The notes under the pieces were generated by a model. It saw only the letters and a list, made by a program, of their open reading frames with translations, did not search any database and had not been told where the DNA came from. The translations under genes and the position numbers were made by a program. A stretch of DNA of 33,245 bases from Rhizobium subbaraonis (GTDB taxonomy: Bacteria > Pseudomonadota > Alphaproteobacteria > Rhizobiales > Rhizobiaceae), in assembly GCF_900220975.1 (NCBI RefSeq), contig NZ_OBQD01000034.1, positions 1 to 33,245 of the forward strand, given 5' to 3'. Shown here one piece after another: positions 1 to 33,245 of the stretch. Position 1 is the first letter of the stretch, and each line of letters begins with the position of its first letter.

Positions 1-23
1 CGGATGCTTCGTCATAGGACTAC

Positions 24-43
24 TCCTAGTGTTTGCACTAGGA
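24..43. repeat. Perfect 8-bp inverted repeat at the left edge
   Basis: TCCTAGTG (24-31) and CACTAGGA (36-43) are perfect inverted arms around a TTTG loop. The repeat lies just past the stop codon of the minus-strand USP gene. It has no flanking T-run, so it is not a clear intrinsic terminator. It could be an operator for a gene to the left of the window. The function is unknown. Confidence 0.4.
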
Positions 44-78
44 CTTCCGATGTTCACATCAACCTCGCAAGACGGCCT

Positions 79-498
79 TCACCGGGGGCTTACGGGCAGC
101 CCGCTCTCCCGCAGGAGAGATGTCGTCGTGCTCCCAAGCAAGGATCGGCCGTCGAATTCGTTTCGCGATATTCCCGTGACAATCAGATCGGTCTTATCCT
201 GCAAAGCGATCTCGCGGATCTCAACGTGTGGACGACCTCGTCTCACGACGACAGTACTACTGAGCCCCTCAATGGCCGAAAGCTCATCACGCAAGAGCAT
301 GGCGCTGTGCGAAACGGCGCGTGGAAGGGACTGCGTTTCCGGCTGTTCGAAAGGGGCATCGTCGTCCTCGATAACGTGGATAACAGTCAGCCGGGCATGC
401 CACTGAAGAGCCAACTGAATGGTGCGGACCTTTGCCCGATCGCAGCGCGCCGAGAAATCCGTTGCGAAAAGTATATGTCTCGGGGGGCTGTTCTCCAT
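79..498 (-). CDS. Universal stress protein (UspA family), single domain
   Basis: USP proteins are cytoplasmic nucleotide-binding stress proteins. Residues about 9-15 read ILFATDFS, the usual first strand with the conserved Asp. IHVIEDD follows the first helix. The C-terminal part has DLIVTG and then GRSLLGSTTTSLLRES, matching the GX2GX9G(S/T) ATP-binding motif of UspA proteins. An in-frame ATG exists at 555, but the ATG at 498 has a strong upstream AAGGTGAGGA and removes an overlap with the upstream gene, so I chose 498. The protein is about 139 residues. It ends at LPVSPR where family members usually continue with a last strand like PVLVV, so the C-terminus may be slightly truncated or shifted. 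It is the last gene of the minus-strand arc group, a common setting for USPs in low-oxygen clusters. Confidence 0.85.
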   Translation of the reverse strand: MENSPPRHILFATDFSARCDRAKVRTIQLALQWHARLTVIHVIEDDDAPFEQPETQSLPRAVSHSAMLLRDELSAIEGLSSTVVVRRGRPHVEIREIALQDKTDLIVTGISRNEFDGRSLLGSTTTSLLRESGLPVSPR

Positions 499-532
499 GC
501 CGTCCTCACCTTCAGTTCGGAGCGCTCGGTTG

Positions 533-868
533 TCAGCTATCGATGGGAGGGGCACCCGTAGGCATGCCCTGTTCGGCAGAACGAATGTGCGAAGGCCGAA
601 ATATGATGTCCGGCCTGTTTTCGATGGAAACGAATCCTTCCGAGGCGTGAAGCCATTCCTGTATCATGAGTTCCACGACTTCCTCGCGCGTGAGTGCAAG
701 CAAATCCGCTACAGCATCCACAGCCCTGGCAAGCTCATGATCAAAGGTGACTTCGCCGGTATTCCAGGCATGAGCGGCGGCAATGAATAAGGCTTCCCTT
801 ATTTCCCGCGGCACCACCAGTGCAGCCGCCTCGTCCAGACCGATTGCCGTTTCTCCAAGATTTGACAC
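533..868 (-). CDS. Small conserved-looking protein of unknown function
   Basis: This is a 111-residue protein that I do not recognise. It is mostly helical and acidic in the middle (residues about 20-75, containing REIREALFIAAAHAWNTGE and REEVVELMIQEWLHA), with no signal peptide or membrane segment. The ATG at 868 has a good GAGGAG seven bases upstream, and a promoter-like pair lies 40-70 bases further up. It sits between arcC and the USP gene on the same strand and ends 34 bases before the USP start, so the two are probably co-transcribed. Its position suggests a stress or low-oxygen role, but nothing in the protein shows a function. Confidence 0.6.
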   Translation of the reverse strand: MSNLGETAIGLDEAAALVVPREIREALFIAAAHAWNTGEVTFDHELARAVDAVADLLALTREEVVELMIQEWLHASEGFVSIENRPDIIFRPSHIRSAEQGMPTGAPPIDS

Positions 869-906
869 GAACGCTCCTCGATGGCCAACACGGACCGATT
901 TCCCCG

Positions 907-936
907 ATTTTATGCGTCAGAGCTCCTGAGCGGCAA
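907..936 (-). promoter_or_regulatory. Candidate sigma70-type promoter for the unknown-USP pair
   Basis: On the minus strand TTGCCG (931-936) is followed after 18 bases by TAAAAT (907-912), about 40 bases upstream of the ATG at 868. It would let the 111-residue protein and the USP be expressed separately from the arc genes. Assigned by eye only. Confidence 0.35.
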
Positions 937-956
937 AAAAGGAGGGCGACACCGCC
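935..956 (-). terminator. Weak candidate terminator downstream of arcC
   Basis: On the minus strand a short GGCG/CGCC stem with a four-base loop (945-956) is followed by CTCC and six T residues (935-940). The stem is only four pairs, so this is tentative. It lies 60-80 bases past the arcC stop codon. The T-run overlaps the -35 box proposed for the next gene. Confidence 0.25.
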
Positions 957-1017
957 GACGCCGGGCTTTCAGGGGTCTTCCCCGGCAACTGATTGGACAC
1001 TTGTTTCAAGCCGTCCG

Positions 1018-1923
1018 TTATAACTTAACCAACGTGCCCTGGCGCCCTTCAAGGATCGCACGGGCCTCTTCAAGTCGGCCTATGCCCGCAAGTCCGCCGG
1101 TGTTTGCAAAGTCGCACGCCGCCTCCACTTTCGGCCGCATGGATCCGGCAGGAAAAGCACGGCTATCTAATTCCGCTGGCGCTATTTTCCTGATTGGCCG
1201 CGAGTCCGGTGTGCCCCAGCCTTGGTAGACGGCATCCACGTCGGTGAGCATCAGGAAGGCGTCAGCGTCGAGCGCCTTGGCAAGCAACCCGGCTGCCCTG
1301 TCCTTGTCGATAACTGCCTCAAGGCCATGAAGCGTGCCGTTTGCATCCCGGGCTACCGGGATGCCACCGCCTCCCGCGCAGATGACCGTCACGCCGGCCT
1401 CCACTAGGAGCCGGATCGTCTCGATCTGGGTGATGCGCGCGGGGAGCGGAGAGGGGACGACCCGGCGCCATCGGTCGTCCGCTTCCTCCACCATCGGCCA
1501 GCCATGGGCCTCATTCGCCTTCGCTGCCTCGTTTCGTGTATAGACCGGCCCAATCGGCTTTTCCGGCCGCGCGAAGGCGGGATCGTCTCGTTCCACCTCG
1601 ATCTGGGTCAGCAACGTTGCGATTTTGGATCCTACCGCCATCGCATTGGTCAGTTCCTGTTCGACGAGATAACCGATCATGCCGACGCTCTCCGCCCCGA
1701 GGATATCGAGCGGATAGGGATCGACATCCGTGTAAGCGGCCGCCTGGAGCGCCAAAAGCCCGACCTGTGGTCCGTTTCCGTGCGCAACGACGATCTCGTG
1801 GTCGCGCGCCAGGTCGGCCAGCGCGATGGCCGCCTTACGCACATTCATGCGCTGCACGTCGGCCGTCATCGGCTCGCCGCGCTTGAGCAGCGCGTTGCCT
1901 CCCAGTGCCACCACCACCCGCAT
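1018..1923 (-). CDS. arcC: Carbamate kinase
   Basis: Carbamate kinase converts carbamoyl phosphate and ADP to ATP, CO2 and ammonia, the ATP-yielding last step of the arginine deiminase pathway. The 301-residue length is normal for the family. Visible motifs are GGNALL near residue 8, AHGNGPQVG near 47-55, a glycine-rich GGGGIPV near 180 and a nearby KD pair (VIDKDRAA) of the amino-acid kinase fold. The C-terminus has the usual GSMRPKVEAA segment. The start codon lies one base after the arcB stop, which fits translational coupling. It is the third enzyme of the cluster, after arcA and arcB. Confidence 0.95.
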   Translation of the reverse strand: MRVVVALGGNALLKRGEPMTADVQRMNVRKAAIALADLARDHEIVVAHGNGPQVGLLALQAAAYTDVDPYPLDILGAESVGMIGYLVEQELTNAMAVGSKIATLLTQIEVERDDPAFARPEKPIGPVYTRNEAAKANEAHGWPMVEEADDRWRRVVPSPLPARITQIETIRLLVEAGVTVICAGGGGIPVARDANGTLHGLEAVIDKDRAAGLLAKALDADAFLMLTDVDAVYQGWGTPDSRPIRKIAPAELDSRAFPAGSMRPKVEAACDFANTGGLAGIGRLEEARAILEGRQGTLVKL

Positions 1924-1924
1924 G

Positions 1925-2926
1925 TCACGATCCCAGCGTTGCGACCAGCAGAGCCTTGATCGTGTGCATGCGGTTTTCGGCCTGATCGAAGACGATGGAG
2001 GCTTCGGATTCGAAGACCTCTTCCGTCACTTCCATGCTGTCGACGCCGTATTGCTGGAAGATTTTCTCGCCGACCTCGGTCTCGCGGTTGTGGAACGCGG
2101 GCAGGCAGTGCATGAATTTTGCGTGCGGATTGCCTGTTGCAGTCATGATATCAGCGGTGACGCGATAAGGTGTGAGGAGTTCGATGCGCTCTTTCCAGAC
2201 CGAATCCGGCTCCCCCATCGACACCCAGACATCGGTGTAGACGAAATCGCAGCCGTTGACGGCCTCGTAAGGATCTTCGGTCAGGGTGATCTTCGCACCG
2301 GTCCTGGCTGCGATCTCCTGGCACTGTCGGACCAGATCGGCCTCGGGCCAGCAGGCCTTCGGCGCGCCGAGGCGCACATCCATGCCAATCTGCGCGGCGC
2401 CGGCAAGGAGCGAGTTACCCATGTTGTTTCCGGCGTCACCGAGGAAGGCGAAGGTGACCTGCGACAGGTGCTTGCGTGTGTATTCCCGCATGGTCAGGAA
2501 ATCGGCCAGGATCTGGGTCGGATGGAATTCGTCGGTCAGCCCGTTGTAGACCGGAACGCCAGCGAATGCTGCCAGTGTCTCGGCCTGCTCCTGCCCGAAG
2601 CCGCGATACTCGATGCCGTCATACATTCTTCCGAGCACGCGCGCGGTATCCTTCATCGATTCCTTCTTGCCGATCTGGGTGCCGGTCGGGCCAAGGTAGG
2701 TGACGTGCGCGCCCTGGTCGTAAGCGGCGACCTCGAAGCCAGTGCGGGTACGTGTCGAATCCTTCTCGAAGATCAGCGCGATGTTCTTGCCTTTCAGGCG
2801 CGGCTCCTCGTAGCCGCCATATTTTGCCTGTTTGAGCGATGCTGACAGCTTGAGCAGAAAGCGGATTTCGTCGGGCGTGAAATCCAGTAGCTTCAGGACG
2901 CTGCGACCTTTCAGGTTCACGGGCAT
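1925..2926 (-). CDS. arcB: Ornithine carbamoyltransferase, probably catabolic
   Basis: The enzyme phosphorolyses citrulline to ornithine and carbamoyl phosphate in the catabolic direction. The STRTRTGFE carbamoyl-phosphate loop is near residue 55, FHPTQ near 135 and HCLPAF near 270, all standard for OTCases. The ATG at 2926 is preferred over one at 2974: it has AAGGAG just upstream, gives the usual [17 protein letters not shown]-terminus and a normal length (333 residues), and avoids overlap with arcA. The gap to arcA is 11 bases and to arcC one base. The catabolic role is inferred from its place between arcA and arcC. Confidence 0.95.
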
Positions 2927-2937
2927 GACAGGCTCCT

Positions 2938-4164
2938 TTAAACGGGATCTCGAACAAGCGGGCAGGTCATGCAATGACCGCCACCACGACCGCGTCCGAG
3001 CTCGGCGCCGGGCACGGTGATGACCTCTACGCCTGCCTTGCGCAGTTGGGTGTTGGTGTAGGTGTTACGGTCGTAAGCGACGACGACGCCAGGCTCGAGC
3101 GCCACAACGTTGTTACCGTCATCCCACTGCTCGCGCTCGGCGACATACGCGTCTCCGCCCGTCTCAACGACACGCAACTGTTTCAAACCCAGCACTTCGG
3201 CAGCGACGTCCACGAGCGGGTGCTCCTCCTTGCGGACATCGATTGCGCCTTCCCTCTCACCTGGGCGAATGGAATAAGGTTCGATCTTGTGGGCCACATC
3301 GGCGAAAAGTGTCACGAGATCGCGATCGCAGAAGCTGAAGACAGTATCGAGATGCATCGAGGCTCGCTCGATCGGTAGCTTGCAGGCGATCACTCTTTGC
3401 GCTCCGCCCTTCGCGAACAGGGACCGTGCGAGTTGACCGACAGCCTGTGGCGTCGTCCGCTCTCCCATACCGACGAGAACTGTCTCGTTGCCGATCGGCA
3501 TGACATCGCCGCCCTCCAGCGTGGCGAGGCCGTGGTCCTTGTCAGGATCTCCCCACCAGACCGGAAAACCGGCATCGGCGAAATCGGGATGGAATCTGTA
3601 GATGGCAGCGATGTTGACGGTTTCGAGCTTTCGTGCATTCCATCGCATCGGATTGAGCGTGACGCCGCCATAAATCCAGCAGGTGGTGTCGCGTGTGAAC
3701 AGGTGGTTAGGCAGTGGCGGCAGAGTAAAGTCTTCTGGACGCAACGTTTCCGAGAGCAAGCCGCCACTCTTGATCGGTAGCTCTGCCTTGCTCAGGCCAC
3801 CCATCAGGATCAAGGAAAGCGCATCAGCTTCGATCTCCATAAGATGCGCCCTTAGGTCGTCTGCGAAACCAACTCCAACGGTATCGTCGGTAACGCGACG
3901 TTCGAGAAGCCATTGGCGCGCCTCGGGGATTTGTAGTGTCTCAGCAAGCATCTCCCGCAGAAATACTACCTCAACGCCGCGATGGCGCATGGCGTCCACA
4001 AAGGTCAGGTGCTCAACGCGAGCCTGCTTGACCCAGATGACGTCGTCAAAGAGCAGTTCATGGCAGTTGGAAGGGGTCAGGCGAGCGAGCGCAGCGCCGG
4101 GGCGATGGACGAGAACACGACGAAGCTTTCCGACTTCCGAGTGAACGCCATAGGTGGGAGCCAT
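2938..4164 (-). CDS. arcA: Arginine deiminase
   Basis: Arginine deiminase hydrolyses arginine to citrulline and ammonia, the first step of the ADI pathway. The 408-residue protein starts with the typical [18 protein letters not shown]. It contains [12 protein letters not shown] near residue 155, EGGDVMPIG near 217, and MHLDTVF with the catalytic His near 270. The C-terminal [18 protein letters not shown] carries the catalytic Cys near residue 400. AAAGGAGA lies just before the ATG. It follows the transporter gene by 12 bases and precedes arcB by 11, forming one operon. Confidence 0.97.
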
Positions 4165-4176
4165 TGAAAATCTCCT

Positions 4177-5607
4177 TTAGGCAATGACGGTGGCGACGCT
4201 CAGGCTCGCCATGATAATGATGGTGAGGATCACGAGGAGCGGCCACATGAAGCGCAGCCACCGTTCGTAGGGTACGCGACCGATCGCCAGCGCTCCCATG
4301 ACGACGGCGAAGGTCGGATTGACGAGATTCACGATGCCGTTGGCCGACTGGTAGGCGGTAACGACGTGGTCGCGGCCGACGCCGGCGAAATCGGCGACCG
4401 GTGCCATTATCGGCATAGTCAGAACCGCGAGCCCCGATGATGAAGGCACGAAAAATGACATCAGCACCTGAAGCCAGTACATCACGTTGATAAAGGCGAC
4501 CTTGCCGAGGCCTGCAACCGAACCTTCGGCCCAATGCAGTATGGTGTCGGTAATCTTGCCCGCATCCATGATGACAACGATGCCGCGCGCCAGACCGATG
4601 ATCAGGGCAACACCTAGAAGATCGCGGGCACCATTGACGAAGGCATCCGTAAAATTCTTCTCGCCGGTCCGGGCTATGAAGCCGACCACAATAGCGGATG
4701 CTAGGAACAGGCCACTCATTTCGCCCATCCACCAGCCGCCCTTCAGCACGCCCCAGACCATTACGGCAAACGTGAGAGCAAAGACCGCCAGCACGAGCTT
4801 GTGGGTCGTGGTAAATTCGGCTCCATCATGGTGCGCGCTGAGGAAATGCTTCTCGTTGTCTGCCTTCATGTCGTAGACAAGTGACCTGGTGGGGTCGAGC
4901 CTCACCCTCTCGGCATAGCGCATCACGTACGCGACGCAGGCGAGCCATGTCAGGCCAAGGATGACGAGCCGCAACACGAGCCCTTGCGTGAACGGCACGC
5001 CCGCGGCATCCGAAGCGATAACAGTGGCGAACGCATTGACGGTGGAACCGAGAACTCCAACGCCCGCGCCAAGCAGGATGATGGCAACAGCGGTTACCGC
5101 GTCATAGCGCGCCGCGATCATGATCGGGATGAGAAGCATATAGAAGGCCAGCGTTTCCTCGGCCATGCCGTAGGTCGTGCCGCCGAAGGCGAACAATGCC
5201 ATGAGGAATGGGATCATCCATTTCTCATGGCCGTTCAGGCTACTCATGGCCCGCTCGATGCCTGCATTGATCGCGCCTGTGGCGGTCACGACACCGATAA
5301 ACCCGCCGATCACCAGGACGAAGAGAGCGACGTCGATCGCGTTTGCGGTGCCGGCTGCGGGATCGTAGAAACCGCGTATCGGCGCCATGATGATGTCGAA
5401 TATCCCCTGCGGCGCCGGCTCAGCGACCGCATAGGTCCCCGCGACCGGCACTTGCTTGTTCAAGGCAACATTCTGAACACGGTCGTACTGCCCGGCCGGT
5501 ATGATCCATGTGAATGCGGCGACCAGAACGATCAAGCCAAAGAGGATGGTGAATGCGGTTGGGAACTGAAAACGACGTTCCTCCGGTGCTTCAGAAACAG
5601 TGCTCAT
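4177..5607 (-). CDS. YfcC-family transporter, likely arginine/ornithine exchanger of the ADI operon
   Basis: This 476-residue inner-membrane protein has about a dozen hydrophobic segments and belongs to the YfcC/DcuC-like group of the ion transporter superfamily. Features are a first membrane span after a soluble N-terminus (FPTAFTILFGLIVLVAAFTWIIPAGQYDR), GGTTYGMAEETLAFY near 165, and a late SFFVPSSSGLAVLTMPIMAP segment near 400 followed by NGIVNLVNPT. The ATG at 5607 follows a GGGAGGGGGT ribosome site; an ATG at 5664 would run through the operator and promoter. Being first in the arc operon, it probably exchanges arginine and ornithine, the ArcD job, though it is not the classical APC-type ArcD. 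The substrate is inferred from context. Confidence 0.85.
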   Translation of the reverse strand: MSTVSEAPEERRFQFPTAFTILFGLIVLVAAFTWIIPAGQYDRVQNVALNKQVPVAGTYAVAEPAPQGIFDIIMAPIRGFYDPAAGTANAIDVALFVLVIGGFIGVVTATGAINAGIERAMSSLNGHEKWMIPFLMALFAFGGTTYGMAEETLAFYMLLIPIMIAARYDAVTAVAIILLGAGVGVLGSTVNAFATVIASDAAGVPFTQGLVLRLVILGLTWLACVAYVMRYAERVRLDPTRSLVYDMKADNEKHFLSAHHDGAEFTTTHKLVLAVFALTFAVMVWGVLKGGWWMGEMSGLFLASAIVVGFIARTGEKNFTDAFVNGARDLLGVALIIGLARGIVVIMDAGKITDTILHWAEGSVAGLGKVAFINVMYWLQVLMSFFVPSSSGLAVLTMPIMAPVADFAGVGRDHVVTAYQSANGIVNLVNPTFAVVMGALAIGRVPYERWLRFMWPLLVILTIIIMASLSVATVIA

Positions 5608-5626
5608 ACCCCCTCCCAGGAAATAG

Positions 5627-5647
5627 TAAACGACACCGTATCGTTTA
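5627..5647. promoter_or_regulatory. TetR-type operator palindrome over the arc promoter
   Basis: This 21-bp site has perfect 7-bp outer arms, TAAACGA (5627-5633) and TCGTTTA (5641-5647). Counting inward, 9 of 10 symmetric pairs match around a central base, with one mismatch at 5634/5640. Size and symmetry are typical of TetR/AcrR operators. It lies 19 bases upstream of the transporter start codon, overlaps the proposed -10 element, and is about 150 bases from the divergent TetR gene. I infer that this TetR protein represses the arc operon here. Confidence 0.65.
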
Positions 5648-5664
5648 ATAAGCAAACTCGTCAA
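5637..5664 (-). promoter_or_regulatory. Candidate promoter of the arc operon
   Basis: On the minus strand TTGACG (5659-5664) is followed after 16 bases by GATACG (5637-5642), a good -35 and a weak -10. The -10 sits inside the 21-bp palindrome, so protein bound there would block transcription. No clear FNR/FixK-type TTGA-N6-TCAA box was found in the 5608-5793 region. Confidence 0.45.
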
Positions 5665-5738
5665 GGAAACTGCAACTGAACGAATTATCCGCTTCCGGGG
5701 GGGCGCTCCCGGCCAGTCCCTGTAACTTCATGAAGGGC

Positions 5739-5757
5739 GGGCTTTTGCCAAAAGCCC
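5739..5757. repeat. 19-base hairpin/palindrome in the arc-tetR intergenic region
   Basis: GGGCTTTT (5739-5746) and AAAAGCCC (5750-5757) are perfect arms around GCC. It is 36 bases upstream of the tetR start and lacks a following T-run. It may be a second operator, an mRNA leader hairpin for tetR, or an upstream element for arc. No choice can be made by eye. Confidence 0.4.
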
Positions 5758-5793
5758 CTCTGTTCATAAGGCAACGTAGCAGAAAGCGCTTCA

Positions 5794-6450
5794 ATGACGC
5801 CGACCGACAAGATCAATCATGCGCGTGTGGCGACCCCCCACGGCGGACGGCCGACACCGGCGGAGTCTGAACGGATATCGGCCCGGATCATGACGGCTGC
5901 GCGCAAGCTGTTCCTGCGAGACGGGTTTGCGCAGACGAGCATGGACGCGATCGCCGCGGAAATTGGAATTTCCAAGCGGACTCTTTATTCGCGCCATCCA
6001 GGCAAGGCCGCACTTTTCGAAGCGATTGTCCTCGATGTTGTAAACACGGGCCTATCGAATATCGTCACGGAGCAGTTGTCGGGCAAGACTCCGCGGGACA
6101 AGCTGCTGGCTTTGTCGTTGCGCATTCTAGAAGTAGCGACTGATCCGCTCATCATTTCCCTGGAAAGAGTTGTTGTTGGCGAGTCGTGGCAGTTTCCGAA
6201 GTTGGCGAGTCTCGTCGGCCAGTATGGAATGCCGCCGATCCGCGAGGAGGTAATGGCCGTGCTGCGCGACCACGGTGCAAGTGAACCCGGTCTGGCCCGT
6301 GATGCGGAGATATTCCTGTCCATCACGATGATACCGCAACTGCGGCAGGCCGTTCTTCAGCGGACGCCGCCGGGGATCGCGGGGATAGACCGGGCCGCCC
6401 TTGAACGCACCATCGATATCTTCGTCCGAGGAATTGAGATGGAACTATGA
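5794..6450 (+). CDS. TetR/AcrR-family transcriptional regulator
   Basis: This is a 218-residue dimeric repressor-type protein. The N-terminal DNA-binding domain is at about residues 28-75: ARIMTAARKLFLRDGFAQTSMDAIAAEIGISKRTLYSRHPGKAALFEAIV in overall pattern, with the usual LF..GF.QTSMDAIA and GISKRTLY recognition-helix region. The rest (residues 85-218) is a helical ligand domain of the AcrR C-terminal type (SLERVVVGES, FVRGIEMEL). It is divergent from the arc operon and has the 21-bp palindrome in the shared region, so it likely controls arc. It may also control the downstream gltS/efflux genes. The ligand is unknown. Confidence 0.92.
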   Translation: MTPTDKINHARVATPHGGRPTPAESERISARIMTAARKLFLRDGFAQTSMDAIAAEIGISKRTLYSRHPGKAALFEAIVLDVVNTGLSNIVTEQLSGKTPRDKLLALSLRILEVATDPLIISLERVVVGESWQFPKLASLVGQYGMPPIREEVMAVLRDHGASEPGLARDAEIFLSITMIPQLRQAVLQRTPPGIAGIDRAALERTIDIFVRGIEMEL

Positions 6451-6809
6451 GTGGCATCCACACGATCGGAAAACGCCGCGCAATAACACGCTGGCTGCCT
6501 GTTTCGGACTGTGCTTCCCGATCTCAGGACACAATGGTTCCGAGCAGAGCCACGGTTGAAGGCGTCACGCAGGTGGGTGCGCTGGGGGCGGCGACGAGAC
6601 ACGCGAGCATCGATGCCGACGTTGGTCTGGGGGACCACCTCGGGGCGGGGGCGATGCAAGCAGCGCAGACCGTCGGCGTAGCGGCGAGCGTGGCCGTCAG
6701 TGCGCCGATCACTGTTTTCGAATCGACTATGCGGCGCAGCATCGGCGAGCAGGTCGAAAGACTTGGCCGCGCGGCAGGTAACGCGCTCGGATCGGCAGTA
6801 AGCCGATGA
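6447..6809 (+). CDS. Possible small hypothetical protein
   Basis: A 120-residue ORF whose ATG overlaps the tetR stop codon (ATGA). I do not recognise it. The first half is low complexity and unconvincing. The C-terminal 45 residues (AASVAVSAPITVFESTMRRSIGEQ and following) look more protein-like, with an amphipathic helix. There is no clear ribosome site apart from coupling to tetR. The opposite strand also has long open frames here, so this could be spurious. Confidence 0.35.
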   Translation: MSGIHTIGKRRAITRWLPVSDCASRSQDTMVPSRATVEGVTQVGALGAATRHASIDADVGLGDHLGAGAMQAAQTVGVAASVAVSAPITVFESTMRRSIGEQVERLGRAAGNALGSAVSR

Positions 6810-6924
6810 CCCGAGCCTCTTCTGCAAACGCATGGAATCGAAAGGCCACCACTGGAATGGGTTGTCTGCGCACGCTTAGGGATGGTCCCGCCAGAAATCA
6901 ATCAATGGAAGTCCGCCGAAAAAG

Positions 6925-8124
6925 ATGATTCAAGTTAGCCCCTTTCTATCTTTCACGATTGCGGTCCTGCTCCTCATCGTGGGCAAGATCTTGACGATGA
7001 ACATCGCGGTGCTGCGAAAGTACTCGATACCGGAGCCTGTTGTCGGCGGCATTTTGTGCGCCTTGCTAGTGGCTTTGGCCTACTGGATTGCGGGCTGGAG
7101 AATCCAGTTCGAACTCGGCGTGCGTGACCACCTGCTACTGCTGTTCTTCGCCAGCATCGGTCTGAAGTCGGATACGGCCACCCTTTTGCAGGGCGGCAGG
7201 CCGCTCATCGTGCTGCTCGCGCTCGCAACCGCGTTCATGCTCATCCAGAACGTCACGGGGATGGGGATCGCCGCATTGTTCGGGCTCGATCCGAAGGCCG
7301 GCCTGATGGTCGGGTCCGTCTCGCTGACGGGCGGGGTCGGCACCACGGTCGCCTGGGCGCCGATCTTCGTCGGGGACCTCGGGATCGCCAACGCGATGGA
7401 GCTCGGCATCGCCAGCAACACGGTCGGGCTGATCGCGGCATGTGTGATCGGCGGCCCCATGGCCGCCCTGCTGATCCGCCGCAATGGAATCGTCACCTCG
7501 GGCGACGCAGATATCGACGTCGGCGCCGCCCATGAGGAGCCGGAGCCGAAGATGGACTATTTCTGCCTGCTCTGGGCGATCCTGGCGCTCAATGTCGCGG
7601 TCATGCTCGGCATGGCGCTCGACTCCCTGATCGCGCTGACGGGCTTCAGACTCCCGACCTTCGTCAGTTGCCTGCTGGCCGGCATTGCAATCCGCAATCT
7701 GATGCCGCTGGCAGCCGGGGCGGCCATCACCCGCATCTGGCCCGGCGTGCGACAAGGATTGTCGCTTCTGTCCGACCTCTCTCTCGGCCTGTTCCTGACG
7801 ATGGCGCTGATGGGCCTGCAACTGTGGCAGTTGAGCGGCGTCTTCACCTTTGTCGTCGCCGCGCTCGCGGTGCAGATCGCGCTCACGATCGTCTACACGG
7901 TTTTCATCGTCTTTCCCGCCATGGGGCGTGACTACGAAGCGGCCGTGATATCTGCCAGCTTCGGAGGCATCACGCTCGGATCCACTGCCACTGCCATCGC
8001 CAACATGACGGCCGTCACCCAGCAATATGGCGCGGCGCACAGGGCCTTCATCGTCGTGCCGCTCGTCTGCGGCTTCTTCATCGACCTCGTCAATGCGGTC
8101 GTGATCGCCATATTCGCAGGATAG
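6925..8124 (+). CDS. gltS: GltS-type sodium/glutamate symporter
   Basis: GltS (ESS family) imports glutamate with Na+ across the inner membrane. The 399-residue length and about ten membrane spans fit. The N-terminus has KILTMNIAVLRKYSIPEPVVGG, very typical of GltS. The first signature loop GGVGTTVAWAP is near residue 135, and the matching C-terminal loop GGITLGSTATAIANM is near 350; these are the paired reentrant loops of the family. Only 37 bases separate it from the adaptor gene downstream. Context with arginine catabolism and Na+-NQR makes Na+-coupled uptake attractive, but the true substrate is not proven. Confidence 0.9.
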   Translation: MIQVSPFLSFTIAVLLLIVGKILTMNIAVLRKYSIPEPVVGGILCALLVALAYWIAGWRIQFELGVRDHLLLLFFASIGLKSDTATLLQGGRPLIVLLALATAFMLIQNVTGMGIAALFGLDPKAGLMVGSVSLTGGVGTTVAWAPIFVGDLGIANAMELGIASNTVGLIAACVIGGPMAALLIRRNGIVTSGDADIDVGAAHEEPEPKMDYFCLLWAILALNVAVMLGMALDSLIALTGFRLPTFVSCLLAGIAIRNLMPLAAGAAITRIWPGVRQGLSLLSDLSLGLFLTMALMGLQLWQLSGVFTFVVAALAVQIALTIVYTVFIVFPAMGRDYEAAVISASFGGITLGSTATAIANMTAVTQQYGAAHRAFIVVPLVCGFFIDLVNAVVIAIFAG

Positions 8125-8161
8125 CGCCGGCTACGTTTCGTCCGAACCCCAAGAGAAAAAA

Positions 8162-9331
8162 ATGGATGATAAGAACCAACATGACCTGCCGACAGGCTCT
8201 TCTGAGGACAGGCCCGCCGACCGTGCCCCCGAAGCGTTGGCTGACGCTCCGGTCGAGGCGGGGCCGACCAGGACGGGAGTCCGGGTCGGCGTGCTCGTTA
8301 TCGGGCTCATGGTCGCCTTCGTAGCCTGGTACGCCGTTTCCGACAAGCTCGCCCCCTATACCGACCGCGGCACGGTCAGCGGCTACATTGCCCGACTAGC
8401 GCCCCGTGTTTCAGGCCCGGTAATCAGCGTCCACGTTGAGGACAATACGATTGTCCAGGAGGGCGATCTTCTTTACGTGGTCGACCCGCGCCCGTTCGAG
8501 ATCGCGGTCCAGCAGGCGGAAGTCGAACTCGAACAGGCGACCCAGTCGATCGACGCCTCGTCGGCGGCGCTGATCGCTGCACAGGCCAAGGTGTCGCAGG
8601 CCAGGGCCAAATTCGAAAACGCCAAGACCTCGAACGCCAGGACGCAAAGCCTTGTCCAGCGTGGTGTTGCCGCGCGGAAGCAGGAGGAAGCATCTCGCGC
8701 GGAACTCGAGGTCGCGCAGGCGGAGGTCGATGCGGCGGAGGCTGATCTGTCTAGCGCGGAAGCCGAGTTGGGGGCGGCGGGCGCCAGCAATCCGCGCATC
8801 AAGGCCGCTCGACTCAAGCTGGAAAGGGCGCAGCTCGACCTGATCTACACACGGGTCGTGGCACCGACGCTCGGCGTGGTCACGAATCTCGATCTAGCAG
8901 TCGGCCAGTACGTGAGCGCGGGTTCGGCCGCTCTCACCTTCATCGACGGAAGGGGAGCCTGGATCACGGCCGATATGCGCGAGAACCAGCTCGCCAATAT
9001 CGAGCCGGGCAACAAGGTGGGCCTGCTTTTCGATGCCTTGCCGGGGCAGATTTTTACCGGGACCGTACACAGCGTCGGCTGGGGCATCGATACCGGACGG
9101 ACCGCATCCAGCGGTCTGGTGCAGAACGAGCCGGAAACGCGCTGGTTCGAGCCGGCCCGCCGGTTTCCCGTGCGCATTGAACTCGATCGAGCGCTTTCGG
9201 AATGGCCTCGCACCGTCAGGGTGGGCGCGAAGGCCACCGTCGTGGTCTACGCCGCAGGCGAAAGCAATCCGTCAGCGTGGATCGCAATGGCCCTGCACCG
9301 CGCCCAGTCGCTTCTGTCCTATCTGTATTGA
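8162..9331 (+). CDS. HlyD/EmrA-family periplasmic adaptor subunit
   Basis: This is a membrane-fusion protein linking an inner-membrane pump to the periplasm or outer membrane. The 389 residues have a cytoplasmic N-terminus, one membrane span (about residues 39-58, VGVLVIGLMVAFVAWYAV) and a barrel-sandwich half near 75-110 (RLAPRVSGPVISVHVEDN, VVDPRPFEIAVQQAE). A long Ala/Glu-rich coiled coil runs from about 112 to 220, and the second lipoyl half with RVVAPTLGVVTNLDLAVGQYVSAG is near 235. It is followed after nine bases by a DUF2955 membrane protein, a pairing seen in aromatic-acid-efflux-like systems. The exported compound is unknown. Confidence 0.92.
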   Translation: MDDKNQHDLPTGSSEDRPADRAPEALADAPVEAGPTRTGVRVGVLVIGLMVAFVAWYAVSDKLAPYTDRGTVSGYIARLAPRVSGPVISVHVEDNTIVQEGDLLYVVDPRPFEIAVQQAEVELEQATQSIDASSAALIAAQAKVSQARAKFENAKTSNARTQSLVQRGVAARKQEEASRAELEVAQAEVDAAEADLSSAEAELGAAGASNPRIKAARLKLERAQLDLIYTRVVAPTLGVVTNLDLAVGQYVSAGSAALTFIDGRGAWITADMRENQLANIEPGNKVGLLFDALPGQIFTGTVHSVGWGIDTGRTASSGLVQNEPETRWFEPARRFPVRIELDRALSEWPRTVRVGAKATVVVYAAGESNPSAWIAMALHRAQSLLSYLY

Positions 9332-9340
9332 GGTGGGGCC

Positions 9341-10363
9341 ATGTATGTTTCGCCCCGGCCGAGCTTTCGCGACGACCCAAATTTTCCTTTGCGCATGGCG
9401 CTGCTTGCGGTGATCTCGGTGGGCGCGATACCCTTTGTCATGCCCTCTATGCCGGCGCTGATGGCGGCCCTGCCGTTTGGCCTGATGGCCGGCATGCGCA
9501 AGGCCTTCGATCCGAAGAAAGCCATAGGAGGTCCTCTGGCGCTCATCATGATGATTTGGTTGGCAAGCGGCGTGCTCACCCTTCTCATGTCTTGGCCGGT
9601 GGCGTTCCTGATCGCGGTCGGCAGCCTCTATTTCGTCGCGTTCTATCTCATCCAGAGCACCGGCAACCCGATGGGGATGCTGATCCTGGTGTCCGTTGGC
9701 CTCGCCTCTATCCTGGGTATGAACTCCATCACTGCGCTCGACGCCCTAAGTGATTCGGTGGTCGAGGCGGGCATCCTCGCATTGATCGCGATTCCGGTCC
9801 TTTACCTCCTCATTCCGCCGGCTACCCAGGAGAAAATGATCGACGAATATACGCCCGCACCGGGCAATCACGTGCGATCGGCGCTCATCCGGGCGGTCGT
9901 CCTGCTCGGGCTCAGCTTCTGGCTCTACAGCTTCATCGATATGTCCAACATGATGATGGCGATCGCCGCGATATTCGTGCTGTGTTTCCCGACACGCGAG
10001 CAGTTGTTTGCAGAGGCCCGGGAACGGATCTTTGCGACGGTGCTAGGTGCATCCGCAGCGGGTGTCGCCCTGTTCCTGATGACCCTGAACGCCCATTTCT
10101 TCATGCTGGTCGGTCTGGTCTTTCTCACGGTGCTGTATTTCGCCACCATGATGATGATCGGCCGCCATCCTCCGATGGTCTACCAGTTCAGCGCATCGGC
10201 CGCTCTGTCACTGATCGTTGGTGCCCTTACCACGCAGGAACCTTCCTATGCAGCGTTAACCCGCCTGGCACTGACCTTCGTCGGAACCGCAGTCGCAGCG
10301 CTGATGACGGCGACGCTCGAAAGCATGGCCAATGCGTGGGAACGACCAACCCTGCGGCGCTGA
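9341..10363 (+). CDS. DUF2955 inner-membrane protein (FUSC/AaeB-like)
   Basis: A 340-residue protein with about ten hydrophobic segments in two groups: residues 20-150, and 190-330 after a soluble stretch containing the YTPAPGNHVR segment. The opening (FRDDPNFPLRMALLAVISVG) and the central motif AGMRKAFDPKKAIGGP are typical of DUF2955 proteins, distant relatives of the fusaric-acid-resistance/AaeB permeases. It probably forms the membrane part of an efflux unit with the adjacent HlyD-type adaptor. No outer-membrane channel gene is present nearby. The substrate is unknown. Confidence 0.85.
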   Translation: MYVSPRPSFRDDPNFPLRMALLAVISVGAIPFVMPSMPALMAALPFGLMAGMRKAFDPKKAIGGPLALIMMIWLASGVLTLLMSWPVAFLIAVGSLYFVAFYLIQSTGNPMGMLILVSVGLASILGMNSITALDALSDSVVEAGILALIAIPVLYLLIPPATQEKMIDEYTPAPGNHVRSALIRAVVLLGLSFWLYSFIDMSNMMMAIAAIFVLCFPTREQLFAEARERIFATVLGASAAGVALFLMTLNAHFFMLVGLVFLTVLYFATMMMIGRHPPMVYQFSASAALSLIVGALTTQEPSYAALTRLALTFVGTAVAALMTATLESMANAWERPTLRR

Positions 10364-10497
10364 ACGAAAGCAAGGGTTTGAACATTTTAAATGACTCGCG
10401 ATCAAGCGCTCCTCTCTCAAGGTAATTTGGCGCGATTACTCCGAGTTTGTGAAAAAACGCGAAACGAAGAGCACATCACAGCGTCGGTCATCGGCTG

Positions 10498-10526
10498 TTG
10501 ACTGCCTTTCGTTGCGCCGATAGACT
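10498..10526 (+). promoter_or_regulatory. Candidate promoter for the tetR-phaC operon
   Basis: TTGACT (10498-10503) and TAGACT (10521-10526) are separated by exactly 17 bases and lie 25 bases before the ATG at 10552. The rest of the 10364-10551 intergenic stretch is AT-richer and holds no other clear element. Confidence 0.5.
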
Positions 10527-10551
10527 GGACAACCGTTTATTTGGAGAAATT

Positions 10552-11170
10552 ATGCCCAACCGAATGATCCGGCCCGTCCCGGAAGACACCACCCGTGAGC
10601 GCATCCTGAAAGCCGCGATACTTCGCTTCTCCACCCACTCCTATGGAGGAAACCGGGTTGCGAGACATTGCCGCCGATGTCGGTGTCGACATGGCCTATG
10701 TTCATCGTTCCTTCGGTTCGAAGGAAGAGCTGTTCCGGGCAGCAGTCAAGGCGATACTTCAACCGGAGGCCTGGCTCGTCGGCGAGGCGAGCGAGTTGCA
10801 TATGACGCTCGCGCAAGACATCCTCGCTGAGAAGGGCGCCAACGAAATCCGGCCTTTTGACATCCTTGCCCGTTCGTTTTCCAGTCCCGAGGCCTCGCGT
10901 GTTTTTCGCGAGCTTATAGACGACGGGTTTGTCAAGCCGTTTGCTTCCAAATGCCTGCTCATGTCCGAGCAGCGCGCGTCCATGGTCGCCGCGTTCCTGG
11001 CCGGCGTCAGCATCCTTCGTGACGTCATCGGTACGCCAGCGCTGCAGAGTGGTGGAAATGATCGTGAACTGATGGCTCTGGTCTCCCAGGTCGTCGAGTT
11101 CATCATGAACGAAGACAAGGGATGTCAAACCATGACGACCGCCGTGCCGATCAGTCGGGAGCCGCAATGA
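10552..11170 (+). pseudogene. TetR-family regulator interrupted by a one-base insertion
   Basis: The first frame from ATG 10552 gives a TetR start (TTRERILKAAILRFSTHSY). The HTH then continues in another frame (EETGLRDIAADVGVDMAYVH, SFGSKEELFRAA). Removing one G in TATGGAG near 10643-10646 restores one continuous 205-residue protein with a complete HTH (about residues 12-60) and a helical ligand domain. TTTGGAG lies just before the ATG. The stop overlaps the phaC start (ATGA). An internal start at 10643 could give a protein lacking the first helix of the DNA-binding domain. It is either a genuine frameshift that may derepress the operon or an assembly error. The intact form would be the local regulator. 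Confidence 0.8.
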
Positions 11171-12948
11171 ATGATTTGAGCCGGCGAGACATCAAGGCGG
11201 CGGACGCCCGCCACGACACTTTCGACACGGAAACCTACCGCGCAATCGATCGGATGCGCGAGGCGCTGAGCGCGCGGATGACTGGCGGGCTTTCTCCGGC
11301 GGCACTGGCGCTGGCCTTGTTCGACTGGTCGATCCATCTGGCCTCGGCGCCTGGAAAGCGTCTGGAACTTACCGACAAGGCCGTGCGGAAAAGCGCCCGG
11401 CTGTCGGGTTATCTCTGCGCCGCCAGTCTCGATGACGACACTCCATGCTGCATCGAGCCCTTGCCGGGCGACTACCGCTTCACCGGGGAGGCGTGGAAGG
11501 AACTCCCCTATGCGGCCTATGCTCAGGCGTTCCTGCTCGCCCAGCAGTGGTGGCACAATGCGACACGGGAGGTGCCAGGCGTCGCTCCTCACCACGAGGA
11601 CGTGGTCTCCTTCGCCGCGCGGCAAGTGCTCGACATGTTCTCGCCATCCAACAATCCGTTCACCAATCCCGAGGTGATCAACAAAACCATCGCCACTGGT
11701 GGGGCAAACTTCCTCGCGGGGTTTCAGAACTGGTTCGAAGATATCAACAGGCTTGCGGGCGGTCGCCCGCCCGCGGGCACGGAAGGGTTCGTACCGGGGC
11801 GGGATGTCGCGGTCACTCCCGGAAAGGTCATCTTCCGAAACCATCTGATCGAACTGATCCAGTACAGTCCCACAACCGACACCGTTATGGCGGAGCCGGT
11901 GCTGATCGTGCCTGCCTGGATCATGAAATACTACATCCTTGACCTGTCGCCGGAGAATTCCCTGGTGCGCTATCTGGTCGGGCAGGGGCACACGGTCTTC
12001 GCCGTTTCCTGGCGAAACCCTGGGGCAGACGATCGCGATCTCACGCTGGACGATTATCGCCGTTTGGGTGTCATGGCCGCGCTCGACGTGATCGCCGCCA
12101 TCGTTCCCGACAGCAGGATCCATGCGACGGGCTATTGCCTGGGTGGCACGCTTCTCGCGATCGCGGCGGCTGCGATGGGGCGCGCCGGCGACGGGAGGCT
12201 GGCAACGCTCACCCTTTTCGCAGCCCAGACGGATTTTTCCGAACCCGGCGAACTGGCGCTCTTCATCGACCCGAGCCAGATGCATTTCCTCGAAAGCATG
12301 ATGTGGGATCGGGGTTATCTGTCGGCGGACCAGATGGCGGGTGCCTTTCAGATATTGAAGAGCAACGACCTCGTCTGGTCGCGACTGGTCCACGACTATC
12401 TCATGGGCGAACGCACGCGGATGAACGACCTTATGGCGTGGAATGCCGATTCCACGCGCATGCCCTATCGGATGCATGCTGAATATCTGCAACGCCTCTA
12501 CCTCGACAACGAGCTTGCAACCGGCCGCTTCATGGTCGATGGCCGTCCGGCGGCGCTGCAAAATATCCGCGTGCCGATGTTCGTCGTGGGAACGGAACGC
12601 GATCATGTCGCGCCATGGAGATCGGTCTACAAGATCCACCAGCTAGCCGATACCGATGTTACCTTCGTTCTCGCCAGCGGCGGGCACAATGCAGGCATTG
12701 TCAGCGAGCCGGGCCATCGCGGTCGCCGTTATCGCATCGCGACCAGACTGGCAGTCGACATCTGCCTTGGCCCCGGCGAATGGGCAGCAGAGGCTGAGGC
12801 CCGGAACGGTTCCTGGTGGGAGGCCTGGCTGCCGTGGCTTGCCGCGCACTCAGGTAAGGATCGTGTTGACCCGCCTTCACTCGGTGCCGCCGACAAGGGC
12901 TTTCCTGCCATCGCCGAGGCGCCCGGCGCCTACGTATTCCAGAAGTGA
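11167..12948 (+). CDS. phaC: Poly(3-hydroxyalkanoate) polymerase (class I PhaC-like)
   Basis: PHA synthase polymerises hydroxyacyl-CoA into storage polyester granules. From ATG 11167 the protein is 593 residues, normal for class I. An earlier ATG at 11122 overlaps tetR much more; 11167 has GGGAG upstream and an ATGA overlap with the tetR stop. The lipase-like box GYCLGG with the nucleophile Cys is near residue 325. The catalytic Asp is in GTERDHVAPW near 478 and the His in SGGHNAGIV near 507. The N-terminal domain has the usual WKELPYAAYAQAFLLAQQWW pattern. It leads an operon with the MaoC-Pta fusion, ackA and fabI, linking storage to acetyl-CoA/acetyl-phosphate flux. Confidence 0.95.
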   Translation: MNDLSRRDIKAADARHDTFDTETYRAIDRMREALSARMTGGLSPAALALALFDWSIHLASAPGKRLELTDKAVRKSARLSGYLCAASLDDDTPCCIEPLPGDYRFTGEAWKELPYAAYAQAFLLAQQWWHNATREVPGVAPHHEDVVSFAARQVLDMFSPSNNPFTNPEVINKTIATGGANFLAGFQNWFEDINRLAGGRPPAGTEGFVPGRDVAVTPGKVIFRNHLIELIQYSPTTDTVMAEPVLIVPAWIMKYYILDLSPENSLVRYLVGQGHTVFAVSWRNPGADDRDLTLDDYRRLGVMAALDVIAAIVPDSRIHATGYCLGGTLLAIAAAAMGRAGDGRLATLTLFAAQTDFSEPGELALFIDPSQMHFLESMMWDRGYLSADQMAGAFQILKSNDLVWSRLVHDYLMGERTRMNDLMAWNADSTRMPYRMHAEYLQRLYLDNELATGRFMVDGRPAALQNIRVPMFVVGTERDHVAPWRSVYKIHQLADTDVTFVLASGGHNAGIVSEPGHRGRRYRIATRLAVDICLGPGEWAAEAEARNGSWWEAWLPWLAAHSGKDRVDPPSLGAADKGFPAIAEAPGAYVFQK

Positions 12949-12955
12949 GAGGGTG

Positions 12956-14371
12956 ATGACCGACAGCTTGCTGACAAATCATACCTTCGCCGATTTACAG
13001 GTCGGCGATACCGCAAGCCTCACACGGGTCGCAGGGGATAACAACATCGATCTGCTGGCGGCGATGGCCGGTGGCAACAGGCTGGCTCCCGGTGACGCGG
13101 CAGCGAAGGCAACGACCCTCTTCAACGATATCGTTGCCAACGGGCTTTGGACGGGCGCGCTGGTCTCGCGCGTGATCGGGACAAGGCTTCCGGGGCCTGG
13201 GACGATCTATCTGGGACAGGATTTTCGCTTCGTGAAGCCGGTCGCCTCCGGCGACACGATCACGGCAACCGTGCGGGTTGTTCGCAAGAACCCCGAAAAC
13301 CGGACGGTTGCGCTGGAGACAATCTGCGCCAATCAAAAAGCCGAACATGTCCTAACCGGCACGGCCATGGTGATCGCGCCCGACAAGTCGATCGAATGGA
13401 CCGAAGCGTCGTCCTCCGTCGCATTGCCGGATACGAAACGTGCAAGCCGCTATGAAGGCTTTGTGGCGGAAGCCCACGGTTTGCCCCCGGTGCGGGCGGC
13501 CATCGTTCACCCATGCTCTGCCGGAGCAATCCTGGCTGCGGTCGAGGTCCGCCAACAGGGCCTGTTCGACCCGCTGCTGGTCGGGCCGGAAGCGAAGATC
13601 CGCGCCGCGGCCGAAGCCGCAGGGATCGATCTCGGCGACATGGCGATCGAGGATGTTCCCCATAGTCATGCCGCAGCCGCGCGCGCTGTCGAACTCGCGG
13701 TCGGCCGTGCGGTATCGGTTCTGGTCAAGGGCAGCCTGCATACCGACGAGCTTCTAGGTGCCGTCATCGCCACCGGGTCCGGTCTCAGGACGGAGCGGCG
13801 CATCAGCCACGTCTTCGCGTTCGACGTCCCGGCCTATGGCAAGCCGCTGATCGTCACCGATGCCGCGATCAACATTCAGCCGACGCTCGACCAAAAACGC
13901 GACATCTGCCAGAACGCCATCGACCTTCTTCGGACTCTTGGTGTCGATGAGCCGCGCGTGGCGGTGCTCGCAGCGGTCGAGACCGTCAATGCGAAGATGC
14001 CGTCGACTCTCGACGCCGCCGCGCTGACAGTGATGGCGGCGCGTGGTCAGATCACGGGCGGGCGTGTCGATGGCCCGCTTGCCTTCGACAACGCCATCGA
14101 CCTTGATGCGGCGAAGACGAAGGGCATTGTCTCCCCGGTCGCGGGTGAGGCCGACATTTTGCTCGTGCCGGATCTTGAAGCCGGCAACATGCTCGCCAAG
14201 CAACTGATTTATTTCGCGGGGGCGACGGCGGCTGGCATCGTGCTCGGCGCCCGTGTGCCGATCGTACTGACCAGTCGCTCCGATCCGCTTTCGGCACGCA
14301 TCGCCTCGGCAACGCTCGCAAGACTGCTCGTCGCCCGCAACCAGGTGCCCGGGGCGGGGGCCATCTCATGA
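12956..14371 (+). CDS. MaoC-like domain fused to phosphate acetyltransferase
   Basis: This is a 471-residue fusion of the type usually annotated as bifunctional enoyl-CoA hydratase/phosphate acetyltransferase. Residues about 1-150 are a MaoC hot-dog domain with the hallmark RLPGPGTIYLGQDFRF near 80-95. Residues about 165-471 are a Pta/Ptb domain, with HPCSAGAIL, VLVKGSLHTDELLGAV, DAAINIQP and LVPDLEAGNMLAKQL. Pta interconverts acetyl-CoA and acetyl phosphate. In the MaoC part the normal catalytic stretch (G-D-x-N-P-x-H) reads AGGNRLAPG, lacking both Asp and His, so hydratase activity is doubtful. ATG 12956 follows GAGAGGGTG seven bases after phaC. The stop overlaps ackA. Confidence 0.93.
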   Translation: MTDSLLTNHTFADLQVGDTASLTRVAGDNNIDLLAAMAGGNRLAPGDAAAKATTLFNDIVANGLWTGALVSRVIGTRLPGPGTIYLGQDFRFVKPVASGDTITATVRVVRKNPENRTVALETICANQKAEHVLTGTAMVIAPDKSIEWTEASSSVALPDTKRASRYEGFVAEAHGLPPVRAAIVHPCSAGAILAAVEVRQQGLFDPLLVGPEAKIRAAAEAAGIDLGDMAIEDVPHSHAAAARAVELAVGRAVSVLVKGSLHTDELLGAVIATGSGLRTERRISHVFAFDVPAYGKPLIVTDAAINIQPTLDQKRDICQNAIDLLRTLGVDEPRVAVLAAVETVNAKMPSTLDAAALTVMAARGQITGGRVDGPLAFDNAIDLDAAKTKGIVSPVAGEADILLVPDLEAGNMLAKQLIYFAGATAAGIVLGARVPIVLTSRSDPLSARIASATLARLLVARNQVPGAGAIS

Positions 14372-15543
14372 GCCGGCAACTGCTTGTCACCTTCAATGCC
14401 GGCTCCTCCACGGTCAAGATCGGCCTGTTCGCCATTGAAGGCGGTGGCCTCACGCGAGTCGGCAAGGGAATGATCGATTTCCGCAAGGCCCCGTTGCGCT
14501 TCGAGCTTTCCGAAGGCCCGGATCGCTTCGATGTCGAGCTGGAAGCCAAAGCGGAGGAAGAATTGGACGAGGTCTTGCGCGAAGCGTTCGATCGGCTGTC
14601 CTGGCACTATGATTTGTCCGGCATCGCCGCTATCGGCCACCGCGTTGTGCACGGCGGTGACTTGTTTGACGGACCGGTGCTCATCAACGATCAGGCGATG
14701 TCGCAGATGGAAGCGCTGATACCGCTTGCGCCGCTCCATCAGCCCCAGGCGCTGCGCCTTGTCCGGGCGATCGCGCGCCTTCGTCCGGAAATCAGGCAGA
14801 CCGCCTCCTTCGACACGGCTTTCCATCGCACGCATGCCGAGGTCGTCCGCCGCTTCGCCCTGCCGAGGCGGCTCTACGAAGAGGGTATCAAACGCTATGG
14901 CTTCCACGGCCTTTCCTATCGATCGATTGCCGACCAGCTTCTCAAGAACTGGCCAGAGCAGGCTTCGGGCAAGGTCGTCGTCGCCCATCTCGGCTCCGGC
15001 GCCAGCCTTTGCGCGATGGACAACTGCGTCAGCCGTGACACCAGTATGGGTTTTTCGACGCTGGACGGCGTGCCGATGGCGACGCGCTGCGGGGCGCTCG
15101 ATGCCGGCGTGGTCATACACCTTTTAAAGGCCGGTCGCGATCCCGACGAAATCGAGGATCTCCTTTATCACCGCTCCGGTCTCTTGGGCGTGTCCGGCAT
15201 CAGCGCCGACAGCCGCGTGCTCCTGGAAAGCGATGAGGGCCAGGCGAAGGAAGCAATCGAGCTGTTCACCTTCAGGATCGCCGGCGAGATCGCCCGGCTT
15301 GGCACGACGCTCGGCGGTCTCGACACGCTGGTGTTCACGGCCGGCATCGGCGAGCACCAGCCGGCAATCAGGGCCGATATCTGCACGCGGCTGATGTGGC
15401 TGGGCATCGACCTTGACCCTGAAGCAAACGCCGACAACCGGACGGTCATCAGCAGTCCTGCCAGCCGTCTGACCGTCCTCGTGATTCCGACCGATGAGGA
15501 GCAGGTGATCGCCACCGAAGCCCTAAGAATCGCGGGAGGCTGA
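14368..15543 (+). CDS. ackA: Acetate kinase
   Basis: Acetate kinase converts acetyl phosphate and ADP to acetate and ATP. The 391 residues are the usual length. Motifs seen are TFNAGSSTVKIG near residue 8, GHRVVHGG near 92, the FDTAFHR segment near 150, YGFHGLSY near 178, VVAHLGSGAS near 205 and FTAGIGEHQP near 327. It is coupled to the Pta gene by an ATGA overlap and is followed by fabI after three bases. Together with Pta it forms an ATP-yielding acetate overflow route, useful when respiration is limited. Confidence 0.96.
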   Translation: MSRQLLVTFNAGSSTVKIGLFAIEGGGLTRVGKGMIDFRKAPLRFELSEGPDRFDVELEAKAEEELDEVLREAFDRLSWHYDLSGIAAIGHRVVHGGDLFDGPVLINDQAMSQMEALIPLAPLHQPQALRLVRAIARLRPEIRQTASFDTAFHRTHAEVVRRFALPRRLYEEGIKRYGFHGLSYRSIADQLLKNWPEQASGKVVVAHLGSGASLCAMDNCVSRDTSMGFSTLDGVPMATRCGALDAGVVIHLLKAGRDPDEIEDLLYHRSGLLGVSGISADSRVLLESDEGQAKEAIELFTFRIAGEIARLGTTLGGLDTLVFTAGIGEHQPAIRADICTRLMWLGIDLDPEANADNRTVISSPASRLTVLVIPTDEEQVIATEALRIAGG

Positions 15544-15546
15544 GCG

Positions 15547-16320
15547 ATGGCGGCAATCGTCGATCTGTTCGGAAAGCGTGGCCTCGTGGTTGGCATCGCC
15601 AACGATTCCTCTATCGCAGCTGGCTGTGCAGCCGCGTTCAAGGCCGCCGGCGCGGATCTGGCGGTCACCTATCTCAACGACAAGGCGGTTCCGTTCGTGC
15701 GCCCGGTCGCCGATGCCCTGGGCGCGTCGCTGTTCATGCCCTGCGACGTTCGCATTGAGGGGCAGCTCGAGGCGGTGTTCGACACGATAGGAGTTGAATG
15801 GGGCGGTCTCGATTTTCTGCTTCACTCGATCGCTTTCGCGCCGCGAGAGGACTTGCGGACGAGCATCGTCAACTGCTCGGCCGAAGGCTTTGCCCAGGCC
15901 ATGGATATATCGTGCCATTCCTTCATCCGGATGGCTCGCCTCGCCGTCCCGCTGATGAAGGAAGGCGGGTCGCTGATAACCGTCAGCTTTTTCGGAGCTG
16001 AGCGCGTCGTCGACAACTACAATCTGATGGGATCGGTGAAGGCCGCGCTGGAAGCAAGCGTACGCTACCTGGCCGCGGATCTCGCAGCGCAGGACATCCG
16101 CGCCCATTGCCTGTCCACCGGGCCGATCGCCACCAGGGCGTCCTCGGGTATCGAGCGTTTCGACGAGCTCATCGACACGGTGCGGGAGCGCACGCCATCG
16201 CGCCGCCTTGTGAGCATCGCTGAGGTCGGGCGTATCGCCGCCTTCCTGGCAAGCGAGGCGGCAACGCCTCTGTCGGGGTCGGTGGTCTACGCCGATAACG
16301 GCTTCCACATCACGGCCTAG
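15547..16320 (+). CDS. fabI: Enoyl-ACP reductase (FabI-type SDR)
   Basis: The 257-residue protein has the FabI layout: GLVVGIANDSSIAAG nucleotide-binding start near residue 14, DVRIEGQLEAVFDTI near 66 and LLHSIAFAPRED near 95. The catalytic Tyr-x6-Lys is in NYNLMGSVKAALE near 158-166, followed by the STGPIATRASSGI loop near 190. It reduces enoyl-ACP with NAD(P)H. GGGAGG precedes the ATG. As a likely second copy tied to phaC-pta-ackA, it may use reductant or enoyl thioesters under the same conditions rather than serve housekeeping lipid synthesis; that part is inference. Confidence 0.93.
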   Translation: MAAIVDLFGKRGLVVGIANDSSIAAGCAAAFKAAGADLAVTYLNDKAVPFVRPVADALGASLFMPCDVRIEGQLEAVFDTIGVEWGGLDFLLHSIAFAPREDLRTSIVNCSAEGFAQAMDISCHSFIRMARLAVPLMKEGGSLITVSFFGAERVVDNYNLMGSVKAALEASVRYLAADLAAQDIRAHCLSTGPIATRASSGIERFDELIDTVRERTPSRRLVSIAEVGRIAAFLASEAATPLSGSVVYADNGFHITA

Positions 16321-16355
16321 CCAGAAGACTGGCTGCCGGCAGACTACATCGACGT

Positions 16356-16421
16356 CGCCGCTCGCGCGGCGGCAGAACGAACTCTGTCGTACCGAGAGGC
16401 GCGATGGTTCCAACGCCTCTC
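16356..16421. repeat. Two hairpins between fabI and the hydrolase gene
   Basis: CGCCGC/GCGGCG with a TCGC loop (16356-16371) and GAGAGGCG/CGCCTCTC with a 12-base loop (16394-16421) lie between the fabI stop and the next ATG. Neither has a T-run. They may limit read-through from the pha operon or shape the next leader. Tentative. Confidence 0.35.
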
Positions 16422-16438
16422 AGAAATTGGTTCAGTCT

Positions 16439-17557
16439 ATGCGTGAATTCAGTCTTCGCCTTACGTTACTTCTTCTCACGAGCCTGCTTGCAGCCTGTGC
16501 CGGCCGCCCCGGCCCGGAACTGCTTGCCCAAACGGCCGAGACTCTTCCGGGCGCGAAGCTCACGACGGTCTATGTGGCGACCACGCGAAAGCGTGACGAG
16601 AACGGTGTCTATTCGTCCGGGCGGTCCCGCGAGGTCAGCTATATCCGCTACACGATATCCATCCCGCCGGGCCACAAGGCCGGCAATGTGGAATGGCCGA
16701 AATCGAAGCCGAACCCGAAGACGGATTTCGTGACCGTTGAGCAGCGGCTTCTCGATGCGCTGACATTCGAGGCGGAGGTAGCGCGCAAGCGCAACGGTAA
16801 ACCGCCGAGCCTCGGCGTGTTCGTGCACGGCTACAACACCAATTTCACCGAGGCCGTCTATCGCATAGCCCAGATGACGGCAGACGCCGGCGTGGATGCC
16901 GCTCCGATCCTGTTTGCCTGGCCGTCCGAAGGCGCCCTGAGCGGCTACGTCGCCGACAAGGATGCGGTGACGTTCTCGCGCGACCAGCTGGTCGATCTTC
17001 TCAGCACGCTTGCTCGCAAGGAGACGCAGGGTCCCATCACGCTCGTCGGCCACAGCATGGGAGGATGGCTGTCGACGGAAGCCGTGCGCCAGTTGCGGCT
17101 TACCGGAAAGGATGCGGTGATCCGTCGACTGCAGGTTGTGCTGGCTGCGCCCGACATCGATGTCGACGTGTTCGAGGCACAGCTGGCGACGATCGGGCCG
17201 TTGAACCCGCCGATGACAATCCTTGTTTCCAAAGATGACAGGGCGCTCAGGGTCTCCGAATTCCTGTCCACCGAACGTCGGCGCCTGGGCAGGATAGACG
17301 TGACGGATCCCAAGATCGAAGAGGCGACGCGCAAGGCAAATGTGCAGGTGATCGACATATCGGATATCGAGGCATCCGACAGCTTCAGACACAATCGTTT
17401 TGTCGGTCTCGCCGCCTTCTATCCGAAACTCTCCGGCCGGGATGGAAACGGCGACCCTCAAAATCTCAGGCAAGCCGGAGCGTTTGTGTTCAATTCGGCC
17501 GGCGCGGTCCTTTCCAGCCCGTTTGTCCTTGCCGGCAAGATCGTCGGCGGAAACTGA
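16439..17557 (+). CDS. Lipoprotein alpha/beta hydrolase (DUF900 family)
   Basis: The 372-residue protein starts with a lipoprotein signal: charged start, hydrophobic core and LLAAC lipobox with Cys near residue 18. The ATG at 16439 is preferred because an upstream TTG adds only four residues. The DUF900 pattern is clear: VYVATTRKRDENG near 35, FVHGYNTNFTEAVYR near 125, and the nucleophile elbow GHSMGGWLSTEAV near 203. Predicted catalytic residues are that Ser, an Asp near 260-270 (LVSKDDRAL) and a C-terminal His (HNRFVG). It is probably membrane-anchored and faces the periplasm. The substrate is unknown. Confidence 0.88.
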   Translation: MREFSLRLTLLLLTSLLAACAGRPGPELLAQTAETLPGAKLTTVYVATTRKRDENGVYSSGRSREVSYIRYTISIPPGHKAGNVEWPKSKPNPKTDFVTVEQRLLDALTFEAEVARKRNGKPPSLGVFVHGYNTNFTEAVYRIAQMTADAGVDAAPILFAWPSEGALSGYVADKDAVTFSRDQLVDLLSTLARKETQGPITLVGHSMGGWLSTEAVRQLRLTGKDAVIRRLQVVLAAPDIDVDVFEAQLATIGPLNPPMTILVSKDDRALRVSEFLSTERRRLGRIDVTDPKIEEATRKANVQVIDISDIEASDSFRHNRFVGLAAFYPKLSGRDGNGDPQNLRQAGAFVFNSAGAVLSSPFVLAGKIVGGN

Positions 17558-17605
17558 CAGGACGCGAAGCAGCTTTCTTCACGCAACTATCGCAGGAGAA
17601 TACTT

Positions 17606-18193
17606 ATGATATTCAATTACACCGCAAGCCTCGACGCCACCGACCTGCAACTGTTGCGATCGCGATGGCGATGGCTGCTGGGCGCAGGCATCGTGCTCCT
17701 GCTGATAGCTCTTGTCGCCCTCTCCAACCTGTTGCTGGCCACGGTCGTTTCCGTCCTCTTTGTCGGTGTCACGATGCTACTGGCCGGTGCGGCGCATATC
17801 GTCTTCGCATTTCAGATGAAGCGATGGGGCCAAACTGTCGGTTTGCTCGTTGTCGGTGTGCTTTATGTCGCGGCCGGTGTGATGACATTCTGGAACCCGG
17901 TGCTGGCATCCACTTTCCTGACACTGCTGATGGCTCTCAGCATGCTCGTCGCAGGCATTGTCAGGACTGCCGCCGGTCTGGCGATCCGCCCGGCTTCCGG
18001 TTGGCTGTGGCTCGCGGCGGCTGGCGCCGCAACGGTGCTTGTTGCACTGGTCATCCTCGCGGGCTGGCCCGTCAACAGTTTGTGGATCATTGGCGCACTG
18101 CTGGCGATCGACGTCATGGTGACCGGCTGTGCCCTGAGCGCATTGGCGCTCGTGCTGCGACGGTCCGTCAGTATCGACCGCAATCACGAATAA
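17606..18193 (+). CDS. HdeD-family (DUF308) membrane protein
   Basis: A 195-residue integral membrane protein with six hydrophobic segments in three repeats, the DUF308/HdeD layout: WRWLLGAGIVLLLIALVAL near residue 15, repeated GVTMLLAGAAHIVFAF, and GVLYVAAGVMTFWNP near 90. E. coli HdeD is tied to acid stress, but a molecular role is not known. GCAGGAG precedes the ATG by a normal distance. It lies 48 bases after the hydrolase gene and beside USP genes, consistent with a stress group. Confidence 0.85.
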   Translation: MIFNYTASLDATDLQLLRSRWRWLLGAGIVLLLIALVALSNLLLATVVSVLFVGVTMLLAGAAHIVFAFQMKRWGQTVGLLVVGVLYVAAGVMTFWNPVLASTFLTLLMALSMLVAGIVRTAAGLAIRPASGWLWLAAAGAATVLVALVILAGWPVNSLWIIGALLAIDVMVTGCALSALALVLRRSVSIDRNHE

Positions 18194-18215
18194 GAACCCG
18201 AGGCTGGAAACGACA

Positions 18216-18413
18216 ATGAAGCAAACAAGACCGTTCACCGTGGAGGTCCGAAAGAAACGCCGGCTACAGGAGCATGAAGCTGTCTTTCCATGGCGGGCCG
18301 TGAAAACGGCAGACGAGGCCAGATCCGTGCCGGAAGGGGAAAACACAGCCCCGAATGAAATCACGCCTCAGAACGACCCAGCAGGCTACCGTACCCGCAC
18401 ACGGCGGGGCTGA
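18216..18413 (+). CDS. Small basic protein of unknown function
   Basis: A 65-residue ORF, Lys/Arg-rich at the N-terminus (RPFTVEVRKKRR) and ending with YRTRTRRG. A GAGG lies 17 bases upstream of the ATG and GGAAACGAC is adjacent, giving a weak ribosome site. It is 22 bases after the HdeD-like gene on the same strand. No domain is recognised. The organised N-terminal phrase favours a real gene, but the call is weak. Confidence 0.45.
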   Translation: MKQTRPFTVEVRKKRRLQEHEAVFPWRAVKTADEARSVPEGENTAPNEITPQNDPAGYRTRTRRG

Positions 18414-18489
18414 ACGCTGCCCGCCGGGCCTCCCTGACGCAATCCGGAGGCACAAGGAAAAGGATTTTAGTCCTCTCAATCATCAGCTG

Positions 18490-18517
18490 TTGACTCAAGG
18501 AGTATGTTCATTAGGGT
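18490..18517 (+). promoter_or_regulatory. Candidate promoter before the tandem USP gene
   Basis: TTGACT (18490-18495) followed after 16 bases by TAGGGT (18512-18517), 30 bases upstream of the ATG. The -10 is weak, so an activator may be needed. CATCAGCT (18481-18488) and AGCTGATG (18520-18527) form 8-bp inverted arms flanking the promoter, a possible regulator site. Confidence 0.35.
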
Positions 18518-18546
18518 AAAGCTGATGTTTGGTCACGAGGGGTGGA

Positions 18547-19395
18547 ATGAAGACGCCAAAAGATATTGTCGTTTATATCGATACAGCCGATGTTTCTGTT
18601 TGTCGGGTCTATATTGATTATGCTGTTTCACTTGCACGCGCATGGGATGCGCATGTCGTTGTGGCTTTCGTGCCGGAAGATTTGATCGCCACTCCGTCCC
18701 ATGGCTTCGCCCGAGGGGCGGCGATCAACAGCATGATAACCTCCTTTGAGACGCGCCGGCATGACGCCGAGGCGCAGCTGCGGGGGCTCCTTTCGGACGT
18801 CGCGTCGGCCACCGGCGTGAATTGCGAGCTTCGGATATGTTCCGGTGAAACGGGCGAGGCGCTGATGCTGCACGCCCGCCACGCCGCCTTGGCAATCGTC
18901 GGAACGGGGCGTGACCCGGACCGCGCTGAGACGGCTCTCACCGTCTCGGAGGATATCATCTTTGCCTCCGGTCGCCCTTCGATCCTTTTGCCCACATCCT
19001 GGCAAAGCGACAGCGCCGTGCCTGAAACGGTCGTGGTCGGATGGAATGCCAGCCGGGAAGCGGCCCGCGCCATTGCGGATTCGATGGCGTTCCTGGCCAC
19101 CGCTCGCGCCGTCCACGTCGTCGTTGTTCCCGAGCCCAAGGTTGCGCGGCTTCTGGGGGAGGACCCCGGAAGCGATATCTCTCTCCATCTCGCGCGCCAC
19201 GGGATCAGGGTGACGCTTGACCGGTTGGAAGGCGGCAATGCCGGCGATCTGATCCTGTCCCGCGCGGAGGAGCTTGGCGCCGACCTTGTGGTCATGGGCG
19301 CCTACGGGCAGTCCCGGATCACAGAGTTCGTTTTCGGCAGCGCAACCCGTACCATTCTGGCCAATCCGAAAATCCCGATCTTTCTTTCGCGATAA
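18547..19395 (+). CDS. Tandem universal stress protein
   Basis: This is a 282-residue protein with two USP domains. Domain 1 (about 1-140) begins KDIVVYIDTAD and has ALAIVGTGRDPD near 118. Domain 2 (about 155-282) begins ETVVVGWNASREAARAI and ends with DLVVMGAYGQSRITEFVFGSATRTIL, an intact GX2GX9G(S/T) nucleotide motif. Domain 1 lacks a clear version of that motif. The ATG at 18547 has GAGGGGTGG just upstream; an upstream GTG at 18529 is less likely. It probably responds to energy or oxygen stress, given neighbouring HdeD and DUF1269 proteins. Confidence 0.9.
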   Translation: MKTPKDIVVYIDTADVSVCRVYIDYAVSLARAWDAHVVVAFVPEDLIATPSHGFARGAAINSMITSFETRRHDAEAQLRGLLSDVASATGVNCELRICSGETGEALMLHARHAALAIVGTGRDPDRAETALTVSEDIIFASGRPSILLPTSWQSDSAVPETVVVGWNASREAARAIADSMAFLATARAVHVVVVPEPKVARLLGEDPGSDISLHLARHGIRVTLDRLEGGNAGDLILSRAEELGADLVVMGAYGQSRITEFVFGSATRTILANPKIPIFLSR

Positions 19396-19470
19396 GACGT
19401 GAACGTCCAACAGGGCGGGTGAGATTGCAAGTCGTAAGCAAAAAGAGATTACAACATAGGAGAAGAAAAC

Positions 19471-20001
19471 ATGTCTGATCTGGTGGTCGTCGGTTTCGAT
19501 ACGGTTGATGAAGCCGACAGGGTACTTCTCAAGCTCGCTGCCCTCAGAAAGGAATATCTGGTCGATCTGGAGGACGCCGTCGTCGTCGTTCGTGACGGCG
19601 ACGGCAAGGTCCATCTCAAGCAGAGCCTTAACCTGGCGGCTCTCGGCGCCACATCGGGCCTTCTCTCGGGAACGATCTGGGGCGGCCTTGTGGGCCTGCT
19701 GTTCCTCAATCCGCTTGCCGGCATCGCCATCGGCGGCCTGACGGGAGCCGGTGTCGGCGCCTTGTCCGGCTCCCTTGCCGACTATGGCATCGACGACACG
19801 TTCATCAAGTCTCTGGGCGAGACCATTCCAAGCAATTCATCTGCGCTGTTCGTCCTTGTCCGAAAGGTCCAGCCGGAAAAGGTGCTGGCGGAGTTCGAAG
19901 GCCTGCGTGGTCGAGTTCTCAAGACGTCCCTGTCGCCGGAGCAGGAAGAGAAGCTGAGGATCGCCTTGTCCGAAAATGTAACCGGGTCAGGCGCCGCCTA
20001 G
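19471..20001 (+). CDS. DUF1269 membrane protein
   Basis: A 176-residue protein with the DUF1269 pattern. An N-terminal ferredoxin-like half (LVVVGFDTVDEADRVLLKLA, DLEDAVVVVRDGDGKVHLKQS) is followed by a Gly-rich hydrophobic stretch near residues 58-100 (GLLSGTIWGGLVGLLFL, GALSGSLADYGIDD). The C-terminal half has SSALFVLVRKVQPEKVLAE. Function in the family is not established. A good AGGAGAAG lies before the ATG. It starts 75 bases after the tandem USP and ends 55 bases before nqrA. Confidence 0.9.
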   Translation: MSDLVVVGFDTVDEADRVLLKLAALRKEYLVDLEDAVVVVRDGDGKVHLKQSLNLAALGATSGLLSGTIWGGLVGLLFLNPLAGIAIGGLTGAGVGALSGSLADYGIDDTFIKSLGETIPSNSSALFVLVRKVQPEKVLAEFEGLRGRVLKTSLSPEQEEKLRIALSENVTGSGAA

Positions 20002-20056
20002 ATGGCCACGCCCGGTTGGCGTCCGATCGGGAAGAGAAACGTCCAGCGTCGCTTAC

Positions 20057-21312
20057 ATGGGGGTATTTTTGCGGGTACATATCAGGGGCGGGATCGATCT
20101 TCGATGGGAAGGCAAGCCGGCAGGCACGATTGACGATGCGGTCATGGCTCGCTCGGTTGCGCTTATGGGAGAAGATTACCCGCGCCTGCGCCCGATTATC
20201 GATGTCGCGATCGGACAAGCCGTGCGAGCCGGCGAGCGGCTGTTTACGGATCGTCACCGCCCTCATCTGACGTTTACAGCCCCTGTTGCTGGAACAATCC
20301 GCGCAATCTCGCGCGGCGCGCGTAGAAGCCTCGATTCCATTATTATCGACGTCGAGGACGAAGCCGCCGTCGAATTCGACAGGCCCTCACGGCCAGATCG
20401 CATGACCATGCAGTCGCTCCTGCTCCAAAGCGGTTGCTGGCAGTCATTTCGCACCCGGCCATTCGGTCGGCTCGCCGATCCCCGGCAGGCTCCTGATGCG
20501 ATTTTCGTAACAGCCACCGATACCGCGCCGCTCGCAGGTGATCCGGCCCCCGTCATAAGGCGCTTCGAATCATGGTTTCGTCTCGGCGCGGAGGCGCTGC
20601 GTCACCTGACCGACGGTCCCGTTTACGTCTGTCACGGGGCCGATGCCTCCCCGGCCGTTCCCGAAGCCGTCAAGGCTGTCTGTTTCGCGGGCAGGCATCC
20701 GGCGGGTCTGGTTGGAACCCATATCCATCATCTCAATCCTGTCGGTGTAAACAGGATGGTTTGGCACATCGGCTATCAGGACGTAATCGCGCTGGGATGC
20801 CTGCTCGATACGGGCCGGATATGGACACGGCGCGTCGTTGCGCTGACCGGACCGGGGACGTGCAGTCCGCGCCTCGTTGTCGCTCCCGCAGGCGCGAATC
20901 TGAAAGATCTTTTCGGCGCCTCGCTCACCGGTCCCTCGGTTCAGTTGCTTTCGGGCTCTCCGCTCGGCGGAACGGTCGAGCATTTCCTGCGGCGTTATGA
21001 CGTGCAGGCCACCGCCATCCCACACAGGCATCCGCTCCGGCGCTCCTTTCTCATGCGCTACCTGACCTCATTCAACGAGCAGTTTCCGGCGCCGCTCATT
21101 CCCAATGCCGTTCATGAACGGGCCGCGCCTTGCGGGATCCCGCGCCGTTCCTGCGCGCCATCAGCACGGGCGATGTGGAAACCGCCGCGAAACTTGGTGC
21201 GCTGGAACTTGTGGAAGAGGATCTGGCGCTCCTGAGCCATGTCGACGGGTCGGGCACGGATTATGGCGCCCTGTTGCGTGCGACGCTCGATGAGTTGGAG
21301 GAAGCGATATGA
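20057..21312 (+). pseudogene. nqrA: Na+-NQR subunit A with a one-base frameshift near the 3' end
   Basis: NqrA is the peripheral quinone-site subunit of the Na+-pumping NADH:quinone reductase. The first frame runs from 20057 to 21235 and is NqrA-like to about residue 360: GGIDLRWEGKPAG, FTAPVAGTIRAI, GLVGTHIHHLNPV, VALTGPG and GGTVEHFL. It then becomes Arg-rich nonsense. From about 21133 the next frame holds the missing NqrA C-terminus (FLRAISTGDVETAAKLGALE). Adding one base near 21131-21142 restores a 418-residue protein, close to the usual 440-450. Its stop overlaps the nqrB start. Either NqrA is truncated or the base was lost in sequencing; all other nqr genes are open, which favours error or a recent event. 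Confidence 0.85.
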
Positions 21313-22115
21313 TCGCCTTCTTCCATGACCTGCAGGCGGGCCGCGTCGGCCGCACCTTGTTGTCCGACAGCGCCACGCCCGCGCTGCTCGGCGTGATCGT
21401 CCCGGTCGTGTCCGCGCTTGTCGCAGATACGGAACAGTTCGCAGCGCGGCTGCTGATCTCTGTCAGCCTGACCCTTGCGTGGCAGCATGTCTTCACACGT
21501 GTCCGGGGTCTCAGGCCGGGACTTGACGGTATTGTCGCCGCCACGCTGATCGCCCTTCTTGTCCCGGCCGATGCGCCGCTCTGGCAGCTCGCTTTGGGCG
21601 TCAGCTTCGGCGTGGTGATCGCCGAACAGGTGTTCGGTGGGCGCGGGCGCAATTTCGTGCATCCTGCCGTCGCCGCCCTTGCCTTCGTGATGTTCTCCTT
21701 CACTGAAATCGACTATCGAGCCGGGCCAAACATTCCTCTGGCGGCATTGCTTCCGGCTTTGGTTCTCCTGCTCCTCAGCGGCCAGGCGTCATGGCGATTG
21801 CTGCTTGCGGCCTACTGCACGATGGCCCTCATGGTTTGGGCGCAGGGAAGCGATCCGTCGGTCAACCTGCTTTCGGGTGCGATCGGCTGCGCGATCCTCT
21901 TTCTGGCGGCAGATCCTGTATGTTCCTGCACGACAAATCCAGGTCGTTTTGCACAGGGCATTCTGACCGGCGTGCTCATCGGCCTGTTCTCGCAGGCCGG
22001 ATCGACTTTTGGAGCCGCGATCTTCGCGATCCTGATGAGCAGCATTTTCGCACCATTGATCGATTACGTGGTCGTGGCGATCCATGTAAGGCGGAGGGCA
22101 AGGCGACATGGCTGA
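21309..22115 (+). CDS. nqrB: Na+-NQR subunit B, short form without the FMN-attachment motif
   Basis: NqrB is the membrane subunit that in characterised enzymes carries covalent FMN and riboflavin. At 268 residues this one is far below the usual 400 or so. It aligns from memory with Vibrio NqrB through LWQLALGVSFGVVIAEQVFGG, GRNFVHPAVAALAF, the ADPVCSCTTNPGRF loop (DPVS loop) and IFAPLIDYVVV. The N-terminal 100 or so residues are different or missing. The segment that should hold the SGAT flavinylation motif between VMFSFTE and the next membrane span is absent. Its start overlaps the nqrA stop and its end overlaps nqrC by eight bases. The reading frame is open throughout, so this looks like a real variant. 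Confidence 0.88.
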   Translation: MIAFFHDLQAGRVGRTLLSDSATPALLGVIVPVVSALVADTEQFAARLLISVSLTLAWQHVFTRVRGLRPGLDGIVAATLIALLVPADAPLWQLALGVSFGVVIAEQVFGGRGRNFVHPAVAALAFVMFSFTEIDYRAGPNIPLAALLPALVLLLLSGQASWRLLLAAYCTMALMVWAQGSDPSVNLLSGAIGCAILFLAADPVCSCTTNPGRFAQGILTGVLIGLFSQAGSTFGAAIFAILMSSIFAPLIDYVVVAIHVRRRARRHG

Positions 22116-22926
22116 CGCTCGTCCTCCCAGCCCGCGCCCGGGCATGTGGCGCCGCTTTCTGAACCGTCCGAACACCGATGGCGTCAAGACGATCGGCATG
22201 TCGCTTCTGGTGGCCATTGGCTGCGGCTTTACCGTCTCCATCGCAGCGGTCGTCCTGCGGCCGATCCAGCAGGCCAATATCGTCGCCCAGCAACAGGGCC
22301 GCATGGTGCAGATGCTGGAAAACGTTCCGGGCATCGGGGAGATATTGAAGGAATCTGGCGCAAGCGGCGTCGAAACGCTCGTCATCGACCTCGCAAGCGG
22401 AACGGTCGCCGCCGATGTCGATCCGGGAAGCTTCGATCAGCGAGCGGCGGCGGCGGACGCAGAGCGAAGTTCGGCCCTGCCGCGCGCTGACGACCTCGCT
22501 GGTCTCAGCCGCCGCGAAAACCACGCGCTTGTCTATCTTCTGCGCCGCGGCGAGGAACTGGCGCTCGTTGTGCTTCCGGTCCGCGGCGCCGGCTACCAGT
22601 CGACCATCCGGGCCTATCTGGCGCTGGAGGCCGATCTCGACACCGTTGCCGCCTTCACGGTTTATGAGCAGGGTGAGACGCCCGGCCTCGGCGCCCGCGT
22701 CGCCGAGGACGGTTGGCAGGCGCAATGGGCAGGCAAGCGCATCTTCGACGATGGCGATTTCGCCATTTCCGTGGTGCGCGGCAATGCCAGCGGCCCCAAT
22801 GAAGTCGACGGCATCTCCGGCGCCAGCGTCACGAGCTATGCGATCTCGGACATGCTCGAATTCTGGATGGGCGAGCACGGCTTCGGGCCGTTTCTCGACA
22901 GGCTGAAGAAAGGCGAGATCGAATGA
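22108..22926 (+). CDS. nqrC: Na+-NQR subunit C (covalent-flavin subunit)
   Basis: The 272-residue subunit has a cytoplasmic N-terminus, one membrane span (about residues 32-50, MSLLVAIGCGFTVSIAAVVL) and a periplasmic FMN-binding domain. The flavin motif near the C-terminus reads DGISGASVTS, with Ser where most NqrC proteins have the FMN-carrying Thr (SGAT). It is followed by the conserved LEFWMGEHGFGPFLDRL. GETPGLGARVAEDGWQAQW near 190 is also typical. GCGGAGGG precedes the ATG. The nearby apbE product would attach FMN here. Confidence 0.95.
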   Translation: MADARPPSPRPGMWRRFLNRPNTDGVKTIGMSLLVAIGCGFTVSIAAVVLRPIQQANIVAQQQGRMVQMLENVPGIGEILKESGASGVETLVIDLASGTVAADVDPGSFDQRAAAADAERSSALPRADDLAGLSRRENHALVYLLRRGEELALVVLPVRGAGYQSTIRAYLALEADLDTVAAFTVYEQGETPGLGARVAEDGWQAQWAGKRIFDDGDFAISVVRGNASGPNEVDGISGASVTSYAISDMLEFWMGEHGFGPFLDRLKKGEIE

Positions 22927-23582
22927 CTATCCCTTTCCGCAACCTGACAGATCCGCTCATCGACAAGAACCCCGTCACCGTCCATATCCTCGGCATCTGC
23001 TCGGCACTGGCGGTCACGACATCGATGTCCACCGCTCTCACCATGTCGATCGCCCTGACCGTCGTGCTCGGCCTGTCGGCAGGCGTCATCAGCGCCATCC
23101 GCCGACACATCCCGTCCTCCGTGCGCATCATCCTGCAGATCACCATCATCGCCTCGCTGGTCATCGTCGCCGACCAGATGTTGCAGGCTTTTGCCTATGA
23201 GATGAGCCAGCGGCTGACGGTGTTTGTCTCGTTGATTGCCACGAACTGCATCGTGCTCGGGCGCACCGAAGCCTATGCGCTGCACAATCCGGTCGTTCCC
23301 AGCATCGTGGATGGCGTCGGCAATGCACTCGGCTACAGCCTGGTGCTGCTCACTGTCGCCGCCATCCGCGAGTTGTTCGGCGCCGGAAGCCTGTTCGGCG
23401 TCGGCCTGCTGCCACTCGTGGCCGACGGTGGCTGGTACCAGCCACTCCGTCTTATGCTGCTCGCGCCGAGCGCATTCATCATCCTTGGCCTTCTGGTCTG
23501 GGCTGTTCGCAGCCTGCGCCGGGGCCAGAGGGAAGCGCCTGAATTCGAGTTGCGCGAGCAGCAAAGGACGACTGAGACATGA
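22923..23582 (+). CDS. nqrD: Na+-NQR subunit D
   Basis: A 219-residue membrane subunit with six spans. [15 protein letters not shown] near residue 20 and [16 protein letters not shown] near 105 carry the two conserved Cys residues that, with two in NqrE, hold the intramembrane iron site in known enzymes. [13 protein letters not shown] and [12 protein letters not shown] follow as in the family. The C-terminal tail (from about residue 195) is hydrophilic and slightly longer than usual. ATGA overlaps on both sides show tight coupling to nqrC and nqrE. Confidence 0.96.
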
Positions 23583-24181
23583 TCGAACTGTTCCAGCGCT
23601 CCATTTTCGAAGAAAACCTCGCGCTGTCCTTCTTCCTCGGCATGTGCACCTTCCTCGCCGTCTCCAAGCGCGTGGAAACAGCCTTCGGCGTGGGTGTTGC
23701 GATGATCGTCGTGCAATCGCTCAGCGTGCCGGTGAACTACCTGCTGCACGCCTATATCCTGAGTGCCGGGGCGCTCGCGTGGATGGGGCTGCCGGATGTC
23801 GATCTCGGTTTCATGCGGCTGATCACCTTCATCGGCATCGTCGCGGCGATGGTGCAGATCATCGAGATGCTGCTCGATCGTTACGTGCCCGCCCTCTACG
23901 GCGCGCTTGGCATCTACCTGCCGCTGCTCGCCATCAACTGCGCCATTATCGGCGGCAGTCTGTTCATGGTCGAGCGGCAATATGATCTCACTGAAAGCAC
24001 GGTCTATGGGATCGGCACCGGGATCGGCTGGGCGCTGGCCATCGTCGCGCTCGCGGCGATCCGCGAGAGGCTGCGCTATGCCAATGTCCCCGAAGGATTG
24101 CAGGGCCTCGGCATTGCTTTCATCGTCACCGGTCTCCTGTCCATGGCGTTCTCCGCCTTTGTGGGAGTGCGCGTGCTATGA
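23579..24181 (+). CDS. nqrE: Na+-NQR subunit E
   Basis: A 200-residue, six-span membrane subunit that pairs with Nqr[21 protein letters not shown] near residue 20 and [15 protein letters not shown] near 118 contain the expected two Cys ligands of the intramembrane iron site. The C-terminus [22 protein letters not shown] is standard. It overlaps nqrD and nqrF by four bases each. Confidence 0.96.
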
Positions 24182-25398
24182 CGGAGATCCTGCTCGGCAT
24201 CGGCTTCATTTCCTTGCTGCTCGTCGCGCTGGCAGCCGTTGTCCATAAGGTTCGGGAGTATCTGCTGCCGTCGCGACCCGTGGCGGTCACCGTTAACGGC
24301 GGGCGTGAGATTGGCGCTCTGGCGAATTTCAAGCTTCTCGATATTTTGAATTCCAACGGCATCGCCGTGCCCTCGGGCTGCGCCGGCGCGGGAACGTGCG
24401 GCCTGTGCCGCGTCAGCGGCGTCACGGGTACGGGAGAGCCGTTGCCGACGGAACGCGCCCGGCTTTCTCCTGCCGACGTTCGGGCTGGAATGCGGCTCGC
24501 CTGCCAGATCGTGGTGCGAAACGACCTCGCCGTCACCGTCCCGGACGAGGTGCTCGGCATCACCACGATGAACTGCCGCGTGGCATCGTCGCGCAGTGTC
24601 ACGCCTTTGATCAAGGAAATCGTGCTCGCCTTGCCGGAGGGCGCGGAATTCGACTTTCGTGCGGGCAATTTCGTGCAGGTCACCGCACCGGCCTATCGTC
24701 TCGACTTCTCCGGCATCGCGCTTGAACCGCAGCATGCCGCCGAATGGAAAAAACTCGGAATTGACAAGCTCTCGTCGCAAAGCCCTCAGCCCGTCTCTCG
24801 CGCCTATTCGGTTGCCAGCCGACCCAAGGATGTCGGCATGATCGTGCTCAACATCCGTCTGGCCACGCCACCGCCAGCCAAACCGCATGCACCTCCCGGC
24901 ATCGTCTCGTCATGGCTGTTCGGTCTGCGCGAGGGCGACCCGATCGAAGTGGCGGGCCCGTATGGTCACTTCGGGGCGCAGGATACCGGGCGCGAGATGG
25001 TGTTTATCGGCGGCGGCGTCGGCATGGCGCCCTTGCGCGCCATCATAACGGACATGCTCGAGCGTCAGGGAAGCCGCCGCAAGATCAGCTTCTGGTACGG
25101 CGCGCGAAGCCGTGGCGAACTGTTCTACGCCGACGAATTCGACGAGCTTGCCCGGCGTCATGAGAACTTCCGCTGGGTGCCAGCCCTCTCCGAACCAGCC
25201 AGAAACGACCCCTGGGACGGTGAGTTAGGCTTTGTCCATGATGTCGTCTTCCGCGCCTATCTGAAGGATCACCCGGCGCCGGAGGACTGCGAATATTATC
25301 TGTGCGGCCCTCCGCTCATGATCGAGGCCATCTACGCGATGCTCGATGAATGCGGTGTGGAGAGCGAGAGCATCTTCAATGACGATTTCGGGATCTAG
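24178..25398 (+). CDS. nqrF: Na+-NQR subunit F (NADH dehydrogenase subunit)
   Basis: NqrF takes electrons from NADH. The 406 residues give an N-terminal membrane anchor (residues 2-25), then a [2Fe-2S] domain with [13 protein letters not shown] and later RLACQ supplying four Cys ligands (residues about 66-110). The FAD domain has RAYSVASRP near 205 and [16 protein letters not shown] near 240. The NADH domain has [15 protein letters not shown] near 278, [12 protein letters not shown] near 305 and [14 protein letters not shown] near 370. It ends DDFGI, matching the usual DDFG tail. Full length, with all key residues present. Confidence 0.97.
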
Positions 25399-25402
25399 GA
25401 GC

Positions 25403-26377
25403 ATGACGACAAGGCGCGAGATCGTATTTGGACTGGGAGCCCTGGCCGGACTGATGTCCTTGCCGTCTTTGGCCCGAGCCGGTGCCGATGATCTCACGCG
25501 CATCTCCGGGCGCGCTTTCGGCACACGATGGCAGGTCACCGTTCCGGCCGATGCCGATGCCCGCAAGATTGGCGCGGATCTCCGGCACTTACTGGCCGGG
25601 ATCGATCATTCGATGAGCCCGTTTCGTGCGGGTTCGGAGCTTTCGCGCTTCAACAGCCGTTCGGAAATCACACCGTTCGCAGCCTCCGAGCCGCTTCGGA
25701 CGGTTGCTAGCAAGGCACTCGAGATTGCGCGATTGACCGGCGGCGCGTTCGATCCGGCCGTCGGGCCCGCTGTCCATCGTTACGGTTTCGGGCCGATCGC
25801 TGCCGGGCGGTCCGGTCGCTACACCGCTTTTGCCGTCAGTGCCGAAGGCCTCTCCAAAGCAGAGCCGGAACTTTCGCTCGATCTGTGCGGCATAGCCAAG
25901 GGCTACGCCGTCGACCGGCTTGCAGGACACCTGAGAGATCAAGGGCTGCCGAGTTTCCTGATCGAGGTGGGTGGCGAAGTCTATGGTTTCGGTGCGCGCC
26001 CTGACGGCCGTCCATGGCGCGTCGGCATTGCGGACCCGCTTCGCACCGGTGTCCACACGACGCTTCCCCTGACAGGCGTGGCGATGGCGACCTCGGGCGA
26101 TGCGATCAATGCCTATGAGATCGCGGGCCGCCGCTACAGTCATACGATCGATCCCGCAACCGGAGAGCCGGTTCGCAACAGCGTCGCCTCGGTTTCCGTT
26201 CTGGCCCCGACAGCGCTGGAGGCCGACGCGTTTGCGACCGCCCTTCTGGTAATGGGTCCTGAAGGCGGCCTTGCATTCGCCTCCGCCAACCGTCTGCCCG
26301 CGCTTTATCTGCTTCGCGAGGCGGGAGGTCTTAAGGCCAGAGCCAACAGGTTGTTCATCGACCAGGGGAGGGCATAA
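25403..26377 (+). CDS. apbE: FAD:protein FMN transferase (ApbE)
   Basis: ApbE attaches FMN from FAD to Thr/Ser of target subunits such as NqrC and NqrB. From ATG 25403 (TAGGAGC before it, four bases after nqrF) the protein is 324 residues. It begins with a twin-arginine-like signal (TTRREIVFGLGALAGLMSL), fitting a periplasmic enzyme. Family motifs are GRAFGTRWQV near 38, DHSMSPFRAGSELSRFN near 70, TGGAFDPAVGP near 110, DLCGIAKGYAVD near 157, EVGGEVYGFG near 182 and the HTIDPATGEPV metal/FAD site near 250. Placement after nqrF makes the Nqr subunits its targets. Confidence 0.95.
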   Translation: MTTRREIVFGLGALAGLMSLPSLARAGADDLTRISGRAFGTRWQVTVPADADARKIGADLRHLLAGIDHSMSPFRAGSELSRFNSRSEITPFAASEPLRTVASKALEIARLTGGAFDPAVGPAVHRYGFGPIAAGRSGRYTAFAVSAEGLSKAEPELSLDLCGIAKGYAVDRLAGHLRDQGLPSFLIEVGGEVYGFGARPDGRPWRVGIADPLRTGVHTTLPLTGVAMATSGDAINAYEIAGRRYSHTIDPATGEPVRNSVASVSVLAPTALEADAFATALLVMGPEGGLAFASANRLPALYLLREAGGLKARANRLFIDQGRA

Positions 26378-26381
26378 AGCC

Positions 26382-26543
26382 ATGCAGACCATTTTCGCCG
26401 CTGTTCTTCTGACCGGGCTTGCCATGCTCGCGCTGGCCGCCGGCCTTTTTGCCGGCCGCGCACCGCTCAAGGGATCGTGCGGCGGCGCGGCCTGCGGCGG
26501 CAAATGCCATGCTTGCGAACGATCCGAAGGAAGCGGGACATGA
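26382..26543 (+). CDS. nqrM: NqrM-like Na+-NQR maturation protein
   Basis: A 53-residue protein with one N-terminal membrane span (residues 3-24) followed by KGSCGGAACGGKCHACE. This matches NqrM, which has a span then KGSCGG and further Cys residues and is needed to load iron into the NqrD/E site. Four Cys are present here. It starts four bases after apbE, and its stop overlaps the CBS gene start. An upstream in-frame start at 26271 would lie inside apbE and is rejected. Confidence 0.85.
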   Translation: MQTIFAAVLLTGLAMLALAAGLFAGRAPLKGSCGGAACGGKCHACERSEGSGT

Positions 26544-26935
26544 AACTCGACACGGTCGCCGATCATATGCGCACGGACCTGATCACGCTGACGCCGGACA
26601 TGGAGATAGTACGGGCCGTGTCCGTGCTCATGCAAAACGGCGTGTCGGGTGCATGCGTCATCGACGGCGCCGGCGATCTCGTCGGCGTTCTGTCCAAACG
26701 CGATTGCCTGAAGGCCGCACTCAACGCCTCCTACTACAAACAATGGGGTGGCAGTGTCGCCGACTATATGAGCACCGAACTCGAGACGCTCGATGCGGGT
26801 ATCGACATCGTCGAAGCGTGTGAGCGCTTTGTCGCAAGCTCGTACCGGCGGTTCCCCGTCACCCGCCATGGCCGACTTGTCGGCCAGATCAGCCGTACCG
26901 ACGTCCTCAACGCCCTTTCACGGCAGTGGACATAA
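26540..26935 (+). CDS. CBS-pair domain protein
   Basis: A 131-residue protein made of two CBS domains: residues about 8-62 (MRTDLITLTPDMEIVRAVSVLMQNGVSGACVID, LVGVLSKRDCL) and about 75-130 (YMSTELETLDAGIDIVEACERF, RRFPVTRHGRLVGQISRTDVL). CBS pairs bind adenine nucleotides and often report energy state. The ATG at 26540 overlaps the nqrM stop; an earlier ATG at 26477 lies inside nqrM. Coupling to the nqr operon suggests an energy- or nucleotide-sensing role linked to Na+-NQR. That role is inferred. Confidence 0.92.
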   Translation: MKLDTVADHMRTDLITLTPDMEIVRAVSVLMQNGVSGACVIDGAGDLVGVLSKRDCLKAALNASYYKQWGGSVADYMSTELETLDAGIDIVEACERFVASSYRRFPVTRHGRLVGQISRTDVLNALSRQWT

Positions 26936-26966
26936 CAAAGCCCCGGAAAAGAAAAGGACCGATATC

Positions 26967-27629
26967 ATGACACGACAGCTCTCCAGAAGATTGTTTCTCG
27001 CAGGAACCAGTGCGGCAGCGTCCGCAGGTATCGTCGGGACAGCCAATGCGCAGGTGGCCTCCGGCGGCGCTGCAACCGTCTCCGTGCAGGAAGCCCTGAA
27101 ACAGCGCCGCTCTACCAAGCGCTTCGGGCGTGGTGACGTTGCGCGCGAAAAGGTGCTCGAAGCACTGTGGGCGGCCAATGGTGTCAACCGCGCGGACGGT
27201 GATGGACGCACAGCGCCCGCCTGGCACGGTGCGAAGAACGTCGATATCTACGTCGCGCTGGAAGATGGCGTCAGTCTCTACGACCCCGTGGCAAACGCTC
27301 TCAACAAAGTGGCCGATACCGATATTCGCGCCGATGTCAGCCCTACGGCTTTCGTACGCCGGGCGCCCGTGGTGCTGATCTATGTTTCCGATGCCGAGAA
27401 ACTTGCAACCGCCGCCGGCGAGTTGGCCACATCCGCACCCGAGGAACTGGTCATCGCCGCACGCGTCAACTCGGCCGTCATGGCCCAGAACGTCTATCTG
27501 TTCTGCGCTGCCGAAGGGCTCGGCACATGCCTCCTCGGTACCGTGGACAGGGAAGCCATCAAAACAGCGCTGAAGTTCCCGGACCATCTTTCGGTGACTT
27601 ATATCCAGCCCTTGGGCGAGATCGGCTGA
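26967..27629 (+). CDS. Tat-exported nitroreductase-fold (SagB/ThcOx-like) protein
   Basis: A 220-residue protein with a twin-arginine signal (SRRLFLAGTSAAASAGIVG, cleavage likely after ANA near 28), so folded and probably flavin-loaded before export. The mature part has QEALKQRRSTKRF near 45, ALWAANGVNRADG near 70, and a C-terminal LFCAAEGLGTCLLGTVDRE, the usual FMN-dependent nitroreductase pattern. It starts 31 bases after the CBS gene, so it could be the last gene of the nqr operon. A periplasmic flavin protein next to apbE and nqr may take part in electron transfer. The substrate is unknown. Confidence 0.85.
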   Translation: MTRQLSRRLFLAGTSAAASAGIVGTANAQVASGGAATVSVQEALKQRRSTKRFGRGDVAREKVLEALWAANGVNRADGDGRTAPAWHGAKNVDIYVALEDGVSLYDPVANALNKVADTDIRADVSPTAFVRRAPVVLIYVSDAEKLATAAGELATSAPEELVIAARVNSAVMAQNVYLFCAAEGLGTCLLGTVDREAIKTALKFPDHLSVTYIQPLGEIG

Positions 27630-27699
27630 TCTGGAGGGTGGGTACAGATCGACATACAGGCAGTGCCGCATATCCGGTGTTTCCGCAGAGACAGAAGCC

Positions 27700-27842
27700 G
27701 TGACGGCCGCAATTCTCTGGTGCGCGCTTGGCCTGCTCACCCTGGTTGGCGGAGCGGAAATACTGGTGCGCGGCGGGTCGATGCTTGCGCGCCAGCTGGG
27801 CATATCGCCGCTCGTCATCGGGCTCACATTTGTTGCGATCGG
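27700..27842 (+). pseudogene. 5' fragment of a Na+/Ca2+-exchanger-family gene
   Basis: The frame starting at GTG 27700 gives [25 protein letters not shown] and [20 protein letters not shown], the first alpha-1 half-repeat of YrbG/CaxA-type calcium/sodium antiporters. After about 47 residues, where family members read GTSAPE, it runs into IS630 sequence and soon stops. The remaining 250 or so residues are missing from the window. It is a clear remnant. Confidence 0.8.
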
Positions 27843-28498
27843 AGGCGGACGGCGGTGTGGGTTTTCCTCGGCCGCGCCGGGCTGACGGTCAAAAAAAGAC
27901 CGCGCACGCCGAAGAGCAGGAGCGGCCGGACGTCCTGACCCGAAGGCGGGACTGGTTCGACGCCCAGCCCGACCTCGATCCAGAGCGGCTCGTGTTCATC
28001 GACGAGACGTGGGCGTCGACCAACATGGCGAGGCGTCGCGGCCGGGTGCCGAAGGGCGAGCGGCTCCGCGCCGCGATCCCGCATGGCCACTGGAAGACCA
28101 CCACCTTCGTGGCCGGCCTGCGGCTCTCCGGCATGGTCGCGCCCATGGCGCTCGACGGCCCGATCAACGGCCGCAGCTTCCAGGCCTACGTCGATCAGGT
28201 TCTCGTCCCAGAGCTCAAGCCCGGCGACGTGGTCGTGATGGACAACCTCGGCAGCCATAAGGGCCCGGGCGTCCGCGCCGCGATCGAGGCGGCCGGCGCG
28301 AAGCTGCTCTATCTCCCGCCCTACAGCCCGGACTTCAACCCGATCGAGAACGCCTTCTCGAAGCTCAAGGCGCTGCTCCGAAAGGCCGCAGAGCGATCCG
28401 TCGACGGTCTCTGGGCCGTCATCGCACGCATCGCCAGACTCATCGAGTCCAACGAATGCGCCAACTTCTTCAAAGCCGCAGGATACGATCCGGATTAA
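27843..28498 (+). pseudogene. IS630-family transposase, 5' truncated, with a frameshift at an A7 run
   Basis: This is the C-terminal two thirds of an IS630/Tc1-like DDE transposase. Catalytic residues are visible: VFIDETW (first Asp), [10 protein letters not shown] (second Asp) and [17 protein letters not shown] (final Glu). The N-terminal HTH part is missing, and the left end joins the antiporter fragment directly. Upstream [14 protein letters not shown] is in one frame and [13 protein letters not shown] in the -1 frame. The switch falls on seven A followed by G (27891-27898), an A AAA AAG slippery heptamer, so it may be programmed frameshifting rather than decay. The stop codon TAA coincides with the target duplication of the next element. 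Confidence 0.85.
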
Positions 28499-28515
28499 GA
28501 GCGCCTAACAAAACC
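28499..28515. repeat. Terminal inverted repeat of the IS5-type element (left)
   Basis: GAGCGCCTAACAAAACC, the exact reverse complement of 29341-29357. The transposase stop codon lies inside it. Confidence 0.93.
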
Positions 28516-29307
28516 TCTTGCGGGCTCTGAATGCGATGATTGCCGCAGCGATGGTGAGGAAGGCGCGATAGAGGTCTGCGTGTCGCTCGTATCGGACGAC
28601 GAGGCGCCTGAAGCGGTTGATCCAGGCGAAGGTGCGCTCGACGACCCACCTGTGCTTTCCGAGATGGCTGCTGCTTTCGACGCCTCGTCTGGCGATGCGC
28701 GGGGTGATGGAGCGCGCCCGCAGGTCGCGCCGGCACCGATCGAAGTCGTAGGCCTTGTCGGCATGGAGTTTGACGGGTCGCCTGCGTGGTCGACCGCGCT
28801 TCTGCCTAACCGGCCGGACGGCGTCGACGACTGCGGTCAGAGCCATGCTGTCGTGGCGATTGGCTCCGGTCAGGACGATGGCGAGAGGAATGCCGGCGCC
28901 ATCGACCATGATGTGGCGCTTGGTCCCCGGCTTGCCGCGATCGGTCGGGTTCGGTCCCGTCTCCTCGCCCCCCTTTTCGCGGGAACGGAGGACGCGTCGA
29001 CCGAAGCACGCGACCAGTCGATCTGCCCGGCGAGGTTCAGCCGGTCGAGCATGTGGCGGTGGATCTCGTCCCACAAGCCGGCATCCTGCCAGGCTCGCAA
29101 TCGGCGCCAGCAGGTCATGCCGGAGCAGCCTGCCACCTCGAACGGCAACCGTTCCCACGGGATCGCCGTGTAGAGAACGAACAGGATGCCGACGAGCGCA
29201 TCCCGGGCCTCGACCGCAGGCCGCCCGCCCTTCGGACGAGCCTCACGAGCCGGCAGCAACGGCGCGATCTCGGCCCACAAATCATCCGGAAGAAGCTTCT
29301 TCACCAT
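28505..29307 (-). CDS. IS5-family transposase made by probable -1 frameshift
   Basis: The first frame (from ATG 29307) encodes the N-terminal IS4_5 helper domain: LLPDDLWAEIAPLLP, GGRPAVEARDALVGILFVLYTAIPW, and the first catalytic Asp in SVDASSV. The second frame carries GGEETGPNPTDRGKPGTKRHI, the second Asp in ADKAYD and the Glu region RWVVERTFAWINRFRRL. The frames join by a -1 step at AAAAGGGGGGC (about 28967-28977), a slippery run like that used by IS427-group elements. Joined, the protein is 267 residues, normal for the group. This looks programmed, not mutated, because both frames are open and key residues are present. Confidence 0.88.
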
Positions 29308-29340
29308 GTCGGAAAACTCACGCCGACATAGTTAACAAAT

Positions 29341-29357
29341 GGTTTTGTTAGGCGCTC
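29341..29357. repeat. Terminal inverted repeat of the IS5-type element (right)
   Basis: GGTTTTGTTAGGCGCTC, the exact reverse complement of the repeat at 28499-28515. TAA follows directly, matching the TAA before the left end. Confidence 0.93.
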
Positions 29358-29360
29358 TAA

Positions 29361-29375
29361 GGCGAATCCGCTCTA
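29361..29375. mobile_element. Likely right-end remnant of the IS630 element
   Basis: If the IS5 element and one TAA copy are removed, the IS630 stop codon is followed by GGCGAATCCGCTC and TA. IS630 elements end at TA target dinucleotides, and this short GC-rich sequence resembles such an end. No left-end partner is present to confirm it. Confidence 0.4.
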
Positions 29376-29518
29376 GCAACCGGATCTCGCTCAAGCGAAT
29401 GTCTCCATCAATTTCGGCGGCAATCAGCCGAATCGGCTCATGGCCCAATCTAGCAAACTCGCGATCGCAAATTGCGCTTCGGTGTTGACCAGGTGTTGAC
29501 CAGCCCAGAAAAGGGAAA
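29376..29518. other. Gene-free stretch with an 11-bp tandem repeat
   Basis: No convincing gene is seen. The only structure is GGTGTTGACCA repeated directly twice (about 29481-29502). A short ORF reading through here into the tRNA fragment is spurious. Confidence 0.5.
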
Positions 29519-29536
29519 AGCCGCCCGAAGGCGGCT
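29519..29536 (-). terminator. Intrinsic terminator of the former tRNA-Gly transcript
   Basis: AGCCGCC (29519-29525) and GGCGGCT (29530-29536) form a seven-pair stem with a CGAA loop. Read on the minus strand, the stem is followed by TTTCCCTTTTC, a fair U-rich tail. It lies 33 bases downstream of the tRNA 3' end in the tRNA direction, so it is probably the native terminator. It could also work weakly on the plus strand (CTTACTT). Confidence 0.65.
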
Positions 29537-29568
29537 CTTACTTAATCCCTTGATTTCCTTAGGAAATC

Positions 29569-29614
29569 TGGAGCGGGCGAAGGGATTCGAACCCTCGACC
29601 CCAACCTTGGCAAG
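29569..29614 (-). tRNA. 3' half of tRNA-Gly(GCC), att-site remnant, not a functional tRNA
   Basis: On the minus strand the 46 bases contain the 3' side of the anticodon arm with the GCC anticodon (CTTGCCAAG), the T arm with GGTTCGAATCC, the acceptor 3' strand CGCCCGC and TCCA. This matches a normal bacterial tRNA-Gly(GCC) 3' half. To the right of 29614 the sequence no longer fits the D arm or the GCGGGCG acceptor strand. Such a 3' half beside a tyrosine integrase is the usual scar of site-specific integration into a tRNA gene. The intact copy should be at the other end of the element. Confidence 0.8.
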
Positions 29615-29733
29615 ATTGACGAGACCCTACGCTACACTATCCGAATTCTCTCTATCATACTAAAATAATTATATAATTTCATTTTTGCATCGCCGTCTGT
29701 ATCCGTCAAATACGCTTCCATTTCTCTTTTTCC

Positions 29734-29781
29734 GCTGACAACTTGCTGACAAAGGCCAAGCAGTTATGCTATTGTCAGCAA
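29734..29781. promoter_or_regulatory. Triple GCTGACAA repeat overlapping the integrase promoter
   Basis: GCTGACAA occurs at 29734-29741 and again inside TTGCTGACAA (29743-29752). The latter has a perfect inverted partner TTGTCAGCAA at 29772-29781. TTGCTG (29743-29748) with TATGCT (29765-29770) after 16 bases forms a promoter-like pair, so the repeats flank the likely start of transcription. They may be integrase arm-type sites or an autorepression operator. Confidence 0.5.
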
Positions 29782-29812
29782 AATCGTCAACCGCAGTCAG
29801 AGAGGAAGCAAC

Positions 29813-31087
29813 ATGGCCAAACTCACCAAGCGGGCACTCGAAGCCATGACCCCGCCCGAGAAGGGCAAGCAGGCATTCTTGTGGGACGGCGAACTCCGGG
29901 GTTTCGGAGTCCGCATGCTCCCCTCCGGTCTCCAGACGTTCGTGCTGAATTATCGAAACGCGGCCAACAAGGAACGGCGCATTAATCTCGGCCGTTTCGG
30001 AGTGATGACCGTTGAGCAGGCTCGCGAAAAGGCCAAGGTCAAGCTCGGCATGATCGCGGACGGAGACGATCCTGCCGATGCCGACAAGGACCCGCATCAC
30101 CAGCAGACAGTCTCTGCCTTGTGTGACTGGTATCTCGCCGAGGCCGAGGCTGGCCGCATCCTCGGCCGCCGCAATCGGCCGATCAAGAAATCGACGCTCG
30201 CCATGGACAAGAGCCGCATCGAAACGCACATCAAGCCGCTCCTCGGCAGTCGCCTCGCGCATACGCTGAAGGTGGCCGATATCGAGGGGATGCAGTCGGA
30301 TATCGTGGCCGGCAAGACGGCGAAGCCGCGAGGCGGAGGTCGAGGCGGCGTCACGACCGGCGGCCCCGGCGTTGCCTCCCGCGCCGTCGGAACGCTCCAG
30401 AGTATCCTTGGTCACGCCGCCCGCCTCGACAAAATCGAAAGCCATCCGAGCCGCGGCGCGCGAAAGCTCGCGGGCAAGAAGAAACAGCGGCGGTTGAGCG
30501 TGGCCGAGATCAAGAAACTCGGCGCCGCGATGCGGCACGCGGAACGCAACGGCGAAAGCCCTGTGGCCCTCGCCATCGTTCGCTTCCTGGCGCTCACAGG
30601 CTTCCGCATCTCAGAGGGACAAGGCGTGCAACGCCATTGGCTCAACGCCGGGGTCGGCTACGTGGCTTTCCCCGACACCAAGAGCGATGCGCAGATCCGT
30701 GCGATCGGCCCTTCCGCCGCGAAGATCGCTGCCAGCCAGCCGGCTCGCGGCAATAATCCGTATGTCTTCCCGTCCGATATTACCGACGGCCATTTCACGT
30801 CGGCCAAGGCCTGCCTCTTCAGGCTCTGCGCCAGCGTCGGTATTGAGGGTGTCACGCCGCACACGCTGCGCCACACCTTCGGCAGCGTCGCCGGCGATCT
30901 CGGCTTCTCCGAGCTGACGATCAGGGCACTGCTTGGCCATGCTGCTCAAAGCGTGACACAGGGCTATGTCCATATCGATGAGGCCCTGAAGCTCGCCGTC
31001 ACCCGCACCTGCGAGGAAATCGCCTCCCTCCTGGATGAAGAGGACAAAGCCGTGTTTCCCGAACAGGTAGAAAGGCAGGCGGCGTGA
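29813..31087 (+). CDS. int: Tyrosine-type site-specific integrase
   Basis: A 424-residue phage/ICE-type integrase. The N-terminal arm-binding domain (DUF4102 type) is seen in KQAFLWDGELRGFGVRMLPSG and RINLGRFGVMTVEQAREKA (residues 15-75). The SAM-like core-binding domain is near 100-215. In the catalytic domain Arg is in LALTGFRISEGQG near 265, HTLRH near 350, GH in ALLGHAAQSV near 378, and the nucleophile Tyr in QGYVHID near 388. AGAGAGGAAG precedes the ATG. It begins about 200 bases from the tRNA-Gly fragment, which it probably uses as its target. Confidence 0.95.
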   Translation: MAKLTKRALEAMTPPEKGKQAFLWDGELRGFGVRMLPSGLQTFVLNYRNAANKERRINLGRFGVMTVEQAREKAKVKLGMIADGDDPADADKDPHHQQTVSALCDWYLAEAEAGRILGRRNRPIKKSTLAMDKSRIETHIKPLLGSRLAHTLKVADIEGMQSDIVAGKTAKPRGGGRGGVTTGGPGVASRAVGTLQSILGHAARLDKIESHPSRGARKLAGKKKQRRLSVAEIKKLGAAMRHAERNGESPVALAIVRFLALTGFRISEGQGVQRHWLNAGVGYVAFPDTKSDAQIRAIGPSAAKIAASQPARGNNPYVFPSDITDGHFTSAKACLFRLCASVGIEGVTPHTLRHTFGSVAGDLGFSELTIRALLGHAAQSVTQGYVHIDEALKLAVTRTCEEIASLLDEEDKAVFPEQVERQAA

Positions 31088-31165
31088 TGGCGCAGAGCAC
31101 GGACCCGCACCTTGCCGGCGACGGCTCCCGTCGCCGGTCCCGCAAGGTGTGTTCGATTTCAGTTA

Positions 31166-31194
31166 TTGCAGTTGATGACGTATATCCCTATATT
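31166..31194 (+). promoter_or_regulatory. Candidate promoter of the antitoxin-toxin pair
   Basis: TTGCAG (31166-31171) and TATATT (31189-31194) are separated by 17 bases, 21 bases before the ATG at 31216. A direct repeat TATAT-CCC-TATAT overlaps the -10 region and could serve autoregulation. Confidence 0.5.
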
Positions 31195-31215
31195 GGCAGG
31201 CAAGGAGAACATGCC

Positions 31216-31662
31216 ATGGCCAGCCAAGTCGTCCAGTTTGCCGGCCTTTCGGACCGGGATCGCAAGAATGTAACGCACCTGCCGAAACTCGGCGAGGGCG
31301 ATCATGTCGAACTGCATGTCCGCCGCCGGGACGGTGCGGAGCAGACGGTTTCACTGCCGCCGGCCGCCGCCAATGCCATAGAAACCCTGCTTTCGCGGCT
31401 GCTCAGCGGCGAACGGGTGGCGGTCATTGCCGAGAATCAGGAACTGAGCCCGACCGAAGCCTCGACCATTCTCGGCATCTCTCGTCCGCTTGTCGTCCAT
31501 CGCATGGACATCGGCGACCTGCCGTTCCGCTACGTCGGAAAGCATCGCCGCGCCTCGCTCAAGGACGTGCTGGCGCTGAAGGCGCAGCTCGACGTCCAGC
31601 GCAAGGCCATGCAGGATCTGGCGGCTGACGCCGAGGACCTCCATCTGCGCTATGGCATTTAG
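31216..31662 (+). CDS. HTH/excisionase-type DNA-binding protein, probable antitoxin
   Basis: From ATG 31216 (AAGGAG eight bases upstream) the protein is 148 residues. The middle part has LSPTEASTILGISRPLVVHRMDIGDLPFRYVGKHRRASLKDVLALK (about residues 73-118), an excisionase/MerR-like winged-helix DNA-binding domain often seen in antitoxins paired with PIN toxins. A longer frame from 31084 would cross the promoter and is less likely. Its 3' end overlaps the PIN gene by 11 bases, as in toxin-antitoxin operons. It probably binds its own promoter and neutralises the PIN protein. Confidence 0.8.
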   Translation: MASQVVQFAGLSDRDRKNVTHLPKLGEGDHVELHVRRRDGAEQTVSLPPAAANAIETLLSRLLSGERVAVIAENQELSPTEASTILGISRPLVVHRMDIGDLPFRYVGKHRRASLKDVLALKAQLDVQRKAMQDLAADAEDLHLRYGI

Positions 31663-32227
31663 TCTCTCCGTCGCAGTCTGCGATGCCTGCATCCTCTATC
31701 CGTTCCATTTGAGAAATATCATCGTCCAGGCCAGCGTCGATCGCCTGTTCCATGCGCGCTGGACCGACACGATCCATGACGAATGGATGCGCAACCTCGT
31801 GGCCAAAACGCCGGGCCTCTCGATCGACCGGCTGGAAGCCACCAAGCGCCTCATGGACGTCGCCCTGCCGAGCGCGATGGTCGCCGGATACGAAAGGCAT
31901 GTTCAGGCCGTCAGTCTCCCCGACCCGGATGATCGTCATGTCGCAGCGGCCGCCATCGAGGCCGGTGCATCGACAATCATCACCTGGAACCTGCGCGATT
32001 TTCCGGTCGGCGAGCTGCGCAAGCATGGCCTCATGCGTCAGTCGCCGGATGTTTTCCTTGCCGCTCTCTACGAGCACGTTCCGGAGCAGCTTGTCAGCTC
32101 GCTGGCGAATGCGCGGAGCAATCTCAGCCGGTCGCGTGTTTCGGCCACAGACTTCATCGGCATCCTGCGCGACCAGAAGCTCATCAGGCTGGCGGCGCAG
32201 ATCGAGAAACACGTCGGCGATCTCTAG
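31652..32227 (+). CDS. PIN-domain protein, probable VapC-like toxin
   Basis: A 191-residue protein. The PIN part covers about 1-130: VAVCDACILYP with the first acidic residue near 11, IHDEWMRNL with Glu near 43, PDPDDRHVAAAAIEAGA with Asp residues near 91-94, and IITWNLRDFP with Asp near 114. These are the metal-binding acids of PIN ribonucleases. The C-terminal 60 residues form an extra helical part, making it longer than classical VapC. Overlap with the upstream HTH gene supports a type II toxin-antitoxin pair that could stabilise the integrated element. Confidence 0.85.
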   Translation: MAFSLSVAVCDACILYPFHLRNIIVQASVDRLFHARWTDTIHDEWMRNLVAKTPGLSIDRLEATKRLMDVALPSAMVAGYERHVQAVSLPDPDDRHVAAAAIEAGASTIITWNLRDFPVGELRKHGLMRQSPDVFLAALYEHVPEQLVSSLANARSNLSRSRVSATDFIGILRDQKLIRLAAQIEKHVGDL

Positions 32228-32365
32228 GGCGGTTTTCTCCGTTCCCTGAAACCCTGATCCACGGTTTTACGTGTTTCCGGCTTTACGCCGAAGACGACAT
32301 TCCCCGGCTCGTTGCAATATCCCGGTGCACAGCCAGTCCGATTTCAGAGTGATGGTTCCGCACAT

Positions 32366-32975
32366 ATGGCCAAGAAGCCGGTCGAACGACTTGATCCGAC
32401 ACAATCCACGATAAAGAAACTCTTCGCCTATAGCGGAAACCAATGCGCGATCCCCGATTGCCAGGAGCGGCTTGTCGACGCAAGCGGCGCCATGCTGGGC
32501 AAGATCGCCATATCTACGCCGCCGAAAAAGGCGGGCCGCGCTTCGATTCCAAGATGAGCAACGAAGACCGCCGCAGCTTCGACAGAGGTGTTCGACGTTA
32601 CCGACTCGATGAAGAGGTCGAAGGGCTGGCTACCTTCATCGACCGACTGAAGGAGCTTCCCCTTGAAGAGCGCGCCTTCGCCATCAAGCTGACGGAGCGC
32701 ATGAGGCACGAGACGTCGACAATCTGCCGGCTGAAGATGTGGCGGGCGCATTCAGCCTGGGTAAGACCAAGCTACGTCAGCGTATGAACCTGCTTGAGCA
32801 TCATTTGCTTGGCGATATCACCGCGGGCCATGGTTACCAGCAATATATCGTGCGTCTGTGGGACCGCGATCCCGGCAGCAATCCCTGGATTGAAATGCTG
32901 GAATTCTGCGACAGGACCGGCATCGCCATCGACAGTCTCGTCTCCGATCTTAACTTCGCGCAATATGACGCATGA
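32366..32975 (+). pseudogene. HNH-nuclease-like gene broken by two one-base deletions
   Basis: From ATG 32366 the frame gives KLFAYSGNQCAIPDCQERLV (a CxxxxC zinc pair of HNH proteins) and then shifts near 32508. The next frame continues HIYAAEKGGPRFDSKMSNEDRR, where HI of the HNH core and the F-D-S stretch are recognisable, and LATFIDRLKELPLEERAFA. A second shift near 32711 leads to DNLPAEDVAGAFSLGKTKL up to the stop at 32975. Adding one base at each point restores a 203-residue protein. The later CxxH/HH part of the nuclease seems missing. It was probably an HNH protein of a mobile-element cargo, now decayed. Confidence 0.65.
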
Positions 32976-33085
32976 CGGCATCGCCTCGATGCTATCGGCG
33001 GCATGGGCTTTGATTCGGAATTGCTGGTCGAGGTTCCAAGGCTGAATTCCGGACTGTCGTTTCCACGAGTTTCCGTATCTTGGGT

Positions 33086-33103
33086 GGGGGAAAGCTTTCC
33101 CCC
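33086..33103. repeat. Perfect 18-bp palindrome
   Basis: GGGGGAAAGCTTTCCCCC is fully self-complementary. It is followed closely by GCCGGC-actgcgtt-GCCGGC, a second inverted repeat. It lies in the gene-poor end of the window after the HNH remnant and before a possible ORF start at 33157. It may be an operator, a hairpin leader or an origin/transfer element. The function is unknown. Confidence 0.5.
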
Positions 33104-33156
33104 TGGCCGGCACTGCGTTGCCGGCGCACCCTCTTCAGCGGGGAGACCCCCAGGCT

Positions 33157-33245
33157 GTGCAGAAACTCATCCTGATGTCGCTGAGCTTGGACGCTACGCC
33201 CAAGTGGCGACCCGGCGAGTCAGCTTTGGTTCGGTCAATGTCCTC
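33157..33245 (+). CDS. Possible start of an ORF running off the window
   Basis: A GTG at 33157 with GGGAG upstream opens a frame that stays open to the window end (at least 29 codons, beginning VQKLILMSLSLDATPKWRPG). An ATG in the same frame is at 33175. Too short to identify. Confidence 0.2.
   Translation, partial: MQKLILMSLSLDATPKWRPGESALVRSMS

Follow-up and report, generated by a model that had tools for sequence, protein, structure and literature searches.

We describe in Rhizobium subbaraonis an nqrABCDEF operon whose NqrB subunit is short and has lost the covalent flavin site together with the quinone-site segment of Na+-NQR. We read the encoded complex, with moderate confidence, as an NQR-derived NADH:periplasmic-acceptor oxidoreductase in which electrons would leave at FMN-NqrC. 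This reading is well indicated for relatives with cytochrome genes beside the operon and weaker for the nitroreductase type found in the window, the 33,245-nucleotide stretch analysed here. The preliminary description of this DNA had proposed that this NQR variant is short of one covalent flavin. The missing flavin is well supported at the level of sequence, but that interpretation fell short because the quinone-site segment and most pocket residues are lost too.

Organization of the nqr locus

Downstream of nqrABCDEF (20057-25398) come apbE, an nqrM-like ORF and the genes for a CBS-domain protein and a Tat-type nitroreductase. The features of the locus are:

18529..19395, + strand: UspA-type stress protein, upstream (PF00582)
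19471..20001, + strand: DUF1269 protein, directly upstream of nqrA (PF06897)
20057..21312, + strand: nqrA, with NqrA domains PF05896, PF24836 and PF11973; frame broken near 21.1 kb
21309..22115, + strand: short nqrB, 268 aa; PF03116 match, four deletions by alignment
22108..22926, + strand: nqrC; above the TIGR01938 cut-off, predicted FMN site Ser240
22923..23582, + strand: nqrD, half of the membrane [2Fe-2S] site; above the NF006777 cut-off
23579..24181, + strand: nqrE, other half of the membrane [2Fe-2S] site; above the TIGR01940 cut-off
24178..25398, + strand: nqrF, NADH-oxidising FAD/[2Fe-2S] subunit; above the TIGR01941 cut-off, 451.6 bits
25346..26377, + strand: apbE, FAD:protein FMN transferase; PF02424, E=1e-70 for 25403-26374
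26382..26543, + strand: nqrM-like small membrane/cysteine protein, named from position and look only
26537..26935, + strand: two-CBS-domain protein (PF00571)
26967..27629, + strand: nitroreductase-family flavoprotein with a twin-arginine signal; PF00881, E=3.9e-19, Tat-like motif

For NqrC, NqrD, NqrE and NqrF the score exceeds the cut-off of one or more NCBIfam NQR models; no such cut-off is reached by NqrB or by NqrA with its broken frame. The nqrM-like ORF had no match in the family searches, and the gene in its place in Nitratireductor OM-1 is annotated nqrM. The CBS-domain gene is present in 72 of the 75 short-NQR loci with at least 5.6 kb of downstream sequence. The genome (6.58 Mb, 85 contigs) contains a gene of the complex I NADHdh family, and no other Rnf-Nqr locus was found in it, the search for Rnf-Nqr membrane subunits detecting only nqrD and nqrE. 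The short NQR is therefore probably not the main NADH dehydrogenase of this organism.

The overlap of nqrB with both neighbours, reported previously, measures 4 bp with an nqrA-type frame ending at 21312 and 8 bp with nqrC (from 22108), but the upstream frame is discontinuous with the nqrA start. The break lies near the 3′ end of nqrA at about 21.1 kb (region 21083-21312) and leaves two NqrA-matching ORFs of 392 and 60 aa. The six-gene operon of Na+-NQR is present in the window with a broken nqrA frame, which is intact in relatives, among them Shinella sp. PSBB067 (434 aa). The nqrA of one further relative (L029) is likewise split into two ORFs.

Loss of the covalent-flavin loop and quinone-site segment in NqrB

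The window NqrB (21309-22115, +) matches NQR2_RnfD_RnfE (PF03116, E=2.7e-37) and scores 113.7 bits against the nqrB model TIGR01937, far under the curated cut-off of 349.9. Its 268 residues contain neither SGAT nor SGAS, as first noted in the preliminary description. Alignment with two long NqrBs revealed four deletions. One removes the N-terminal segment, two remove the TM1-TM2 and FMN loops, and the fourth takes out a small loop further on. The stretches that span the membrane can be aligned with those of both long proteins. Since the segments predicted from hydropathy overlapped and could not be counted as spans, the apparent retention of the membrane core rests on this alignment.

Residues were tallied in 88 short and 37 long NqrBs, numbered as in V. 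cholerae (Vc). One sequence cut by a contig end (L086) was left out, and three RnfD-like rows (L009, L010, L017) were set apart from the long class. Near-duplicates with identical NqrB (the window, L019 and L026-L028) were kept in the residue, neighbour, ligand and multihaem counts, as were L018 and L048, which look like one locus. The column of Thr236, the SGAT residue that carries covalent FMN in Na+-NQR, is empty in 88 of 88 short NqrBs and is Thr in 37 of 37 long ones; the three RnfD-like rows have Ser there. Y216 and A263 are 8 residues apart in 87 short rows and 9 in the remaining one, compared with 41-67 in the long class. Much of the N-terminus is missing as well, as had been stated: 27-71 residues precede F142 in short rows and 80-141 in long rows, with starts set by script in both classes and the lowest long values coming from rows trimmed by that script. 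Re-use of the FMN site elsewhere in NqrB was considered and rejected. A literal SGAT occurs in 6 of 89 short proteins (L020, L033, L035, L036, L038, L068), in five of them directly after the D346 position, and in none is it aligned with Thr236.

The quinone site has fared similarly. In the cited parts of the structural literature, an N-terminal segment with amphipathic helices forms the quinone pocket of V. cholerae NqrB (PMC10643135; PMC12174285), and we took the contact positions from those parts of the cryo-EM work (PMC10643135) and the review (PMC12174285). This site of Na+-NQR was not found in short NqrB. Among the 88 proteins, F159 and F160 are each Phe in 1, G140 is Gly in 3, G141 is Gly in 18 and E157 is Glu in at most 3 (85 of the 88 residues tallied). 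As the segment and most of the pocket residues are gone and periplasmic redox proteins are co-encoded, the change likely concerns the end point of electron flow, beyond one missing cofactor.

Conservation of the riboflavin contacts is mixed. All 88 short NqrBs retain both D346 and G198; T162 is Thr in 60 and Ser in 12, N200 is retained in 48 and N203 in 40. The window protein has A, N, H and D at T162, N200, N203 and D346 in the alignment. Because D346 and G198 are invariant, short NqrB may still bind riboflavin and relay electrons, which counts against an exit to the periplasm. In a rival reading quinone would still be reduced, by way of FMN-NqrC, riboflavin in NqrB and a remodelled quinone site. 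The invariant contacts and the Thr or Ser at position 162 would suit this route, as would the direct hop from FMN-C to a non-covalent flavin that the cited passages propose for a two-subunit Nqr/Rnf-like complex (PMC10979944). We nevertheless regard it as unlikely, given the absence of the segment with the pocket helices, the change of most pocket residues described there (PMC10643135; PMC12174285) and the patchy retention of N200 and N203. It would also leave the cytochromes encoded beside these operons unexplained.

The NADH-to-NqrC half of the chain

FMN-NqrC shuttles in NQR between NqrD/E and NqrB. Its flavinylation motif is found in 86 of 86 NqrCs of the short class (TGAT 41, SGAT 27, SGAS 15, AGAT 2, TGAS 1), so that the covalent FMN of Na+-NQR is predicted here too, with Ser in place of Thr in 16 of the 86. 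SGAS is the motif in all 13 nitroreductase-type loci, the window included; attachment in the window is predicted at Ser240 in DGISGASVTS (codon about 22825-22827). The NqrD and NqrE cysteines for the membrane [2Fe-2S] of Na+-NQR are present, two being invariant in NqrD (85/85) and the NqrE pair occurring in 84/84 and 83/84. NqrF has its six Cys in 83 of 83 rows, with the FAD/NAD domains and [2Fe-2S] cysteines of Na+-NQR. Judged from the sequences, the ligands are retained for a predicted path from NADH through FAD, [2Fe-2S]F and [2Fe-2S]DE to FMN-NqrC. Moreover, 47 positions of NqrD and 35 of NqrE are kept at 97% or above in both classes (85 and 84 short rows, 21 long rows). NqrC differs between the two classes at three positions, 163, 197 and 236 in window numbering. 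The change at 236 adjoins the FMN motif and would fit an altered docking partner.

A clade of short NqrBs

The preliminary description had held frameshift damage to nqrB unlikely and had predicted a clade of short NqrBs with the same deletions. Both expectations were borne out. The nqrB gene is letter-identical over 807 nt in Shinella sp. PSBB067, its coding sequence is unchanged in L019, L026, L027 and L028, and it is identical in four other assemblies overall. Besides PSBB067, genomes with an identical copy are those of Rhizobium rosettiformans, Brucella pseudogrignonensis and a Hyphomicrobiales MAG. These unchanged copies rule out an assembly deletion or frameshift in nqrB. In a tree, 81 short NqrB rows form one group with one label change (SH-aLRT 99); it was built by a quick method, and the tool warned of long branches meeting. 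L004, L018, L019, L026, L027, L028, L086 and L091 had been left out beforehand.

The relatives were the best 80 of 192 from a scan of genome contigs. Nearly all of these 80 are Alphaproteobacteria, the others including Alloalcanivorax and MAGs of Rubrivivax and Burkholderiaceae. In an even sample of 385 alphaproteobacterial genomes the short profile matched 19, and the matches spanning the FMN gap in one piece were those in G000, G312 and G176; since so few cross the gap, the short form is rare. PSBB067 is 95.2% identical to the window over 15.5 kb, and the R. rosettiformans, B. pseudogrignonensis and Hyphomicrobiales genomes match about 11.3-27.84 kb at 95-96%. With an identical nqrB inside such an island, the locus seems to travel between genomes. 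The island alignment ends near 27.84 kb, beyond which lie transposase-like and integrase-like ORFs (named by reading).

A decaying operon, its complex out of use, would also explain a shortened nqrB. The broken nqrA of the window genome, the split gene of L029 and a Tn3-family element after nqrC in the Paracoccus aminophilus operon could be taken as signs of decay. However, nqrB has dN/dS values (NG86) of 0.16-0.22 against L029, L030 and L031 and 0.41 against L033, the same deletions run through the clade, the redox ligands are invariant and PSBB067 combines an intact nqrA with the identical nqrB. Decay is thus argued against for the clade, where we hold it very improbable; for the window strain alone it is possible.

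Periplasmic redox genes adjoin the operon

We favour instead a reading in which FMN-NqrC hands electrons to a redox protein of the periplasm whose gene adjoins the operon. In most sampled loci the putative acceptor would be a divergently encoded pentahaem cytochrome c; one locus would use a tetrahaem domain fused to its NqrC, and a few would combine a Tat-exported flavoprotein and a multihaem cytochrome. In the subclade of the window it would be, to judge by its neighbourhood, a Tat-exported nitroreductase. Upstream sequence of 1.7 kb or more before nqrA was available for 81 loci. Of these, 53 have a pentahaem cytochrome c, 13 a Tat nitroreductase and 8 another periplasmic redox gene. No partner gene was seen nearby in 7 (L020, L046, L056, L059, L071, L072, L091); of these, L091 is a short contig and L020 (Paracoccus aminophilus pAMI8) is interrupted by the Tn3-family transposon, which splits the operon after nqrC; nqrDEF are unannotated in the stretch covered.

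All 53 pentahaem genes are divergent from nqrA and encode five CxxCH. The gene is found in 55 of 87 loci overall, the L060 copy being downstream on the same strand, and also in G312 and G057. The L022 protein passes the Pfam cut-offs of the cytochrome c7, c3 class III and c3_2 models; a pentahaem profile gave weak matches only among solved structures. As a control, a multihaem ORF (at least 3 CxxCH) was found no further than 6.5 kb from nqrB at 28 of 43 short loci and at none of 15 long ones (Fisher p=6.5e-6, the rows being phylogenetically non-independent); 44 of 87 short loci had no centre or radius and were left out, as were 6 of the 21 long regions, of which 3 could not be placed by motif and 3 fell short of the full radius.

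The 8 loci with another periplasmic redox gene include L042 and L034, described below. In L057, L070, L076 and L102, the genes for FAD_binding_2 flavoproteins, whose Tat-like signals were recognized by reading, have 4- or 6-haem ORFs near them; L039 has an EB_dh family redox gene near the operon and L075 a 4-haem ORF 6 kb downstream. In L042, a single MAG, nqrC is one frame encoding FMN_bind (218-311) and Cytochrom_c3_2 (369-450; E=4.7e-18). This NqrC-tetrahaem cytochrome c3 fusion (L042:10561-11931, Bauldia MAG) has nqrDEF, apbE and the CBS gene on the opposite strand. L170 (G176:C102) is one case of still further reduction of the short NQR, consisting of nqrBCDEF-apbE-CBS preceded by a gene for a tetrahaem cytochrome c; its NqrC keeps SGATRT. 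A search of its 19.9 kb stretch found no nqrA, and its NqrB has Ser at the D346 position, which argues further against quinone reduction through riboflavin in NqrB.

The same neighbours could serve a complex running in reverse, periplasmic cytochromes feeding electrons in and an ion gradient driving NAD+ reduction. NQR/RNF chemistry is reversible in principle, and L034 carries a PccH-type cytochrome gene immediately upstream of nqrA; the PccH family is involved in cathodic electron uptake. We give this little credence, since flavoprotein neighbours and Fnr/FixK-type boxes point to electron disposal at low oxygen. Of 54 loci, 28 have the box TTGAYN4RTCAA in the promoter region between the diverging genes, where 50 shuffles gave an expected 0.16 on average and 2 at most. 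Furthermore, none of 9 neighbour clusters (at least 6 loci each) read as a periplasmic dehydrogenase, by reading only.

The nitroreductase type

None of the 13 nitroreductase-type loci has the pentahaem cytochrome, and the Tat-like motif [STN]RRxF[LI] is present in all 13 nitroreductases. A search of the window genome with the pentahaem cytochrome profile, run without a positive control, gave no match, so that the acceptor is assigned from gene neighbourhood only; the nitroreductase is accordingly a candidate periplasmic acceptor in this subclade. No Fnr box with up to one mismatch was found in the window. Genes of the arginine deiminase pathway (arcC, arcB, arcA and a transporter) were recognized by reading at 1018-5664 and suggest fermentative metabolism; upstream of the operon lie an acetate kinase gene (by reading) and genes for a PTA_PTB protein and UspA. 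Together these genes are in keeping with oxygen-poor life, though the missing Fnr box is not.

Relation to known complexes

The short NQR shares with Na+-NQR of the Vibrio type the six-gene operon, the redox ligands of NqrF, NqrD, NqrE and NqrC, ApbE and, by alignment, the membrane core of NqrB. It differs in the short NqrB, without FMN loop and quinone-site segment, and in the adjoining periplasmic redox genes. As two of the tested NQR features, FMN-B and the quinone site, are missing, it is placed as a variant within the NQR/RNF superfamily, not as Na+-NQR in the strict sense. That it forms a distinct branch of the superfamily, an NADH:periplasmic cytochrome (or flavoprotein) oxidoreductase bypassing the quinone pool with an NqrB free of covalent flavin, seems to us an even chance. 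A literature search, with subscription journals mostly outside its scope, found no description of a short-NqrB variant in the material covered.

The short NQR would work like an archaeal model. Rnf of Methanosarcina acetivorans also has a multihaem cytochrome c gene adjacent, and the cited passages propose FMN-RnfG as donor to MmcA and RnfA/E as Na+ movers (PMC4023990; PMC6703419). Unlike the short NQR, which is NADH-driven via NqrF and has NqrA, the archaeal complex is ferredoxin-driven with RnfB and RnfC, and its RnfD has a potential flavin motif, SGTF, according to the cited part of that work (PMC4023990). Deletion of mmcA, as reported in the part cited, did not substantially impair growth on acetate (PMC6703419), so this parallel is a model, not proof. 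Two-subunit Nqr/Rnf-like complexes, proposed in the cited passages to pass electrons unidirectionally from NAD(P)H to an extracytosolic acceptor (PMC8238504; PMC10979944), likewise have, as described there, an NqrB-like subunit without the flavinylation Thr. They consist of an NqrC-like subunit and an NqrB-like subunit with a fused NAD-binding domain, in contrast to the six separate genes of the short NQR, including nqrD and nqrE; no such fusion lacking NqrD/E was found in the window. RnfD also lacks the two N-terminal helices, in the account of the review section cited (PMC12174285), but has a covalent FMN and donates electrons to RnfC. No RnfB or RnfC iron-sulphur subunit is encoded at the window locus, where the genes are nqrA and nqrF. 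NqrA as an RnfC-like electron carrier was ruled out, because NqrA has no cofactor as described in that section (PMC12174285).

The route of Na+ is disputed in the sections cited, between NqrB/RnfD (Hau 2023; Vitt 2022) and NqrD-E/RnfA-E (Kumar 2025) (PMC12174285; PMC11889175). The short NQR, with an intact NqrD/E-NqrC half and an NqrB devoid of covalent flavin and quinone site, would be a natural test. D397, like D346, is retained in 88 of 88 short NqrBs, and such a complex could serve to separate the electron-transfer and ion-movement roles of NqrB. NqrD/E may translocate ions, NqrB being kept as a scaffold or ion path. If the proposed reading holds and the complex pumps ions, FMN-B and quinone reduction would be dispensable, the NqrD/E route would be favoured and NqrB would have a role other than electron transfer. 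It would also represent a bacterial NADH-driven entry to periplasmic respiration without quinone. Finally, Na+/Ca2+-exchanger-like and cation:proton-antiporter-like ORFs, recognized by reading, recur near short-NQR operons in 9 loci each (for example L026:16392-17360 and L073:15496-16698); a link with the pumped ion is possible.
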